Assembly: GCA_026708325.1 (NCBI GenBank)
Contig: JAPOVC010000022.1
Coordinates: forward strand, 1-64,000
Reading direction: 5' to 3'
Source of the DNA: Anaerolineaceae bacterium
GTDB taxonomy: Bacteria; Chloroflexota; Anaerolineae; Aggregatilineales; Phototrophicaceae
Length of the DNA: 64,000 nucleotides
The notes beneath the pieces were generated by a model. That model was not told where the DNA came from and ran no database searches. It worked only from the letters and a program-made list of their open reading frames with translations. The first letter of the stretch is position 1. Each line of letters opens with the position of its first letter. The translations under genes were made by a program, and so were the position numbers. This document shows positions 1 through 64,000 of the stretch, in pieces.

Positions 1-340
1 CGCACCGGCTTCCTCAGTCTTTCCCGCTGTCACATTGTCAAACTGCGCCCGCACGGCCCCCCGTCAACCCGGAACCCCGCAGGCCCCGGATCCTACACCC
101 ACGACACTGTCCTGTCAAGTCCGCCTGACGGGAGAAACTGGCGCGCCTCCGGTCACCGATATCTTGCAACCCAATCCCGCGGACCAGACGACCTGCTCGA
201 GACTGCGGTCTTCGGCAACGAAAAAGGGCCAGTTGCGCGCCATCACAAAGGCGCCATACCGGGCACGCGCCATGAGCTCCATTGAACAGCCTGTGTGCCA
301 GGCGAACGATCAGTTGTCGTGGAAGACTGTTCCGCAGACA
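1..340. other. non-coding or unassigned window edge
   Basis: I see no convincing gene here. The open frames that cross this stretch on the plus strand continue as antisense of the receptor-like gene that ends at 341, and their translations resemble no family. A small inverted repeat (289-293 with 299-303, 5 bp) lies just downstream of that gene and could be part of a weak terminator, but no U-tract follows it. Confidence 0.4.
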
Positions 341-1087
341 CTAACGCCGCGAGCGCTGCCATTCACCGAAAGCAACAAGGACAAACGCCAGGGTCATCAG
401 CGCAATACAGGAATACATGATCCTGTCGTAGTTGATTCTAAACCCAACATTCGCCTCGGCCGTCGCTTCGCCAACCTTGCGGTCAAGCTCCACCAGGGGT
501 TCCATCACCCTCGCCTTGGCTGCGTGATACTCCGGGCCATACAGACGCAACGCCGCCGCGAGCGCTTCGCCCTCCAGAGCGTACTCCCCGTCGCCGGCCT
601 CAACCTGCCCCGCAATCACGTCCATGATCTCGTTCTCGATCACCGCCAGCGCGTTGGATTCGTCCTCGGCCCTTTCCAGTTCGGCGATCTCGGCCTCATA
701 CAGCCCGGCCTCCTGAACGAGTGTCCGGATTGCAACGGGTTCGCCTTCCTCGCCGCTGTGTTCACGCGACACCAACACAAGATCCCAGTAAGGCACGTCG
801 AAGTATCTGTCCGGTCTCGGCGCCAGACCGTTGCGAATATCCAGAATCTCGTCAAACCACTTCCTGTAATCTGGATCACCGGTGATGGCATACAGCCGCG
901 CCATGCGGGTCAGGTCGTCCGAGGTCCTTCGCAGTCCGTCCGCGAGATATAACGCACTCTGACGGGCAGCATTGAAGGCGGTCAGGCCGGGACGGATCAG
1001 ACGGTAACTTATGGCCAGGGTCAGGCAAAGTAACACTGCTACCAGAGCCAGAATAAAAACTATCCGGGTCGGACCGGTTTTAGGCAT
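341..1087 (-). CDS. receptor-like membrane protein, one sensory unit, no output domain
   Basis: Predicted 248-residue protein. An N-terminal membrane helix (about residues 9-30) leads into one ~160-residue helical unit (GLRRTSDDLTRMARLY, YFDVPYWD, LEGEAL, EYHAAKARVM), and a C-terminal helix ends in the short basic tail QRSRR. The positive-inside pattern puts the unit outside the membrane. From memory, units like this form the sensory part of some bacterial histidine kinases and cyclases; here nothing enzymatic follows. The ATG at 1087 has GGGGA six bases upstream, so I prefer it to the adjacent GTG at 1090. It is the last gene of a six-gene paralogous array and lies 53 bases after the next member, probably in the same transcript. 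Its unit is the most diverged copy (GLRRT for GLRQT, RLYGPEYH for RLHG). The ligand is unknown. Confidence 0.88.
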   Translation of the reverse strand: MPKTGPTRIVFILALVAVLLCLTLAISYRLIRPGLTAFNAARQSALYLADGLRRTSDDLTRMARLYAITGDPDYRKWFDEILDIRNGLAPRPDRYFDVPYWDLVLVSREHSGEEGEPVAIRTLVQEAGLYEAEIAELERAEDESNALAVIENEIMDVIAGQVEAGDGEYALEGEALAAALRLYGPEYHAAKARVMEPLVELDRKVGEATAEANVGFRINYDRIMYSCIALMTLAFVLVAFGEWQRSRR

Positions 1088-1140
1088 CACATGTCCCCAA
1101 CTATCATCCAGAATGACCTGTCAGCGATCTCCGGCTTCTC

Positions 1141-1914
1141 TTACGATTCCATACTATCCAGTCTTGCCTGTTGGCGTCTGCGCTGCCACATGCGGGCGAG
1201 AATCAGCAGGGCTGCCAATGTCACCAGACCCAGCGCATTCGCCATGTAATTGTTGTTGCGTCGCACGATTTCCTTGTGTCCCGCCGTGAGCGCCGAGTTT
1301 ATCTGCGTGTCGAGTTCTACCAGGGGTTCCATCACCCTTGCCTTGGCGGCATGATAGTCTAGGCCGTGCAGACGCTGCGCGGCCGCCAGGGCATCGCCCT
1401 CCAGCACGTAATTGCCCCCGCCGGCCTCAATGCTTGCTGCGATGATTTCCATGACCTCGACTTCCAGCACGGCGAGCTCATTGGATGCGTCTTCCGCCGC
1501 TACAAACAACGCGAGTTCGTTTTCAAAGAGACCGGCGTCACGCGCGAGCTCGCGAACAGGCACGGCGTCTCCATATTCCACCTGGCGTATGCCGGTGTCC
1601 AGCACGATATCCCAGTAAGGAATCTCGAAATACTTCACGGGCCTCGGCGACTCGCCGTTGCGAATAGCGAGGATTTCATCGAAGTATTCGATGTAGACGG
1701 GGTCTCCGGTCACAGCGTAAAGACGAATCATGCGCGTCAGGTCGTCCGAGGTTTGCCGCAGCCCGTCGGCAAAGGCCAATGCCGCCCGACGCGAGGAAAG
1801 GAAGCGGTGAATGTACTGACGGTAATCCTGAAATTCCATGAAGTTTATAGTGCCGGCCACAATAACCAGCAATGTCAACGCGACAAGCACTCTGGAAGCG
1901 ACGCCAGTGTTCAC
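1141..1914 (-). CDS. receptor-like membrane protein, one sensory unit, no output domain
   Basis: Second array member, about 257 residues: membrane helix, one unit (ADGLRQTSDDLTRMIRLY, YFEIPYWD, VLEGDAL, DYHAAKARVM), membrane helix, then a basic tail (MWQRRRQQARLDSMES) of about 15 residues, the longest in the family. No kinase, HAMP or methyl-accepting region is present. The GTG at 1914 has GAGG about nine bases upstream; the longer frame from a GTG at 1929 lacks a ribosome-binding site, so 1914 is preferred. A promoter candidate and an 8-bp direct repeat lie upstream. The unit is assumed to be extracytoplasmic from the flanking charges, and no function can be stated beyond sensing or binding. 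Confidence 0.88.
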   Translation of the reverse strand: MNTGVASRVLVALTLLVIVAGTINFMEFQDYRQYIHRFLSSRRAALAFADGLRQTSDDLTRMIRLYAVTGDPVYIEYFDEILAIRNGESPRPVKYFEIPYWDIVLDTGIRQVEYGDAVPVRELARDAGLFENELALFVAAEDASNELAVLEVEVMEIIAASIEAGGGNYVLEGDALAAAQRLHGLDYHAAKARVMEPLVELDTQINSALTAGHKEIVRRNNNYMANALGLVTLAALLILARMWQRRRQQARLDSMES

Positions 1915-1952
1915 TTTGTATTTCCTCACCCGGGTAAATTAAGTGGTTACAT

Positions 1953-1988
1953 TTCGCCAACTTTACCCAATGCTGGTCGCTTCGCCAA
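1953..1988. repeat. direct repeat TTCGCCAA x2, possible operator
   Basis: The octamer TTCGCCAA occurs at 1953-1960 and 1981-1988, 28 bp start to start. The copies flank the -10/-35 candidate of the gene starting at 1914, so they could be an operator. They could also be chance, since the repeat is short. Confidence 0.3.
1960..1988 (-). promoter_or_regulatory. promoter candidate for the two-gene unit 1914-341
   Basis: Minus-strand -35 TTGGCG (1988-1983), 17-bp spacer, -10 TAAAGT (1965-1960). This would start transcription near 1953, about 39 bases before the GTG at 1914. Match to consensus is moderate. Confidence 0.4.
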
Positions 1989-2321
1989 ACTTTTGTGAAG
2001 AACGACAAGTGTTCAATCCATGGATCATTGCTCTTCCGGCACGGGCGGCACGCCGCGCAAACTGACGGTACAAGCATTGTCCCGGTTGCCAACGGTGAAA
2101 CGTTTCATTGCCAACTGCAGGGCAATGCGCCGGGAATTCATGCCGCAGGCAAATCGGCGGACTCGCTCTTGCCCCATCGCTGCGAGATGAAGCGGTGGCC
2201 CCGAATTGCTTTTCAGTTGCCTGACAGCAAGGGCATCGGCCCATCACCCTGGCATGACGGATTCAGGCGAATGAACATTTCCAGCTGGCCGGCACAGGAC
2301 GGCCGGTTCCGACAGTGTCAG
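1989..2321. other. intergenic spacer between array members
   Basis: The 407-base gap between two array genes (1915-2321) contains the promoter candidate and direct repeat near 1953-1988 and a hairpin at 2283-2308. Short open frames cross it on both strands, but none has a recognisable product or a ribosome-binding site. I call no gene here. Confidence 0.5.
2283..2308 (-). terminator. GC-rich hairpin downstream of array gene, possible terminator
   Basis: Inverted repeat of about 9 bp with two G-U pairs (2283-2291 with 2300-2308, 8-base loop) begins 14 bases past the stop at 2322. No U-tract follows on the minus strand, so it may act as a Rho-dependent or mRNA-end-protecting structure instead. 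Confidence 0.35.
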
Positions 2322-3821
2322 TCATCGGCGCCGCAGCCAAACACCGGCAAGCGTAAGGAGAAAGGCCGCAGCAAGCGTATAGACCCCCAGGTTCAGAGAC
2401 TGGTCATTGAACTCTATGACGGCGTCGATCCAGGTCACGTAGGCTTCCTCGACCTTTCGCTCCAGTTCAACAAGCGGCTGCATCACCTGGGCCTTGGCCG
2501 CATGGTATTCCGGGCCGTGAAGCCGCAGCATGGCCTGCAGGGCCTCACCTTCAAGGGCGTAATCTCCGCCACTGGCATCGATCTGCGCCGCGACCACATC
2601 CATGATTTCGTTTTCGATTTCGGCCAGGGCGTTGGAGGCATCTTCAGCACGAATGAATTCGGCGAATTCGCCCTCGGTCAGACCTGCGTTGCCGGCACGG
2701 GTCCGGATAGCCACGGCCTCTCCGGCTTCTCCTGTACGTTCACCCGTGTCCAACACGATGTCCCAGTAGGGAACGTCGAAGTATTTCTCTGGCCGAGGTT
2801 CTATTCCGTTGCGAATGTCGAGTATTTCGTCGAAGTAACTCCGGTAAAGCGGATCCCCGTTGATCGCATAGAGACGAACCATGAGGGTCAGGTCATCTGA
2901 AGTCTGCCGAAGATTGTCGGCAAAGCTGCGCGCGGCCAGGCGCGCAGAAATGTTGCGACTGATCGTCGGCCGTTCACGCTGGAAATTGGCCACTGAGGTC
3001 AGGCTGAACAACACGCCGACCATGGAGAGCAAGGCAGCGAGTATTGCCAGGATCCTGGCCCGGCCAGCAGCTGGCAATGAGCGACGATTGACCAGAAATT
3101 CAAGGGCGACCAGCACAAGCGTCGCCGCCAGCAGGATGACCCCGTTCCTCAACCCCTGATCGTAAAAGGAGATGACCTGCGGTCTCAACTCGCCAAAGGA
3201 CTGGTCTACCTTGCGGCCAAGCTCCACCAGGTGCGTCATCACCTGGGCCTTTGCGGCAAAGTAGTCAGGGCCATGCAGACGTAGCATCGCATCCAGCGCC
3301 TCGCCCTCCAGGACGTAGTCGCCGTCGCTGGCACCGATCTGCGTCGCCACGATTTCCATGATTTCGTTTTCGATCACAGCGAGCGCATTGGAAGCGTCCT
3401 CGGCCTTTGAGATCTCGGCCAGTTCTTCCTCCAGCAATCCGGCTTCACTGGCAAGTGTCCGAATGGGAACAGCAGGGCCGTCGTCGCCAAAGCGTTCCCC
3501 TGTGTTGAGCACGATGTCCCAGTACGGAACGGAAAAATAATCTGCCGGGCGGGGCGCCTCGCCATTGCGGATGGCCAGGATTTCATCGAAGTATTCCCGA
3601 TAGACGGGGTCGCCATTCACGGCATACAGGCGGACCATGCGCGTCAGATCATCAGAGGTCTGCCTCAGGCGATCTGCAAAGGAAAGCGCAGCCCTTCGCG
3701 CCGTCCAGTTGCCCTGAACGACTTCACGCTCGGACAGAAAATTTGCAAGGTAGAAACCACTCACCAAAACGGCGAGCAGGGTCAGTAGCGACAAGGCACT
3801 CGCTGGTTTCATCCTGGACAT
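2322..3821 (-). CDS. receptor-like membrane protein, two tandem sensory units, no output domain
   Basis: About 499 residues, arranged helix - unit A (about 46-205) - helix - short basic linker (NRRSLPAAGRAR) - helix - unit B (about 300-455) - helix - tail LRRR. Both units keep the family core: LRQTSDDLT, RLYA, PYWDIVL, LEGEAL, RLHGP, AKAQVM. Positive charges in the linker and tail predict both units outside and the linker inside the cell. The ATG at 3821 follows a strong AAGGGGGG element; an upstream TTG at 3842 would only extend the N-terminus. There is no catalytic or transmitter domain. Units A and B look like products of an internal duplication. Confidence 0.9.
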   Translation of the reverse strand: MSRMKPASALSLLTLLAVLVSGFYLANFLSEREVVQGNWTARRAALSFADRLRQTSDDLTRMVRLYAVNGDPVYREYFDEILAIRNGEAPRPADYFSVPYWDIVLNTGERFGDDGPAVPIRTLASEAGLLEEELAEISKAEDASNALAVIENEIMEIVATQIGASDGDYVLEGEALDAMLRLHGPDYFAAKAQVMTHLVELGRKVDQSFGELRPQVISFYDQGLRNGVILLAATLVLVALEFLVNRRSLPAAGRARILAILAALLSMVGVLFSLTSVANFQRERPTISRNISARLAARSFADNLRQTSDDLTLMVRLYAINGDPLYRSYFDEILDIRNGIEPRPEKYFDVPYWDIVLDTGERTGEAGEAVAIRTRAGNAGLTEGEFAEFIRAEDASNALAEIENEIMDVVAAQIDASGGDYALEGEALQAMLRLHGPEYHAAKAQVMQPLVELERKVEEAYVTWIDAVIEFNDQSLNLGVYTLAAAFLLTLAGVWLRRR

Positions 3822-4157
3822 GGCACCCCCCTTATGTTTCAAAAGTCACTTGCTGAAGTTGCTGCCCGCCTCCACATTGTGTCAGAAATCTATCACGAAT
3901 TGCAAAGGAACATAGAGTAAAAGGAAATCAATGGTAATTGGATAACCATGGAGCGGCCACAACTTGAATTGCCCTACAGCCCGGTTACGCCTCATTTGCG
4001 GGTAGTCACGTCAAGCCGAATCACGAAACGGGTTGCAAATGCAGGTCCGGGCTCAGGCCAAATTGCGGCATCGCGGGAGTTGCCCGAACCGCAGCGAACC
4101 GGAACCATGTATCTAAGGGAAATGTCTGCTGCGGTCGATCAGGGGTGACACTCCTTC
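3822..4157. other. intergenic spacer between array members
   Basis: This 336-base gap holds a possible minus-strand promoter for the gene starting at 3821 (TTGCAA at 3905-3900, 18-bp spacer, CACAAT at 3881-3876) and an 8-bp inverted repeat near its far end. A 66-codon plus-strand frame at 3948-4148 has no recognisable product, and I do not call it. Confidence 0.5.
4088..4135 (-). terminator. inverted repeat downstream of array gene, possible terminator
   Basis: Perfect 8-bp inverted repeat ACCGCAGC (4088-4095) / GCTGCGGT (4128-4135) with a 32-base loop, 22 bases past the stop at 4158. There is no U-tract. It is one of a series of hairpins found in each wide gap of the array. Confidence 0.3.
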
Positions 4158-5678
4158 TTACCTGCGTCTTAGCCAAATGCTCACTGACAGCAGCAGAAAG
4201 GCCGCAATGATGGCATGGTAGCCGGTGAACAGCGATTGGGTGATGAAGCTGATCGTGCCATTGATCCAGGTGTCGTACTGCTCCTGGACCAGGCGCTCCA
4301 ACTCTACCAGGGGTTGCATGACCAACGCCTTGGCGGCGTGGTATTCCGCACCGTGAAGTCGCAGCATGGCCTCAAGAGACTCGCCTTCAAGGGCGTATTC
4401 GCCACCACTGGCAGCCAGGGATTCGTCGACGACATCCATCACTTCATTCTCAATGATTGCCAGGGCGTTGGATGCGTCCTCCGCCTTGCCAAACTCGGCC
4501 AACTCCGCGGGCGACAGTCCCGCAGTGCTGGCGAGTGACCTGATTGCTGCCGTCTGGCTGGCTGAGCCGGGCCGTATACCGGTGTCCAGCACAATGTCCC
4601 AGTACGGCAAATCGAAATATTCGTCGGGTCGCGGCTTTATGCCGTTCCTGATATCCAGAATCTCGTCAAAGTATTCTCGATAGCGCGCTTCTCCGGTAAC
4701 GGCGTACAGCCGCGCCATTCTGGTAAGGTCGTCCGAAGTCTGCCGCAGGGAGTCCGAGAATTCCCGGGCGGCAACACGCTCGGAGATGGTCTTGCTGACT
4801 GCAGGTTGGTCCCTCAGAAAGTTCGTGAACAACGAAAGACTCAACACAATCAAGGCAAAGGCCAGCACGGCGGCGACCAGACCGATCCCCCTGGCGCGAC
4901 TTTCCAGTGCCGCCTTCAGTCCCTTGCGACGCCACTGAACCCAAAGATCAACGGCAACCAACGCCAGAGTCAGGGCCAGCAGAATGATATTGTCTCTCAT
5001 ACTGCTGGTGGAAAGTGCGATGAGGTTCCGCCGCGCTACTCCAAAGGTTGCCCTGACGTTTCTGCCCAATTCTGCCAGATTGGACATGATCTCGGCCTTG
5101 GCACCGTGATATTCCTGGCTGTGCAGGCGCCGCATTGCCTCGAGTGTCTCGCCTTCCAGCAAATAATCTCCGTCGCCGTCCTCAATTGCCGAAGCAATGA
5201 CCGCCATGATTTCGTTTTCTATGACAGCCAGAGCGTTGGACGCGTCCTCGGCCTGCTGCAACAAGGCATTCTCTTCCTCCAGCATTCCCGCCCTGTTGGC
5301 CAGGGTCCTGATTGGGATAGCAGGCCCCGGTTCACCAAAGCGCTCGCCTGAATTCAGAACAATATCCCAGTAAGGGGTTGTGAAATAGTTGCGGGGGCGC
5401 GGTGCCTCGCCATTGCGAATGGCAAGAATCTCATCAAAGTAATCCCTGTAAAGCGGATCCCCGGTAACGGCATACAGCCGCACCATGCGCGTCAGATCGT
5501 CCGAGGTCTGTCGCAGTCTGTCGGACAAGGAAAGCGCAGCCATTCGCGATCGCCAGAATCCCTGAACAGATTCTCGCTCGTTCATGTAATTTGTCATGCT
5601 CAGCATGCTGGCGAGTACCGCCAGCAAGACGAGAAATGTTACCGCCGAGGATCCGTCGACACTCGCGAAACGCTTCAC
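4158..5678 (-). CDS. receptor-like membrane protein, two tandem sensory units, no output domain
   Basis: About 506 residues with the same plan as its neighbour: helix, unit A, helix, basic cytoplasmic-type linker (VQWRRKGLKAALESRAR), helix, unit B, helix, tail LRRR. Both units carry LRQTSDDLTRM, YFDEIL.IRNG, PYWDIVL, LEGE.LEAM and RLH..EYH.AKA. The GTG start at 5678 is supported by GGAGG eight bases upstream. It is collinear with the protein encoded at 2322-3821, including the Arg-rich ends, which suggests whole-gene duplication. No catalytic domain can be seen. Substrate and partner are unknown. Confidence 0.9.
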   Translation of the reverse strand: MKRFASVDGSSAVTFLVLLAVLASMLSMTNYMNERESVQGFWRSRMAALSLSDRLRQTSDDLTRMVRLYAVTGDPLYRDYFDEILAIRNGEAPRPRNYFTTPYWDIVLNSGERFGEPGPAIPIRTLANRAGMLEEENALLQQAEDASNALAVIENEIMAVIASAIEDGDGDYLLEGETLEAMRRLHSQEYHGAKAEIMSNLAELGRNVRATFGVARRNLIALSTSSMRDNIILLALTLALVAVDLWVQWRRKGLKAALESRARGIGLVAAVLAFALIVLSLSLFTNFLRDQPAVSKTISERVAAREFSDSLRQTSDDLTRMARLYAVTGEARYREYFDEILDIRNGIKPRPDEYFDLPYWDIVLDTGIRPGSASQTAAIRSLASTAGLSPAELAEFGKAEDASNALAIIENEVMDVVDESLAASGGEYALEGESLEAMLRLHGAEYHAAKALVMQPLVELERLVQEQYDTWINGTISFITQSLFTGYHAIIAAFLLLSVSIWLRRR

Positions 5679-5720
5679 AGTTTCGTCCTCCAGATATGGC
5701 AGTCCACGCCACAGGTGCTA

Positions 5721-5737
5721 CCAGTGTGAGCCACTGG
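5721..5737 (-). terminator. small hairpin between array genes
   Basis: Perfect 6-bp stem CCAGTG/CACTGG with a 5-base loop. It lies just beyond the larger 13-bp hairpin downstream of the gene that ends at 5795. The pair may form a compound terminator or leader structure for the next gene. Confidence 0.3.
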
Positions 5738-5741
5738 CGAG

Positions 5742-5781
5742 CCGGCCGCAGGGTCAAGACAGGGTTGCACCCTGCGGCCGG
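5742..5781 (-). terminator. strong 13-bp GC hairpin between array genes
   Basis: Perfect 13-bp inverted repeat CCGGCCGCAGGGT (5742-5754) / ACCCTGCGGCCGG (5769-5781) with a 14-base loop, 13 bases past the stop at 5795. It is very stable but has no U-tract on either strand. Its position downstream of one array gene and upstream of the next suggests a transcript boundary. Confidence 0.5.
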
Positions 5782-5794
5782 TCTCCGTTCCTGC

Positions 5795-7453
5795 CTATGA
5801 TGCCGGTTGGCGACTGCGATAAAGGGAAGCGACCAGTACCAGGGCCGCCAGCAGGAGGGATCCCGCCAACAGGTTCATGAGCGTGTCGAATTCGTCCCGC
5901 CCGGCTTCCTCTTCCTGTTCAAGATCCTGCTCCAGTTGGCGCGCCAGTTCCACGAGCGGTTGCATGATGCGGGCCTTGGCTTCATGGTATTCGGCGCCAT
6001 GCAAACGCAACATGCCATCCAGGGCCTCGCCCTCCAGGCGATAGTCGTCACCGGCGCTGGCGGATACCACATCCATCACCTCGTTTTCCAGTTCGGCAAG
6101 GATGTTGGACTGTTCTTCAGCCTCGCGCAGCAGCGACAAACTCGCGGAAGTGACGCCGGCCCGTTCCAGCAAGGTTCGGACGGCGACGGCTTCTCCTGAT
6201 TCCCCGAGCCGGTGGTTGGTGGCCAGTACGAAGTCCCAGTAAGGGACCTCAAAGTAAAGTTCAGGCCGCGGCGCATCGCCATTGCGGATGGCCAGAATCT
6301 CGTCGAAATACTCCCGGTAGTTGTCTTCTCCGGTGATGGCATAGAGACGCGCCATGCGTGTCAAATCGTCAGAGGTCTGGCGCAAGCCGTCGGACAGGAA
6401 GATTTCGCTTTGGCGACGTGCTGCATTGAGGCCGGTGGCGTCGTTGGTTGCAAGGCTTTGCCGGCCGAGAAAAATGGACGCCAGCACGAGCAGCAGCGCG
6501 AGGGACGGCAGGATGGATTCGCGCGGATTCTGCCGGTCCACTGCCAGCACCAGTGCGACGGCCGCAACGACAGTCACAATCATCAGAATGTCCACATGTT
6601 GCTGCAGGAAATTGTGCGCGATTCCCTCAACAATCAGGACGTCCAGGCCAGAACCCGTCACCAGTTCGACCAAAGGCTGCATGATCAGCGCCTTGGCATC
6701 ATGGTACTCCTGACCATGCAGTCGCTGCAGGGCGTCCAGCGTCTCACCTTCAAATGCGAGACCGTCCTCGCCGACATTGGCTTCAATGACGTCCATGACA
6801 TCTTCTTCCAGCTTGGCGAGAAGATTGGACTGCCTCTCCGATTCCTGCAGCATGGCCTGTTCTCCCGACCGCAGACCGGCCTGCTGCATCAGAGACTGTA
6901 TGGATGCGGGCGCACCCAGGTCGCCGGGTCGCTCTCCCGTGGCCAGTGCGATATCCCAGTAGGGAATTTCGTAGTATTGCTCCGGCCGCGGGGCGATTCC
7001 GTTGCGAATGTCGAGGATTTCCTCGAAGTAGTCTCTGTAGACCTCTTCACCTGTCGCTGCGTACAGGCGCACCATGCGAGTCAGATCGTCGGAGGTCTGC
7101 CGCAATCCATCCGCCAGGTGGTAGAGTTCGCGCCGCTGGAGTCCGTCGGCCCTGATGTCATTGATTCCCGAGTAGGTCAGGGGCACAAGCACCAGCGCCA
7201 CAAGAACCAGCAGCAGGCCCAGCGACTCGGCCTTTGGCATATGAAAACGTCTCTGAAGCAGACCGTAAATGGAGACCAGGACTGTCAAGCCAAAAAGCGC
7301 GGCGATGATGATCAGCCATTGTTGCAGGTAGTTCTGAGCCATGTTGGGGGCGCCGAATTGCCCTTCACCCTCGCCGCCGGCCAGTTGCGCCAGTTGAAAA
7401 ATCGTGAGTGCCTCTATGTCATAGAACCAGATCAGGCTGTGCATACTGCTCAT
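5795..7453 (-). CDS. receptor-like membrane protein, two sensory units plus extra N-terminal helix
   Basis: About 552 residues and five predicted membrane helices. A unique ~40-residue N-terminus is followed by a helix (WLIIIAALFGLTVLVSIYGL), a second helix, unit A (LRQTSDDLTRMVRLY, YYEIPYWD, FEGETL), two helices, unit B (YFEVPYWD, LEGEAL, EYHEAKARIM), a final helix and tail RSRQPAS. The odd helix number predicts an outside N-terminus if both units are outside. The stretch YLQQWLIII before the first helix resembles FLQQHVDIL before the third, as if a leading third unit had been lost. The ATG at 7453 has GGGGGG eight bases upstream and is preferred to a TTG at 7483. No output domain is present. 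Confidence 0.88.
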   Translation of the reverse strand: MSSMHSLIWFYDIEALTIFQLAQLAGGEGEGQFGAPNMAQNYLQQWLIIIAALFGLTVLVSIYGLLQRRFHMPKAESLGLLLVLVALVLVPLTYSGINDIRADGLQRRELYHLADGLRQTSDDLTRMVRLYAATGEEVYRDYFEEILDIRNGIAPRPEQYYEIPYWDIALATGERPGDLGAPASIQSLMQQAGLRSGEQAMLQESERQSNLLAKLEEDVMDVIEANVGEDGLAFEGETLDALQRLHGQEYHDAKALIMQPLVELVTGSGLDVLIVEGIAHNFLQQHVDILMIVTVVAAVALVLAVDRQNPRESILPSLALLLVLASIFLGRQSLATNDATGLNAARRQSEIFLSDGLRQTSDDLTRMARLYAITGEDNYREYFDEILAIRNGDAPRPELYFEVPYWDFVLATNHRLGESGEAVAVRTLLERAGVTSASLSLLREAEEQSNILAELENEVMDVVSASAGDDYRLEGEALDGMLRLHGAEYHEAKARIMQPLVELARQLEQDLEQEEEAGRDEFDTLMNLLAGSLLLAALVLVASLYRSRQPAS

Positions 7454-7898
7454 GGGCAGAACCCCCCGATGTACTCGTTGCAAGAGAATAACCGGAAAGC
7501 ATTGTGTGCGAAAACTTTCACGCCAAGGAAACCAATGTCAATGCTTGCCTCCCTGAATGTTACCCCAAACATTGCCACGTGACAGAACATGGTTCACGGT
7601 GCGGGAGTGGGCAATCCCTTACAGTAATCAAAAGCCAGTGAACATCCATGAGCTGACTCAAGACAGCGGCAATGACTGGAAGAACCGGTTCTCGCGGCAA
7701 TGCCGCCAGCGACGTGCCGGGGAATGACGTCCTGAGCACCCTGCACGACAGTTACCTGGCAGGTTCAGCATAAAATGTCCCAGGACGACCCGGATACCAC
7801 CCGGTCAAGGCGATAGGGCACAGGAGGGCAAAACAGGAATTGCTGTCCGGCCCTCCGCTCGCAGTGTTCTGTTGCTGACCCTTATACGTTGCCGGAAG
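7454..7898. other. intergenic spacer between array members
   Basis: This 445-base gap contains a promoter candidate for the gene starting at 7453 (TTGACA at 7541-7536, 17-bp spacer, AAAGTT at 7518-7513) and the hairpin at 7823-7856. I see no coding sequence with a recognisable product. Confidence 0.5.
7823..7856 (-). terminator. hairpin downstream of array gene, possible terminator
   Basis: Perfect 7-bp outer stem GGAGGGC/GCCCTCC (7823-7829 with 7850-7856), a 3x3 internal loop, then a 4-bp inner stem ACAG/CTGT with a 6-base loop. It lies 43 bases beyond the stop at 7899. No U-tract follows. Confidence 0.4.
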
Positions 7899-9389
7899 CT
7901 AACGGCCTTCTCGCCTCCACAGGACCACGGCAGCAAGACTGAACAAAATGGATAGCCCCATGGCCGCGCCAAAGAAAACGCTGTTCTGCTGCCCGGTTGC
8001 CAATGCCTCTTGTCTTGCATCCGCCAAACGTTGCTGGACGGACCTGGCGAGATTGACCAGCGGGAGCATGATTCTTGCCTTGGCCCTGTGGTAGTCCTCG
8101 CCATGCAGTCGCTGCAAGGCGATGCCTGGCGGGCCGCTCAAATCGTAGTCGCCGCCTCCTGCGATCGCTGCTGCGACAACTTCCATGGCGCGATTTTCAA
8201 GAACGACCAGTTCGTTGGAGGCATCTTCCGCCTCGGCCAGCAGGTCCAGTTCACCCCCCGTAAAGTCCCGTTCCGAAATGAGCGTCCTGATCGGTATTGA
8301 GTCGCCAAAGTCCCCCGGATGTCTGCCAGTGGCCAGCACAATGTCCCAGTATGGCACCTCGAAATAGCGTTCCGGCCGCGGAGATTCTCCATTGCGAATC
8401 GCCAATATCTCGTCGAAGTAGTCACGATACACCGGGTCGCCGGTTGCGGCGTAGAGACGCACCATGCGGGTCAGGTCGTCCGACGTTTGCCTCAGGCCAT
8501 CGGAAAGCGTGTAGGACCGGTAGCGTTCCCCGAAGGTGTCCGCCAGTAAGTCAACATTGTCCTGGGTGCGCAGGGTAAGGGCCGCGAATACCAGCATGGA
8601 GACAATGGCGAGCAATGTGACCAGGGGCGCCCCACGTCGGAGAGACTGCCCCGTGCCGCGCGCATGCGCGACGGCGACAAGCCCGATCAACACGCCGAGA
8701 GCGACCAGTCCCAATACGACACTGTTCATTTCCCGCACCGAGCCCACAATGTCCCGTGCCCCTTCCTCATCGGTGGCAAACTCCGACAGGAGCACTAGCG
8801 GACGCATGATGCGTTCCTTGGCAACGTGATACTCCTGGCCATGCAGCCGTTGCATGGCTGCAAGGGCCTCCCCTTCCAGCCGGTAGGTCCCGTCGCCTGC
8901 CTCAACTTGCGCGGCAACGACATCCATGACCTCGTTTTCGAGTTCGACCAGGACGTTTGACCAGTCCTCGGCATCCGCCAGCAGCGTCACTTCAAGGCGG
9001 GAAGCGTCAGACCCGGTTATCAACTCCCTGATCGGCACTGTTTCGCCGGCCTCGCCCTGGTGCTCGCCCGTTGCCAGTACCAGATCCCAGTAGGGAATCT
9101 GGAAATAGCGGGCAGGTCGAGCCTGTTCGCCGTTACGAATGGCAAGAATTTGGTCGAAATAGTCCTTGTAGAGCGGGTCGCCCGTTACGGCATACAGGCG
9201 AACCATGCGGGTGAGATCGTCCGAGGTCTGCCGCAGGCCGTCAGTAAGCACATAGTTGACGTAATTGGAACGTGTTTCCTCATTGCGCCGGGAAAGAATT
9301 CCTCGTTGTTCAACATACAAAAGCACGGCGGCGACGATGGCCAAAAGCGCCAGAAGTGCGGCGTAAAATGGCGAGAACCGGATATTCAT
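7899..9389 (-). CDS. receptor-like membrane protein, two tandem sensory units, no output domain
   Basis: First gene of the array in transcription order, about 496 residues: helix (about 8-27), unit A (TDGLRQTSDDLTRMVRLY, YFQIPYWDLVL, LEGEAL, EYHVAKERIM), helix, short linker (HARGTGQSLRR), helix, unit B (YFEVPYWDIVL, DYHRAKARIM), helix, tail RREGR. Unit B replaces the usual LEGEAL with LSGPPGIAL, the clearest divergence of that motif in the set. The ATG at 9389 has GGGAG just upstream. No enzymatic domain is present. Sensing, binding or a structural membrane role is all that can be proposed. Confidence 0.9.
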   Translation of the reverse strand: MNIRFSPFYAALLALLAIVAAVLLYVEQRGILSRRNEETRSNYVNYVLTDGLRQTSDDLTRMVRLYAVTGDPLYKDYFDQILAIRNGEQARPARYFQIPYWDLVLATGEHQGEAGETVPIRELITGSDASRLEVTLLADAEDWSNVLVELENEVMDVVAAQVEAGDGTYRLEGEALAAMQRLHGQEYHVAKERIMRPLVLLSEFATDEEGARDIVGSVREMNSVVLGLVALGVLIGLVAVAHARGTGQSLRRGAPLVTLLAIVSMLVFAALTLRTQDNVDLLADTFGERYRSYTLSDGLRQTSDDLTRMVRLYAATGDPVYRDYFDEILAIRNGESPRPERYFEVPYWDIVLATGRHPGDFGDSIPIRTLISERDFTGGELDLLAEAEDASNELVVLENRAMEVVAAAIAGGGDYDLSGPPGIALQRLHGEDYHRAKARIMLPLVNLARSVQQRLADARQEALATGQQNSVFFGAAMGLSILFSLAAVVLWRREGR

Positions 9390-9548
9390 TTTGCTCTCCC
9401 ACCCAAATGGTCTGGTCGGAGAAAACTAACAAATAAATGCACAAAGGCCAAACGAATGGACAACACTTCAACGATTTCCGAATCGGAGGCAGCAGGAAGC
9501 CTGGTTTCGTCAGAGTCGCACGACTTGCCTTAACTGGTCTGCGGCGAT

Positions 9549-10727
9549 TCAGTCCGCAGTCACCATGGCCTCGGCCGCCGGCTCCAAAGGTTGCGCATTC
9601 CCGTCAATGTCGCCGAGGATGTCCTTCACGTAGACTTCCTGCACCAGCACCATCAGAATGGCCGTCAGCGGCACCGCCAGCAGGATGCCGAGGAAACCGA
9701 AAAACACCGTGGCCACAATTTGTCCGAGCAACACGACGATCGGAGGCACCTTGATGCGGTCCGCCACCAGCAGCGGGCTGATGAGCTGGCTTTGCACCAG
9801 CGAAATCGCGTAGGTAATAACAATGATCAGGCCCACGTTTTGCGGTGTCTGTAACAGACCGACAACCGCTGCCAACACCGCTGCGATCAGGGTTCCGAAG
9901 GTGGGGACAAAGGCCAGCAGACCGGCAATGACACCCAGAGCCAGCGCTTCCTCAAGCCCGAGCAGGGTCAGGCCAATCCAGGTGGAAAGCCAGACAAAGA
10001 CCATCGCCAGCACAGTGGATTCAAGCCAGCCCCGCAACACCTGGTCCAGCCGGGCCAAAATTTCGTGGCCGCGCTCGCGATAGCCGGGAGGGAACAGCCG
10101 CAGCAGCCCTGACTCATGACTTTCGGGGTCCGTCAACAGATACACACTCATAAAGATGACGATCAGGGTGTTTAACAAGGCCGAGGCCACACCCCCCACC
10201 ACGGGTATGACCTGAACGCCAACCTGGCCAAAGGCGTTGAAAATCTGGTTCGCCACCTGGGTAATCAACTGGCTGTCAACCTGAAAACTGGTGCCCAGCA
10301 GCGAGACTAGGTCCAGCACGGGGTCGCGCACCGGTGGCGGTACAAAGCGGAATCCCGAAAAGGCTGCCGGTGTCGCGTTCAGGGACTCCCAGTATTGCTG
10401 CAACAGCGACACGCCCTCGTTCACCCGCACCGAAAGGGTCGCCAGCTGGGTCGCCAGCAGTGGCAGCACCGTCAGGGTCAATACGAGAAAGAAGAGTGGG
10501 AAAATCAACAGGGAAATCAGCAGGGCCGGCGTTCGCGGCAGGCGGGCGCGCTGCTGCAGGAAGCGCATGGGCGTCGTCACCAGCACGACCAGAATGATGG
10601 AACTCAGCAGCAACAGCAGGACGCTGCGGACCTGCCAGAACGCCACGAGCACAATCACGACCAGTAAAGTGGCAAACACGCGACTGGCTGTGCGATTGGC
10701 AAGCGGTCGGTTCAACATCCGGCTCAC
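9549..10727 (-). CDS. AI-2E family (PerM/YhhQ-like UPF0118) membrane transporter
   Basis: 392-residue polytopic membrane protein of the AI-2E transporter family (PF01594). Features are paired N-terminal helices (about 15-50), a helix near 65-90, a soluble middle region with FPPGYRERGHEILARLDQVLRGWL, and a C-terminal block of helices containing the family stretch LGVIAGLLAFVPTFG and the terminal GFLGILLAVPLTAIL. Family members are reported as exporters of signalling molecules or ions, and the substrate here cannot be read from sequence. The GTG start follows GGGGA; an in-frame ATG is at 10718. It is transcribed away from the M20 peptidase gene, and both have TATACT boxes in the 75-base gap. 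Confidence 0.9.
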   Translation of the reverse strand: MSRMLNRPLANRTASRVFATLLVVIVLVAFWQVRSVLLLLLSSIILVVLVTTPMRFLQQRARLPRTPALLISLLIFPLFFLVLTLTVLPLLATQLATLSVRVNEGVSLLQQYWESLNATPAAFSGFRFVPPPVRDPVLDLVSLLGTSFQVDSQLITQVANQIFNAFGQVGVQVIPVVGGVASALLNTLIVIFMSVYLLTDPESHESGLLRLFPPGYRERGHEILARLDQVLRGWLESTVLAMVFVWLSTWIGLTLLGLEEALALGVIAGLLAFVPTFGTLIAAVLAAVVGLLQTPQNVGLIIVITYAISLVQSQLISPLLVADRIKVPPIVVLLGQIVATVFFGFLGILLAVPLTAILMVLVQEVYVKDILGDIDGNAQPLEPAAEAMVTAD

Positions 10728-10742
10728 GCCTTTCCCCGGCGA

Positions 10743-10777
10743 AGTATATCAGGTGCGCGTCGGGCCCGCGCTATACT
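10743..10777. promoter_or_regulatory. divergent -10 elements between transporter and peptidase genes
   Basis: TATACT reads on plus at 10772-10777 (for the gene at 10803) and on minus at 10748-10743 (for the gene starting at 10727). Their -35 boxes are weak (for example TCAGGT at 10749-10754, 17-bp spacer). The same hexamer precedes the sigma factor and folB genes. Confidence 0.45.
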
Positions 10778-10802
10778 TGCCGTTGACGGAAAGGAACGCA
10801 AT

Positions 10803-12188
10803 ATGCCTGACGCCCTTGCTCTCGCCCGCGACAGCCATGATCTGGCCCTGCGACAATTGATGGAACTGGCTGCCATTCCCAGCGTAGGGACGGACCCCGT
10901 ACACCGCCAGAATACGCTGCGAGCGGCCCGCTGGCTGGCCGATGAGATGGGCACGATCGGCCTGCAGGCAGTGGACATACTTCCCACAGAGGGAAACCCG
11001 GTGGTCTGTGGCGAGTGGCTGGGCGCCGGAGAAGATGCGGCCACGGTGCTGCTGTACGCGCACTACGATGTTCAGCCGGCCCGTCGCGAGGATGGCTGGG
11101 ACAGCGAGCCATTTGAACCTCAATTGCGCGATGGTCGCCTTTTTGGCCGGGGCGTGGCCGATGACAAGAGTCACTGTGTCGTTCTGCTGCGGGCGGTCGC
11201 CGCCCTGCTCGCCAGTGATGAAGGATGCCCGGTCAATGTGCGTTTTCTGCTTGAAGGCGAAGAGGAAAGCGGTTCCCCAAACCTCTTGCCTTTTCTGCGC
11301 GAAAACCGCGAACGGCTGGAAGCGGACGCGGCCATCATCGCGGACGGCGGCTTCGAGGACCCCGATGAGCCGCTCATTGTCACAGCCTTGCGGGGCATTG
11401 TGGCCCTTGAACTTGGCGTGAGTGGACCCGGGACGGACCTGCACAGCGGCATTCACGGCGGCATCGTCCACAACCCGGCGCAGGTCATTGCCGAAATCGT
11501 GGCCCGGCTGCATCATCCGGACGGTCGCATCGCTGTTCCGGGCTTCTACGACGACGTGCGTCAACTCTCAACCAGGGAACGCGAACTGCTGGCCGAGGGT
11601 GACATGAGCAATGAAGACTGGCAGGACCTCGTCGGCGCCCCACGGGACTGGGGTGAACCGGGGTATTCGCGGGTCGAACGCACGGGCGCGCGCCCCACGC
11701 TGGAAATCAACGGCATCTACGGCGGGTACAGCGGCGAGGGCTTCAAGACCGTGATTCCTGCCCGGGCCCACGCCAAGATCAGTTGTCGCCTGGTGGCCAA
11801 CCAGCGCCCGCAGCGAGTCTATGACCTGGTTTGCGATTTCATCCGCACCATAGCACCGCCGACGGTGACGCTGGAATTCGGGCTACTGGGTTCGGGAGAC
11901 CCTGTGGAGATTGACATCGACAGCCCCTTCGTCAGGGCCCTGCAACGGGCCTATGCCCTGCACTGGCCGGGACCCGTCGGATTCCGACGCACGGGCGGTT
12001 CCGTGCCCATCATTGCCATGTTCAGTGAAGTGCCGGGCATTCCTTCAGTAACGCTGGGTTTCAGCACCAGCGACAGCGGCATCCATGGCCCGAACGAAAA
12101 CTACCGGGTGGACATGCTAAACAAGGGAATTGACACGACGGTGCGCTTTCTTCAGGAAATAGCGCGAGGGCACCAGGCCGGCGACTAA
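10803..12188 (+). CDS. M20 family metallopeptidase (dipeptidase)
   Basis: 461-residue di-zinc peptidase of the M20 CNDP/CPG2-like group, probably cytoplasmic, cleaving dipeptides or N-acyl amino acids. Visible metal and catalytic elements are YAHYDVQP (His87, Asp89), RGVADDKS (bridging Asp120), EGEEESGSP (catalytic Glu153/154) and a later ADGG aspartate. The lid/dimerisation domain contains DLHSGIHGG, and the C-terminal TGGSVPI and GIHGPNE blocks complete the site. AAGGA lies seven bases before the ATG. Its stop overlaps the stop of the convergent gene on minus by four bases. The exact substrate is undetermined. Confidence 0.92.
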   Translation: MPDALALARDSHDLALRQLMELAAIPSVGTDPVHRQNTLRAARWLADEMGTIGLQAVDILPTEGNPVVCGEWLGAGEDAATVLLYAHYDVQPARREDGWDSEPFEPQLRDGRLFGRGVADDKSHCVVLLRAVAALLASDEGCPVNVRFLLEGEEESGSPNLLPFLRENRERLEADAAIIADGGFEDPDEPLIVTALRGIVALELGVSGPGTDLHSGIHGGIVHNPAQVIAEIVARLHHPDGRIAVPGFYDDVRQLSTRERELLAEGDMSNEDWQDLVGAPRDWGEPGYSRVERTGARPTLEINGIYGGYSGEGFKTVIPARAHAKISCRLVANQRPQRVYDLVCDFIRTIAPPTVTLEFGLLGSGDPVEIDIDSPFVRALQRAYALHWPGPVGFRRTGGSVPIIAMFSEVPGIPSVTLGFSTSDSGIHGPNENYRVDMLNKGIDTTVRFLQEIARGHQAGD

Positions 12189-13342
12189 CGCCCTTCCACT
12201 GCCAGCAACTGGAATTGTTCCCATTCGGCCGGGTCAGTCTCCCAGTCGGCATAGATGGCCGCCCCCTGTACCCATGCTGCAGCCGGACCTGCTGCGGCCA
12301 ACCCGGCTTGCAGGCCATTCAGGGCCGTGACGACGTTTTCGACCTCAGGATCATGTCCCGGCGGTTCCGCATCATAGGTCGGAATGCCGATCAGCAGGAC
12401 CGTGCCCTCGCCCAGGGCGCTGACCGCTTCGGCAAAGGTCTGCACCTGATAGGCCATCCAGGTCTCGTAATCCCTGGCCGCCGTCAGACCGCTGTTGTAG
12501 CCCATAACCGCCATCTGGTCGCTGAGCAGGGCGACGTTCTGCTTGTAACTGCGCGACCATTCGGTACCGGGCAAAATCAGTTCCGGCACCGGAATATCCG
12601 CATCCAGCGGGCTCCAGTCCGGCGGCACGGCCACGGAGACCGGCACCGATTCTCCCAGGCGCAAACGCACCTTGCGCAGCAAATCAACGAAGTGGGCATC
12701 CCCGTCCCAAACGGGCTCGATGTCCAGAAAAACGCCATCGAATCCCAGTTCGCGCACGACACTGCTGCTGAAATCTGCGACGATCTGCTGTAAATCGGGA
12801 TCGTCAAGACGATAACCGTCCTCGTCCAGGTGGACCGGCAGGCTTATCCAGCCCAGCAGGGCGAGGTCCGGCGACTCCGCCTTCAGTTGGCTGGCGAAGA
12901 CCTTGACGCGATTGAAGAGTTCGGCGCCGCGCCAGGTGTTGTCACCCTGCAACCAGCTCACCCAGGCGTAAACCGTGCCGATTTCGTGGTCGCGCAGGCG
13001 GGACGCCAGTTCGCGAATGTCATGCGACTCGTGGATCTCGTAGGTCCATTCCGTGCCCAGCCACAGGGCATTGGGCAGCACCTGGGCTTCGGCGGGCTTC
13101 AGCCCTCGCAGAAACAGCACCACGCCTGTAAGCAACACGACTGCCAGAACAATGCCGGCAACGAGCCGGAAAAAGGGGATCCTTACCCGAGGGAAGGAAA
13201 TACGGAACCCGCCGGCAGGTGACAGGTGGTCCGCCGCGAATTCCCGTCGGCGTCGACGCCGATGCTGTCGGCTGATTTGCCGTCGGCGGGCGTGACCGCG
13301 GCGTACTTCCGGTTCAGCCTGGATCATTCGTTCACGCGCCAC
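12185..13342 (-). CDS. membrane-anchored GH18-like TIM-barrel protein
   Basis: 385 residues. An Arg-rich cytoplasmic N-terminus (RRRQISRQHRRRRRREF) is followed by one membrane helix (about 60-82) and an extracytoplasmic domain. GFDGVFLDIEP fits the DxxDxDxE active-site strand of glycoside hydrolase 18-type barrels (final Glu as acid), with SVAVPPDW and QMAVMGYN as later strands. No signal cleavage site is seen, so it should stay anchored. The GTG start lies nine bases after the ybeY stop, implying co-transcription with pgpH and ybeY. Hydrolase activity and substrate are inferred; it could be a non-catalytic barrel. Confidence 0.75.
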   Translation of the reverse strand: MARERMIQAEPEVRRGHARRRQISRQHRRRRRREFAADHLSPAGGFRISFPRVRIPFFRLVAGIVLAVVLLTGVVLFLRGLKPAEAQVLPNALWLGTEWTYEIHESHDIRELASRLRDHEIGTVYAWVSWLQGDNTWRGAELFNRVKVFASQLKAESPDLALLGWISLPVHLDEDGYRLDDPDLQQIVADFSSSVVRELGFDGVFLDIEPVWDGDAHFVDLLRKVRLRLGESVPVSVAVPPDWSPLDADIPVPELILPGTEWSRSYKQNVALLSDQMAVMGYNSGLTAARDYETWMAYQVQTFAEAVSALGEGTVLLIGIPTYDAEPPGHDPEVENVVTALNGLQAGLAAAGPAAAWVQGAAIYADWETDPAEWEQFQLLAVEGR

Positions 13343-13351
13343 GATGCCAAC

Positions 13352-13846
13352 TCACGTCCACACTTCTGTTTCGGACAGTTGTTCCAGTCGACGGGCGTTC
13401 TCCGGCGGCACGCCAAGTTGTTGCAAAACGGCGGACTGTGCGGCCCGCATGGCGTCGCTCCCCCGATCGTCGTTGTGAGTGAATCCCAGCAAGTGCAAGG
13501 TGCCATGGACCACCAGCAAAGTGAGATCATCCATCATCCTGTGCCCGGCACGGTCTGCCTGACGCGAGGCCCAGGGAATGGCCAGCACAAGGTCACCCAG
13601 GTCAGGCTCCTCCTCCCCTATCCCGTGGGGCAGGGCCGGGAAAGACAGGACGTCGGTCACGCGGTCGATGCCGCGATAACGCCGGTTCAGGTTTCGTACC
13701 CGCTCGTCACTGGTGAGCACGATCGAGACCCTGCCATCCGGGGGCTTGTTGTCCCCGTGCATGCGCAAGGCCGTCCGTACGGCTTCAATCAATGGCGCCG
13801 TATCAAGGTCGTGATCGCATTCGTTACGTACGCAAACGCCGCTCAA
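13352..13846 (-). CDS. ybeY: endoribonuclease YbeY (rRNA maturation factor)
   Basis: 164-residue UPF0054 metalloprotein that acts in 16S rRNA 3' processing and ribosome quality control. The zinc motif is HGTLHLLGFTHNDD, keeping all three histidines of HGxLHLxGxxH; the usual Asp before the last His is Thr here. Upstream RGIDRVTDVLSFP is also typical. Translation probably begins at a TTG whose last two bases form the TGA of the pgpH-like gene (TTGA overlap), so the two are translationally coupled. The pgpH-ybeY order is common in Gram-positive-type bacteria. Confidence 0.93.
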   Translation of the reverse strand: MSGVCVRNECDHDLDTAPLIEAVRTALRMHGDNKPPDGRVSIVLTSDERVRNLNRRYRGIDRVTDVLSFPALPHGIGEEEPDLGDLVLAIPWASRQADRAGHRMMDDLTLLVVHGTLHLLGFTHNDDRGSDAMRAAQSAVLQQLGVPPENARRLEQLSETEVWT

Positions 13847-16155
13847 GATGACGCCTTGTCCCCCTGGTCGCGCCCGACATTCCTAACCCGGTCGGCATCG
13901 TCGTGATGCGGCAATTCCGGAACTTCCGGCAATGGCCCCGGGCGAGGTCGTTCGCTCACAGGGCTCATCGCCAAATTCTCCGCCGTGAGGGCGGCCACTG
14001 GCTGTGATTCGGATTGCGACCCGCTTCGCGCCTGCAAGCTTGCTGGCGGCGCCGAAATCGCCGGAGCCGCCCCGCCGACTCGCTGGTAATCGATCCGCGG
14101 ATGATAGACCGCCTGTAACATTTCCACCAGGGTACCCTGAATGATGCGAATGTCCTTCAGTGTCAGACTGGAATCATCCAGCTGGCCCTCATTCATCTTG
14201 CCGTCCACGATTCGCATCACGATTTCCGTCACCTGGTCGCGGCTCGTCGGGCCGATGGAACGCACGGCGGACTCACAACTGTCTGCCAGCATCATTATCG
14301 CGGTCTCGCGGCTTCGCGGACGAGGACCGGGATAGCGAAAGTTGGCGCTGTCCACCTGGCCTTCGTCACCCCCTGCGGCTTCCACGGCCTTGCGCCAGAA
14401 AACGTACACTTCCGTCGTGCCGTGGTGTTCTGAAATGTAGTCCCTGAAGCGACCCGGAAGATGGTACTCCCGCGCCAGCGCTTCTCCATCCGGGATATGA
14501 CTGATGATGATATCGGCGCTGCGTTCCGGGTCGCCCAGCACGTCATGGGCGTTGCCCGTGCCAAACTGCTGGTTTTCGCTGAAGAATACGGCGTTGGGGA
14601 TCTTCCCGATATCGTGATACATGGCCGCAATGCGCACCTGCTCGGCATCCGCCCCGATGGCCAGGGCCGCCTGCTCGCACAGGTTCGCGACCTGCAGGGA
14701 ATGTTGGTAGGTACCAGGCGCCTCCCGCAGCAGGCGGCGCAACAGCGGCTGCCCTGGTTGGCTAAGTTCGACGAGTTTCAAACTGGTGGGCAAATTGAAA
14801 AACAGGGTTAGCAGATACATGCCGGCGACTGCGATCGCCGCGGCCAGCAGACCGTTGAACAGGCTGTAGGGCAAGAGCACGGTCAGCGACGCGCCGGACA
14901 CGCCCAGGTTGAATACCGCGGCGACCAGCATGTTCGAAAGGGCGATGAACAGGCCCGAGAGAAAGAAATTGTTGAGGCGGTCCGTGCTGCGAAGGGTCAA
15001 CAGGCCCGTCAGGCCGCCTGCGATGGTTAGCGTCGCCAGTTCAAGCGAGCCGGTCGCAACCAGCCCCAGCAAAAACGACAGGTTGACCGTGGCAATGAGC
15101 GCGATGCGAGGCGAGGCGATGGCCACGTACAAGAGCGACAGGGCCGCCGTGGGAAAGAGATAGAGCTCCGCCGGCATGCTGTTCATTTGCACCAGGCGGG
15201 CTCCCGCCAGAACCAGCAGAAACAAGCCCGCGAGCAACAGGGAGAAACTGGCCCGCACCAGCAAGGCGCGTTCAAAGCGTAGAATGTAAAGCGCGGTCAG
15301 GGCCAGCACCAGCAGGCTGGCAAAAAAGGCCTTGCCTACTTCCTGCAGGCGGCGTGATTCCGTCTGCAACAGGCCGAGCACGCCCAGCGCTTCCATGTCT
15401 ACAGCCGTAACCTGCTCATTCTGGCGCACTACCACCTCGTTGAGGGCAAAGGTGCGTTCTACCGGTTCCACCGCTTCCACGGCGGTCCTGCGCGCAGCCT
15501 CGGTTGCCTCCTCGTTGGGGAAGGTATTGGGACGGAGCAGATCTTCTACAATGGCGACAATGATCTCCGATTCAGCCGGCGAGAAGCGAATGCTCACCTG
15601 CGTGGGCAACTGTGTGCGCACGACATCGAGGGAGGAGGCACGGATGGGCTCGCGCATGATGCGTTCGAGCACGTTGATGATCTCGCCGTCGATGCTGTCC
15701 CAAGTCTCGGCGGACACGTTCAGAATGCGATCGCTTTGTTCATCGCCAAGGGTCAGGGCTGTGATGTGCTGCAGGTCATCGGCTCGCTGCGCAACCGTTC
15801 CAAGGCTGTCCTGACGCACGGTTCGAATGTAGTCCAGCACCTGCCGGGCCAGTTGGCTCCGGGCGCGACTCACGTTGGGGTCAGGCGGGTCGAAGACCTC
15901 GACGACAGCCGCAGCGGCTTCCCTGCGGTTCATGTCGGTCAGCAGGGCGCTCTCAAAGGTAATGCTGAACGGTGACAGAATGTTGTCTTCAGCGACCTGA
16001 CCCACTCGCAGGTCGCTGCTGCCCGTCCAGAGTGGCAAGAGCACGTCGCTGGCCACGATGACCGTCGTCAGCAGGACGGTAAGAATTGCCGCAATAATGA
16101 ATCCCGGGATGTGCGGGCGCAGATCGCCAGCGCCGGAGTCGTCACGCGCTTCCAT
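13843..16155 (-). CDS. pgpH: PgpH-like 7TM-HD cyclic-di-AMP phosphodiesterase
   Basis: About 770 residues: N-terminal helix, long extracytoplasmic 7TMR-HDED region (about 50-280), seven membrane helices (about 285-490) and a cytoplasmic HD domain. The HD residues are visible as GTYQHSLQVANLCEQAA, AAMYHDIGKIPN and SEHHGTTEV. In this family the HD domain hydrolyses c-di-AMP to pApA, tied to osmotic and wall homeostasis. The C-terminus adds a Ser/Pro-rich tail. ATG at 16155 has GAGGG five bases upstream; the longer GTG at 16182 has no ribosome-binding site. No diadenylate cyclase is present in the window. Confidence 0.92.
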   Translation of the reverse strand: MEARDDSGAGDLRPHIPGFIIAAILTVLLTTVIVASDVLLPLWTGSSDLRVGQVAEDNILSPFSITFESALLTDMNRREAAAAVVEVFDPPDPNVSRARSQLARQVLDYIRTVRQDSLGTVAQRADDLQHITALTLGDEQSDRILNVSAETWDSIDGEIINVLERIMREPIRASSLDVVRTQLPTQVSIRFSPAESEIIVAIVEDLLRPNTFPNEEATEAARRTAVEAVEPVERTFALNEVVVRQNEQVTAVDMEALGVLGLLQTESRRLQEVGKAFFASLLVLALTALYILRFERALLVRASFSLLLAGLFLLVLAGARLVQMNSMPAELYLFPTAALSLLYVAIASPRIALIATVNLSFLLGLVATGSLELATLTIAGGLTGLLTLRSTDRLNNFFLSGLFIALSNMLVAAVFNLGVSGASLTVLLPYSLFNGLLAAAIAVAGMYLLTLFFNLPTSLKLVELSQPGQPLLRRLLREAPGTYQHSLQVANLCEQAALAIGADAEQVRIAAMYHDIGKIPNAVFFSENQQFGTGNAHDVLGDPERSADIIISHIPDGEALAREYHLPGRFRDYISEHHGTTEVYVFWRKAVEAAGGDEGQVDSANFRYPGPRPRSRETAIMMLADSCESAVRSIGPTSRDQVTEIVMRIVDGKMNEGQLDDSSLTLKDIRIIQGTLVEMLQAVYHPRIDYQRVGGAAPAISAPPASLQARSGSQSESQPVAALTAENLAMSPVSERPRPGPLPEVPELPHHDDADRVRNVGRDQGDKASS

Positions 16156-16302
16156 GTGTTCCCTCGCGCGGAAGCCCGCCACTCGTCACTGTCGCCGCCG
16201 GGTCACCATGAATGCCTGACCTGGCGCGGCATTCGCAGATGGACGGACAAGCGTACCTTGCCCTGACTTGTCCCCGTTGCAGCATCCCGAATTTCGTCCC
16301 GA

Positions 16303-17565
16303 CTACAGAATCGGCGTCGCCTGGAATTCTCCATCGTGATAGCGCCCCAGCCTGGCCGAAGTGATTTCATTGGAAAGCGGCCGGGGATGAATGGCTCGGA
16401 CGCGCATCCACGTATCAGTATACCCGACGTTAACGAAGCCTTCCGGCGTCGCCCCGGCTATCTGTTCCCACAACACTTCCTGCGTCTGCCCTTCGATTTC
16501 GCGCGCATAGTCCCTGGCCAGCGATTCGCCCAGCCGGCGCAGCCCGGCACTGCGTTCCCTTTTGGTGCTTTCCGGGACCTGCCGGCGCATACGGGTAGCC
16601 GGCGTGCCCGGGCGCGGACTGAAGCGAAAGACATGCAAACCGGCAAGGACCTGCCTGGCGATGAAGTCCCTGCTGATCTCATATTCATGCTTGTCCTCGC
16701 CGGGAAACCCGACCATGACATCGGTGGTGACGCGCAGGTGGGGAACGCGCGCGCGGAAATCACGCAGAAGCGTGCTGAATTCCTTCGGGCTGCAGCGCCG
16801 GCGCATTCGCCTGAGCGTGGCGGCGCAACCGCTCTGAAGGGGCAAGTGCAGGTGCCGGCAAAGGCGCGAATCCTGCCACAGGTCAAAGAGATCGGACGAA
16901 AGGTCCCAGGGTTCCAGTGAAGACAGGCGCAGACGGGGGATGTCTGTTTCGGACAAAATGGCACGCAATAACTGCGCCAGCCCCTGCTTCATCCCCAGGT
17001 CGCGGCCGTAACTGCCCAATTGGACACCGCTCAGAACCGCTTCCCTGTAATCAAGCGCATGAAGCTGGCGAATTTCGGCCAGCACCTCTGCCAGCGGTCG
17101 ACTGCGGCCTGGCCCGCGCGCCAGGGTGGTCACGCAGAAGGTACAGGCATGGTCGCAGCCGTCCTGTACCTTGACGAAGGCGCGGGTGCGCATTCCCGGC
17201 CGTTCGGTCAATTTGGCGGCAGCTCCCGGAGTCGCGGCGTCAGGCAAATCGACAATGCTTTCCTTTTCCATGTTGCCAACAACCCGTCGCACGTTGGGCA
17301 GGGACTGCAATTCCTGCGGAGCCAGCTGGGCGTGGCAACCCGTCACGGTGATGCGGGCAGTGGGGGCCCGTCGCCCCAGTTCCCGCACCAGGGCCCGACT
17401 GTCGGCGCCGGCTTCGCGGGTCACACTGCAGGTGTTGACGACGATCTCGCCGGCGTGCTTCGGATCTCCTGTCAGTTCATGGCCCCGTTGCAGAAAATTG
17501 CGCCCCAGAGCATCCATTTCCGCCTGATTGAGGCGGCAGCCCAGACTTCGCAGGTGGACCTTCAT
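16303..17565 (-). CDS. mtaB: tRNA N6-threonylcarbamoyladenosine methylthiotransferase MtaB
   Basis: 420-residue radical-SAM methylthiotransferase converting t6A37 to ms2t6A37 in ANN-decoding tRNAs. The N-terminal UPF0004 domain starts with SLGCRLNQAEMD, the variant distinguishing MtaB from MiaB/RimO, with further cluster cysteines in VVNTCSVT and VTGCHAQ. The radical-SAM motif CDHACTFC lies near residue 135-145, and the C-terminal TRAM region is present. Its ATG overlaps the stop of the upstream secreted-protein gene as ATGA. Confidence 0.93.
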   Translation of the reverse strand: MKVHLRSLGCRLNQAEMDALGRNFLQRGHELTGDPKHAGEIVVNTCSVTREAGADSRALVRELGRRAPTARITVTGCHAQLAPQELQSLPNVRRVVGNMEKESIVDLPDAATPGAAAKLTERPGMRTRAFVKVQDGCDHACTFCVTTLARGPGRSRPLAEVLAEIRQLHALDYREAVLSGVQLGSYGRDLGMKQGLAQLLRAILSETDIPRLRLSSLEPWDLSSDLFDLWQDSRLCRHLHLPLQSGCAATLRRMRRRCSPKEFSTLLRDFRARVPHLRVTTDVMVGFPGEDKHEYEISRDFIARQVLAGLHVFRFSPRPGTPATRMRRQVPESTKRERSAGLRRLGESLARDYAREIEGQTQEVLWEQIAGATPEGFVNVGYTDTWMRVRAIHPRPLSNEITSARLGRYHDGEFQATPIL

Positions 17566-18362
17566 GCCGCCTCTGCTCCCTTCGCTGGCATGCGCAGCAG
17601 CAAATTGTCGAAGGCCAGCAGGACACCGGCCTCATTCATGGATTGCGCTGCCAGTGCGATTCGCCCTTTCAGGAGTACGTCATCTCTCACAGTGCTGCGC
17701 ATCTGCCCGCCCAGACATTCCCCGGCAACCCAGGTGCTGCTGTCGGACGGGCTGTCAGGTATACAAAACTCCAGTTGCCGGTCATTGATGAAGAACTCCA
17801 GTTCCGTGCCCCTGGCGCGAATATTCAGTCGGTTGCTCATGCCAATGCCCTGGAGAATGAAGGGTGAAGGTATCCAGGTACTGAGCACCTGCTGACGGCC
17901 AGAAAGTGTGCGCAGCAGTTGATAGTAACCGTCGCTGCTGGCGTGGAACAGATAGTAACTGATCCCCGCCCCGCCGGTGGCAGGCAATCCGAAGGCTTCG
18001 GCGAGGGGAAAGGAGCGCGGTTGCTGCAATCGAAAGAGCACGCCAAATCCGTTGTCCAGCGGACCGTCCAGCGCTCGGGTCTCTACTTCCAGTTCAAAAT
18101 CAGCCAGTTCGGGACCGGCTGCCGCATACACCAGGCGATTTGGCTCGCCCGGCTCAAGTACGAGTAAGCCTTCCTGCAGCCTGGCCGAACCGCCTCGCAA
18201 AGACAAACCCACACTGGCATCCGGTAACGTGAAATCCGCCGCGTAAAGCAATGTCCCCGCAGCGCCATCGGCAACGAATTGCAGGTTGGCTGCAAGACGT
18301 GAGGTCTCGGTCAGGGCCGCCAGCGCTGTCAGCAGGGCCAGGAAAAGCAGGGGCCGGCGCAA
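17562..18362 (-). CDS. secreted concanavalin-like (LamG/DUF1080-type) protein
   Basis: 266 residues with a signal peptide ([19 protein letters not shown]). The body looks like an all-beta jelly-roll of the LamG or DUF1080 type: alternating strands such as [37 protein letters not shown] and [17 protein letters not shown]. Two cysteines near the C-terminus (FCIPD, GECLGG) may pair. Start is TTG with GAGG seven bases upstream. It is translationally coupled to mtaB and divergent from lipA. Carbohydrate binding is the likeliest role but is inferred from fold pattern only. Confidence 0.7.
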
Positions 18363-18441
18363 GTCTGTGCCTCGGTGATCATGGAGCGTTCAGTCTGGCA
18401 CGGGGCTCCTGCGCCCGCAATGGAAAACGTGGGCGACATAC

Positions 18442-18469
18442 TGGACAAGCTCGGCCGCGCCCCTATAAT
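18442..18469 (+). promoter_or_regulatory. lipA promoter
   Basis: -35 TGGACA (18442-18447), 16-bp spacer, -10 TATAAT (18464-18469). Transcription would begin near 18476, about 20 bases before the GTG start at 18497. Confidence 0.7.
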
Positions 18470-18496
18470 CGAAAGGCAGACGCAGGGAGTACAATC

Positions 18497-19471
18497 GTGG
18501 CTGATCTGATGAACCCGGACGGTATTCCCGTCGTGGGCCCAAACGGGGACGGCAACTGGACGCCGGACCCCGCGCATCCACGCCGGCGCCCGCCCTGGAT
18601 CAAGGTGCGCGCACCCTCAGGCGCCACTTACGAACACGTCCGCGGGCTGATGCGGTCCAAAACCCTGCACACGGTCTGCGAGGAAGCGCAGTGCCCCAAC
18701 ATTGGCGAGTGTTGGGGCAAGGGCACGGCCACCTTCCTCATGATGGGAGATACCTGCACCCGTTCCTGCGGTTTCTGCGACATCAAAACCGGGCGTCCGG
18801 CGCCCCTTGACTGGGCCGAACCCAACCGCGTGGCGGAGGCCGTGCGCGCCATGGGCCTTGAGCACGTGGTCATCACCAGCGTCAATCGTGACGAACGGCC
18901 GGATGGCGGCGCGCCGATTTTCGCCATGGTGATCCGTCGTATCCGGCAGTTGCAGCCCGGTTGCAGCATCGAGGTGCTGATTCCTGACTTCAAGGGCGAC
19001 GAAGCCGCGCTGCGAACCGTCCTGGACGCGCAACCCGAGATCCTCAACCACAACGTGGAAACGGTCCCGCGCCTCTTTCGCATCGTGCAACCGCAGGACC
19101 GCTATGAATGGGCCATGGCCACCTTGCGCAACGCCCGGCGACTGGACCCCCGGGTATTGACCAAGAGCGGAATCATGGTTGGCCTGGGCGAGAAAATGGA
19201 CGAACTGCTAAAAACGATGCGGGACCTGCGCGACTGCGACGTCGACATTTTGACGGTCGGCCAGTATTTGCAGCCGAGCCGGGTGCATTTGCCTGTAGAG
19301 CGCTTCTACGAACCGAAAGAGTTCGATTTCATTCGCGAGGAAGGCCTGGCGATGGGCTTTCGCTGGGTGGAAAGCGGACCGCTGGTCCGCAGCAGCTACC
19401 GCGCCGGCGAACAGGTGCGCGCGCTGTCACAACGACAGGAGTTCCGTTTGCGGGTTACGCCTACCCGGTAA
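18497..19471 (+). CDS. lipA: lipoyl synthase
   Basis: 324-residue radical-SAM enzyme inserting two sulfurs into protein-bound octanoyl groups. The auxiliary 4Fe-4S cluster motif [12 protein letters not shown] and the radical-SAM motif CTRSCGFC are both complete, and the C-terminal RSSYRAG supplies the conserved serine ligand. GTG at 18497 is chosen because GGGAG lies seven bases upstream and a strong promoter lies just before it; a longer in-frame extension upstream has no homology. lipB is not in the window. Confidence 0.96.
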
Positions 19472-19502
19472 GTGTCAACATCGGCTGTTCACTGGCCGGG
19501 CG

Positions 19503-19530
19503 TTCACAATCGCGATTCCTGTGCTATACT
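19503..19530 (+). promoter_or_regulatory. extended -10 promoter of the sigma-70 gene
   Basis: -35 TTCACA (19503-19508), 16-bp spacer, extended -10 TGcTATACT ending at 19530. A small GCCGG/CCGGC hairpin follows in the ~78-base leader before GTG 19615. Confidence 0.65.
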
Positions 19531-19614
19531 GTTGCCGGGCTTTGCCGGCAGCGGTCGCCGGGAGGGCGTCTGGCTACAGGTGACTACACAACACGTCAGG
19601 GGACCGGCAGCTAC

Positions 19615-20772
19615 GTGCTAAAGGAATTGCTTTCGCGCGCTGAACAGCGCGGATTCTTGACACTTGACGACATTATTGAACTGACCGACGAAGACGAAAA
19701 CGCCTCGGTACTCGCTGCAATTCACACCGAACTGGAAGAACTGGGCATCGAAGTCCGGCAGGAAGAGGAAAACCATCGCAGCCTGCTCGGCAGGAGCCGG
19801 GAGACCCTGGCGACAGAAAATAATGACGCCGATATAGGCGACATCAACGCTGTTTCCGCCGACGATCCCGTCGGCCTTTATTTTCGCCAGATGGCCCAGG
19901 AACCCCTGCTGACGGCCCAGGATGAAATCGATCTCGCCAAGCGCATTGAGGATGGCCGCAACGCCCGTGGCAATTTGAATGACCCTTTTTCAGGCTCACA
20001 CTTGAATGATATTGAGTTGGCGAGGCTTGAGCGGCTGGAAATAGATGGCCAGGAAGCCCGCGAGCACCTTGGCCGGGCCAATACCCGCCTGGTCGTCAGC
20101 ATCGCCAAACGTTACATGAACCAGGGCCTGCCCTTCCCCGATCTTATACAAGAAGGCAACGTAGGCCTGATGCGCGCCGTCGACAAGTACGATTACAAGC
20201 GCGGCAACCGCTTCAGCACCTACGCCACCTGGTGGATCCGGCAGGCCATCACGCGCGCCCTCGCCCAGAAGACGCGCACCATTCGCATCCCGCTGCACAT
20301 GACCGAACGAATCCGCCAGATGTATCGCGCGGCCCAGTCACTGGAGCAAAAGCTGGGACGTCGCCCCACGCCCGAGGAGATCGCCCTGGAGATGGACCTG
20401 CCGGCCGAAATCGTATGTCGCATGATGGATGCCAGCCAGCATGCCATCGCCCTTGAGCGACCGGTCGGCGAGGATGGCGACAGTGAATTTGGCGATTTCA
20501 TTGAGGACCAGGATTCACCGAGCCCGGTCGAGGTGGCGACGCGCAATCTGCTGCAGGAGACGATCGAGGAAGTGTTGGCCGAGTTGACCCCTCGCCAAAA
20601 CCAGATCCTGCGCATGCGTTTCGGCCTGGGCGATGGCGAACCCCACACTCTGGAGGAAATCGCCAGCAAGTTCGGCCTGAGTCGCGAACGCATTCGCCAG
20701 TTGGAAAAGGAAGCGCTGCGCCGGCTGCGCCATCCGCGTCTGGCCCACAATCTTCGCGACTATCTGGGCTGA
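19615..20772 (+). CDS. RNA polymerase primary-type sigma-70 factor
   Basis: About 385 residues. Region 1.1-like N-terminus (RAEQRGFLTLDDIIEL), region 1.2 (DPVGLYFRQMAQEPLLT), region 2 with NTRLVVSIAKRYMNQGL and FSTYATWWIRQAITRAL, region 3 (RPTPEEIALEMDLP), and region 4 with LTPRQNQILRMRFGL and SRERIRQLEKEALRRLR. Completeness and the WWIRQAI core place it with RpoD/SigA or close group 2 factors. The GTG at 19615 (MLKELLSRAEQRGF) has GGGGA about 11 bases upstream; an in-frame extension toward 19108 lies inside lipA and is rejected. Confidence 0.92.
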   Translation: MLKELLSRAEQRGFLTLDDIIELTDEDENASVLAAIHTELEELGIEVRQEEENHRSLLGRSRETLATENNDADIGDINAVSADDPVGLYFRQMAQEPLLTAQDEIDLAKRIEDGRNARGNLNDPFSGSHLNDIELARLERLEIDGQEAREHLGRANTRLVVSIAKRYMNQGLPFPDLIQEGNVGLMRAVDKYDYKRGNRFSTYATWWIRQAITRALAQKTRTIRIPLHMTERIRQMYRAAQSLEQKLGRRPTPEEIALEMDLPAEIVCRMMDASQHAIALERPVGEDGDSEFGDFIEDQDSPSPVEVATRNLLQETIEEVLAELTPRQNQILRMRFGLGDGEPHTLEEIASKFGLSRERIRQLEKEALRRLRHPRLAHNLRDYLG

Positions 20773-20883
20773 TTCAGCGTAGAATAATCATGCGCCGCCC
20801 TGCACTGGTGCAAAGCGACCCGTTGTGCCAGGTTTCGGCCGGAACGCAGTGAAAGCATTTGAATACAGGCAGGGAGTGACCAC

Positions 20884-21837
20884 ATGAGCGAAAACAATGT
20901 CCGTTACGCCTGGTTTGACGGGGCCGTCGTGCCCATGGAACAGGCCAAAATCAGCGTTCACAACCAGGCCCTGCAGTACGGCACCAGCGTCTTCGCCGGG
21001 ATGCGCGCCTACTGGAATGCGGAACGGGAGCAACTTTACCTGTTTCGTCCATTCGACCATTTCGAGCGTTTGTTGCAGTCCGCCGCCTTGCTGCGTCTCG
21101 ACCTGAACTATACGCCGGCCCAATTGCTGCAAAGCCTGATTGAGTTGTTGCAGGCCGAGGGCGTGGACTGCAATTGCTACATCCGTCCACTGGTGTATGC
21201 GGCCAATGAGTCGCTCGGTGTGCATTTGCTGGACTCGCGGCCGGAGTTGGCCATTACGCTGATGCCCCTGCGGGACGGCGGATTCGTCAGCAAGGCCGGT
21301 GGTATGCACGTCTGCATTTCGGCCTGGCGCCGCGTTGAGGACAACGCCATTCCGGCGCGCGGCAAAATTGCGGGCTCCTACGCCAATTCGCTCATGATCC
21401 GTTCGGACGCCATGCTTGCCGGTTATGACGACGCCATCGTTCTCAACAATGACGGGCACATCGCAGAGTGCAGCGTCGCCAATCTGTTTCTCGTGAGAAA
21501 GGGCGTCGCCATCACCCCGCCGGTCACGGCCGACGTTCTCGAAGGCATCGTCCGGCGTTCCCTGATCCATTTGTTGCAGGAAGAACTCAATGTCGAGGTC
21601 CAGGAACGCGCTGTCGACCGCACCGAGGCCTATCTGGCTGACGAAATGTTCATGTGCGGCACCGGCGCGGAGATCACACCCATCACAAGGGTCGAACATC
21701 GTCCGGTCGGCGATGGCGAAATCGGACCCCTGACTTCCCGCCTGAGCCAACGCTTTCTGGACATTGTCTACGGACGCGACAGTGGCTACATGGACTGGCT
21801 TGAGCCCGTATTTGCCCTGCAGCGGGCAGTCGGTTGA
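20884..21837 (+). CDS. ilvE: branched-chain amino acid aminotransferase
   Basis: 317-residue fold-type IV PLP aminotransferase for Val/Leu/Ile and their 2-oxo acids. Family marks are YGTSVFAGMRAYW, the PLP lysine in ARGKIAGSYANS, EC-SVANLF and GTGAEITPI. Length and motifs match bacterial IlvE. AGGGAG lies seven bases before the ATG. The downstream ABC ATPase gene begins five bases after the stop. Confidence 0.94.
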   Translation: MSENNVRYAWFDGAVVPMEQAKISVHNQALQYGTSVFAGMRAYWNAEREQLYLFRPFDHFERLLQSAALLRLDLNYTPAQLLQSLIELLQAEGVDCNCYIRPLVYAANESLGVHLLDSRPELAITLMPLRDGGFVSKAGGMHVCISAWRRVEDNAIPARGKIAGSYANSLMIRSDAMLAGYDDAIVLNNDGHIAECSVANLFLVRKGVAITPPVTADVLEGIVRRSLIHLLQEELNVEVQERAVDRTEAYLADEMFMCGTGAEITPITRVEHRPVGDGEIGPLTSRLSQRFLDIVYGRDSGYMDWLEPVFALQRAVG

Positions 21838-21842
21838 CAGCG

Positions 21843-22571
21843 ATGACCATAAACACAGTCGCCCCGCCCCGCGCCGTCATCCGCGTGCGCAATCTGTCGC
21901 GCGAATTGCGTTTGGGAAAGGTCCGTGTGCACGCCTTGCGTGACGTCAACCTGGAAATCTTCGCCGGCGAGATGGTGAGTATTGTCGGGCCATCCGGCAG
22001 CGGCAAGAGCACCTTGCTGGGGCTGATCGGCGGCCTGGATTCGCCCAGCAGCGGCAGCGTCGAAATAGACGGCGTTGACATCTCGAACATGAACGAGGAC
22101 CAGCTCACCACCATCCGTAACGAAAAGATCGGCTTTATCTTCCAGTTCTTCAACCTGATCCCCACGCTCACCGCCCGGGAAAACGTGGCCCTCCCGGTCC
22201 AGTTCGCGAACAAGCCGAAATACAGGCCCGACCGCCGCGCCCGCGAGTTGCTGGAGCAGCTGGGTCTGGGCGACCGCATGCACCACCGTCCGGCCGAACT
22301 CTCTGGCGGGGAGCAACAGCGCGTCGCCATCGCCCGCGCCCTGGCCAACGACCCGCCCCTGTTGCTGGCTGACGAGCCGACCGGCAACCTGGATACGGCG
22401 TCGGGACAGGTCGTGCTCGAATCGCTGCGTGACGTGCAACGCGAAGCCGGCACCACGGTCGTGCTGGTAACGCACGATCCGGAGCTGGCGGAAATCACGG
22501 ACCGTCAACTGACCCTGGTTGACGGCCGGCTGCTCGGCGAGGCGCTGGAGGCGCAGCATGAACCCGCCTGA
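21843..22571 (+). CDS. LolD/MacB-type ABC transporter ATP-binding protein (orphan)
   Basis: 242 residues with Walker A GPSGSGKST, Q-loop FIFQFFNLIPTLTARENV, signature LSGGEQQ, Walker B LLLADEPTG and switch histidine in VTHD. The Q-loop and signature match the LolD/MacB/FtsE-like class that drives FtsX-fold permeases. No such permease is present beside it; neighbours are ilvE and a phosphoribosyltransferase. ATG 21843 is chosen over a TTG overlapping the ilvE stop. The partner must be encoded elsewhere, or the protein works outside transport. Confidence 0.9.
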   Translation: MTINTVAPPRAVIRVRNLSRELRLGKVRVHALRDVNLEIFAGEMVSIVGPSGSGKSTLLGLIGGLDSPSSGSVEIDGVDISNMNEDQLTTIRNEKIGFIFQFFNLIPTLTARENVALPVQFANKPKYRPDRRARELLEQLGLGDRMHHRPAELSGGEQQRVAIARALANDPPLLLADEPTGNLDTASGQVVLESLRDVQREAGTTVVLVTHDPELAEITDRQLTLVDGRLLGEALEAQHEPA

Positions 22572-23121
22572 GTTGCCCGCCACCTGGCCCGTCACCATCG
22601 CCGGCATGAAACGGGACCTGCCTCTGTTTGAAATTAGCCCGGGTGTGCGCATTGCCATTCTCAACATTCTGGGAGACAGCGAACTGGTGCAGGCGGCCAG
22701 CGCAGCCCTTGCCGGCAAACTGGGTGATTTCAACGCCGATGTGCTGGTGTCGCCCGAGGCCAAGGCAATCCCCCTGGCCCATGCCCTGTCGATCGACATG
22801 CAATTGCCCTATGTCGTGCTGAGAAAGTCGCTCAAGCCCTACATGGGTGACGCCCTGGCTTCCGAGACCCTGAGCATAACGACCGGTCAACCGCAAATGC
22901 TTTACCTTGACGAAAGAGACCGCGAACTTGTCCTGGGCAAACGGGTGATCCTGCTGGATGACGTTATTTCCACTGGCAGCACGCTGCAGGGCCTGCGGCT
23001 GATCATGCGCAAGGCGGGCGCCGAGGTTGTCACGGAAGCCGCCATCCTCACCGAGGGCGACCGCGCGAAATGGACCAATATTGTCGCGCTTGGCCATCTC
23101 CCCGTCTGGGTGGACGACTAG
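22558..23121 (+). CDS. adenine phosphoribosyltransferase-like PRTase
   Basis: 187-residue type I phosphoribosyltransferase. The PRPP-binding motif is VILLDDVISTGSTLQG, preceded by the flexible-loop region ITTGQPQMLYLDERD and the substrate-side stretch VLVSPEAKAIPLAHAL, as in adenine PRTases that salvage adenine to AMP. Xanthine PRTase-like use cannot be excluded. ATG 22558 has GGAGG six bases upstream and overlaps the end of the ABC ATPase gene, giving an ilvE-ATPase-PRTase operon. Confidence 0.85.
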   Translation: MNPPELPATWPVTIAGMKRDLPLFEISPGVRIAILNILGDSELVQAASAALAGKLGDFNADVLVSPEAKAIPLAHALSIDMQLPYVVLRKSLKPYMGDALASETLSITTGQPQMLYLDERDRELVLGKRVILLDDVISTGSTLQGLRLIMRKAGAEVVTEAAILTEGDRAKWTNIVALGHLPVWVDD

Positions 23122-23128
23122 GTCCGTT

Positions 23129-23896
23129 TCACCCGGACTCCAGTTTCTCCAGCACCAGAAAATGCGACAGGCCCCAGGCGTCCAGCGGGCCGCCCTCAAG
23201 ACTCTGCAAGAGGTCCCGCATGGCGAGAGCCGGCCCGCCAAAACGCGCGACCAGATTGTCATAGCCCCCGTATATACGGCGCATTTCCACTAGCCGGACC
23301 GGACAACCTGCGAGAAGTTTGAGCAGGCCTCGCCGCGTATAGACGCGCACGTGCGGTGCGAGACGATTGCGCGCGACGTCCGGCAGCCAGTTGATCAGGG
23401 GCGTGTTGCCGAAATGATATTGACCTCGCCAAAAGTGCCCGTGCGTTTCGAATGGGTACCATCGGTTGGGGCAGAAAATGACGGCGCGGCCGCCCGGCTT
23501 CAGAACCCGTATCATTTCCCGCAGGGCCTGGCGGTCGTCCTGAACATGCTCCAGCACCTCGTTGGACAGCACCGTATCGAAACGATCGCTGGCATAGGGA
23601 AGCCACTCCGCGGCGGCGACGAGCGCGTGAGGCGTGGACGAGCTGGCCAGCAGCACCCGGTCCGATTCGATGTCAAAGAGTTCCACCCTGGCCGCGTAGC
23701 GTTCCTGAAGTTGCCGGGCGTACATGCCGGTCCCGCCGCCCGCTTCCAGCACCAGCGCCCGCTCAAGGTGGGCATGGCGCGCTATCATCTGCAGACGGCG
23801 TTCCTGGCCGGCACGCCAAACGTAACTGGGTTCTCCTCGCAGGGCCGCCCGTGGGCTTTCGCCGGTTCGCACAACGAATTCTTGCGCCTTAATCAA
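23129..23896 (-). CDS. class I SAM-dependent methyltransferase
   Basis: About 255 residues. Motif I LVLEAGGGTGMYA, acidic post-I strand VELFDIESD, motif II region RFDTVLSNEVLEHVQD and motif III LKPGGRAVIFCPN identify a Methyltransf_11-type fold; the Cys/Pro-rich PNRWYPFETHGHFWRG loop may bind the acceptor. Start is uncertain: TTG at 23896, GTG at 23872 or ATG at 23788. The longer version keeps the common lead-in SYVWRAGQERRLQMI. A much longer antisense frame continues to 25267 but only shadows the binding-protein gene. Converges with the PRTase gene with a 7-base gap. Substrate unknown. Confidence 0.8.
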   Translation of the reverse strand: MIKAQEFVVRTGESPRAALRGEPSYVWRAGQERRLQMIARHAHLERALVLEAGGGTGMYARQLQERYAARVELFDIESDRVLLASSSTPHALVAAAEWLPYASDRFDTVLSNEVLEHVQDDRQALREMIRVLKPGGRAVIFCPNRWYPFETHGHFWRGQYHFGNTPLINWLPDVARNRLAPHVRVYTRRGLLKLLAGCPVRLVEMRRIYGGYDNLVARFGGPALAMRDLLQSLEGGPLDAWGLSHFLVLEKLESG

Positions 23897-24004
23897 AAAC
23901 GCGTCAGGATTGCAGTCTAACGGGACACGTGGAAGGCCGGCAAGCGGTGACACTGTTTCTGGCCCCCTGGTTCCCGAAATCGAAACTGGACAGGAGGTCC
24001 CGCA

Positions 24005-25369
24005 ATGCTTCACAAGGCAAGACTGCTGATTTTCATACTCGTGCTCATGCTTGGCACCGGTTTGGCGGCGCAGGACATGGGCGAGCCGCAATACGCCGGG
24101 CTCGACATGGACCTGAGCGGCGTCAACATTCGCATGGCCAACATCGGCGGCGGTACCTATGAGGTCATGTATGAATCGATTTCCGTCTTTGAAGAGGCCA
24201 CCGGCGCCACCGTGGAAATCGTGGCCCTGCTGGACGGCTTCGCCATTGACCAAAAGTTGAAGGTGGACTTCGCCACTGGCGCCGCGGACTACGACGTCGC
24301 ATGGGACCACACAAGTTTCATGGCCCAGTACACCGACTTCCTGCTGCCGCTGAACGACTTCTTCAGCGAGGAAGAACTGGCGGCCTTCAGCCCGGCAATC
24401 ATGGATGCGGCTACAGTCGACGGCAATCTGTATCTCATCCCGCGCCATGCCGACATCAGTCCCATTCACTACCGTCTGGATCTCTACGAAAGTGAAGAGA
24501 TTGCCGCGGAGTATCTGGCCGCCACGGGTGAAGAGCTGACCGTGCCGACGACCCTGGAACAGATCGACCGTCAGGCGCGCTTTTTCGTCGAGAACGGTCA
24601 CAGCACCTTCGGCTACACCCTCGCCGGCCGCGAGGAAGCCCTTACGGGCCGCTTCTACGAAATGCACTTTGCCAGCGGTGGTTCGCTCTTCAACGAGAAC
24701 TGGGAACCGACCTTCAATGACGACATCGGCGTGGCCGTCGCCGAACTGCTGCGTGGCTGGTACATGGACAGCATCATCCCGGTCGACACCACCGACCTGC
24801 TCTGGGACGGCGTGGCCGCGTATTTCTGCAACGGCGACACGGCCATCAAACTCGAGTGGTACGGCTGGTACGCCTACTTCCAGAGTCCCGACAATTGTGC
24901 CATCAACCACAACTTTGGCCTGGCTCGCGGCTTCACCGGTCTGAGCGTCGGTGGCGATGCCGTTCGTCCCTCGGGCTGGGCCGGCGCCCATGCCTTCTCC
25001 ATTCCGGCAACCGCGCCGAACCCCGAGGCCGGAGCCCAGCTCATCAAGTTCCTCTCTTCGGAGCGCGTGGCCTACGAGGAAGCCCAGCTGGGATATCTGC
25101 CGGTGCGCAATGACGTCTGGACGCGAATCATCGACGACGCCGCCATGGCCGAGAATCCCCTTGACCGCGAGCGCCTGGTGCTCGCCCAACTGCAGGTGTC
25201 CGAAGATTTCAAGACTCCACCGCTGATCGCCGAGTGGATTCCATTCTCCAACATCTTCTACCCGCACATGCAGGCGATCCTGCTCGGTGACGTCAGCGCC
25301 CAGGATGGTCTGGACCAGGCTGCTGCCGAAACCCGGGAAATGATGGCGGACGCCGGTTACTACGGCTAG
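24005..25369 (+). CDS. sugar ABC transporter substrate-binding protein
   Basis: 454-residue extracytoplasmic solute-binding protein of family 1 (MalE/UgpB type). Signal peptide MLHKARLLIFILVLMLGTGLAAQ, then the alternating lobes with DYDVAWDHTSFMAQYTDFLLPLNDF and GWAGAHAFSIPATAPN, where aromatic residues often stack on sugars. No lipobox cysteine is present. AGGAGG lies seven bases before the ATG. Two permease genes follow, separated by a strong hairpin. The neighbouring catabolic operon suggests a deoxysugar or its glycoside. Confidence 0.92.
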   Translation: MLHKARLLIFILVLMLGTGLAAQDMGEPQYAGLDMDLSGVNIRMANIGGGTYEVMYESISVFEEATGATVEIVALLDGFAIDQKLKVDFATGAADYDVAWDHTSFMAQYTDFLLPLNDFFSEEELAAFSPAIMDAATVDGNLYLIPRHADISPIHYRLDLYESEEIAAEYLAATGEELTVPTTLEQIDRQARFFVENGHSTFGYTLAGREEALTGRFYEMHFASGGSLFNENWEPTFNDDIGVAVAELLRGWYMDSIIPVDTTDLLWDGVAAYFCNGDTAIKLEWYGWYAYFQSPDNCAINHNFGLARGFTGLSVGGDAVRPSGWAGAHAFSIPATAPNPEAGAQLIKFLSSERVAYEEAQLGYLPVRNDVWTRIIDDAAMAENPLDRERLVLAQLQVSEDFKTPPLIAEWIPFSNIFYPHMQAILLGDVSAQDGLDQAAAETREMMADAGYYG

Positions 25370-25381
25370 TTCGTCATTCTG

Positions 25382-25418
25382 CGGCTCTGGTCAGGTGAAT
25401 TCCTGGCCAGAGCCGTTT
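25382..25418 (+). terminator. hairpin between binding-protein and permease genes
   Basis: 14-bp stem (25382-25395 with 25402-25415, one T-G pair) and a 6-base loop, followed by TTT. Such structures commonly protect or partially terminate the binding-protein transcript so that it outnumbers the permeases. Confidence 0.75.
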
Positions 25419-25441
25419 CGCCTCAGGATCCCGGCGAGCCA

Positions 25442-26401
25442 ATGACCCTTCAGGCACAGGTCCAATCCGGCAGCAGCGCTGAACCGGAACAGAGGTTCAC
25501 AGACGGGCGTATCAGCGCCCGCTGGTTTCCCGTCTTCATGCTGCTGCCTGCGATTCTCTTCATCCTGGTTATCCTGCTCTTCCCGCTGGTTTACTCTCTT
25601 TATGTCAGTTTCACGCCTTACGAACTGCTCAAACCCAACAGTCTTAAATTCGAACTGGCGCGCGCCCTGCGCAACTATCAAAGACTCTTCGCCGATGCCA
25701 TTTTCTGGAAATCCGTCGGTAATACGATTGTTTTCCTGTTTCTTTCCATCAATCTCAGTTACGTCATTGCCCTTGGCCTTTCCCAGTTGCTGGCGCGCGT
25801 CACGCGCGGTCAGGGGCTGATGCGCACCCTCTTGATGGTGCCCATGATGTTCGCGCCCATCCTGGTCGGCTTTCAGTTCCGCTGGTTCTTCAACGCCAAC
25901 GTGGGGTTGGTCAACAACCTCCTGTTTTCCCTCGGCCTGATGCAGGAACGCGGCCAGATCGCCTGGCTGGTTGACGAGCCACTGGGCATGTTCAGCATCA
26001 TCGTGGCTTCCATCTGGATGAACCTGCCCGTGTTGACCATCATCCTTCTGGCCGGCACGCTTTCCCTGCCGGTCGAGACTTTTGAAGCTGCCGACGTCGA
26101 CGGCGCAAGCAGCTGGCAACAATTCCGTTTCATCACCTTCCCGTTGTTGGCGCCCTTCAGTTACATCGCGCTGACCATTCTTTCGCTCGACATTTCCCGC
26201 GCCTTTGACATCGTGCGCATCATGACCGATGGCGGCCCGGCCCACCGCACCGAGTTGATCTGGACCTATGTCACCCGCCTGGCTATCGAGAACACAAAAT
26301 TTGGTCTGGGTAGCGCCATGTCCTGGGTGACCGTCGTGCTGGCTGTGGCCTTCACGCTTTATTTCTTTCGCCAGCTGGTGCGTTCGCGCGTGGTGCGCTG
26401 A
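25442..26401 (+). CDS. sugar ABC transporter permease, MalF type
   Basis: 319-residue inner-membrane permease with six main helices. The EAA loop that docks the ATPase reads ETFEAADVDGASSWQQF with ITFPLL following. The N-terminal helix MLLPAILFILVILLFPLVYS and the gate region DISRAFDIVRIMTDGGP are typical of the MalF/UgpA group. It is followed after two bases by the MalG-type partner. No ATPase lies in this cluster; the MalK-like protein encoded at 38647 may serve it. Confidence 0.93.
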   Translation: MTLQAQVQSGSSAEPEQRFTDGRISARWFPVFMLLPAILFILVILLFPLVYSLYVSFTPYELLKPNSLKFELARALRNYQRLFADAIFWKSVGNTIVFLFLSINLSYVIALGLSQLLARVTRGQGLMRTLLMVPMMFAPILVGFQFRWFFNANVGLVNNLLFSLGLMQERGQIAWLVDEPLGMFSIIVASIWMNLPVLTIILLAGTLSLPVETFEAADVDGASSWQQFRFITFPLLAPFSYIALTILSLDISRAFDIVRIMTDGGPAHRTELIWTYVTRLAIENTKFGLGSAMSWVTVVLAVAFTLYFFRQLVRSRVVR

Positions 26402-26403
26402 AA

Positions 26404-27267
26404 ATGTCCTTCAGGGCCGGCCAGCGTCGCCGCAACCAGCGTTTTCTGAATGCGCTCGCCTGGTTTGTGCTTGTGTTAATTGCCCTGCCGGCATTCTGGA
26501 TAGTCCTGACGGCCTTCCGCCCCAACGTTGAAATCAACAGCTGGCCGCCGGTCTGGGTGCCGCAGGAAATCACGCTCGATGCCTTCGCCACCATGTTTGG
26601 CCTCAATCCGGACGAGCGGATGCGCGTGCCGGTCGAGAGCTATATGCGCAATTCCCTGCTGGCCGCCGGCATCAGTACCGTGGTGGCCGTCAGCATCGGC
26701 ACCCTTGCCGGCTACGCCTTCGCGCGCTTTCGCTTTCGCTTCCAGACGGCCGCCTTTCTCGGCATCATGCTCTCCCGCGCCATCCCCGGTGTGGCCCTGA
26801 GTCTTCCGCTCTTCATCCTTTTCAACCAGATGCGCCTGGTGAACAACATCTTTGGTCTGGCCGCGGTCTACATCGCCATGAACATCCCCTTCAGCACCTG
26901 GCTGATGGACGGCTTCTTTCGCCAGATCCCGCAGGACCTCAGCGAAGCGGCCTATATCGATGGCTGTGGTTACTGGTCAGCTTTCTGGCGTGTGGAACTG
27001 CCGCTGGCCCTGCCCGGCTTCGCGACGGCGGCCATCTTTGCCTTTCTGGCCGCCTGGAACGAGTTTCAGATAGTCAGCGTGCTGGCGCGCAGCGCCGCCG
27101 CGCGAACCTTCCCGCCCGGCCTCTTCGATTTCACGGAGCAATTCACCTTCGACTGGCGCGGCATGGCGGCCATGAGCGCCATCATGATGGTGCCGGCCAT
27201 CATTTTCGTCATTCTGGTGCAGCGCAATCTGGTCAGTGGCATGACCTTTGGCGCCACCAAGGGTTAG
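26404..27267 (+). CDS. sugar ABC transporter permease, MalG type
   Basis: 287-residue partner permease with six predicted helices. The EAA loop is DLSEAAYIDGCGYWSAFWRVELPL. The C-terminus has the usual LVSGMTFGATKG ending of MalG/UgpE proteins. It starts two bases after the previous permease stop and ends 12 bases before the convergent mutarotase gene. Confidence 0.93.
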   Translation: MSFRAGQRRRNQRFLNALAWFVLVLIALPAFWIVLTAFRPNVEINSWPPVWVPQEITLDAFATMFGLNPDERMRVPVESYMRNSLLAAGISTVVAVSIGTLAGYAFARFRFRFQTAAFLGIMLSRAIPGVALSLPLFILFNQMRLVNNIFGLAAVYIAMNIPFSTWLMDGFFRQIPQDLSEAAYIDGCGYWSAFWRVELPLALPGFATAAIFAFLAAWNEFQIVSVLARSAAARTFPPGLFDFTEQFTFDWRGMAAMSAIMMVPAIIFVILVQRNLVSGMTFGATKG

Positions 27268-27279
27268 GTCAACACACCC

Positions 27280-27603
27280 CTAATCCGTGTGGAAGACCTC
27301 CTCGATCGTCTTCCACCACTCCCCTTCCGCGCGCGATTCGAGCGGCGACTGCATGGGCATGCAGACGTCCCACCAGCGCTGAGTGGCCTCGTCGGCGGCC
27401 ATCGCCGCCATGTCCGCCTCAAAGTTATCGCCATGATATTCAAAGTAGGCGAATAGCAGGCCCTCGTGATGGTAGATCGAATAGTTGCGAATGTTGCATT
27501 CCGCAATCTTTTGCAGCACCTCCGGCCACACTGCCGCGTGCAGTCGGGTGTATTCCTCCAGATGCTCCGGCTTGATGCCCACAACCTGACCGAAACGTTG
27601 CAT
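27280..27603 (-). CDS. L-rhamnose mutarotase (RhaM/RhaU, DUF718)
   Basis: 107-residue small dimeric ferredoxin-like protein interconverting alpha and beta L-rhamnose. Family features: RFGQVVGIKPEHLEEYTRLHAAVWPEVL at the N-terminus (catalytic His in the LHAAVW segment), NYSIYHHEGLLFAYFEY, and WW pairs in QRWWDVCMPMQ and EWWKTIEEVFHTD. AGGAGGT lies just before the ATG. It is the last gene of a seven-gene minus-strand operon, and it is the main clue that the operon handles L-rhamnose or a close deoxysugar. Confidence 0.9.
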   Translation of the reverse strand: MQRFGQVVGIKPEHLEEYTRLHAAVWPEVLQKIAECNIRNYSIYHHEGLLFAYFEYHGDNFEADMAAMAADEATQRWWDVCMPMQSPLESRAEGEWWKTIEEVFHTD

Positions 27604-27614
27604 GCTGACCTCCT

Positions 27615-28646
27615 TCAGCCTTCCGCGCGCAAAATTCGCGCAGCCTGTACCAACGCCCGCAGTTTGTCGCGCGCCACGTGGCGGGCGGTCATGCTGTAGC
27701 CGCAGTCGCTGCTGAGCCACAATCGTTTGGCGTCGTTGACCTTCAGCAGTTCCCGCGTGCGTTCGACGATGATCTCCGGCGATTCGACAGCCCGCGCCTT
27801 AACATCCACCACGCCGGCGCTCAAAAACTGGTCATCCCGGGCGTGGCGCGCAAAGAGGTCCGCCTGCCACATGCCGCGGTTGGCGAATTCCAGGTGCAGG
27901 ATGTCGGCATCCATTTTCCCGAACCATGGCGCGATGTGTTCGTATGTGCGGTGGGCCACCGCCGGCCGTCCCAGGAAATTGCCGAAGCAGATGTGCAGGC
28001 CGATGGTCGCCTCGACGCCTTCCACCATCGCATTAAACATGTCCACAAACTCGGCGAGGGGCACAAAGTCGTCGATGGCCGAGGGCTCGTCCACCTGGAT
28101 GTGCGTGGCGCCGGCGGCCACAACGTCCTTCAACTCCTGGTTGAGCAGGGGCACCAGCGCCCAGGCGACTTCGCGCTTGTCCCGGTAGACCTCGCCAGGA
28201 TTGATGCGAAAGGCGAATGTCACCGGCCCTCCCAGCGGTGTCACCAGATGCCTTTGCGTGCGCACCCGTGCGAACTCCAGTTCCTCCACCAGCCCCAGGC
28301 CCTGCGGAGTCTGGATTGGCTCGCGCACGACGAAGGCATCGATCATGTCCGGGCCGGGATAGCCCAGTTGACGCTCCCAGGGGATGGCTTCCACGCCCTG
28401 CATGTAGTCGTAGAAACCCACGAGAAAATTGAAACGCCGCATTTCTCCGTCTGAAATGACGTCCAGTCCGGCCTCTTCCTGCTCCATGATGGCCAGCATC
28501 GTGGCGTCGTCGAACACTTCGCGAACGTCGACGCTGCCCAGCTCGCCGCGCTTCATGGCCTCACGCACGACGAATAGCCAGCCCGGCGTCCCGTAGCTGC
28601 CGATCACCTGGGTCGGAAACGCGGGCAAATCGCTGTAGTGGTACAT
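27615..28646 (-). CDS. MetE-core-like (cobalamin-independent methionine synthase C-terminal domain) protein
   Basis: 343-residue TIM-barrel protein of the UROD/MetE-like superfamily. It carries the barrel strands GLDVISDGEMRR and HIQVDEPSA, and the zinc-ligand pattern GLHICFGN (His, Cys), LHLEFANR (Glu) and SSDCGYS (Cys). It lacks the MetE N-terminal half. Stand-alone MetE-core proteins act in methyl transfers or in unrelated thiol or aldol chemistry. Its place in a sugar-oxidation operon is unexpected, so methionine synthesis is not assumed. It is flanked by the mutarotase (11 bases) and by an unknown gene (3 bases). Confidence 0.8.
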   Translation of the reverse strand: MYHYSDLPAFPTQVIGSYGTPGWLFVVREAMKRGELGSVDVREVFDDATMLAIMEQEEAGLDVISDGEMRRFNFLVGFYDYMQGVEAIPWERQLGYPGPDMIDAFVVREPIQTPQGLGLVEELEFARVRTQRHLVTPLGGPVTFAFRINPGEVYRDKREVAWALVPLLNQELKDVVAAGATHIQVDEPSAIDDFVPLAEFVDMFNAMVEGVEATIGLHICFGNFLGRPAVAHRTYEHIAPWFGKMDADILHLEFANRGMWQADLFARHARDDQFLSAGVVDVKARAVESPEIIVERTRELLKVNDAKRLWLSSDCGYSMTARHVARDKLRALVQAARILRAEG

Positions 28647-28649
28647 GGA

Positions 28650-29633
28650 TTACTCCAGAGGTTTGCGTTGACCGGTACGCGGGTAGTGCTCCTCGCGGAT
28701 GAGACGGTCTTCCTTGTAGATGTACCAGGGACAGGGCGCCTGGTGGTCAAGCGTGTGGTCCAGCGGTCGCAGCAGGTAGCCGCGCGTGCGACCCGGCAGC
28801 CACTCCATGGCGATGGCGCAATGCGCGCAGTACCAGTGCACGTCCGTCTTCTGCCAGACCCACTCATGCGGGATTTCGTTCACGCCATGCTCTGCCAGCA
28901 GCCAGGGAGCGCGACCCGTCTCGGGGTCGCCGCGACGCATTATGCCACCGCTGCCGCAGGGATCGAAGGCGACCATGAAGCGGTCCCCCTGGTCCTCGAC
29001 GATGACGTCACCGCGACGGCGCGCGCCGCTGAAGTGACCGCCGCGCATGCCCTCGACGGTCAGGCAAACTTTCTCCCAGGGCGTCATGTCGTCCCAGGCG
29101 GCATAGCGGTCGCCCCAGATGTCCTGGTGGGTATGCAACACTGTTTCCAGTACCGCCTCTTCCTCGTATTCGCTGGCGATGAAGGAGAGCTGATCCTGCA
29201 TCCAGGCCACCTGCAGATCATGCACGTTCAGGTAGGCCAGATGCATGCGCTCGAGCCAGAAACGGGCATCGTCGTCGCGACAGTCCTCCAGCGCCGCCAG
29301 GGCCTTGCTTTCCTCCGCCTCGCCAAAGGGGTAGGCGCGGAAGGCGCGCATAACCCCGCCGGCGGCAACAGTCGCGCTCTCATCGCTGCCGCCGGCCTTG
29401 AGGATGATGTAACGCATGGTGTCCTGGATCCACACATGCATGATGCCGTTCATGATGTCCATTTCCTGGCGGTAGTAGCGCAGGATGCGGGCGGCCAGGT
29501 CCCGCGCGCCGGCCTCAATGGCCTCTTCCGCCAGGGTTTGCGAGGACACGCCGATGGTCTCGATGCCGTCCAGGCGCAACTCCCGGCCGATGGTGGTCGA
29601 GGGAGCGATACGGACGTGACCCAGGCGACCCAT
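28650..29633 (-). CDS. conserved protein of unknown function with Cys/His-rich sites
   Basis: 327 residues, mostly helical in the first half (AGARDLAARILRYYRQEMDIMNGIMHVWIQDTMRY). The second half contains FDPCGSGGIMRRGD and WYCAHCAIAMEWLPG, so cysteines could bind a metal or take part in catalysis. No membrane segment or signal peptide is visible. I do not recognise the family with confidence. It lies three bases from the MetE-core-like gene and one base from the SDR gene, so it is probably a committed member of the same pathway, perhaps a partner of the MetE-like protein. Confidence 0.7.
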   Translation of the reverse strand: MGRLGHVRIAPSTTIGRELRLDGIETIGVSSQTLAEEAIEAGARDLAARILRYYRQEMDIMNGIMHVWIQDTMRYIILKAGGSDESATVAAGGVMRAFRAYPFGEAEESKALAALEDCRDDDARFWLERMHLAYLNVHDLQVAWMQDQLSFIASEYEEEAVLETVLHTHQDIWGDRYAAWDDMTPWEKVCLTVEGMRGGHFSGARRRGDVIVEDQGDRFMVAFDPCGSGGIMRRGDPETGRAPWLLAEHGVNEIPHEWVWQKTDVHWYCAHCAIAMEWLPGRTRGYLLRPLDHTLDHQAPCPWYIYKEDRLIREEHYPRTGQRKPLE

Positions 29634-29634
29634 C

Positions 29635-30459
29635 TCAGTTCATCTCCATGCCGCCGGCCACGTTGATGGCCTGGCCGGTGACGTAAGCGCCATCATCCGA
29701 GCAGAGGAAGGAGACCGTCGCGCCGATGTCTTCCGCAGCGCGCGCGGCGCGGCGCAGGGGCACCAGTTCGTTGACGCTCTTCTCGATCCAGCCGCCGGGC
29801 TCAAGGCCGAAGCGCTCCGACTGAATGCGGTCGATGTCCTCCCACATGGGGGTCTCCACGATTCCCGGGCAGATGGCGTTCACGGTGATGCCCAGGGGCG
29901 CCAGCCATTCGGCGGCGCTCTGCGTGATGCTGATGACCGCCCACTTGGCAGCCGAGTAATGGGCGGCGTAGGGTCGGCCGCTGCGCCCCGCCACGGACGA
30001 AAGGTTGACGATTGAGGCGGGCGGCATGCCCAGGCTGATGCCCTGCTCGACCTGCTTTCGCATCTGGACGGCCACGCGTTGCAGACAGAAAAACAGGCCG
30101 CGCTGGTTCACCCGTTGCAGCCAGTCCCACTCGTCGGGCGTGATTTCATCCAGCGGCATGGTGTGGAGTACGCCGGCATTGTTGACCAGAATGTCGATGT
30201 GGCCAAACTGCTCAACGACCGTGTCAACCATGGTCTGAATCTGGTCAACGTCACCGATGTCAATCGGGTACGCCACGCCCTGGCCCGCGTGGCTGTCCAC
30301 GTCTGCGGCGGCTTCGCGGGCGTTGTCGCTGTTGAATTCAGCGATGACGACCGTCGCGCCTTCCTGCGACAAACGCGTGGCGATGCCCCTGCCGATGCCC
30401 TGACCGGCGCCGGTGACGATGGCGACCTTGCCCTTGTGTCGGTTCGGAACGGGCGCCAT
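29635..30459 (-). CDS. short-chain dehydrogenase/reductase
   Basis: 274-residue classical SDR. NAD(P)-binding TGAGQGIG, NNAG at the beta-4 strand, catalytic Ser in VNLSSVAG, and YSAAK. AEFNSD after strand beta-2, with an acidic residue, favours NAD. In deoxysugar pathways SDRs of this kind oxidise L-rhamnose or L-fucose to the lactone; that role is inferred from the operon. It starts two bases after the Gfo/Idh/MocA stop. Confidence 0.9.
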   Translation of the reverse strand: MAPVPNRHKGKVAIVTGAGQGIGRGIATRLSQEGATVVIAEFNSDNAREAAADVDSHAGQGVAYPIDIGDVDQIQTMVDTVVEQFGHIDILVNNAGVLHTMPLDEITPDEWDWLQRVNQRGLFFCLQRVAVQMRKQVEQGISLGMPPASIVNLSSVAGRSGRPYAAHYSAAKWAVISITQSAAEWLAPLGITVNAICPGIVETPMWEDIDRIQSERFGLEPGGWIEKSVNELVPLRRAARAAEDIGATVSFLCSDDGAYVTGQAINVAGGMEMN

Positions 30460-30461
30460 GG

Positions 30462-31541
30462 CTAGCCCTCGATCTCGGAAGGTTGTACCGAGCGATGTTC
30501 GGCCGCGGAACGGTAAGCGGCGTTGACCACACGCAGGGTGTTGAGATTGTCGGCGCAGGGCGTGGCCGGCTCGCTATCCGTCTCGATGGCGATCATCAGT
30601 CCCGCCATGGGCCCCACAAAGGCATCGGGGATCCACTTTTCATCCAGCGGCACGTCGACGGGGTCCGCATCGCCGGAGCGGTAGACCAGCGTGTCCGGTC
30701 GACCATCCGGGTAGTCGTAGAGCAGTCCGATGGTGCCTTCGATCGCGCCCTCCGTCCCCAGAAAGCGGTAGACCGCCTCGGGCTCGCCATGCAGGTTGTA
30801 GTGGTTGACAGCCACCGTGGCCTGCAGCCCGTCCCCGTAATCCAGCACGGTGACCGTCTTGCTCTCGCCGATGACCGGCGCCTGGTCGGCATAGCGGGCA
30901 TGGCGACTGGTCACCCATTGCGGATCGCCAAAGAGGTAACGCAGCGAATCCAGATAGTGAATGCTGTGATACATGACCTCCAGACGGGGCGCCTGGGCCA
31001 GCCAGGGCCACATGTGCCAGGGCGTGGCGATGGTCACCAGGATTTGGGCATCCGTCGCCTGGCCGATGGCGCCCATGCGAATGAGTTCTCCGCTCGCGGC
31101 GATGCCGGCGTCCCAGCGCATCTGCTGGTTGCTGGCCTGTTTGACTCCCGCCCGTTGAGCCAGATCAACGATGCGCAGCGCCTCGCCAAAGTCCTCGGCC
31201 AGCGGCTTCTGGCAGAGCATGTGCTTGCCCGCGGCTGCCACCCTCTCCACGATGGCCAGCTGCTCCCAGGCCGGGACGGCGATGTCAACGATCTCGACGG
31301 CGGGATCGGCCAGCAACTCGTCCAGGGAGTCGTAAATGCGTGCGATGCCGTTGTCCGCCGCCACAGTTTCCGCGGTCTCGCGGTTGATGTCGTGCACGCC
31401 GACGCAGCGAAAGCCCGCCTTGCGATAGGCCGGCATGTGGGCGTACTGCACGATTCCGCCGCAGCCGACGCTGCCGATGCCCATGTCCATGCGCTGCGGC
31501 AGTTGCGGCCGCCAGCTTATGCCCTGCGGGTCAATGATCAT
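30462..31541 (-). CDS. Gfo/Idh/MocA family oxidoreductase
   Basis: 359 residues. N-terminal Rossmann fold with GIGSVGCGGIVQYAH and EIVDIAVPAWEQL, the catalytic-type CQKPLAEDF (Lys of the EKP-like motif), and a C-terminal alpha/beta dimer domain with MYHSIHYLDSLRYLFG. These enzymes oxidise or epimerise sugars and polyols using NAD(P). Its ATG overlaps the amidohydrolase stop as ATGA. With the SDR it gives the operon two separate sugar oxidoreductases. Confidence 0.9.
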   Translation of the reverse strand: MIIDPQGISWRPQLPQRMDMGIGSVGCGGIVQYAHMPAYRKAGFRCVGVHDINRETAETVAADNGIARIYDSLDELLADPAVEIVDIAVPAWEQLAIVERVAAAGKHMLCQKPLAEDFGEALRIVDLAQRAGVKQASNQQMRWDAGIAASGELIRMGAIGQATDAQILVTIATPWHMWPWLAQAPRLEVMYHSIHYLDSLRYLFGDPQWVTSRHARYADQAPVIGESKTVTVLDYGDGLQATVAVNHYNLHGEPEAVYRFLGTEGAIEGTIGLLYDYPDGRPDTLVYRSGDADPVDVPLDEKWIPDAFVGPMAGLMIAIETDSEPATPCADNLNTLRVVNAAYRSAAEHRSVQPSEIEG

Positions 31542-32392
31542 GAGTCCAGCCCGAGCCCGTAAAAGGCATTGCCGGTCCGGCCCCAGATGGCGGCGCGTTC
31601 ATCATCGCCGAGGTCCGCAAGGGCCTTCTCCGTCTCGTCATGCACCTTTTTGTAGGTGCCGGCCAGGATGGCGACGGGCCAGTCGCTGCCAAACATCAGC
31701 CTGTCTGCGCCGAAAAGCTCCAGCGCGGTGTCGATCCAGGGCTTGATGTCCTCCCAGGTCCAGTTCTCGAGGTCGGCCGTCGCCGTGTTCAGGCCGGAGA
31801 CCTTGGCGTGGACGTTCGGATTTTCGGCGGCCGCGGCCATTTGCTCGCGCCAGACGCGACTCTCGTCAGTGCCCTGTGGCGGCTTGGCCAGGTGGTCGAT
31901 GACCATCTTCAACTCCGGCACGCGTTCCGACAGAGTCGGGACATGTTCGAGGTGATTGGGGAATACTGCGACGACATCGAAGGTCAGACCGCGATCGGCC
32001 AGCACCTGCAGACCCTCGATGACCGTATCCTGCGTCACCCAGTCGGGGTCCGCAATTTCGTGAATCAGGTGGCGAATGCCGCGAAAGTAGGCGTTGTTGC
32101 CATAGTCCTCGTCGATTTTGCGCGCCATTTCGGCCGGGTCCAGCAGGGGCAGCCAGCCCACCACGCCGGCGACCCAGTCGTTGGCCGCGGCGGTCGCCAG
32201 CATGTAGTCCGTGTCGGCGTAAGAGTCGGCCGCCTGGACGATGACCGTCTTGTGCATCCCGACTTCGGCAAGCTGCGGTTCAAGATCCGGCGCCTCGAAG
32301 TTGGCGTAGATGGGCCCGTAGGCGGGCACCAGCCAGGGGTATTCCACCTTGTCCAGATGCCAGAAATGTTGATGAGTGTCCAGTTTGAGCAT
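31538..32392 (-). CDS. amidohydrolase family 2 lactonase (L-fuconolactonase/L-rhamnonolactonase-like)
   Basis: 284-residue TIM-barrel hydrolase of COG3618. N-terminal LDTHQHFWHLD (HxH metal site), HLIHEIADP, VIDHLAKPP with the barrel His/Lys, and the final metal Asp in LMFGSDWPV. COG3618 enzymes open aldonolactones such as L-fuconolactone or L-rhamnono-1,4-lactone, fitting the mutarotase and dehydrogenases in the operon. GAGGAG lies just before the ATG. Substrate is inferred from context. Confidence 0.88.
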   Translation of the reverse strand: MLKLDTHQHFWHLDKVEYPWLVPAYGPIYANFEAPDLEPQLAEVGMHKTVIVQAADSYADTDYMLATAAANDWVAGVVGWLPLLDPAEMARKIDEDYGNNAYFRGIRHLIHEIADPDWVTQDTVIEGLQVLADRGLTFDVVAVFPNHLEHVPTLSERVPELKMVIDHLAKPPQGTDESRVWREQMAAAAENPNVHAKVSGLNTATADLENWTWEDIKPWIDTALELFGADRLMFGSDWPVAILAGTYKKVHDETEKALADLGDDERAAIWGRTGNAFYGLGLDS

Positions 32393-32412
32393 TTTCTCCT
32401 CTTTCCTTTTTC

Positions 32413-33795
32413 TCAGCGCCCGGGCTCAAGCGGGATACCGCCCCGTTCGGCCAGCACCCTGTCCACGAATTCAGTGGCCAGACCAGTATAGCCCGTCGGA
32501 TCAAGCAACCTTGAGATTTGTTCCCCTGACAAATGGGCTGCGACCCGCGGATCGGCTGCCAGCTGGTCGCTGAAGGAACGCCCCTGCTCATGAGCAGCCA
32601 TGGCGCAGGCATGCACGACGTCGTGCGCTTCTTGCCGACCGAGTTGTGGCGCAAGGGCGAACATTACGCGTTCCGCCAGCAGCAGGCCGCCGGTCAGGTC
32701 CAGGTTTTGCCGCATGCGCGCCTCATTGACCTGCAGGCCGGCCAGTACCCGTGAGGTCAGTTCCAGCGCGCCCTGACACATCACGCAGAGTTCCGGGACC
32801 CAGGCCCATTCCATCTGCACCGCCGACCAGTCCCGCTCGTGTTCGTTGAAGACCAGGGTATCCATGGCCACGGTGACCTGTGCCTGCGTCAGACGGGCCA
32901 GGGTCAAAATCGATTCGCAAAGCATGGGGTTGCGCTTCTGCGGCATGGTGCTGCTGCCCACCTTGCCCGATGCGTGGGGTTCCTCCAGTTCGTCAAGGCC
33001 GGTCTTTTGCAATTCAATGATTTCATTCGCGATTCGCCCGCAGAGCGCGCTGGTCATGCCCATCACCACGGCGCACTCGACCGGATTGTCCCGCGAACTG
33101 TGCCAGGCGATTGGCGGGACCGTCAGACCAAGCTCGGCCATCAACCCTCGCTGGACGGCAAGAGCGTCCACGTCTCCCTCTCCCATGCCGGCCAGAGTGC
33201 CCACTGCCCCGCCGAACTGGCCCGCGAGCGCTCCCTCGCGGGCCCGCAGCAGTCGACCGCGGTGGCGTTTCAGTTCCGCCAGCCAGCCAGCGACCTTGAA
33301 ACCAAAGGTGATCGGCAGGGCTTGCTGGCCATGCGTGCGGCCAGCCATGGGTGTGGCCCGATGGCGCTGCGCGAGGTCCGCCAGGATGCCGACGAGTTCG
33401 GCCGCGGTCTCATCAATGAGCGCCAGCGCGTCGCGCAATTGCAGGATGGTGGCCGTGTCCATCACGTCCTGGGTGGTCGCCCCCCAATGCACCCAGCGTC
33501 CGGCATCGCCCTCACAGCGTCCGGCAAGCTGCCAGATGAGCGGCACCAGGGGATGGACTGTGCGGTCAATGCCCTCGCGGATGGCCTTCAGGTCAAAGCA
33601 TTCGGCCCGCGCTTGGCGGGTGATTTCGGCCGCAGCCTCCCTGGGAACGAGCCCCAGACTTGCCTGGGCCCGCGCCAGGGCCGCCTCGTAATCCAGCCAG
33701 CGTTGCAGCAGCGCGCGTTCCTCAAAGAGAAGGCGCATGCGGGCGGACCCGAACAACCCGCCAAACAGGACCGAGTCAATGACGTTGACTGCCAT
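32413..33795 (-). CDS. fumarase/aspartase superfamily lyase (adenylosuccinate lyase or carboxymuconate cycloisomerase type)
   Basis: 460 residues. The superfamily signature GKVGSSTMPQKRNP is intact, with TTQDVMDTA and AGRTHGQQALPITFG forming the other two active-site blocks. The C-terminus resembles PurB/PcaB rather than ArgH. PurB is a purine enzyme, but this gene is the first of the deoxysugar operon, 20 bases before the lactonase gene, so a catabolic elimination is plausible. Alternative: it is simply purB recruited into this position. ATG at 33795; a longer frame running to 34545 is unsupported. Confidence 0.85.
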   Translation of the reverse strand: MAVNVIDSVLFGGLFGSARMRLLFEERALLQRWLDYEAALARAQASLGLVPREAAAEITRQARAECFDLKAIREGIDRTVHPLVPLIWQLAGRCEGDAGRWVHWGATTQDVMDTATILQLRDALALIDETAAELVGILADLAQRHRATPMAGRTHGQQALPITFGFKVAGWLAELKRHRGRLLRAREGALAGQFGGAVGTLAGMGEGDVDALAVQRGLMAELGLTVPPIAWHSSRDNPVECAVVMGMTSALCGRIANEIIELQKTGLDELEEPHASGKVGSSTMPQKRNPMLCESILTLARLTQAQVTVAMDTLVFNEHERDWSAVQMEWAWVPELCVMCQGALELTSRVLAGLQVNEARMRQNLDLTGGLLLAERVMFALAPQLGRQEAHDVVHACAMAAHEQGRSFSDQLAADPRVAAHLSGEQISRLLDPTGYTGLATEFVDRVLAERGGIPLEPGR

Positions 33796-33930
33796 GCGCT
33801 CGCCTTTCCCGGCGCTACTGGCGTGGCAGGACCTCATCGCCATTTCGCCGGATTGTGCTATACCTGACGGCAACATCATAATGGCCGCAGTGGCGTCCCG
33901 CCAGACGTCTGCGGCGGGGACGGAGACCTC

Positions 33931-34392
33931 ATGCTCAAGGCTTGCTGGCACTTCAGCTTCACTGTGAGCGACCTCGAACGCTCGATCGCCTTTTATCGTG
34001 ACCTGCTGGGCATGAGTCTTGTGCACCGCCAGGAACAGGCCAACGAATACACCGCGCGTCTCGTCGGTTACGAGAATGCCCACCTCAAGGTGGCGCAACT
34101 GACCATTGACGGCATGCCGGACTCGCGCTCCGGTCATCTGCTGGAACTGGTGGAATACGTCCATCCGGACTGCGAAGCCACTGACACGGCCATCTGCCGC
34201 CCGGGAACGGCGCACATGGCCTTCGAGGTCAGCGACATTCACAGCGACTACGAGCGCCTGCTGGCCGCGGGCGTGAACTTCAATTCCCCGCCCAATGCCA
34301 TCACCAGCGGCATCAACAGGGGCGGCTTCACCTGCTATTTTCGCGACCCCGACGACATCACGCTGGAACTGGTGGAGATGCCCCCGCGTTGA
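33931..34392 (+). CDS. VOC (glyoxalase/dioxygenase fold) protein
   Basis: 153 residues with two beta-alpha-beta-beta-beta modules: WHFSFTVSDLERSIAFYRDLLGM and HMAFEVSDIHSDYERLLAAGV. Putative metal ligands are His7, a Glu in HLLELVEYV, His near residue 91 and Glu in LELVEMPPR. These enzymes isomerise, epimerise or cleave small acids and lactones. It is transcribed away from the sugar operon across a 135-base gap and may act in the same pathway. Confidence 0.85.
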   Translation: MLKACWHFSFTVSDLERSIAFYRDLLGMSLVHRQEQANEYTARLVGYENAHLKVAQLTIDGMPDSRSGHLLELVEYVHPDCEATDTAICRPGTAHMAFEVSDIHSDYERLLAAGVNFNSPPNAITSGINRGGFTCYFRDPDDITLELVEMPPR

Positions 34393-34400
34393 AGAGCGGA

Positions 34401-34422
34401 AAGAAAAACGCCCGCGCAGGCG
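34401..34422 (-). terminator. intrinsic terminator of tRNA-Glu
   Basis: On minus, a short CGCC/GGCG stem (34419-34422 with 34409-34412, 6-base loop) is followed by TTTTTCTT. It begins about ten bases past the tRNA 3' end. Confidence 0.6.
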
Positions 34423-34431
34423 GACGTCCTG

Positions 34432-34504
34432 TGCCCCATAGGGGACTCGAACCCCTGTTTTGGCCTTGAGAGGGCCACGTCCTGGGCCGCTAGACGAATG
34501 GGGC
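34432..34504 (-). tRNA. tRNA-Glu (anticodon CTC)
   Basis: 73-base cloverleaf: acceptor GCCCCAT/ATGGGGC with discriminator A, D-arm TCGTCTAGCGGCCCAGGAC-like, anticodon loop CCTCTCA reading CTC (codon GAG), and T-arm AGGGGTTCGAGTCCCCT. CCA is not encoded. A strong promoter precedes it and a terminator follows. Confidence 0.95.
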
Positions 34505-34517
34505 AGCACTGGACAGA

Positions 34518-34545
34518 AGTCTAACGATCCTGCCTGCCATGTCAA
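34518..34545 (-). promoter_or_regulatory. tRNA-Glu promoter
   Basis: Consensus -35 TTGACA (34545-34540), 16-bp spacer, -10 TAGACT (34523-34518); start expected near 34511, seven bases before the mature 5' end. Confidence 0.75.
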
Positions 34546-34603
34546 GGTGTAGGGGTCGCAGTGCCCGAAACCGCCCCCCGGGGCCGACGAGGGTCGATCC
34601 GCT

Positions 34604-34632
34604 TTGCCGGATTGTTAAAGGCATGTTATGAT
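34604..34632 (+). promoter_or_regulatory. promoter of second sugar importer operon
   Basis: -35 TTGCCG (34604-34609), 17-bp spacer, -10 TATGAT (34627-34632), giving a leader of about 90 bases before the ATG at 34732. Confidence 0.55.
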
Positions 34633-34731
34633 TCGGCTGAGAGTCATCTCCGGCAGCCCTGAACGTCCGCCGACAGGCAGGCCGTCGCTGTATGGGGATA
34701 GGAAACGAAGATTGATACAGGAGGAGAAAAG

Positions 34732-36072
34732 ATGTTTCGTCGCAGTTTGCTCGTAATGCTTGCGCTCCTGCTGCTCACCGCAGTTGCCGGTGTGCAGGCC
34801 CAGGACGCAGTGGGCATCACTATTCGTTGCAAGGCCAGCCCGCCGGAAGAGGACTGGCGCTGCAACAGTTTCGCCGAGGTTGAGGAACAGGTGGAAATGG
34901 CCCTTGGAATCGCCATCGACCTGAACCTCATTCAGGACAACGCCGGCTGGGCCGACTACAAACAGGAATTCGTGCTCGCCTCCGAGGCGGGAGTCGCACC
35001 GGACATCATCCTGAGTGGTCACGAAGACATTGGCGCCTGGGCGACTGCCGGCCTCATCATCCCGCTGGATGACATGATCGGCATGCACGCCGAGTTTGAG
35101 GACATCGTCCCCACCCTGTGGGACTCGCACAAGCTGGGCGACACGATCTATGGCATTCCGCAGGACGCCGAGGCGCGTCCCGTCTTCTACAGCAAGTTGC
35201 TGCTGGGCGACCTGGGCTGGAGCGAGGAAGACATAGAATCGCTCCCGGACCGCGTGATTGCCGGTGAGTTCACCTTTGCCGACATGATTGCCACGGCGCA
35301 GGAAGCGATCGACGAGGGCGTGGTCGACGAGGGCAACGGCTTCTGGCACCGCCCCAGCAACGGCCCCGACTTCCTCTACTACTACTACGGCAACGGCGGA
35401 GCCGTGCTAGATGACATGGGCGGTCTGGTCGTCGACGGCGCCGCGTTGCTGGCCACCTATGAACTTCTGGGCGGCCTGACCGAGAGCGGTGTCATGCGCT
35501 CCGACCTCATCGGCGTCGACTGGAACGAGGTCTGGCACCCGACCGTGGCCCAGGCCGACACCGTGCTCTTCGCCGCCGGCGGCACCTGGAACTGGCCCAA
35601 CTGGGCGATCAACTACGTCGCCGACCAGGGCGGAGACGCCTACCTCTTCGAGAACATCGGCCTGACCCTGATCCCTGCGATGGGCACGGGCTCAGCCATC
35701 ACGCTGACCCATCCGCTGACCTACATGATCAGCAGCGGCAGCGAGAATCCGGACGTGGCCCTGGCGCTGATCGCCGCCATCACGACGCCGGAACACAACA
35801 ACAAGCACGCCATCGACAGCTTCCACCTGGGCATCCTGAACGCCCAGCTGGAATCCGAGGCCTACGCGAACAACCGTCTGCTGAGCAGCGCCCACTACAT
35901 GCTGGACCACACCACGGCGCTGCCCAATCATCCGGGCTGGAACGCCTGGTCCAATGCTTACTTCGTGGGCATTCAGGCTGTCGAGACCGGTGAGGCGACA
36001 CCGGAGGGGGCGGTGGACATCGCCATCGCACAGATGACCAACGAACTGGGCGACGGCATCACCGTCCGCTAG
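34732..36072 (+). CDS. sugar ABC transporter substrate-binding protein
   Basis: 446-residue family 1 solute-binding protein. Signal peptide MFRRSLLVMLALLLLTAVAGVQAQ without lipobox, then APDIILSGHEDIGAWATAGLIIPLDD and TWNWPNWAINYV, typical of trisaccharide or glycoside binders. Two cysteines (IRCK, RCNS) near the mature N-terminus could pair. GGAGGAG precedes the ATG. It heads a four-gene transport operon (binding protein, two permeases, ATPase) followed by an MFS gene. Confidence 0.92.
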   Translation: MFRRSLLVMLALLLLTAVAGVQAQDAVGITIRCKASPPEEDWRCNSFAEVEEQVEMALGIAIDLNLIQDNAGWADYKQEFVLASEAGVAPDIILSGHEDIGAWATAGLIIPLDDMIGMHAEFEDIVPTLWDSHKLGDTIYGIPQDAEARPVFYSKLLLGDLGWSEEDIESLPDRVIAGEFTFADMIATAQEAIDEGVVDEGNGFWHRPSNGPDFLYYYYGNGGAVLDDMGGLVVDGAALLATYELLGGLTESGVMRSDLIGVDWNEVWHPTVAQADTVLFAAGGTWNWPNWAINYVADQGGDAYLFENIGLTLIPAMGTGSAITLTHPLTYMISSGSENPDVALALIAAITTPEHNNKHAIDSFHLGILNAQLESEAYANNRLLSSAHYMLDHTTALPNHPGWNAWSNAYFVGIQAVETGEATPEGAVDIAIAQMTNELGDGITVR

Positions 36073-36081
36073 TTCGACCGC

Positions 36082-37086
36082 ATGTCGCAGCACAAAGGCG
36101 GAGCGGGGGCGGCTGACGCAGCCCTCGCTCCCGCGCCATCCCAGGCCCGCAGCCGCAGGCGCGCGTTGCAGGCCAATTTGACCGCCTACGGCTTCATGGC
36201 GCCGGCAGGTCTGCTGGTGCTGCTGTTCTTCTTCCTGCCCGTCCTAATCGTGCTGTACCTGAGCCTGACCAACCTGGCCAGCGCCAACTTCACCTCCAAC
36301 CTGGCGGAGATGGAATTCATCGGCTTGCGCAATTTTCAAACCTTGTTGAATGACCAGTTTGCCAAAAAGATCTTTTTCAACACCATTTTTTACGTCATGT
36401 CCACCCTGGCGCTGTTCAACGTGACGGCAGCGCTCATCGTTTCCTTGCTGACGGCCCACATCAACCGGCGCGCGGGATTCGTCTTCCGCGCGCTCTGGAT
36501 ATTGCCGCGCATCACTACCTCGACCGTTTACATTCTCATCTGGCGGCGGATGATGGCCGAGGCTCCCTTTGGCATCATCAATCAGGTCAACACCGCCCTG
36601 GGCTGGCCCACCTGGAACTACGGCGCGGAAAACCCCTGGGTTTTCGTGATCCTGGTCAATGGTTTCATCGGCATCTCCTTTGGCATGATCATTTTCACGT
36701 CAGCGATCGAATCCATCCCCGCCGATCTGATGAATGCCTCCCTGGTCGATGGCTCGACCTATTTGCAACGAATTCGCCACGTCACCCTGCCGCTGTTGCG
36801 CTGGCCCCTGCTCTTCGTCGTGACTTACCAAAGTCTTTCATTGCTTACTTCCTTCGAGCAGATCCTGTTGCTGACCGACGGCGGCCCCGGTCTTTACCGT
36901 ACGGAGGTTTGGGCCCTGACGGCCTTTCACCGTGCCTTGTCCAACTATTTCGGCAACACGCAGTGGGGTTACGGATCGGCCTTTGCCGTCGTTCTGGTCA
37001 TCATCGGCGTCATTCTGGCGGTCGTCTACATGCGCGTCTTCCGTTTCGATGAACTGGTCGCCGAACCGAGAATTGAGGTGCTTTGA
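36082..37086 (+). CDS. sugar ABC transporter permease, MalF type
   Basis: 334 residues, six helices after a ~30-residue cytoplasmic N-terminus. EAA loop: DLMNASLVDGSTYLQRIRHVTLPLL. The stretch SLLTSFEQILLLTDGGPGLYRTE is the usual gate region. Its last base is the first base of the next ATG (TGATG), so translation of the two permeases is coupled. Confidence 0.93.
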   Translation: MSQHKGGAGAADAALAPAPSQARSRRRALQANLTAYGFMAPAGLLVLLFFFLPVLIVLYLSLTNLASANFTSNLAEMEFIGLRNFQTLLNDQFAKKIFFNTIFYVMSTLALFNVTAALIVSLLTAHINRRAGFVFRALWILPRITTSTVYILIWRRMMAEAPFGIINQVNTALGWPTWNYGAENPWVFVILVNGFIGISFGMIIFTSAIESIPADLMNASLVDGSTYLQRIRHVTLPLLRWPLLFVVTYQSLSLLTSFEQILLLTDGGPGLYRTEVWALTAFHRALSNYFGNTQWGYGSAFAVVLVIIGVILAVVYMRVFRFDELVAEPRIEVL

Positions 37087-38636
37087 TGGCGGCGGCAGGT
37101 GCGCTGACGAACATCAACACGGATTCAATGTCCGGCCGCTTGCTGCTTGCCCTGCGCAACGGACTGCTGGCGGCGCTGGCAATGGCTCTGCTGGCATTCG
37201 TTTTCCATTCACTGCTGCGCCCCGTGATCGGCTCGGCTCTCGTGGAAGAGACCCTGACGATCACGCTTTCACGGCTGTTTCTGGTGTTGCTGCCGATCGC
37301 AGCGTATCTGGCTGCCGGTACGGCAGTCCGCAACATGGAAGAACGCCACAAGGCGTTGATTCTGGCGCTGGTCGCCGTTTCGGCGGTCTATGCCCTGGTG
37401 GTTGGCGCGCAGGCCTTTCTGGGCGCCGGCCCCTTCGCGCCCAGACCCTCCCTGCAATTCAGCGCGCGCCAGACCGATGAGGGGATTCTCGTTGAAGCCC
37501 TGGAGGCCGGAGGCGCAGCCGAGCAGGCTGGCCTGCAACCTGGGGACATCGTCACCGCCATCCGGCGGGACCAGGTGACCCTGACGGAGTTGAACCGGCG
37601 CGTCGGCCTGGCAGAGGATGACGACCCCTTCAGGTTGCGCTACATCCGAAACGGGGAGCAGGACCAGCTCACAGTTCGCGCCGTCCTGCAATCCGGCGTC
37701 GACTATTCGGCCATCGTCACCGGTCTGGTAATCGCGCTGGTCATCGCCGCCCTTTCCATCTACTGGCCCGGCCGCACCCTGCCCTATATCCTGCTGGCCG
37801 TCTCGCTCCTGCCCATGGTGGTCGGTTACCTGTGGCTCATCATCGCCACCTTTTCCTACCGCACGCGCGGGATTCTGCCGCTTGATGGCCAGGGGAACAT
37901 CGGCGGCCTGACCATCGAAAACTGGGGATTCCTCGTGGGTAAGGACATCGCCGGCCTGGAGTTCAGCATCTGGCAGGTCACGCTCAACTCCTTCCTGCTG
38001 GCCGTAATGATGACAGCCGTGGTGCTGCTGGTCTCTTCGATGGCCGGTTACGCCCTGTCGCGCATGAGTTTCGCCGGCCGCAAATTCTTTCTATCCTTCA
38101 CACTTATTCTGCACGGCTTTCCCGCGGTCACCCTGCTGATCCCGATCTTCTTTATCCTGCTCAACCTGGGCAACCTGCCCCTGATCGGCGACCTCATCGG
38201 CTTCAACACCCTGGGCGGCATCACCCTCGTGATGGTCGCCTTTGACCTGCCGCTCGGAATCTGGCTGATGAAGGGCTTTTTCGACCACATTCCCTGGGAC
38301 ATGGAGCGTTCCGCCCTCATCGACGGCGCGTCGCGCTGGCGCGTGTACCGCGAGATCGTCCTGCCGCAGATTCGCCCGGGCTTGCTGGCTCTGGGGATTT
38401 TCGCCTTCATTGGCGGCTGGAACGCTTTCCTCATTCCGCAGACCTACAGTATCGGCGCCGGCACCGTGAACCTGCCGGTCTTTCTGAATGAACTGATAGA
38501 CGAGACCGCACCGGTGGACTGGAACCAGGTGGCGGCCGTGGGCCTGTTCCAGTTGATTCCGATCTTCATATTTTTTGTATTCGCCCAGGAATACCTGCTG
38601 AACATTTACGCGGGCGGGACCAAGGGCAGTTCCTGA
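37086..38636 (+). CDS. MalG-type sugar ABC permease with N-terminal membrane/PDZ extension
   Basis: About 516 residues against ~280 usual for MalG/UgpE. The first 260 residues contain about three helices (roughly 20-46, 60-82, 88-112), a PDZ-like domain (about 125-203: GILVEALEAGGAAEQAGLQP, GDIVTAIRRDQV and RLRYIRNGEQDQLTVRAVL), then two further helices. The normal permease core follows from about 275, with EAA loop ERSALIDGASRWRVYREIV and C-terminus YLLNIYAGGTKG. The reading frame is continuous, so this is a genuine fusion. The PDZ lies between helices 3 and 4 and would face outward if the N-terminus is inside. It may bind the binding protein or a C-terminal peptide. Confidence 0.88.
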   Translation: MAAAGALTNINTDSMSGRLLLALRNGLLAALAMALLAFVFHSLLRPVIGSALVEETLTITLSRLFLVLLPIAAYLAAGTAVRNMEERHKALILALVAVSAVYALVVGAQAFLGAGPFAPRPSLQFSARQTDEGILVEALEAGGAAEQAGLQPGDIVTAIRRDQVTLTELNRRVGLAEDDDPFRLRYIRNGEQDQLTVRAVLQSGVDYSAIVTGLVIALVIAALSIYWPGRTLPYILLAVSLLPMVVGYLWLIIATFSYRTRGILPLDGQGNIGGLTIENWGFLVGKDIAGLEFSIWQVTLNSFLLAVMMTAVVLLVSSMAGYALSRMSFAGRKFFLSFTLILHGFPAVTLLIPIFFILLNLGNLPLIGDLIGFNTLGGITLVMVAFDLPLGIWLMKGFFDHIPWDMERSALIDGASRWRVYREIVLPQIRPGLLALGIFAFIGGWNAFLIPQTYSIGAGTVNLPVFLNELIDETAPVDWNQVAAVGLFQLIPIFIFFVFAQEYLLNIYAGGTKGSS

Positions 38637-38646
38637 GGGGTCTGAC

Positions 38647-39726
38647 ATGGAAGTTGAACTGAGCAACCTCTCCAAGAAATTCGGCGACGTCGTCGGTGTT
38701 GAAGCCCTCGACCTGGACATTCACGACGGGGAGTTCGTCGCTTTCCTCGGCCCCTCCGGCTGCGGCAAGACCACCACCTTGCTGATGATGGCCGGCATCT
38801 ACCGGCCAACGACCGGCACGATCCGCTTCGGCGACAGGATCGTCAACCAGTTGCAGCCAAGAGACCGCAATATCGGCATGGTTTTTCAGAGCTACGCGCT
38901 CTACCCCCACATGACGGTATTCGGCAACATCACCTACCCCCTCAAGCTGAAGAAGGTGCCGCGCCAGGAACAGCAACGGCGCGTGGAGGCCGCGGCCGAG
39001 ACCATGGGCATCGCCCACTTGCTGGACCGGCGGCCTGCCCAGCTTTCGGGCGGCCAGCAACAACGCGTCGCCCTGGGACGGGCGCTGGTCAAGGAACCCG
39101 ACATCCTGCTCTTCGACGAACCGCTGTCCAATCTGGACGCGCGCCTGCGTCTGACCATGCGCGGCGAGATTCGTTCGCTGCAAAAGCGACTCGGCATCAC
39201 CGCCATTTACGTCACCCACGACCAGGTGGAAGCCCTCACCATGGCGGACCGCATCGCCGTCATGAACCTGGGACGCTTGCAGGCCTTTGCCACACCCGAC
39301 GACCTCTACGAGCGTCCGCCAACGAAATTCATCGCCGGATTCGTCGGCAATCCGCCCATGAATTTCCTGGATATCGAATTCGCGCAGGAAAACGGCACTC
39401 TGCAGTTGCGGAGCGAGTCCCTTGAACTCGGCCTGCCCCCTGAATTTGCCGCCGCCGCGGCGGCCGCAGATGGCGCGGTTACCTTTGGCATTCGGCCCGA
39501 AGACATCATTCTGGATGACAACGGGCCGGTCAGCGGCGAGGTGTTTGTGGTCGAGCCGCTGGGCCGCGACGACCTGCTGGACATTATCGTCGGCACGGAG
39601 CATTTCCTGCTGCTGGCGGACCCCAAACGCAAGTCGCGTGCCGGCGACCGCGTGCGACTGAGCTTTGACATGACCCGCGCCCACTTCTTTGATCCTCGCA
39701 GCGAACTCGCGTTGTCCTGGAAGTGA
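38647..39726 (+). CDS. MalK/UgpC-type sugar ABC transporter ATPase
   Basis: 359 residues. Walker A GPSGCGKTTT, Q-loop MVFQSYALYPHMTV, signature LSGGQQQR, Walker B ILLFDEPLSNLDA, switch His in YVTHDQ, and a C-terminal TOBE/MalK regulatory domain from about 235 (FGIRPEDIIL, PLGRDDLLDI). It is the only MalK-type ATPase in the window, yet two importer permease pairs are present, so it may energise both. Confidence 0.94.
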   Translation: MEVELSNLSKKFGDVVGVEALDLDIHDGEFVAFLGPSGCGKTTTLLMMAGIYRPTTGTIRFGDRIVNQLQPRDRNIGMVFQSYALYPHMTVFGNITYPLKLKKVPRQEQQRRVEAAAETMGIAHLLDRRPAQLSGGQQQRVALGRALVKEPDILLFDEPLSNLDARLRLTMRGEIRSLQKRLGITAIYVTHDQVEALTMADRIAVMNLGRLQAFATPDDLYERPPTKFIAGFVGNPPMNFLDIEFAQENGTLQLRSESLELGLPPEFAAAAAAADGAVTFGIRPEDIILDDNGPVSGEVFVVEPLGRDDLLDIIVGTEHFLLLADPKRKSRAGDRVRLSFDMTRAHFFDPRSELALSWK

Positions 39727-41009
39727 AGTTGCCGAGCGTCCTGACGTCGGACAACCCTGATACCGACAAAACAAATGATGCAAGCCAGGTGACGCCGCAA
39801 GCCGTGGCGCTGATCCTTGGCGTCGGCATTTTTCTGGCGCTCTTCAGCGACACGGCGATGTATATCGTGCTGCCGGTCAACATGGAAAAGACCGGGATCC
39901 TGCTCGGCCAGGTCGGCCTGATGCTCGCGGCAAATCGTCTGGTGCGCATTCCGCTCAACGGTCCGGCCGGTCTGCTGATCGAGCGGCTGCCACGACGGCG
40001 CGTGTTGCTTGCCGCCCAACTGGTCGGCGTCCTGTCATCGTTATGTTATTTGCTGGCGGGCTTCTGGCCGCTGTTGATCGGCCGCATGCTCTGGGGTGTC
40101 TCCTGGGTCGGTCTGTGGATCGCGGGCTCCGCGGCCCTGCTGGACGTGGCGCCGGCCGAGTCGCGGGGGGTTCTGTCGGGTCGCTTCCACCTGTGGATCT
40201 TCGCAGGATTTGCGGGCGGCTCCCTGGTCGGCGGCCTGCTCAACGACTGGCTTGGGTATGACGGGACATTTGTTGTTTGTGCCCTGCTGGGCCTGCTCGC
40301 CTGGCTACTGTGGCTGTGGAAGTTACCCGAGACCTCAACCCGGGCCCAGGGCACGCCGTCCCCGGAGACCGCCGCCGGTCCCGCTGATGACACATGGCGC
40401 GTTCGCTGGTTGCCGCTCATCACAGCCATGCTGCTCATGGCGCTCAACTGGATGGTCTACCTGGGTTTCATCAGCACGACCCTGACCTTGCTGCTCATGG
40501 AAAAGGTCGGGGAGTCTCTGAGGGTCGGTTCGCTGTTGCTTCCGCTGACCACCCTGAGCGGGGCCGCCTTCGCCGGCAAGCACGTACTCAGCATGGTGAC
40601 TTCCCCGCTCACCGGGAAAATTTCCGACCGCCTGGGCGATCGCTGGCGCATGATTGTTTTCTCCCTGCTGCTGGGAAGCGCCACGCTCGTTCTTGCGGCA
40701 GGGGCGGAGGGCCTGCTGGTCATCGCGGGCATCTTGCCCGGCGCAATTACCAACAGCATCCTGCAGACCCAGTCCACCGCGTTGGTGGGCGACCTGGTCC
40801 CGGCCCGGCGGCGTCCCCGTGTGCTGGGCTGGTTCACCACCGTCGCCGACAGCGGCAGCGCGCTGGGCCCTCTGCTCGCCTATGCCTTCATCAGCAATGG
40901 CTGGTCGATCTCCAGCATCTTGCTGCTGGCTGCCGCCCTGCTGGCGCTCATGGCGCCCTGGACCGCCTGGATCGCCTTCCGCGAACGACGCGCACCGGCC
41001 TTCGCCTGA
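39723..41009 (+). CDS. major facilitator superfamily transporter
   Basis: 428 residues with about 12 helices. MFS landmarks are LNGPAGLLIERLPRRRVLL (loop 2-3 motif A region), GRMLWGVSWVGLWIAGSAAL, and LTGKISDRLGDRWRMI in the second half. GTG start overlaps the ATPase stop (GTGA). Efflux or uptake of a sugar product is possible; the substrate cannot be read. Confidence 0.88.
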   Translation: MKLPSVLTSDNPDTDKTNDASQVTPQAVALILGVGIFLALFSDTAMYIVLPVNMEKTGILLGQVGLMLAANRLVRIPLNGPAGLLIERLPRRRVLLAAQLVGVLSSLCYLLAGFWPLLIGRMLWGVSWVGLWIAGSAALLDVAPAESRGVLSGRFHLWIFAGFAGGSLVGGLLNDWLGYDGTFVVCALLGLLAWLLWLWKLPETSTRAQGTPSPETAAGPADDTWRVRWLPLITAMLLMALNWMVYLGFISTTLTLLLMEKVGESLRVGSLLLPLTTLSGAAFAGKHVLSMVTSPLTGKISDRLGDRWRMIVFSLLLGSATLVLAAGAEGLLVIAGILPGAITNSILQTQSTALVGDLVPARRRPRVLGWFTTVADSGSALGPLLAYAFISNGWSISSILLLAAALLALMAPWTAWIAFRERRAPAFA

Positions 41010-41065
41010 ATGGCAGTGCCCGACGCACCCGCTATAATCCGCACGAAATTCCTTGTGAGGCGCCT

Positions 41066-42052
41066 GTGCCAGTCCCGAAACTTGATGCCTTCATTCAACC
41101 ATTGCTCGACCTTGCCGCGGACGGCGATAGCCACACCCTGCGGGAAGCCGAAGAGTATCTGGCGCGCGAGTTCCGGCTGGCGCGGCGCGAACGCAACGAG
41201 TTGACTGCCGGCGGCGCGCAAACCCGTCTGCGCAGCCGCATGAACTGGGCCAACACCAGCCTCAAAAGGGCCGGTCTGCTGGAGAGCGCCGGGCGCGGGC
41301 AGTTTCGCATCACGGATGAAGGGCGCCGCGTACTGGCCAGCGCAAGCGGACCGATCGACAAGAAGTACCTGTTGCGTTATCCCTCTTTCGCCGCCTTCTC
41401 ACGGCCGGCCTTGAAGTCCGCCCGCAGCCAGATCGGTCGCCGCCCCCTGCCCATCTGGGATGAGGAAGACCTGCAGATGCTGCAGGAACGCCAGTCTGGC
41501 GGCGCCCTGTATTCGCCCCGGCAACAGTTGCGCCAGGTCTTGCAAATGGTGTTGACCCGCATGCGCAGCCAGTTTGACGACGACCTGTTGCTGCGCCTGA
41601 CTGGCGCGCTGCCGGAAGTCTTTGAACGTACGGTGCTGGAGCTCTTGCTGGCGCTGAACTTTGGCCAACTGGAAGGGGAGCGCGAGCGCATCGTCGTGCA
41701 GCAACGCAACGAGCAGGGCTTTGCCGGCGTCATTCAAAGTCGCGCAGCGGGAGATCCCGCGCCGGGTTTTCTGGCGCTCTGCCTTGATCCCCTGCTCCTG
41801 CTGGACTGGCGCGCGCTGCATGCCAGCGGTCTGAAAGTGCCGGGTCAGGACGGTTGCAAGGGCATCCTGATTTCCAGCGCCCGCTTTGCCGGCGACATTC
41901 TTACCGCCAGCGGGCCGGGCGGCGATCATGACCTGCAGTTGCTGGACGGCAAGCAACTGGCTGCGCTGATGATCGAGCACGGCCTCGGCGTTCAGGCGGA
42001 GCAACACTTTTCCACCTACGCACTTGACGCGGACTACTTTGAACCGAATTGA
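41066..42052 (+). CDS. Mrr-like protein with degenerate nuclease domain
   Basis: 328 residues. The N-terminal winged-helix Mrr_N domain (about 1-90) and the C-terminal restriction-endonuclease-like domain align with the intact Mrr encoded at 43095, sharing FER, the LLDGKQLAALMIEHGLGV block and the DADYFEPN end. The catalytic elements are lost: the DGGIDG strand reads QGFAGVIQ and the QAK motif reads LALCLDP. Start is GTG 41066 with GAGG five bases upstream and TATAAT at 41033-41038. GC-rich codon use matches the host. It is probably a DNA-binding pseudo-enzyme; function unknown. Confidence 0.82.
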   Translation: MPVPKLDAFIQPLLDLAADGDSHTLREAEEYLAREFRLARRERNELTAGGAQTRLRSRMNWANTSLKRAGLLESAGRGQFRITDEGRRVLASASGPIDKKYLLRYPSFAAFSRPALKSARSQIGRRPLPIWDEEDLQMLQERQSGGALYSPRQQLRQVLQMVLTRMRSQFDDDLLLRLTGALPEVFERTVLELLLALNFGQLEGERERIVVQQRNEQGFAGVIQSRAAGDPAPGFLALCLDPLLLLDWRALHASGLKVPGQDGCKGILISSARFAGDILTASGPGGDHDLQLLDGKQLAALMIEHGLGVQAEQHFSTYALDADYFEPN

Positions 42053-42078
42053 GAGAACACTGCAGCGTATCGGGTTTG

Positions 42079-42152
<74 letters not shown>

Positions 42153-42168
42153 CGCCAAAACTGGTGGC

Positions 42169-42197
42169 AGTCTACCATGCGGCCTGGTGGCGGGCAA
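42169..42197 (-). promoter_or_regulatory. tRNA-Val promoter
   Basis: -35 TTGCCC (42197-42192), 17-bp spacer, -10 TAGACT (42174-42169), the same -10 as tRNA-Glu. The -35 and spacer lie inside the first codons of the plus-strand gene starting at 42177. Confidence 0.65.
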
Positions 42198-43016
42198 GTT
42201 TCCCTGGTGGCGCGGTCGTGCGCCGTCGCTGCCCTGCTAGCCCTGCTACTCTGCGCCTGCCAGATGCGCGATGCGGTCCTGTCCCTCGATCCCCTTCCAC
42301 CAACCACGACGGCCGTTGCACCGACAGCGACCGTTCCATCGCAAAACGGCTGGCAGGAATTGGCTCCGGGCCTGGAATCGCATCGCTCGCTGGCGACCGG
42401 CTCCCTCTTCGGCCAGGCCTTCGCCCTGCGTGTCGACCCGCGGCTGTTTAAGTTTCGCGCGCACTATGAACCGGGCGAGGCGCGAACGCTCGACGCCTGG
42501 CTGGATGCGCTGCCCGGCGTCACCGCCTTCATCAACGCCAATTTCTTCGACCGCGACTCGCGCATTAACGGCTTGCTGGTCGCTGACGGCGTATCCCATG
42601 GCCAACCCTGGCTGACCCGTGGTGGCACCTTCCTGCTGCGGGAGGGTCTGCCAGTACTTCAACCCAATCGGGAGCGTCCCTGGGGTTCAGGAGTTCTCCG
42701 GCAGGCGGTGCAGGGCTTTCCCATGCTGGTCCTGGCCGGGCAGCCTGCCTACCGGCGCAGCGGGCCTCCGGCGCGGCGCAGCGTGGTGGCGCTGGACCGC
42801 CAGGGTCGCGTCCTTTTGTTTGCGACTCCTCTGCTGGGCCCCTCGCTGGCCCAAATGGCCGCCTGGCTGGCTTCATCCGATCTCAAAATCGACAGCGCGC
42901 TCAATCTGGATGGCGGCGGCTCCACGATGTTCTACGTCCATGCCGACGAGCCCCTGCGACTGCCCTCGCTGGACCCGGTTCCGGCGCTGCTGGCCGTCTG
43001 GCCCGCGATACGATAA
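42177..43016 (+). CDS. lipoprotein with phosphodiester glycosidase (NAGPA/DUF2233) domain
   Basis: 279 residues. Signal and lipobox VAALLALLLCAC (Cys as lipid site) followed by a Pro/Thr linker, then a NAGPA domain: TAFINANFFDRDSRINGLLV and NLDGGGSTMFYV are the two hallmark blocks. The family cleaves phosphodiester-linked sugars, as in mannose-6-phosphate uncovering enzyme, and bacterial members trim wall or exopolysaccharide phosphodiesters. ATG 42177 has only a weak ribosome-binding site; a GTG further in is an alternative. It faces away from tRNA-Val. Confidence 0.85.
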   Translation: MRPGGGQVSLVARSCAVAALLALLLCACQMRDAVLSLDPLPPTTTAVAPTATVPSQNGWQELAPGLESHRSLATGSLFGQAFALRVDPRLFKFRAHYEPGEARTLDAWLDALPGVTAFINANFFDRDSRINGLLVADGVSHGQPWLTRGGTFLLREGLPVLQPNRERPWGSGVLRQAVQGFPMLVLAGQPAYRRSGPPARRSVVALDRQGRVLLFATPLLGPSLAQMAAWLASSDLKIDSALNLDGGGSTMFYVHADEPLRLPSLDPVPALLAVWPAIR

Positions 43017-43030
43017 GAGACTGTGAACAT

Positions 43031-43059
43031 TTGACCCATTTGCAGGCATTTACTACCAT
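43031..43059 (+). promoter_or_regulatory. mrr promoter
   Basis: -35 TTGACC (43031-43036), 17-bp spacer, -10 TACCAT (43054-43059), about 35 bases before the ATG at 43095. Confidence 0.5.
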
Positions 43060-43094
43060 CGCCCTGTGGTCATGAAGAGTCATTGGAGATAGTC

Positions 43095-44024
43095 ATGGCT
43101 TTGCCAACATATTACAAAATCATGCTTCCATTCTTGAATTCACTCCGAAGCGGCGATGAATTGCGAGTGAGAGAAATCGCAGACATCATGAGCGACTTCT
43201 TTGCTCTTTCAGAAGAAGAGCGGAAGGAAGAACTGTCAGATGGAAGTACCAAGATCGCTACCAGAACCTGGTTTGCTTCGACATACCTTACAAAGGCGGG
43301 ACTAGTACACCGACCGCGCCGGGGATTTGTCTCAATAACGAATTCGGGAAAGGAGCTTCTCGAATCTAACCCGGAATCAATCACTGAGAAATTGTTGTTA
43401 ACTTTTCCGGCATATCAAGAATGGAGATTAAGACGAAAGTCTTCAGGTTCTTCCAAGGACGACGACTCTGGAAATGCAAATGAAACAACGGACGCTCAGA
43501 TCCAAAGTTTAACGCCCGTTGAAGCCATTGAGACCAACGCCCTCTTGCTAAATGAGCAATTGTCTGATGAATTGCTCAGTGAAATCCTTGGCCGTTCCCC
43601 AGAATTCTTTGAAAGACTGATTATGGATGTCATGTCAGCCATGGGGTATGGAAGAGGAGAACATACTGGACGCAGCGGGGACGGGGGAATCGATGGTGTA
43701 ATTGACGAGGATAAGCTGGGACTGGAAAAGATTTACTTGCAGGCCAAACGTTACGAACTTGGGAAAAAAGTATCCAGTCCGGCCATAAGAGGATTCATTG
43801 GAAGCATGGCCAGCCATGGAGCAAACAAGGGCGTTTTCATTACAACATCAGAATTCACGGATGCCGCAAGAAATGATGCGGGCAAGAATCCGCATTACCG
43901 TCTCGTTTTGATTGATGGGCAAGAATTGGCCCGCCTGATGATTGAATACGATGTGGGTGTGAGTGAGCAGGTAACCTGGAAGCTCAAACGCCTGGATTCT
44001 GATTACTTCGACCCGGACCTTTAG
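43095..44024 (+). CDS. mrr: Mrr-type restriction endonuclease
   Basis: 309 residues. Mrr_N winged helix (about 1-90), a polar linker (SSGSSKDDDSGNANETTD), and an intact PD-(D/E)xK-type nuclease domain: FERLIMDVMSAMGYG, GRSGDGGIDGVI (catalytic Asp) and IYLQAKRY (Gln-x-Lys), then GVFITTSEFT and LIDGQELARLMIEYDVGV. Such enzymes cut modified foreign DNA. The gene is visibly AT-richer than its surroundings, pointing to later arrival. GGAG lies six bases before the ATG. No methylase accompanies it, as expected for a methylation-dependent enzyme. Confidence 0.92.
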   Translation: MALPTYYKIMLPFLNSLRSGDELRVREIADIMSDFFALSEEERKEELSDGSTKIATRTWFASTYLTKAGLVHRPRRGFVSITNSGKELLESNPESITEKLLLTFPAYQEWRLRRKSSGSSKDDDSGNANETTDAQIQSLTPVEAIETNALLLNEQLSDELLSEILGRSPEFFERLIMDVMSAMGYGRGEHTGRSGDGGIDGVIDEDKLGLEKIYLQAKRYELGKKVSSPAIRGFIGSMASHGANKGVFITTSEFTDAARNDAGKNPHYRLVLIDGQELARLMIEYDVGVSEQVTWKLKRLDSDYFDPDL

Positions 44025-44034
44025 CAAGCAAACT

Positions 44035-45453
44035 TCACTTCACCAGCACCGGCTCCAGCGCCAGTTCGTGCAGGGCGATAACCGCCTGTTCGTGATGTTC
44101 TTCATCCACAACAAAGGAGATGCTGCATTCCGACGCGCCCTGGGCGATGGCCACGACGTTGATCGCCTGCGCGCCCATGGTCGTGAACACCCGACCGGCG
44201 ATTCCCGGCGTGCCGCGCATGCCGGAACCGACCACCGTCAGGATCACGACGTCTTCCAGCAGCTCCACGTGCTCGATCAGCCGGTGCTCGATCTCGCCCG
44301 TGAATTCGCTTTGCAGCGCGTCCTGCACGGCGTGGGCCCGATCGTCCAGCACCACGAAGCAGAAACTCTGCTCGGAGGAAGCCTGCGAAATCATCAGAAT
44401 GTTGGCCCCGACCTGCGCCGTGGCCAGGAAGGCCCGACCGGCGATGCCCGGCACGCCCATCATGCCGCTGCCCGACACGGTCAACAGCCCGACGTGCGGT
44501 ACGCTGGTCACGGCCTTGATGACCGTCGCGCTGGGCGCGCTCTGTGAGGCGATCAGCGTGCCTTCATGCGTCGGGTTGAAGGTGTTGCGCACCCGCAGCG
44601 GGATGTTGCGTTCCTGCACCGGCTGCACGGTCCGCGGATGCAGCACCTTCGCCCCGTAGAAGGCCAGTTCCCCGACTTCCTGATAGGACACTTGCGACAG
44701 CACGCGGGCGCGCCGGTCGATGCGCGGGTCGGTGGTCATCACGCCGTCCACGTCCGTCCAGATGATCAATTCGTTGCAGTGACAGGCCGCCGCGATCAGG
44801 GCGGCGCTGTAGTCGCTGCCGCCCCGCCCAAGGGTCGTGGTGGCGCCCTCCGGCGTACGCCCGATAAAGCCCGTGATGACCGGCAACTCCCCCCGCTCCA
44901 GCGCCGGCAGCAACACGCGGTCCATGCAGACCTGGGTGCGCTTGAATTCAACGTTGGCGTTTTGATGATGGTCGTCCGTGACAATCAGATGAGTCGCGTC
45001 GTATTGCTTGGCCGGAACGCCGAGCGCACATAGTGCCGTGGCAATCACCCGACTGCTGAGGCGTTCGCCCAGCGCCAGAATCTGGTCGTGGACGCGCGGC
45101 GTCAGTTCGGCTACGACGGCCAATGCGCCGCACAGGTCCTCGAATTCTGCGACGAGGGCATCCACTTCGCCTTGCGCGATTTCGCGCCTGGCTCCGTCCG
45201 CCACCAGCGTCTGAAGCACATCAGCGTGGCGGAGCCGCAATTTCCGCGCCGTTTCCAGCCAGACGTCCCGCCTGCCCTCCGCCGCGGCCTGCGCCGCCGT
45301 TGTCAGGAGGTCGGTCACGCCCGCCATGGCGGAGACCACGGCGATCACCTGGCTGCCAGAATCGGAGCGCGTACGCAAAATGTCCATCACCTGGCGGATG
45401 GCCTCTGCCGAACCCACCGACGTGCCGCCGAATTTCATTGTGATGCGCTGCAT
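44035..45453 (-). CDS. lysC: aspartate kinase
   Basis: 472-residue monofunctional aspartokinase, first step toward Lys, Thr and Met. Kinase domain with MKFGGTSVGSAEAIR, ITGFIGRTPEGATTTLGRGGSDYSA (split here for length: TTTLGRGGSDYSA is the core) and WTDVDGVMTTDPR; two C-terminal ACT domains (SGSGMMGVPGIAGR, QASSEQSF; VGSGMRGTPGIAGR, GASECSI) for feedback control. ATG 45453. Upstream lie a leader peptide rich in Thr and Met codons and an intrinsic terminator, so transcription attenuation by charged tRNA level is likely. Confidence 0.95.
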   Translation of the reverse strand: MQRITMKFGGTSVGSAEAIRQVMDILRTRSDSGSQVIAVVSAMAGVTDLLTTAAQAAAEGRRDVWLETARKLRLRHADVLQTLVADGARREIAQGEVDALVAEFEDLCGALAVVAELTPRVHDQILALGERLSSRVIATALCALGVPAKQYDATHLIVTDDHHQNANVEFKRTQVCMDRVLLPALERGELPVITGFIGRTPEGATTTLGRGGSDYSAALIAAACHCNELIIWTDVDGVMTTDPRIDRRARVLSQVSYQEVGELAFYGAKVLHPRTVQPVQERNIPLRVRNTFNPTHEGTLIASQSAPSATVIKAVTSVPHVGLLTVSGSGMMGVPGIAGRAFLATAQVGANILMISQASSEQSFCFVVLDDRAHAVQDALQSEFTGEIEHRLIEHVELLEDVVILTVVGSGMRGTPGIAGRVFTTMGAQAINVVAIAQGASECSISFVVDEEHHEQAVIALHELALEPVLVK

Positions 45454-45473
45454 GTCAGGCCTTTCACAATTCG

Positions 45474-45507
45474 CAACAAAAAAGCGTGTGGGAGATTTCC
45501 ACACGCT
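45474..45507 (-). terminator. attenuator terminator in lysC leader
   Basis: Perfect 9-bp stem AGCGTGTGG/CCACACGCT (45507-45499 with 45491-45483, 7-base loop) followed on minus by TTTTTTGTTG. It ends 21 bases before the lysC ATG and 26 bases after the leader peptide stop, so it must act on lysC rather than on an upstream gene. Confidence 0.85.
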
Positions 45508-45532
45508 CGCGTCCCTGTGACTGTTGTCAGCG

Positions 45533-45613
45533 TCAGGACAGGCAGAAATCCCTGCGCGCAAGTGCTGCGCCGGTAGTCGTGCCCGTCATCGTCATCGCGC
45601 CAGACAACGCCAT
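45533..45613 (-). CDS. lysC leader peptide, Thr/Met-rich (26 codons)
   Basis: ATG at 45613 to TGA at 45533. The centre reads MTMTGTTTG: five Thr codons and two Met codons within eight positions, directly comparable in style to ThrL. AGGA lies eight bases before the ATG, and a TTGACA promoter precedes it. The stop codon touches ACGCT (45533-45529), which can pair with AGCGT at the start of the terminator stem. A ribosome reaching the stop would block that pairing and allow termination, while one stalled at scarce Thr-tRNA or Met-tRNA would not. Start and logic are read from sequence; regulation itself is inference. Confidence 0.7.
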   Translation of the reverse strand: MALSGAMTMTGTTTGAALARRDFCLS

Positions 45614-45640
45614 CTTCCCGTTCCTGTTTCAACGGCGCGA

Positions 45641-45669
45641 AGGTTAACGGGTGTCAGCCGCACTGTCAA
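45641..45669 (-). promoter_or_regulatory. lysC leader promoter
   Basis: Consensus -35 TTGACA (45669-45664), 17-bp spacer, -10 TAACCT (45646-45641); start near 45634, about 21 bases before the leader peptide ATG. Confidence 0.6.
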
Positions 45670-45714
45670 GCGTGTTTTGTCGACCCTGCTGCGCTTCAAC
45701 AGTATGCTTGGCGC

Positions 45715-46539
45715 ATGTCTCCTGTATTGCGCAAGCGATTGACGCAAGGCAGGCTGCAAGACGTGGCCTGCGAAGCAGAGTCCCTGGAGCAGGCCGCCGA
45801 CAGCGAGCCCGGGGGTGTTTACACCGTCAGCAATACGCAGCGTGGTCAACGGGTCCTGCATCTGGACGCGCACCTGGACCGCCTTAAAGACTCCGCCAGG
45901 CGTGAGGGATTCCTGGTTAAGCTTGAGCGGGGTCGTCTGCGCATGGCCCTGCGCAGCATGCTGGAAGAGGCCGGCTACCAGGAAATGCGCTTTCGACTGA
46001 ATGTGCCGCGTCTGGCGCCGGACGAGGTGCTCATCACGATTGAACCCTGGCGCACGCTGCCGTCGTCGCTGTATTTCCAGGGGGTGCGTTGTGTCACAGT
46101 CGCAGGGCTAACGCGCCACAACCCCCGCGCCAAGGGCAGCGCCTGGTTGCAGCAACGCCACCACTTCAAGTTGCCCCCTGACTGCTACGAGGCCCTGATG
46201 CTGGCCGCTGACGGCACGCTACTTGAAGGGCTGAGCAGCAACTTCCATGCTGTGTTGTCCGGTGAATTGCGCACGGCCGGGTCGGGAGTGCTGGCCGGCA
46301 TCACGCGCGGCGTTGTGCTTCAACTGGCGCCGCAGATCCTGCCGGTGAGGCTGTCAGGAGTGCGACTGGACGACCTTCCTGCTCTGGAGGAAGCCTTTCT
46401 GAGCAGCAGCAGTCGCGGCCTGTTGCCCGTGGCGTGGATTGACGGGCAGGTCATCGGCAGCGGGAGACCCGGACCGCTCACCCACGCGCTGAGCGAGGCC
46501 TTTGAGCGTTACGTGGAGCGACACCTGGAGGCGCTGTAG
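45715..46539 (+). CDS. class IV aminotransferase (aminodeoxychorismate lyase-like)
   Basis: 274-residue fold-type IV PLP protein. Marks: HLDRLKDSARREGF at the N-terminal domain, PLP lysine in NPRAKGSAWLQQR, GTLLEGLSSNFHAV and VLAGITRGVVLQLA. PabC (4-amino-4-deoxychorismate lyase) or D-amino acid aminotransferase are both possible; nearby folE/folB/folK favour a folate role but are some 2-4 kb away. It is divergent from lysC, and the ATG at 45715 has a weak ribosome-binding site. Confidence 0.8.
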   Translation: MSPVLRKRLTQGRLQDVACEAESLEQAADSEPGGVYTVSNTQRGQRVLHLDAHLDRLKDSARREGFLVKLERGRLRMALRSMLEEAGYQEMRFRLNVPRLAPDEVLITIEPWRTLPSSLYFQGVRCVTVAGLTRHNPRAKGSAWLQQRHHFKLPPDCYEALMLAADGTLLEGLSSNFHAVLSGELRTAGSGVLAGITRGVVLQLAPQILPVRLSGVRLDDLPALEEAFLSSSSRGLLPVAWIDGQVIGSGRPGPLTHALSEAFERYVERHLEAL

Positions 46540-46540
46540 C

Positions 46541-47443
46541 TTACGCTAGGGGCTCGCGGAAATCGTGTATCCCGTCACGAATCGCCCAGCGACGTCCGCT
46601 TTCCAGCGAGACCATACAATCGCCCTCCCGCCGCATGCCCTCACCGCTGTGCGGGCAGCGCAAGAAAGAGTCGCCGGGGCACTTGACGCCCGCGTGTTCT
46701 TCTCTGGTCGCTCGCACGAAGACACTGGGGCTCCACAACGCGCCGCTGTGCTGCAGCAGGCTGTCAGTGCGTACCAGCAACCCCGTTGGCAGGGTGTTCT
46801 TCAGCAGACCCAGGCGCAGCCAGGAGACCGGCAGGCGGCGATCAATGCGGAAACCGACGGCTGCCAGTTGCTGTCGCATGTATTCCGGGTGGAAATCGAA
46901 ATTGAGTTCGACGAATTCCAGCGGTTCCAAAGTGTAGGGACTCCACTTTTGCAGCCCGAGCGCATGGCGCAGGGCGGACTTCAGGTGGCGCTTGCTGGCA
47001 TGTTCCAGCACCAGGGTGCCTTGTTCCACCATCACTCGCGCCATCTCGGCCAGGGCCCCTGGTACGTCGGGCAGGTGATGCATTACGCGGATCGTCGTCG
47101 CGGCATCAAAGGCGCCGTCGCAAAAGGGCTGCCGGCACACATCTGCGGCGACGTAAAGGAATCGTTCGTCGCGGCCAAGGTTTCGCTGCGCGTCCTGCAA
47201 ATGCGTGAGCGAATAGTCCAGCAAGACCACCCGGTCGAAACCCCGGTATTCCGGCGTCAGACGTCCGTAGCCGGCCCCGACCTCCAGCAGCCGACGGCCA
47301 GAGCGAGGCAACAGCCGCCTCAGGGCGACTCGTTCAACCTGGTCTTCGTAGGCCCGATTGGCGTCTTCCCAGAATTCGTGACGGTAACGCGAACCTTCGT
47401 AATCGATGATGTCCGGACGCGGCGCGCCGCCCTCGGGGTTCAT
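46541..47443 (-). CDS. SAM methyltransferase with C-terminal Trm112-like zinc domain
   Basis: 300 residues. Methyltransf_11-type core: [41 protein letters not shown], and [11 protein letters not shown]. The last ~50 residues ([34 protein letters not shown]) match the Trm112 style in which a small zinc-binding module activates methyltransferases. A GVKCPGD cysteine lies just before. The ATG overlaps the metK stop (ATGA), linking it to the cofactor maker. Substrate unknown; RNA, protein or lipid are possible. Confidence 0.82.
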
Positions 47444-48633
47444 CGAGCCGTTTCAGGTTCCAGACCTGCTTCGCGGCGCAGCAGCGGCGCCTTGTCGCAG
47501 CGCTCCCAGGGCACGTCAAGGTCGTCGCGCCCGAAGTGACCGTAGGCAGCCACCTGGCGAAATTGCGGCTGGCGCAAATTCAGCTCCTGGATGATCGCCG
47601 CCGGTCGCATGTCAAAGTGCCTCTCAATCAGGCCAATCAACTCCTGGTCCGCGAGCAGGCCGGTGCCAAAGGTCTCTACGGCCAGGGATGTTGGCTCTGC
47701 CCGACCGATGGCGTAGGAGACCTGCAATTCGAATCGACTGGCGAGGCCCGCGGCGACGACGTTCCTGGCGACATAGCGGGCCATGTAGGCGGCGCTTCGG
47801 TCGACCTTGGTGCCGTCCTTGCCGGAAAAGGCGCCACCGCCGTGCCGGGCCACGCCGCCGTAGGTATCAACGATGATTTTCCGCCCGGTGAGGCCGGCAT
47901 CCCCGTGCGGACCGCCGGTCACGAAGCGTCCGGTCGGATTGATGTGAATCTTCGTGTCGGCATCGATCATCTGCGCCGGAATCGTTCTTCGAATGACAGC
48001 ATCCTTCAGTTGCCGATGAAGGCATTCCTGGCTGATGTCGTCACTGTGCTGGGCCGAAAGCACGATAGCTTCAACGCGTCGGGGCTTGCCGTAGGCGTAT
48101 TCGACGGTGACCTGGCTTTTTCCGTCCGGACGCAACCAGGGGAGTTCACCGCTCTTGCGCACGGACGACAACTGCCGCGACAATCTGTGCGCCAGCGAGA
48201 TGGTGAGTGGCATCAGTTCCGGCGTCTCGTCGCAGGCGAAACCAATCATCATCCCCTGGTCGCCGGCGCCTTCCCTGTCCACGCCTGCGGCGATGTCCGC
48301 CGACTGCCCGTGCAACGAAAGCAACACACCACAACTCTCGCTGTCCAGACCGCTTGCGGCGTCGGTGTAGCCGATTTCCCTTATGGTCTGGCGAACGATG
48401 CCGGCGATGGCTTCCTGGCTTACCGGCGCGCGCGTACTGATCTCGCCCATAACCAGCACCAGGCCGGTGGTCGTGGCCGTTTCGCAGGCGACGCGCGCGT
48501 GGGGGTCCTGCGCCAGCATCGCATCCAGAATGGCATCCGAAATCTGGTCGCAAATCTTGTCCGGATGGCCTTCCGTCACCGACTCCGATGTGTAGAGAAA
48601 TGATGGCGAGTTGACGAAAGACAGACTGGACAA
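47440..48633 (-). CDS. metK: S-adenosylmethionine synthetase
   Basis: 397 residues making SAM from Met and ATP. Signature [12 protein letters not shown] (canonical YA has FA) and [19 protein letters not shown] are complete, with [19 protein letters not shown] at the N-terminus. TTG start with GGAGG six bases upstream. The ~20-base leader leaves no room for a SAM riboswitch. Downstream gene is a SAM-using methyltransferase. Confidence 0.96.
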
Positions 48634-48662
48634 GGCATGCCTCCGGTCAAGTGGTCGGCGGC

Positions 48663-48692
48663 ACTATAGCACAGCCCGCAGCGTTGCGGCAA
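48663..48692 (-). promoter_or_regulatory. metK promoter
   Basis: -35 TTGCCG (48692-48687), 18-bp spacer, extended -10 TGcTATAGT (TATAGT at 48668-48663); start near 48656. Confidence 0.65.
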
Positions 48693-48693
48693 T

Positions 48694-49389
48694 TCAGCCG
48701 ATCAGTTCACCGTTGCCGGGGCGCCCCAGCAAGACATGAAACTCGCTGCGCGCCGCCGGGCTTTCCCGAAAGGTGCCCAGCATGCTGCTGGTCGTCATGC
48801 TGGCCTCGTGTTTCTTGACGCCGCGCATCACGGAGCAAAAGTGCATGCCCTCGACCACCACAGCCACGCCATGCGGCGTCAGTACGGACGAGAGAAAGTC
48901 CGCGATCTGGCGCGTCATGCGTTCCTGCACCTGCAGCCGCCGGGCGTACATGTCCACAATGCGTGGAATCTTGGAAAGGCCGACGATCCTGCCCCGCGGG
49001 ATGTAGGCCACGTGGGCGCGTCCGACGAAGGGCAGCAAATGATGCTCGCACAGGCTGTGAAAGGCGATGTCGCGAACGATAACCATATCGTCGTGGTCGA
49101 CTTCAAAAATGGCGTCATTGATAAGTTTCACCGGATCAACGCGATAACCGGAGGTCAGCTCCGCCCAGGCGCGGGCCACCCGGTCTGGCGTCGCCAGCAA
49201 CCCCTCGCGACCGGTGTCCTCACCGATAGACTCCAGCAGCGCCGTCGTGGCCGCCACTATTTTCGCGTGGTCGATCCCGGCTGCCCCGTCAGAACCGGCC
49301 AGACTGCCATTTTCGGCCATTCGGGCCGGGATCCCTGCCGCCAGCAATTGTCCCTGCGACGATTCAATGTTTTCGGGATGTTCGCTCAT
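48694..49389 (-). CDS. folE: GTP cyclohydrolase I
   Basis: 231 residues converting GTP to dihydroneopterin triphosphate. Zinc and catalytic motifs: [21 protein letters not shown] and [18 protein letters not shown]. The first ~50 residues are a variable extension. ATG 49389 gives a normal-length enzyme; longer upstream extension lacks homology and crosses the folB promoter. Confidence 0.95.
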
Positions 49390-49472
49390 TTGCGCCGCTT
49401 TCCGGATCTGCACTGATGGCCCAGGTGAAGGTATTGTTAACATAACACCGATTTCAGGATTTCGGCAGACCG

Positions 49473-49478
49473 TATACT
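49473..49478 (+). promoter_or_regulatory. -10 element of the folB operon
   Basis: TATACT, the same hexamer as at other promoters in this window, 17 bases before the GTG start at 49495. The -35 (ATTTCA at 49451-49456, 16-bp spacer) is weak. The leader would be only about ten bases. Confidence 0.45.
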
Positions 49479-49494
49479 GTGGGGGCCTTGAGAA

Positions 49495-49863
49495 GTGGAC
49501 GTCATCGAGATTGACAACCTGCGTCTGCGCTGCATCATCGGCTTCAGCCCCCATGAGCGCAAAGACCGCCAGGACGTCGTCATCAGCCTGCGTCTCGGAT
49601 GCGACATGCGCGCCGCCGCGCTCAGTGATGATCCGGACGACGCCCTGAATTATCGCAGCCTGACCAAGGACGTCATTCGACTCGTGGAAAGCTCCAGATG
49701 GCAGCTACTGGAAACCCTGGCGTCCGCTATCGCACGCGTTTGCGTGGTGGACCATGACGCGCAGTGGGTGCAGGTGCGCGCCCACAAGCCTGGCGCCCTG
49801 CGCTTCTCGGACTCGGTTGGCGTTTGCATCGAACGCGTGCAAGGGGACTTTGAGCGTGACTGA
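49495..49863 (+). CDS. folB: dihydroneopterin aldolase family protein
   Basis: 122 residues. [20 protein letters not shown] matches the FolB/FolX N-terminal motif, with [29 protein letters not shown] containing the catalytic Glu region, and a final [17 protein letters not shown] (Lys-Pro). The downstream folK favours FolB over the epimerase FolX. GTG start. folK begins eight bases before its end. Confidence 0.88.
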
Positions 49864-50407
49864 GCACGTGGTCTGGTTGTCGCTGGGCAGCAACATTCGG
49901 CCCCGCGCCAATCTTCGCGCCGCCTTGCGGATGTTGCGTCTGGCCTGCAGGGTCGAATGTTGTTCCCCTGTCTACCTCACGGCAGCCCGCGGTGACAGCA
50001 ATCAACCGGACTTCCTCAACATGGCCCTTCGCGCCCGGACAAGGCGGCAACCTGCCGACTTCCATGACGATGTCATCCAGACCATAGAGAACCGGCTGAA
50101 ACGCCGCCGCGTGCCAGGCAACCGCAATGCCGCGCGGACCATCGACGTTGACATCTCACTCTGGAACGATGCAAGCCTTGAGTTTGGTGAGCCTCCGCGC
50201 CAGGTGCCTGACCCCGACATCCTGCGCTACCCCCACGTCGCCGGGCCCCTGGCGGCGCTGGACCCCGACTACCGGCATCCGCTCACCGGCCAGTCCCTGC
50301 GGGAAATTGCCGAGGCATTGGGAACAGTTGGAATCCGGCAACTGGAAAAGGGCCTGGCAGAGGGCAGCGATGAACTCTCGCCACAGGGCCTGGTTCAGGT
50401 ACAATGA
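49856..50407 (+). CDS. folK: 2-amino-4-hydroxy-6-hydroxymethyldihydropteridine pyrophosphokinase
   Basis: 183 residues. LSLGSNIRPRANLRAALRML at the N-terminus and RTIDVDISLWND for the metal-binding aspartates identify HPPK, which pyrophosphorylates the pterin before joining to pABA. GTG start inside the end of folB. folP is not adjacent. The polysaccharide cluster begins 27 bases downstream. Confidence 0.92.
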   Translation: MTEHVVWLSLGSNIRPRANLRAALRMLRLACRVECCSPVYLTAARGDSNQPDFLNMALRARTRRQPADFHDDVIQTIENRLKRRRVPGNRNAARTIDVDISLWNDASLEFGEPPRQVPDPDILRYPHVAGPLAALDPDYRHPLTGQSLREIAEALGTVGIRQLEKGLAEGSDELSPQGLVQVQ

Positions 50408-50434
50408 ACGCGATGGTCGGCGGCGGGGTGCGCC

Positions 50435-51091
50435 ATGAACCTGCTCGAGTACGTCAACATTTTGCTGCGGCGCGGCTGGATCATGCTACTGGTGGCATTG
50501 GTCGCCGCGGGCAGCGCCTTGTGGCTGGGAAGTCAGCAGTCGCCCGTCTTCCGCGCCACCCAACGGGTGTTGATGCAACCCACTCGCGCTGATTTCGGTC
50601 TCACTGAAGCCAGCAAGACCCTGCTGGGCAATCACGTCGCCTGGCTGGACAGCGAGTTTCGCGCAGCCGAGGTCATCGACCTCCTGCGCCTGGACATGAC
50701 GCCCCGACACCTGCTCAGCCTGGTGACCATCGCCTCCGACCCCCTCAACCTGACCATCCAGATCGACGTGGATCTCGGCGATGGCGACCTGGCCAATGAC
50801 GTCGCGCGCGAGTGGGGCAACCTGCTCATCCAGTATCGCAACGAGGAAAACCAGCGCGCCCGCCGCGAGGACCACATCAACGCCCGGCTGCAGGACAACG
50901 CGCGTTACAGTCTCCTGCGCCCCCGGCCAACACTCAACGCCGCTGCCGGCGCCATTCTGGGCCTGATTCTTGGCGGTGTCATGGTGCTCGTGCTGGAGTA
51001 TCTGGAGAGCAGTATCGTCCGCAACAGCGACGATATGGAGCGGGCGACCGGCATCAGCGTGCTTGCTACCATCCCGAACGCTGAAGGATAA
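50435..51091 (+). CDS. Wzz/chain-length determinant-like membrane protein
   Basis: 218 residues. Helix 1 (about 14-32) and helix 2 (about 163-185) enclose a short extracytoplasmic domain; LLRRGWIMLLVALVAAGSALW at the N-terminus and PTLNAAAGAILGLILGGVMVLVLEYLE near the C-terminus follow the Wzz/CapA pattern, including Pro before helix 2. The loop is far shorter than in classical Wzz. It pairs with the CpsD-like ATPase three bases downstream. Confidence 0.85.
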   Translation: MNLLEYVNILLRRGWIMLLVALVAAGSALWLGSQQSPVFRATQRVLMQPTRADFGLTEASKTLLGNHVAWLDSEFRAAEVIDLLRLDMTPRHLLSLVTIASDPLNLTIQIDVDLGDGDLANDVAREWGNLLIQYRNEENQRARREDHINARLQDNARYSLLRPRPTLNAAAGAILGLILGGVMVLVLEYLESSIVRNSDDMERATGISVLATIPNAEG

Positions 51092-51094
51092 GAC

Positions 51095-51766
51095 ATGGAA
51101 CTGGTCACTGTTCGCGATCCAGGCTCTGCGGCCGCCGAGGCCTACCGTACGCTACGCACGAACCTGATGTTCAGCAGCGTGGACAGGCCCGTCAGCGCCT
51201 TGCTGGTGACCTCTCCCGCGCGCCCGGACGAGAAAAGCGTCGTCCTCGCCAATCTGGCGGTTACCTTCGCCCAGGGCGGACACAGCACCATTCTGGTTGA
51301 CAGCGATCTGCGTCGACCCGCCCAGCACGGGATCTGGAGCGTGGGCAACGAGCGCGGGTTGACCACCATGATGCTTGAAGAGTCGGCGCTCGCGGATCCA
51401 CCCCTCGTCCCGACCGGCGTTAAAGGCTTGCAGCTGTTGCCCTCCGGGCCGCTGCCCAGGACTCCGGCGGACCTCTTGGGCGGCCAGCGCATGGGCGAAG
51501 TCATCGGCCTGCTGCGCGCGCGCGCCAGCTACGTGCTTTTCGACAGCCCTCCTGTGCTGGCGGTCACCGATGCCGCCCTGCTGGGTTCCCAGCTGGACGG
51601 TGTGCTGCTGGTAATCCGTGCCGGCCACACCCGTCGCGAACACGCTGCCCGGGCCCGCGAAGCGCTGGAACGCGTCCACGTGCGCATCGTGGGTGCGGTC
51701 CTCGACAACGCGCCACGCGCCAGCGTGGCCTCCAGCTATGCGGCTGCGGGTCAGACCGGAGCCTGA
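51095..51766 (+). CDS. CpsD/CapB-like ATPase with degenerate Walker A
   Basis: 223 residues of the BY-kinase fold: AAEAYRTLRTNLMFSS, Walker A' ILVDSDLRRP and Walker B YVLFDSPPVLAVTDA are typical. The Walker A position reads TSPARPDEKSV, losing both glycines of GxxxxGK, and the C-terminus has a single Tyr (SSYAAAGQTGA) instead of a Tyr cluster. Kinase activity is therefore doubtful; it may be a structural or weakly nucleotide-binding partner of the Wzz-like protein. Confidence 0.85.
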   Translation: MELVTVRDPGSAAAEAYRTLRTNLMFSSVDRPVSALLVTSPARPDEKSVVLANLAVTFAQGGHSTILVDSDLRRPAQHGIWSVGNERGLTTMMLEESALADPPLVPTGVKGLQLLPSGPLPRTPADLLGGQRMGEVIGLLRARASYVLFDSPPVLAVTDAALLGSQLDGVLLVIRAGHTRREHAARAREALERVHVRIVGAVLDNAPRASVASSYAAAGQTGA

Positions 51767-51767
51767 A

Positions 51768-52838
51768 ATGAAGGGCCTGATCCTCAGTGGCGGCAGCGGT
51801 ACGCGTCTGCGTCCCCTGACTTACACCCGCGCCAAGCAACTCATTCCCGTCGCCAACAAGCCCATCCTGTTCCGGGTCATTGAGTCCCTGCGCGATGCCG
51901 GCGTGACCGATATCGGAGTCGTCATTGGCGCCACCGGGCCGGAGATCCGGGAAGCGCTGGGAAACGGCGACCACCTGGACGTACGCATCACCTGGATCCC
52001 GCAACGTAGCCCGGACGGCCTCGCCCACGCCGTACGCATCGCACATGATTTCCTTGGCGACCAACGTTTCGTCATGTTTCTGGGTGACAACGTGATTGAG
52101 GGCGGCATTGGCGGCCTGATTGAGGATTTCACCACCAACGACTGGAACAGCCAGATCGTGCTAAAGGAAGTGGCCGACCCGCGGGCCTACGGCGTCGCCA
52201 CCCTGCGACCGGACGGCAGCATCGAGCGCCTCGTCGAAAAGCCGGCACAACCACCCACGAATCTGGCGCTGGTCGGCATTTATATGTTCGACCATCACAT
52301 CCATCAGGCCGTCAGGGCCATTGAACCATCCGCGCGCGGCGAGCTGGAAATCACCGACGCCATTCAGTGGCTGATTGACGCCGGTTACCACGTCGCGCCG
52401 CACGTCCACGAGGGCTGGTGGATCGACACCGGCAAGGCGACCGACATGCTGGAAGCCAACAGTCACGCCCTCGCCGAACTCTTGCCGACCATCGCCCCGG
52501 ACTGCGTCATCGAAAACTCGGAAATCGATTCGCGCGTCAGTGTGCAGCCCGGAGCAAGAATACGCAACAGCGTTCTTCGCGGCCCCAGCATCGTCGGCTG
52601 CAACACTGTTGTTGAGAACAGTTTCATCGGCCCCTTCACCAGCATCTATCATGATGTATGCGTGCGAAACGCCGAAATCGAACGCAGCATCATTCTTGAG
52701 CACAGCAGCGTTTGCGATATCGCGGCCCGCCTGCAGGACACGCTGGTCGGGCGGCACGTTAGCGTCCGGCGCGCGGTCGGCAAGCCCCAGGCCCTGCGCA
52801 TGAACCTTGGAGACCACAGCAGCGTATGGATCCCGTAA
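51768..52838 (+). CDS. rmlA: glucose-1-phosphate thymidylyltransferase, long form with left-handed beta-helix
   Basis: 356 residues. Nucleotidyltransferase core: LILSGGSGTRLRPLTYTRAKQL, FLGDNVIEGG and GWWIDTGKATDML. From about 245 a hexapeptide beta-helix tail (CVIENSEIDSRVSV, ARIRNSVLRGPSIVG) marks the long RmlA/RfbA type common in Chloroflexota and archaea. It makes dTDP-glucose for the rhamnose branch; other sugar-1-phosphates are possible. ATG two bases after the previous stop, preceded by GGAG. Confidence 0.9.
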   Translation: MKGLILSGGSGTRLRPLTYTRAKQLIPVANKPILFRVIESLRDAGVTDIGVVIGATGPEIREALGNGDHLDVRITWIPQRSPDGLAHAVRIAHDFLGDQRFVMFLGDNVIEGGIGGLIEDFTTNDWNSQIVLKEVADPRAYGVATLRPDGSIERLVEKPAQPPTNLALVGIYMFDHHIHQAVRAIEPSARGELEITDAIQWLIDAGYHVAPHVHEGWWIDTGKATDMLEANSHALAELLPTIAPDCVIENSEIDSRVSVQPGARIRNSVLRGPSIVGCNTVVENSFIGPFTSIYHDVCVRNAEIERSIILEHSSVCDIAARLQDTLVGRHVSVRRAVGKPQALRMNLGDHSSVWIP

Positions 52839-53680
52839 TGACACCGGAAATCAGACTGATTGCCCTCGACCTTGACGGTACACTGCACGTCCATCGCAGC
52901 GGCGTGTCTCCAGTGAACCAGGCCGCCCTTCTTGCTGCGCGCAAGGCCGGCATTGAAATTGTGCTGGCTACCGGTAAAACTCGCGGCTCGGCACTCAATA
53001 TCATTGAGCAACTGGGTTTGACCTCGCCGGGCATCTTTGTCCAGGGGCTGGTCACCCACAATGGCGATGGCAGTATTCGCCACCAGCAATACCTTGACCG
53101 GGACCTGGGGAGGGAAGTTGTCGGGCTGGTCGATGAAGATATTTCCCTTATTGCCTATTCTGGCACGGACACCTGGGTCACCAGATACGACCGGAACATC
53201 GAATTGCTGTCCTGGGCTGGTGAACCCCGGCCAAAACTGTGTGACTCCCTCGCAGAGATGACCCGACACGTACCGATCAACAAGTTTGCAGCCATGGACG
53301 TCATGGACCCAGGCAAAATGAACGCCCTGCGCGCCAGACTGGAAGAGGCCCTCGGCGACCGCGCCCAGGTGCTGCAACCTGGCTTGACGATCATGGTTGA
53401 AGTGTTGCCGACGGGGACCAGCAAGGGCGCCGCCCTCGGCGCCTTGATTGAGGACATGGGGGTTGCGCCGGAACATGTCCTGGCCTGTGGCGACGGCGAA
53501 AACGACATCGAAATGCTGGAACTGGCCGGCATTGGCGTGGCGATGGGCAACGCCGACGAAAACGTTCAGGCAGCTGCGGACTTCGTTTCCCTACCCTATG
53601 ACCAGGATGGCGTGGCCCACGCGCTTTCGCACTTCATTCCTCACATTGTTCCGCCTGGCCTGCTGCAAGATGGCGACTGA
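52838..53680 (+). CDS. HAD-IIB (Cof-type) phosphatase
   Basis: 280 residues. Motif I ALDLDGTLHV, motif II VLATGKT, motif III Lys with GTSKGAALGAL, motif IV CGDGENDIEML; C2-type cap in the middle. Cof phosphatases act on sugar phosphates or nucleotides. It starts inside the rmlA stop (TAATG) and its stop overlaps rmlB (TGATG), so it is tightly built into the sugar-nucleotide operon. Confidence 0.88.
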   Translation: MTPEIRLIALDLDGTLHVHRSGVSPVNQAALLAARKAGIEIVLATGKTRGSALNIIEQLGLTSPGIFVQGLVTHNGDGSIRHQQYLDRDLGREVVGLVDEDISLIAYSGTDTWVTRYDRNIELLSWAGEPRPKLCDSLAEMTRHVPINKFAAMDVMDPGKMNALRARLEEALGDRAQVLQPGLTIMVEVLPTGTSKGAALGALIEDMGVAPEHVLACGDGENDIEMLELAGIGVAMGNADENVQAAADFVSLPYDQDGVAHALSHFIPHIVPPGLLQDGD

Positions 53681-54708
53681 TGAAGAATATTCTGGTCACG
53701 GGCGGCGCCGGTTTCATAGGCAGCGCCTTCGTGCGCCACATGGTCGCGCGTCACCCCGAACTCAACATCATCGTCCTTGACCTGCTGACCTACGCCGGCA
53801 ACCTGAACAACCTGCTGGCCGTCAGCGATGAGCCCAACTACCGCTTTGTACAGGGCGACATAGCCTCCCGGGCGGACTGCGCGAGGGCGCTGAAAGAATA
53901 CGCCATTGACACAGTCGTAAACTTTGCCGCGGAGAGCCACGTGGACCGCAGCATCCTGGAGCCGGACGCCTTCATTCGCAGCAACACGCTTGGAGTGAAT
54001 GTGCTGCTGGACGAGGCCTGCCGCGCCGGCATTGGTCGGTTCCTGCAGGTCTCGACCGACGAGGTTTACGGTGACGTTGCCCCCGGCGCTTTCTCGGTTG
54101 AGGATGACCCGATGCTGCCCAACAGTCCCTATTCGGCCAGCAAGGCGGGCGCGGAACTGTTGGTGCGGGCCTGGCACGTCACCCATGGCCTGGATACCGT
54201 CATCACGCGCGGCAGCAACACCTTCGGGCCCTACCAGTACCCGGAAAAGCTGATGCCCTTCTTTATCACCGAGGCCATTGACGGGCAGCCCCTGCCACTC
54301 TACGGCGACGGTCAGCAACAGCGGGACTGGCTCTACGTTGATGATCATGCCAGGGGCGTCGCCTGCGCCCTGTTCAGGGGCGAAAGCGGTCAGGTCTACA
54401 ACATCGCCGGTGAACACCAGGCGCGCAACGTGGACGTCACCCATCGAATTCTTGACCTCCTTGAGAGACCGGCGTCGCTGATCCGCCACGTGCCGGACCG
54501 CGCAGGTCATGACCTGCGCTATGCAATGCGCTGTGAACGCCTCAAAACGCTCGGCTGGCAATGCGAGCACAACTTCGTGGAAGCCGCCGCTACGACGGTG
54601 CGCTGGTTTCAGGAGAACGAGTGGTGGTGGCGCCCCATCAAGTCCGGGGACTGGCGGGACTGGTATAAACGCCAGTACGCCGACCGTCTGGCCGCCGCCG
54701 ACGGCTGA
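53680..54708 (+). CDS. rmlB: dTDP-glucose 4,6-dehydratase
   Basis: 342-residue extended SDR. TGGAGFIGSAF at the NAD site, NFAAESHVDRSI, catalytic region VSTDEVYGD and YSASKAGAE, and RGSNTFGPYQYPEKLMP are RmlB hallmarks. Product is dTDP-4-keto-6-deoxyglucose. It is followed by a 59-base gap with a second possible promoter before rmlD. Confidence 0.94.
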   Translation: MKNILVTGGAGFIGSAFVRHMVARHPELNIIVLDLLTYAGNLNNLLAVSDEPNYRFVQGDIASRADCARALKEYAIDTVVNFAAESHVDRSILEPDAFIRSNTLGVNVLLDEACRAGIGRFLQVSTDEVYGDVAPGAFSVEDDPMLPNSPYSASKAGAELLVRAWHVTHGLDTVITRGSNTFGPYQYPEKLMPFFITEAIDGQPLPLYGDGQQQRDWLYVDDHARGVACALFRGESGQVYNIAGEHQARNVDVTHRILDLLERPASLIRHVPDRAGHDLRYAMRCERLKTLGWQCEHNFVEAAATTVRWFQENEWWWRPIKSGDWRDWYKRQYADRLAAADG

Positions 54709-54734
54709 AAGACTGCCATGCCTCGCGCCGCCCG

Positions 54735-54743
54735 TGCTAAAAT
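54735..54743 (+). promoter_or_regulatory. possible internal promoter before rmlD
   Basis: Extended -10 TGcTAAAAT ends at 54743, 24 bases before the rmlD ATG. The best -35 is weak (CTGCCA at 54713-54718, 19-bp spacer). Confidence 0.35.
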
Positions 54744-54767
54744 GCCGCCAGTTAAGGCGGGATTGGC

Positions 54768-55634
54768 ATGCGAATTCTGGTAACAGGCGCTGCCGGCAAT
54801 CTTGGCGGCCTTCTGCTTCAGGACCTGGCCCGGGCGGGCCACGACGTCCTGGGCGCTGACATTGTGGGCCACGATGTTCTGAATCTGGACATCTGCGACT
54901 ACTCCGCCACGCGGCGCCTGCTGCAGGAAAACAGACCCCGGCTTGTCATCCACGCCGCTGCCTGGACCGACGTGGATGCTTGCGCCCGAGAGCCGGAGCG
55001 CGCGTTGCAAATCAATGGATTCGGGACGCAAAACGTCGCCCTCGCCGCGACAGAAGTGGACGCCGAGGTCCTTTACATCAGTACCAATGAAGTTTTCTCG
55101 GGGCGCGACCGTCAGCCACTGGACGAATTCGCCGCGCCCGCGCCTGGCAACCCTTACGGCTACAGCAAACACGCCGGAGAACTGGCGCTTGCCGCGCACT
55201 GCCCAGGCCACACTGTCGTGCGCACGGCCTGGCTCTTCGCCCATGGCGGACGCAATTTCATCCAGGCGATCCTGGGCGCTGCGCGCGCCGGCAAGCCCCT
55301 GCGCGTCGTCAGCAACGAGGTCGCCAACCCGACCTATACCAATGACCTGTCCGCCGCGCTGGTCCGTCTCGTCGACACGGGGCGCCGCGGCACTTACCAT
55401 TTCGTCAACGAAGGCGCTTGCTCGCGCTTCCAGTTCGCCCGCTATGTTCTGGATCGCAGCGGCTACCCGGACACGCCGATTGAGTCGATCAGCAGCCACC
55501 AATGGCCTCGTCCGGGTTCGCCCCCGGAACACGCGGCCCTGACCAATGGCGCCGGGCGTCTCCTGGGAATCACGCTTCGACCCTGGCGGGATGCGGTCGA
55601 CGCCTTTCTCGCGCAGGAGGGCTGGCTGTCATGA
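54768..55634 (+). CDS. rmlD: dTDP-4-dehydrorhamnose reductase
   Basis: 288-residue SDR. VTGAAGNLGGLL, HAAAWTDVDACAREPERALQIN, ISTNEVFSG, YGYSKHAGE and RTAWLFAHGGRNF match RmlD, the last step to dTDP-L-rhamnose. No RmlC epimerase is encoded in the cluster. Its stop overlaps the next gene as ATGA. Confidence 0.93.
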   Translation: MRILVTGAAGNLGGLLLQDLARAGHDVLGADIVGHDVLNLDICDYSATRRLLQENRPRLVIHAAAWTDVDACAREPERALQINGFGTQNVALAATEVDAEVLYISTNEVFSGRDRQPLDEFAAPAPGNPYGYSKHAGELALAAHCPGHTVVRTAWLFAHGGRNFIQAILGAARAGKPLRVVSNEVANPTYTNDLSAALVRLVDTGRRGTYHFVNEGACSRFQFARYVLDRSGYPDTPIESISSHQWPRPGSPPEHAALTNGAGRLLGITLRPWRDAVDAFLAQEGWLS

Positions 55635-56602
55635 GCCCGACTGACGGTTCCGGCCCGCTGCTCTCGGTCGTCATCCCAAACTGGAACGGCGCGCACTTCC
55701 TTCCGACCTGCCTGGACTCCCTCACCCGCCAGAGCTGGCCCGCGCTGGAGACCATCGCGGTAGACAATGCCTCCACGGACAACTCCCGCGACCTGTTGCG
55801 CCGCGACTATCCCTCCGTGCAACTGATCGAATTGTCGCAAAACAACGGCTTCACCGGCGCCTGCAACGCCGGGCTGCGCGTTGCCCGGGGCGAACTGGTC
55901 GCCCTGCTCAACAACGACACCGAAGTCCATCCGGAATGGGCATTCGAGGTGGTGGCGGCCTTCCGGCGCCATCCCCGGGCTGGAGCGGTGGCCAGCAAAA
56001 TGCTGCTCTTCGACCGGCGCGACCACCTGCACACGGCCGGGGACTGCTTTTCGCTGGATGGCCGGGCCAGCAACCGCGGCGTCTGGCAACGGGACTGCGG
56101 TCAGTTTGAAAGCGAAGAGTATGTCTTCAGCGCCTGTGGTGGCGCGGCCGTTTACCGCCGCCGCATGCTGGACCAGATCGGTCTGCTGGACGACGATTTC
56201 TTCTTTTCCTGCGAGGACGTTGACCTCGGCTGGCGCGCCCAACTGGCCGGCTGGCGTTGTATCTACACGCCGCGCGCCATCGTGTATCACCACCTGTCGG
56301 CGACGGGCGGCGGCGTCACGGCGAGTTACTACGACGGACGAAATCTGATCTATCTGCTAGCCAAGAATTACCCCGCCGACCTTTGGCGACTCTATGGGCG
56401 AAGGGTGTTGCGCGCCCAGTGGGGTCTTCTGCGTGAAGCGCTCGCGGCCTGGCGCGGTGCGGAAGCCCGGGCGCGCCTGCGCGGCATGCTGGCCGGTCTG
56501 ATGGGTCTGCCGCGCATGTTACGCAAGCGCTCGGCAATTCAGGCCAGCCGCCAGGTCTCCCGGCAATACCTGGAGGAATTGCTGGGGGAGAGCGTTTCAT
56601 GA
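55631..56602 (+). CDS. family 2 glycosyltransferase, rhamnosyltransferase-like
   Basis: 323 residues. GT-A core: LSVVIPNWNGAHFL, TIAVDNASTDNSRDLL, NNDTEVHPEW (DxD-like), FFFSCEDVDLGWRAQLAG (catalytic ED). The WbbL-like layout and the rml genes suggest transfer of rhamnose to a lipid-linked acceptor. A basic C-terminal tail without clear membrane helices implies peripheral attachment. Start ATG 55631 overlaps rmlD. Confidence 0.88.
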   Translation: MSPTDGSGPLLSVVIPNWNGAHFLPTCLDSLTRQSWPALETIAVDNASTDNSRDLLRRDYPSVQLIELSQNNGFTGACNAGLRVARGELVALLNNDTEVHPEWAFEVVAAFRRHPRAGAVASKMLLFDRRDHLHTAGDCFSLDGRASNRGVWQRDCGQFESEEYVFSACGGAAVYRRRMLDQIGLLDDDFFFSCEDVDLGWRAQLAGWRCIYTPRAIVYHHLSATGGGVTASYYDGRNLIYLLAKNYPADLWRLYGRRVLRAQWGLLREALAAWRGAEARARLRGMLAGLMGLPRMLRKRSAIQASRQVSRQYLEELLGESVS

Positions 56603-57357
56603 AGGACAGGAACGGGGCGGATTCCGGCAACACGCTGCTCTCCATCATTATTCCGGCCTACAACGAGGAATCGCGGCTGCCCGCCAGTCTGGCAAAGATC
56701 GATGCCTACCTGCAGGAGCAACCTTACGAAGCCGAAGTAATCGTCGTGGACAACGGCAGTACGGACCGCACGGTCGCCGTGGCCAGCGAATTCACCGCGA
56801 CCCGTCCCTGGGCCCGGGTCATCAGGGCCGCCGTCCGTGGGAAGGGACTGGCGGTCAAGGTCGGCATGCAGGCGGCCCTGGGCGAGTACCGTTTCATTTG
56901 CGACGCCGATCTTTCGATGCCGATCGAGGAGATTGCCCGCTTTCTTCCTCCCCATGGCGTTGGTTTCGACGTCCAGATCGCCACGCGTGAAGGGCGGGAA
57001 GCGCGGCGCATTGGCGAACCCTTTCACCGGCATCTGATGGGACGTGTTTTCAACCGCATCATCCAGTGGACGGCCTTGCCTGGCCTGCAGGACACGCAGT
57101 GCGGCTTCAAGATGTTTGGCCGAAGAGCGGCCGAGGACCTGTTCAGCGTTCAGCAGATGGTGGGCATAGGCTTTGACGTCGAACTGCTCTTCATTGCCCG
57201 CAAACGCGGTTATCGAATCCGCGAAGTCCCCATCACATGGTATTTCGATGCCGACAGTCGCATGCGCCTGATCTACGACTCGCTCTACATCCTGTTGGAG
57301 ATTCAACAGATTCACCGCAACTGGCAGCGCGGTTTCTATGCCCGGCCTGGGTCATGA
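56599..57357 (+). CDS. family 2 glycosyltransferase, DPG/Alg5-like
   Basis: 252 residues. SIIIPAYNEESRLP, VIVVDNGSTDRTV, CDADLSMPIEE (DxD), DTQCGFKMFGR and ITWYFDADSRMR are characteristic of dolichyl/polyprenyl-phosphate glucose synthases (Alg5/DPG group). It probably charges polyprenyl phosphate with a sugar. ATGA overlap with the upstream gene and a 20-base overlap with rnhB downstream. Confidence 0.88.
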   Translation: MKDRNGADSGNTLLSIIIPAYNEESRLPASLAKIDAYLQEQPYEAEVIVVDNGSTDRTVAVASEFTATRPWARVIRAAVRGKGLAVKVGMQAALGEYRFICDADLSMPIEEIARFLPPHGVGFDVQIATREGREARRIGEPFHRHLMGRVFNRIIQWTALPGLQDTQCGFKMFGRRAAEDLFSVQQMVGIGFDVELLFIARKRGYRIREVPITWYFDADSRMRLIYDSLYILLEIQQIHRNWQRGFYARPGS

Positions 57358-57991
57358 ACGTCGCCTGCAGGGCGCCGGATTTCACCATATCCTCGCCATG
57401 GACGAAGCCGGACGGGGCGCCTGGGCCGGCCCGCTCTGCGTGGGCGCGGTCTGTCTTCCGCCCGGGCGGGCGGGTTTGCGACAGTCACTGGCGGACGTTC
57501 GCGACAGCAAGGTGATGAGCCCGGGCCAGCGGGAGGCAGCCAGGGTCGTGATCATGAGCGTGGCCTGGACCTGGGGACTCGGTCAGGCCAGCAATACAGA
57601 AATCGACGAAGGTGGCATTGAAAAGGCGACCACGCTCGCCATGCGGCGGGCCCTGGACGACGCCTGCCGGCGTCGGCCGGGTTTCGAGCCCGACTGCCTG
57701 CTGCTGGATGCGCTGGTCTGGCCCGAGGCGCTCTCGCGCTACCCCCAGGTCACAATGATCGATGGCGACGCCCGGTCCCTGAGCATTGCGGCGGCCAGCG
57801 TCCTCGCCAAGACATGGCGCGACGAACAGATGCGTACGCTGGCGCAGGACTTCCCGGCCTACGGCTTCGGGCGCCACAAGGGCTATGGGACAGCGACACA
57901 TCGAGCCGCCCTAGATGCCCACGGCCCCTCGCCGCTGCATCGGCGTAGCTACCAGCCGCTGCGAGAGATGCCAAACGGGCAACAACCGTGA
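57338..57991 (+). CDS. rnhB: ribonuclease HII
   Basis: 217 residues. HILAMDEAGRGAWAGP supplies the first two catalytic acids (GxDEAGRG with Met for the Gly-Val step), RDSKVMSPGQRE and DALVW plus TMIDGDARSLSIAAASVLAKTWRD give the rest. It removes ribonucleotides from DNA. It sits between glycosyltransferase genes with overlaps on both sides, the only housekeeping enzyme inside the polysaccharide cluster. Confidence 0.92.
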   Translation: MPGLGHERRLQGAGFHHILAMDEAGRGAWAGPLCVGAVCLPPGRAGLRQSLADVRDSKVMSPGQREAARVVIMSVAWTWGLGQASNTEIDEGGIEKATTLAMRRALDDACRRRPGFEPDCLLLDALVWPEALSRYPQVTMIDGDARSLSIAAASVLAKTWRDEQMRTLAQDFPAYGFGRHKGYGTATHRAALDAHGPSPLHRRSYQPLREMPNGQQP

Positions 57992-59121
57992 AAATCGCGT
58001 TGGTGCACGACTGGCTGAACCAGGTTGGTGGCGCAGAAGACGTGCTGGCCGCCTTGCTGGAAATCTGGCCGGAGAGCCCGGTCTACACCAGCATCCACGA
58101 ACCCGATGTCATGCCTGCTGCCATCAACGCGGCGGATGTCCGCACGCTTTGGCTGGACCGGCTGCCGGGCATCCATCGTCATCATCAGCCTTTCCTGCCT
58201 CTGTATCCCCTGGCCTGGTCCGGCCTGCGCCTGAGGGACCAGGACGTCATACTCAGTAACAAGAGCGGCTTCTGCACGGCCCTGCGGCATGACGAAGCAA
58301 CGCTACACATTTGCTATTGCCTCACGCCCACGCGCTACCTGTGGCAACTGGAGGAATACATCGAACGCGAACGCCTGGGCGCCGCGTGGCGTCATGCCCT
58401 GCGTCCCCTGGTCGCCCTGTTGCGCCGCCAGGATTACGCTGCGGCGCAGCGCATTCATCACTTCATCGCCATCTCCAGCGCTGTACGGCAGCGCATCAGG
58501 CACTGTTACGGCCGCGATTCGATCGTCATCCACCCGCCCGTGGATACGCAGCGCTTTCGCCCGGTCCCGCGCCACGACGACTATCTCCTGACTGTCGCGC
58601 GACTGGTGCCCTACAAGCGCATTGACCTCGCCGTGCAGGCCGCCACCCGTCTGAATCTCCCGCTCAAGGTGGGGGGCAGCGGCCGCGACCTGGACCGATT
58701 GCGCGCCATGGCCGGGCCGACCGTGGAATTCCTGGGATACGTCCCGGATGAACAACTGCCGGAATTGATGGCGCGTTGTCGCGCCTTTCTGTTTCCCGGG
58801 CACGAGGACTTCGGTATCACGCCAGTGCAGGCCCAGGCCGCCGGCCGACCGGTCATCGCCTACGGCGCCGGAGGCGCGCTGGATACCGTCGTACCCGGCC
58901 TCAGCGGCGAACTGTTTCACGAACAGACTGTCGCTGCGTTGAGCACTGCGCTGGCGAATCTGGATGGCTCCCGCTACGATAGCCAGGCCATTCGCATGCA
59001 CGCCCTGCGCTTCGATACGCGTGTCTTTCACCGGAAGATGCGCGCATTTGTCGAACAGGCCCTGGCCGCTTTTCGCAGGCGTGAGCCCATGGAATGGCGC
59101 GATCCCTGTGAATCCGGGTGA
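57988..59121 (+). CDS. family 4 glycosyltransferase
   Basis: 377 residues, GT-B fold. N-terminal IALVHDWLNQVGGAEDVLAAL, C-terminal LTVARLVPYKRIDLAVQAA, and the EX7E region PGHEDFGITPVQAQAAGRP identify a retaining GT4, often a mannosyl- or glucosyltransferase of polysaccharide repeat assembly. GTG start overlaps the rnhB stop (GTGA). Confidence 0.9.
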   Translation: MKIALVHDWLNQVGGAEDVLAALLEIWPESPVYTSIHEPDVMPAAINAADVRTLWLDRLPGIHRHHQPFLPLYPLAWSGLRLRDQDVILSNKSGFCTALRHDEATLHICYCLTPTRYLWQLEEYIERERLGAAWRHALRPLVALLRRQDYAAAQRIHHFIAISSAVRQRIRHCYGRDSIVIHPPVDTQRFRPVPRHDDYLLTVARLVPYKRIDLAVQAATRLNLPLKVGGSGRDLDRLRAMAGPTVEFLGYVPDEQLPELMARCRAFLFPGHEDFGITPVQAQAAGRPVIAYGAGGALDTVVPGLSGELFHEQTVAALSTALANLDGSRYDSQAIRMHALRFDTRVFHRKMRAFVEQALAAFRRREPMEWRDPCESG

Positions 59122-59125
59122 GTCG

Positions 59126-59797
59126 ATGGAACTGCGAGCAATCGTGGATGTGTTGCGACGCTGGTGGTGGCTGGTCGCCATACCCACGTTGATGGCCGGA
59201 ATCGCTACGCTCCCTGCCCTGCCGGAAGTGAGCAAGAGCAGCAGTGGCTATGGCACCGTGATCCATTTCACTGCCGCCCAGCAGTCCACTGAAGCCCTGC
59301 CCGCCGACAGCGGGCTGGAGGACGTCTGGCTTGCTTCCGAGCTGGCCGTACACGCCATAGCCGCCTGGGCCCGCACAGAAAGCTTCCGCAGGGAACTGGA
59401 AGCGGCCCCAGGTGTCGAAAGCGGCGACATGGCGGCGCTGGCCATCGCGTCGGACAATCATCGCAGCATCGGCCAACTTTTTCTGAACCATCCTGACCCG
59501 CAGTCCCTCCTGCGGATTGCCACGGCGACGGCAGAGGTATTGCAAAACACGAGCCGCAACTATTTCCCGCAGTTCGCCGAAGATTCGGCTGCGGTCAGCA
59601 TGCTGGATGCCCCGACCATCGCCCCGGCAGCGGTTCCGCTGGGCCAGCGTCTGGCCCCGTTGCTGCGCGTTGCCCTGGGGCTGGTTACGGGGCTCATCCT
59701 GCTGATGGCAGCTCATACTTTCGACCCCGCCCTGCGCACACGTGAAGACCTTGAGACGCTTGGTCTGCCCGTGGTCGCGACGCTCCCGCGCAAATGA
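59126..59797 (+). CDS. second Wzz-like membrane protein
   Basis: 223 residues with the same plan as the protein encoded at 50435: helix near 13-30 (VLRRWWWLVAIPTLMAGIATL), a soluble loop, then a second helix near 180-198 (PLLRVALGLVTGLILLMAAH) and a short tail TREDLETLGLPVVATLPRK that resembles the end of chain-length regulators preceding a kinase. No kinase follows. ATG 59126 is four bases after the GT4 stop. Confidence 0.82.
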   Translation: MELRAIVDVLRRWWWLVAIPTLMAGIATLPALPEVSKSSSGYGTVIHFTAAQQSTEALPADSGLEDVWLASELAVHAIAAWARTESFRRELEAAPGVESGDMAALAIASDNHRSIGQLFLNHPDPQSLLRIATATAEVLQNTSRNYFPQFAEDSAAVSMLDAPTIAPAAVPLGQRLAPLLRVALGLVTGLILLMAAHTFDPALRTREDLETLGLPVVATLPRK

Positions 59798-59801
59798 AGT
59801 C

Positions 59802-60431
59802 TCAATCGGCAAGCGGGCGCAATATGGCGCGTACGGGGGAGGCGCAGGCGCCTTCCAGCCGCAGCGGCAGGGCTACCAGCTCGTAATCGCCATCCGGCAC
59901 GTCGCTCAGCCAAAGACTTTCCAGGGTGACGATGCCGTGTCGCCGCAAGGCATGATGCCCCGGCAGGGTTTCGCTGTCGCCCGCGTCCACCGAAGGGGAA
60001 TCAAGGCCCAAAAGACGCAACCCGCCTTTCGCCAGCTGCCCGATCAGGGCTTCGCCAGGCCAGGGCCAGGTCTGCGGCCACTGGTCTTCCGGCAGTTGAC
60101 TGACCTCGCTGCGAATCAATAGTCGTTCAATCCCGGCCAGCGAGACATGCGCCAAATCTGCCGGCGCCAGCGGTCCGTCCTGACGCGATACCGTCAGCAG
60201 GCGCGCGGGCCCGATACACGCTGCGAGGGGCATGCCGGCGGCCGCCGCGCCTTCATCGTCGCAATGATACCAGGCATCCCTGTGCGTGCCCAGGTGCAGC
60301 GTGGCCTCCATCGCCGTCAGGTTGACGGCTGCCCCTTCGCTTTTGCGCATGGAGTGGCGCAGTCGGTACGGCTGGTCCCCTGGCCACACCGCCGTGTTCT
60401 CATGGACCCGGCGCGTGATGTCATGGATCAC
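59802..60431 (-). CDS. cyclase family protein (kynurenine formamidase-like metal hydrolase)
   Basis: 209 residues. The family metal motif is present as LHLGTHRDAWYHCDDEG (HxGTHxDxxxH), with WPGDQPYR before and LGLDSPSVD plus LPGHHALRRHGIVTLESLW after it. Related enzymes hydrolyse N-formylkynurenine or other amides and lactones. GTG at 60431 with GGAGG six bases upstream is chosen; an antisense-type extension continues much further without homology. It converges with the second Wzz-like gene. Confidence 0.87.
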   Translation of the reverse strand: MIHDITRRVHENTAVWPGDQPYRLRHSMRKSEGAAVNLTAMEATLHLGTHRDAWYHCDDEGAAAAGMPLAACIGPARLLTVSRQDGPLAPADLAHVSLAGIERLLIRSEVSQLPEDQWPQTWPWPGEALIGQLAKGGLRLLGLDSPSVDAGDSETLPGHHALRRHGIVTLESLWLSDVPDGDYELVALPLRLEGACASPVRAILRPLAD

Positions 60432-60531
60432 AGTACCCCTCCCCACATGTGCAATCCGGGCAAGAGTCGGACTCACTTCAGACCGCCAGCAGTCAGACCA
60501 TTGCGATCCGCTTGACTTGACGGGATGGAAA

Positions 60532-62229
60532 TCAGAACAGACCGACGATTTCGCCCTTGTCGTCGATGTCAACCTGTTCTGCAGCCGGATGCGCCGACAG
60601 GCCTGGCATCGTGCGCATGTCCCCGCAAAGCGGATAGATGAAACCCGCCCCGACGCTGGCGCGCACCTCCCGAACCGGCAGCACAAAGCCCGTCGGCGCG
60701 CCCTTGAGTTTGGCGTCATGACTGAGACTGAGGTGGGTCTTTGCCATACAGATCGGCAGGTCGCCGAAGCCATTGGCTTCGTAGCTGTCGATTTGACGCG
60801 CGGCCTGCGCCTCGTAGTGCACGCCGGCCGCGCCATAGATCTCTGTGGCAATCGCTTCAATCTTGTCGCGAATTGGCTGCTCAAGATCATACAGGAAGCG
60901 GAAAGTGGAAGGCGTTTCCGCGGCGCTGACGACCATCTCCGCCAGTTCCACCGCTCCCGCCCCGCCCATGGCATGGTGCCTGGCTGTCGCCGCCCCGAGC
61001 GCGCCGGCTTCGACGGCAAGCCTGCGAATGGCGTCCAGTTCATCGGGATGATCGCTGTCGAAAACGTTGATGGCCACGACAGGCGTCACCCCATGGCGTT
61101 TCACATTTTCAATCTGCCGCAGCATGTTGACAGCGCCCAGCTCCACGTCCGCGACATTGCGTTCCAGCATGGCCGTCGGCAGTGGTCTGCCGGCGACGAC
61201 GCGATGCCGTCCGCTGTGCAATTTGAGGGCACGTACCGTGACAACCAGCACGGCGGCGTCCGGTCGCAGCCCGCTGGCGCGACACTTGATGTTGAAAAAT
61301 TTCTCCGCACCAATGTCCGCACCAAAACCGGATTCGGTGATGAGATAATCGCCGCACTTGATGCCGATCAGGTCGGCCAGCACGCTGCTGTTGCCCTGGG
61401 CGATGTTTGCGAATGGCCCGGCGTGTACCAGAGCTGGCGTGTTCTCCAGGGTTTGCAACAGGTTGGGCCGAATGGCATCTTTCATCAGGGCCGTCATGGC
61501 GCCAGCCGCGCCGATCTGTCCTGCCGTAACCGGCTCACGCCCGCTGTTCAGGCCGATGACGATTCGCGCGAAGCGCTCCCGCAGGTCTTGCAGCGAGGTC
61601 GTCACGGCGAGAATGGCCATCACTTCACTGGCCACCGCAATGTCAAACCCGGTCTCGCGCAGCATGCCGTTCCACTTGCCACCCATGCCCACCACGATGT
61701 TGCGCAGGGCACGGTTATTCATGTCCAGCACACGCCGCCAGCTGATGCTGTCCGGGTCGATATCCAGGGGATTGCCACGCAACAGCCGGTTGTCGATCAT
61801 GGCCGCCAGCAGATTGTTGGCCGCCGCCACGGCGTGAATATCGCCGGTCAAATGCAGGTTGAAGGTCTCCATCGGGACCACCTGGGAATAACCGCCGCCG
61901 GCCGCGCCGCCCTTGATGCCAAAGGTCGGCCCCATGGAGGGTTGGCGCAGCGCCACGACCGAGCGCTTGCCCAAATGTTTCATGGCCTGGCCCAGACCCA
62001 CTGTGGTCGTGGACTTTCCCTCCCCCAATGGCGTGGGGGTCACAGCCGTGACGTCGATGTACTTCGCATCCGGCCGGTCTCGCAGCCTGTCGAGCACCTC
62101 CAGCCGCAATTTGGCCACGTGCGGCGAGCCATAGAGGTCAAGGTCCTCCGCTTCGAGCCCCATCCCGGCCGCGATTTCATGGCAGTGCTTCAGTTCTGCC
62201 TGACGGGCGATTTCAAGGTCGCTGCGCAT
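60532..62229 (-). CDS. fhs: formate-tetrahydrofolate ligase
   Basis: 565 residues, one-carbon enzyme making 10-formyl-THF from formate, ATP and THF. P-loop VTPTPLGEGKSTTTVGLGQ, PSMGPTFGIKGGAAGGGYSQV, GDIHAVAAANNLLAA, and C-terminal DLPICMAKTHLSLSHD are diagnostic. AGGGA lies seven bases before the ATG. It could serve one-carbon assimilation or purine synthesis; no Wood-Ljungdahl genes are nearby. Confidence 0.96.
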   Translation of the reverse strand: MRSDLEIARQAELKHCHEIAAGMGLEAEDLDLYGSPHVAKLRLEVLDRLRDRPDAKYIDVTAVTPTPLGEGKSTTTVGLGQAMKHLGKRSVVALRQPSMGPTFGIKGGAAGGGYSQVVPMETFNLHLTGDIHAVAAANNLLAAMIDNRLLRGNPLDIDPDSISWRRVLDMNNRALRNIVVGMGGKWNGMLRETGFDIAVASEVMAILAVTTSLQDLRERFARIVIGLNSGREPVTAGQIGAAGAMTALMKDAIRPNLLQTLENTPALVHAGPFANIAQGNSSVLADLIGIKCGDYLITESGFGADIGAEKFFNIKCRASGLRPDAAVLVVTVRALKLHSGRHRVVAGRPLPTAMLERNVADVELGAVNMLRQIENVKRHGVTPVVAINVFDSDHPDELDAIRRLAVEAGALGAATARHHAMGGAGAVELAEMVVSAAETPSTFRFLYDLEQPIRDKIEAIATEIYGAAGVHYEAQAARQIDSYEANGFGDLPICMAKTHLSLSHDAKLKGAPTGFVLPVREVRASVGAGFIYPLCGDMRTMPGLSAHPAAEQVDIDDKGEIVGLF

Positions 62230-62283
62230 GGTTCGGTCCCTGTTTATGCATGTCTGGTTTGAATGTATCACATGCCTGCCGCT

Positions 62284-62871
62284 TCAGGCGCTGCGCAGGG
62301 CGCTGGTCGGGCTCGCGACGGGCGTGCCGGATGGCGTGAAGGGCGGAATCGTCGGCGTTTCCGTCAGGCTTCGAGGATCAGGTGTAATGGTGGAAAGCGG
62401 CGTCGGCGTGTCTTCGGGAGTCGGCGTTGGCTCCAGCGCGCGCAGAAGCGAACGGTGCATGTAGACGGACTCAATACGACGTGAGCGCGGTTCCTCGTCG
62501 ACCAGCATCCAGTCCGGGTTCGAAGACGCCGGAAACATGACGCAGACTTCGTCACCTTCGAAGAGCGCCCTCACGATACCCGCATCGAAGGAAGGCGAGG
62601 ACCTCACGATCGCCTCTTCCACCACCACAACGAAGGGTTGGCATTCCGGCCAGGGCGTGCGGGTGGGCGGCGGGGCCAGGACCACCTGACGTGTCATTTC
62701 CCTGACGACAGTGGCGCTCGCGTCCTCGCGGGCCTGCTGCGTGACTTCCCGAACGCCCAGCCCGCCGCTGCGCAGGTAGTTTTGTACGCCCTGCCAGAGA
62801 TACCAGCCGGCAAACACAATGGCCACAGCGACCAGGATGATCAGCCAGGTGGGTTGGAATCCACGCCCCAT
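62284..62871 (-). CDS. membrane-anchored SH3-like protein with Pro/Thr-rich tail
   Basis: 195 residues. One helix (WLIILVAVAIVFAGWYLWQGV), a linker, an SH3b-type beta domain (about 85-145: AIVRSSPSFDAGIVRALFEGDEV and DWMLVDEEPRSRRIESVYMHRSLL), then a ~45-residue tail of TP repeats (PTPTPEDTPTPLSTITPDP). Extracytoplasmic location is predicted. Bacterial SH3 domains bind wall or surface ligands. ATG 62871 has GAGG upstream. No operon partner. Confidence 0.78.
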   Translation of the reverse strand: MGRGFQPTWLIILVAVAIVFAGWYLWQGVQNYLRSGGLGVREVTQQAREDASATVVREMTRQVVLAPPPTRTPWPECQPFVVVVEEAIVRSSPSFDAGIVRALFEGDEVCVMFPASSNPDWMLVDEEPRSRRIESVYMHRSLLRALEPTPTPEDTPTPLSTITPDPRSLTETPTIPPFTPSGTPVASPTSALRSA

Positions 62872-63257
62872 CAATGCCTCGCAGCCCCCTGCCCTGCCTC
62901 AATTCTACAGCCGAATGGCGCGCCTGCCGCAAGCCCGTGGCCTTGCGCTGCCACCTGGCTTGCGCCTCATTCGTCCGCAAGTCATGGCGCAATCCATGGT
63001 CCAGACGCGACACTACGACTAGTCAGCCTTATTGGAGGCCGACGGTCAGCCCGGGGTATTGGGCAAGGTGGCTTCGCAATTGATGTGTCTGCACCGTCCC
63101 GTGCAGCAGTTTCACGCGCCCCGGATGCCGGAGTGTGGAGTCAAAGAAGGCTGGTCCAGCGGAGTACCGTCACATGCCTGCGAACGAAGAGCGGCCCGCC
63201 GCCTGCGACGCCGTCATTTCACCCTGCGTTTGCTGGCGCGCTTTTTGCCAACACAAA
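62872..63257. other. intergenic region without a recognised gene
   Basis: About 386 bases between the SH3-like gene and the icd terminator. Open frames occur on both strands but none has homology I recognise or a good ribosome-binding site. It presumably holds the promoter of the SH3-like gene, though no convincing -35/-10 pair stands out. Confidence 0.45.
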
Positions 63258-63287
63258 AGTAAAGAAAAAGGGCGCCGCAGCGCCCTT
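63258..63287 (-). terminator. intrinsic terminator of icd
   Basis: Perfect 8-bp stem AAGGGCGC/GCGCCCTT (63268-63275 with 63280-63287) and 4-base loop, followed on minus by TTTTTCTTTACTTTTG. It begins 24 bases past the icd stop. Confidence 0.88.
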
Positions 63288-63310
63288 CTCACGGCGATTG
63301 GCGGAACACC

Positions 63311-64000
63311 CTACCCCATATTGTCGATGATGGCCGTGGCGAATGCGCTGGTGGGGACCTCGGTTGCACCTTCCATCTGGCGCGCGAAATCGTAGGTCAC
63401 AATCTTTTGCGCCAGAGTCTTTTCGTAGGCAACGCCAATCAGGTCCGCCGCCTCATTCCAACCTATGTGCTCCAGCATCATGACTCCGCTGAACAGCAGT
63501 GAGCCGGGATTGACCTTGTCCAGATTGGTGTACTTGGGCGCGGTACCATGCGTCGCCTCAAAGAGCGCGACCTCGTCACCGACGTTGGCACCGGGCGCAA
63601 TGCCCACGCCGCCCACTTCTGCCGCGAGGGCGTCGCTCAAATAGTCACCGTTCAAATTGGTGGTGGCGATGACATCGTGCTCACGCGGCCGCAGCAACAT
63701 CTTCTGAAACATGATGTCCGCGATCGTGTCCTGCAAGAGGATGCGGTCCTCCGGCACCTGACCCCCATGGTCGCTGGCCACCTCGTCCCAGGAAATCGTC
63801 TCCTCCGGGAATTCCTCGCGCCCGAGCTCATAGCCCCAGTTGACAAAGGCTCCTTCGGTGAATTTCTGGATGTTCCCCTTGTGGACGAAGGTCACACTTT
63901 TGCGCCCGCGTTCGATGGCGTAGCGAATGGCGGCGCGAATCAGGCGTTTGCTGCCAAAGGCGCTGACCGGTTTGATGCCGAGTCCGGCGCCCTCGAAAAA
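63311..64000 (-). CDS. icd: isocitrate dehydrogenase, 5' part outside the window
   Basis: The C-terminal ~229 residues of an NADP-type Icd: [20 protein letters not shown] and [17 protein letters not shown] (substrate lysine), [40 protein letters not shown] (metal aspartates), and [11 protein letters not shown] for the cofactor loop. The reading frame is open through 64000, so the start lies beyond the window. It converts isocitrate to 2-oxoglutarate in the TCA cycle. A strong terminator follows the stop. Confidence 0.95.

Follow-up and report, generated by a model that had tools for sequence, protein, structure and literature searches.

The question raised by this locus is what receptor-like membrane proteins can do when none of them carries an output domain of its own. 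The window, by which we mean the whole stretch of 64,000 nucleotides analyzed here from an Anaerolineaceae genome, begins with six minus-strand open reading frames (positions 341 to 9389) that code, from the lowest coordinate upwards, for 1, 1, 2, 2, 2, and 2 copies of one unit of ~165 residues. A sequence-only reading had described ten units in six adjacent same-strand genes, and the alignment bears this out. All ten copies align unambiguously over their full length, with 46 invariant columns and 51 to 67% identity to the first copy, and from hydropathy, membrane helices are predicted to flank each unit. Short arginine-rich tails and loops lie on the presumed cytoplasmic side, which, by the positive-inside rule, would place the units outside the membrane. 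The proteins stop a few residues past the last membrane helix, and a Pfam scan of all six found no output family.

The first gene of the array (7899 to 9389; all array genes lie on the minus strand) codes for a two-unit stand-alone receptor protein of 496 amino acids, with units at approximately residues 40 to 215 and 287 to 462. Next comes a two-unit gene at 5795 to 7483, listed as 562 amino acids from a TTG codon and with its start probably internal, which has an ortholog at L038:2-1450; its product has an additional N-terminal membrane helix (residues 57 to 75) that is absent from the other five array proteins. The two-unit protein encoded at 4158 to 5678 (506 amino acids; ortholog at L038:1516-3081) consists of what we call an a-half and a b-half. 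Another two-unit protein, at 2322 to 3842, counts 506 amino acids from a TTG codon with a likely ATG a few codons in, and has a paralog on contig C17 (L012:7105-8619). For both listed TTG starts, at 3842 and 7483, the true start is probably an ATG further downstream. The last two genes, at 1141 to 1929 and 341 to 1090 (249 amino acids), code for single-unit proteins. Scans for promoters and terminators did no better than shuffled sequence.

Base 1 of the window is base 1 of contig C20, so that the array abuts an assembly break. Within this contig end (positions 1 to 340), bases 1 to 121 are duplicated near the end of contig C12 (L013:8994-9114, 97.5% identity), and this repeat probably broke the assembly at this point. 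The ten copies are therefore a minimum, and the array may extend beyond the first base of C20. We rejected the possibility that the array is an artefact of one assembly. The DNA repeats share at least 60% identity with the reference copies (mostly 65 to 75%), a divergence that marks them as paralogs and not as assembly stutter, and orthologs are present in two other genomes.

The unit is homologous to domains found N-terminal of signaling outputs, as judged by profile and partly by eye. Scanning genome contigs with a profile built from the ten units gave 43 loci, eight of them stand-alone (L038 to L042, L044, L049, and L080), while the remaining 35 extend well beyond the unit or are truncated where a contig stops. 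Ten representatives of the latter were scanned with Pfam, and nine had output domains: HisKA/HATPase with receiver domains, GGDEF with EAL, and GGDEF with hemerythrin. The tenth, cut by a contig end, had no Pfam match. Fused homologs include GGDEF/EAL proteins of Methylotenera and Sulfuricurvum, a GGDEF-EAL protein of Rheinheimera, a hybrid kinase of Pseudofrankia, and gammaproteobacterial proteins of MCP-, cyclase-, and phosphatase-like types, the last three recognized by eye. They share the same domain by sequence (~35 to 50% identity) but possess their own output domains, and in the tree the stand-alone units group separately. The earlier proposal that the array amplifies the receptor portion of established kinds of receptors is supported.

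Despite this wide use as the sensor part of known kinds of receptors, the unit is without a family model in Pfam or NCBIfam. Neither database, nor PDB by sequence, gave a match spanning it, and no Pfam or NCBIfam family matched more than one of the 47 members scanned, the hits being scattered, single, and weak; none of the curated sensor-domain profiles in these databases matched the members consistently, and a PDB profile search with the unit returned nothing relevant. A known enzyme had been named as the finding that would undo the receptor interpretation. One of the six proteins, that at 2322 to 3842, passed the Pfam cutoff for HgmA_C (homogentisate dioxygenase), with 24 bits. We set this match aside as due to chance: unit by unit, none of the 47 members matched at an E value of 0.01, and the predicted structure is nearly all helix. 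The match, almost certainly spurious, could mislead automatic annotation of this protein.

AlphaFold predicts the 249-residue protein at 341 to 1090 (with 47 sequences) as a four-helix bundle with a pLDDT of 95 and a pTM of 0.86. In the model, helices span residues 6 to 70, 73 to 86, and 132 to 165, with a less regular stretch containing the PRP and YWD motifs before the third, and a last helix runs from residue 186 through the membrane to 248; helices 1 and 4 continue unbroken into their membrane segments. Among solved structures, the best matches are to sensor domains, at Z scores of 10 to 12, although helical bundles may reach 13 by chance. The histidine kinase HK9 (3va9) gave a Z score of 12.3 (rmsd 2.6 over 127 residues) and Adeh_2942 (4k0d), which likewise lacks a significant Pfam match (PMC3831638), one of 12.0 (rmsd 2.9 over 143 residues), values of about 12 being attainable by chance for such folds. 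As modeled, the unit would resemble these two, as well as MCP2201, Tsr/Tar, and NarQ, in being a helical bundle of similar size between two membrane helices, a likeness by structure match, but has no detectable sequence relation to any of them. The array proteins also differ from known four-helix-bundle sensors in lacking HAMP, kinase, and methyl-accepting parts, and in that one chain often holds two different bundles. For the two-unit protein at 4158 to 5678 (pLDDT 87, pTM 0.81, from only seven sequences), the model suggests that the two bundles of one chain may adopt a defined mutual arrangement, and no solved chain was a convincing match for this tandem. We show that a membrane-anchored extracytoplasmic domain, a homolog of the sensor half of ordinary transmembrane receptors with a predicted four-helix-bundle fold, makes up complete proteins that have no output domain.

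The remainder of the genome (3.3 Mb in total) follows the same rule. A profile search found 17 units in 11 proteins, of which the seven units outside the array belong to five genes on three contigs (C5, C12, and C17). All 17 lie within one- or two-unit proteins and none is fused to an output, as the sequence-only reading had supposed from the array when it spoke of amplification without kinase, HAMP, or methyl-accepting parts. Compared with a histidine kinase, a diguanylate cyclase, or a chemoreceptor, these chains lack a kinase, GGDEF, cyclase, or MCP output of their own. Against the 11 receptor proteins, a profile scan of the genome found seven HisKA matches; MCPsignal had no match, and flagellar and chemotaxis genes were likewise not found in six sponge-associated Chloroflexi genomes (PMC6306507).

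At the stand-alone loci examined, no kinase or other output gene is adjacent, which weighs against the receptor reading preferred below. Together with the missing output domain and the large copy number in one genome, this absence of linked signaling genes would fit proteins that merely bind a host- or community-derived molecule at the outer membrane face and hold it for uptake or as a decoy, with no signaling involved. An ammonium transporter near one copy (L011) and ABC sugar-type transporter genes near others (L012), all named by eye, point the same way, but the transporter neighbors differ between loci. Capture would also have no need of the two membrane helices or of the unbroken passage from helix 4 into the membrane, and both features are retained. 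We regard such a role as somewhat unlikely.

Beyond the array, the stand-alone form also occurs in Dehalococcoidia, Dadabacteria, Poribacteria, and one Pseudomonadales genome. There it is always a single gene per genome, and amplification is seen only in the genus of the window. Conserved synteny of the array across Chloroflexota, which had been proposed as a check, is not supported. In the family of the window, the unit occurs in 3 of 98 genomes and 1 of 24 genera, and a sample of 400 Chloroflexota genomes contained it twice, in this genome and in one where it has a fused MCP-like end (by eye). Within the genus, genome 277c_24 (L038) has the orthologs of 5795 to 7483 and 4158 to 5678 adjacent, as in the window, and RHO3_bin_8 (L039) has the ortholog of 7899 to 9389 at the same site, flanked by PerM-type transporter-like and M20 peptidase genes. 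In this last copy (L039:5860-7400), one base is deleted and a nonsense codon is present, near a poor-quality contig end closing in poly-G, and the gene is either broken or misassembled.

Among 250 genomes of the Dehalococcoidia order of L042, five have the unit, always stand-alone. The gene at L044:5872-6675, also from Dehalococcoidia, has a GIYWDF segment internally repeated within the unit, and at L044:1894-4048, upstream of the stand-alone receptor gene in that genome, are the Septu-type defense genes PtuA and PtuB, with the same pair seen by eye in L080. Of 58 Dadabacteria genomes, eight match: seven have the complete stand-alone gene and one a remnant. The site is conserved in all of them, with MFS/SRPBCC genes on one side and metF-ubiE on the other; the SRPBCC gene was undetected there in G804 (L117), and the remnant, in G803 (L118), amounts to just 59 residues. 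One of 85 Poribacteria genomes has a stand-alone gene. L040 is the sole stand-alone case among 17 unit-bearing genomes of its Pseudomonadales order (245 sampled), the others having long C termini that resemble, by eye, MCP, kinase, GGDEF, cyclase, or phosphatase ends. A search for phage carriage in IMG/VR, with the one usable peptide pattern, gave no match. The stand-alone version is not described in the literature that we searched, a silence that counts as weak evidence of absence.

Eleven residues (T56, S57, D59, T61, R86, G88, P93, W102, E152, Y188, and K192 in the numbering of the 341-to-1090 protein) are invariant and common to fused and stand-alone proteins. The genus of the window has an extra proline before the YWD motif compared with the other members shown. 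That the most conserved positions are those of the fused sensors, and not specific to the array, bears on whether the bundles might simply pack as a surface coat or adhesion lattice that has lost ligand binding. A large set of similar, short-tailed membrane proteins is what such an envelope structure would look like, but the single gene in the other stand-alone genomes does not suit a lattice, and we find this role distinctly unlikely.

In the tree of units, the 37 stand-alone units group together, interrupted by one long-branch fused row (L134). Constraining them to one clade was not rejected (AU test, P = 0.29), although the clade itself was not demonstrated. The simplest reading would be a single origin of the stand-alone form followed by transfer between phyla. 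When half-proteins are compared, the a-halves of 2322, 4158, and the C17 paralog (C17_7105) form one group and their b-halves another, with supports of 91/97 and 92/90 that fall below the starred level. The fusion of a with b is therefore probably older than these gene duplications. In several two-unit proteins, the two halves belong to separate and ancient lineages, a pattern suggestive of fixed pairs. Two of the five two-unit genes in which both halves were compared (7899 and C5_8289) show no such split. The two single-unit genes, transcribed in the order 1141, then 341, fall close to the a group and the b group, respectively. For 341, the grouping with b-halves has a support of 94/95 in the half-protein tree. 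For 1141, a grouping with a-halves appears in the unit trees, but in half-protein trees its placement is not significant: the grouping is absent from the best tree and was not rejected when imposed (AU test, P = 0.26).

It had been argued that conservation of all ten copies reflects selection, with a Ka/Ks ratio near 1 as the result that would speak against it, and the ratios support the argument. Between orthologs in the genus of the window, dN/dS is 0.04 to 0.09, except for 0.29 in the broken second unit of RHO3_bin_8, and it is 0.16 to 0.33 in the stand-alone genes of Dadabacteria; such low values indicate that these genes are kept by purifying selection. Drifting remnants of receptor genes that have lost their output domain would be expected to look otherwise. 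The frameshifted and interrupted copy in RHO3_bin_8 and the fragment in one Dadabacteria genome are what decay would leave, but the former adjoins a poor-quality contig end, all 11 genes of the present genome have complete reading frames, and the site is conserved in those Dadabacteria that have a copy. We therefore consider decay highly improbable. Conservation of this kind would also fit binding, capture, or a structural role without signaling.

The reading that we prefer, at a probability of roughly 0.4, is that the array codes for ligand-binding receptor pairs without an output of their own that act via membrane partners. As no output domain is present, the unit would have to bind something extracellular and act without a signaling part of its own. 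A two-unit protein, or a neighboring pair of a and b genes, would form a receptor-type dimer, and this dimer may bind the same class of ligand as the fused relatives, as the invariant residues common to both suggest. Helix-helix contacts within the membrane could then relay the bound state to partners, the likeliest being a subset of the few histidine kinases, or a transporter, and many related receptor heads would in this way broaden or tune the input of few output proteins. A precedent for such a way of working is RetS-GacS, presented in PMC12148439 as a model of noncanonical crosstalk in which one membrane sensor modulates another. RetS, however, is itself a sensor kinase, while the array proteins have no cytoplasmic domain and their partnership is putative.

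Judging from the prefix RHO3 in its name and from the R. odorabile samples of PMC8163846, at least one genome of the genus seems to be sponge-derived, and, if so, host molecules suggest themselves as candidate ligands. A wider proposal, which we hold to be somewhat unlikely, is that transmembrane receptors without outputs form a class of their own that spans several bacterial phyla, this apparently sponge-derived lineage among them. Their paired bundles would sense a molecule outside the cell and act solely via partners, and in one Anaerolineae genus they would have been amplified into a repertoire that exceeds the set of HisKA kinases. Defining the unit as a family would improve the annotation of the many kinases, cyclases, and chemoreceptors that use it as a sensor. 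If the stand-alone copies do signal via partners, bacterial receptors could be organized like multisubunit receptors, in which distinct ligand heads feed common outputs.
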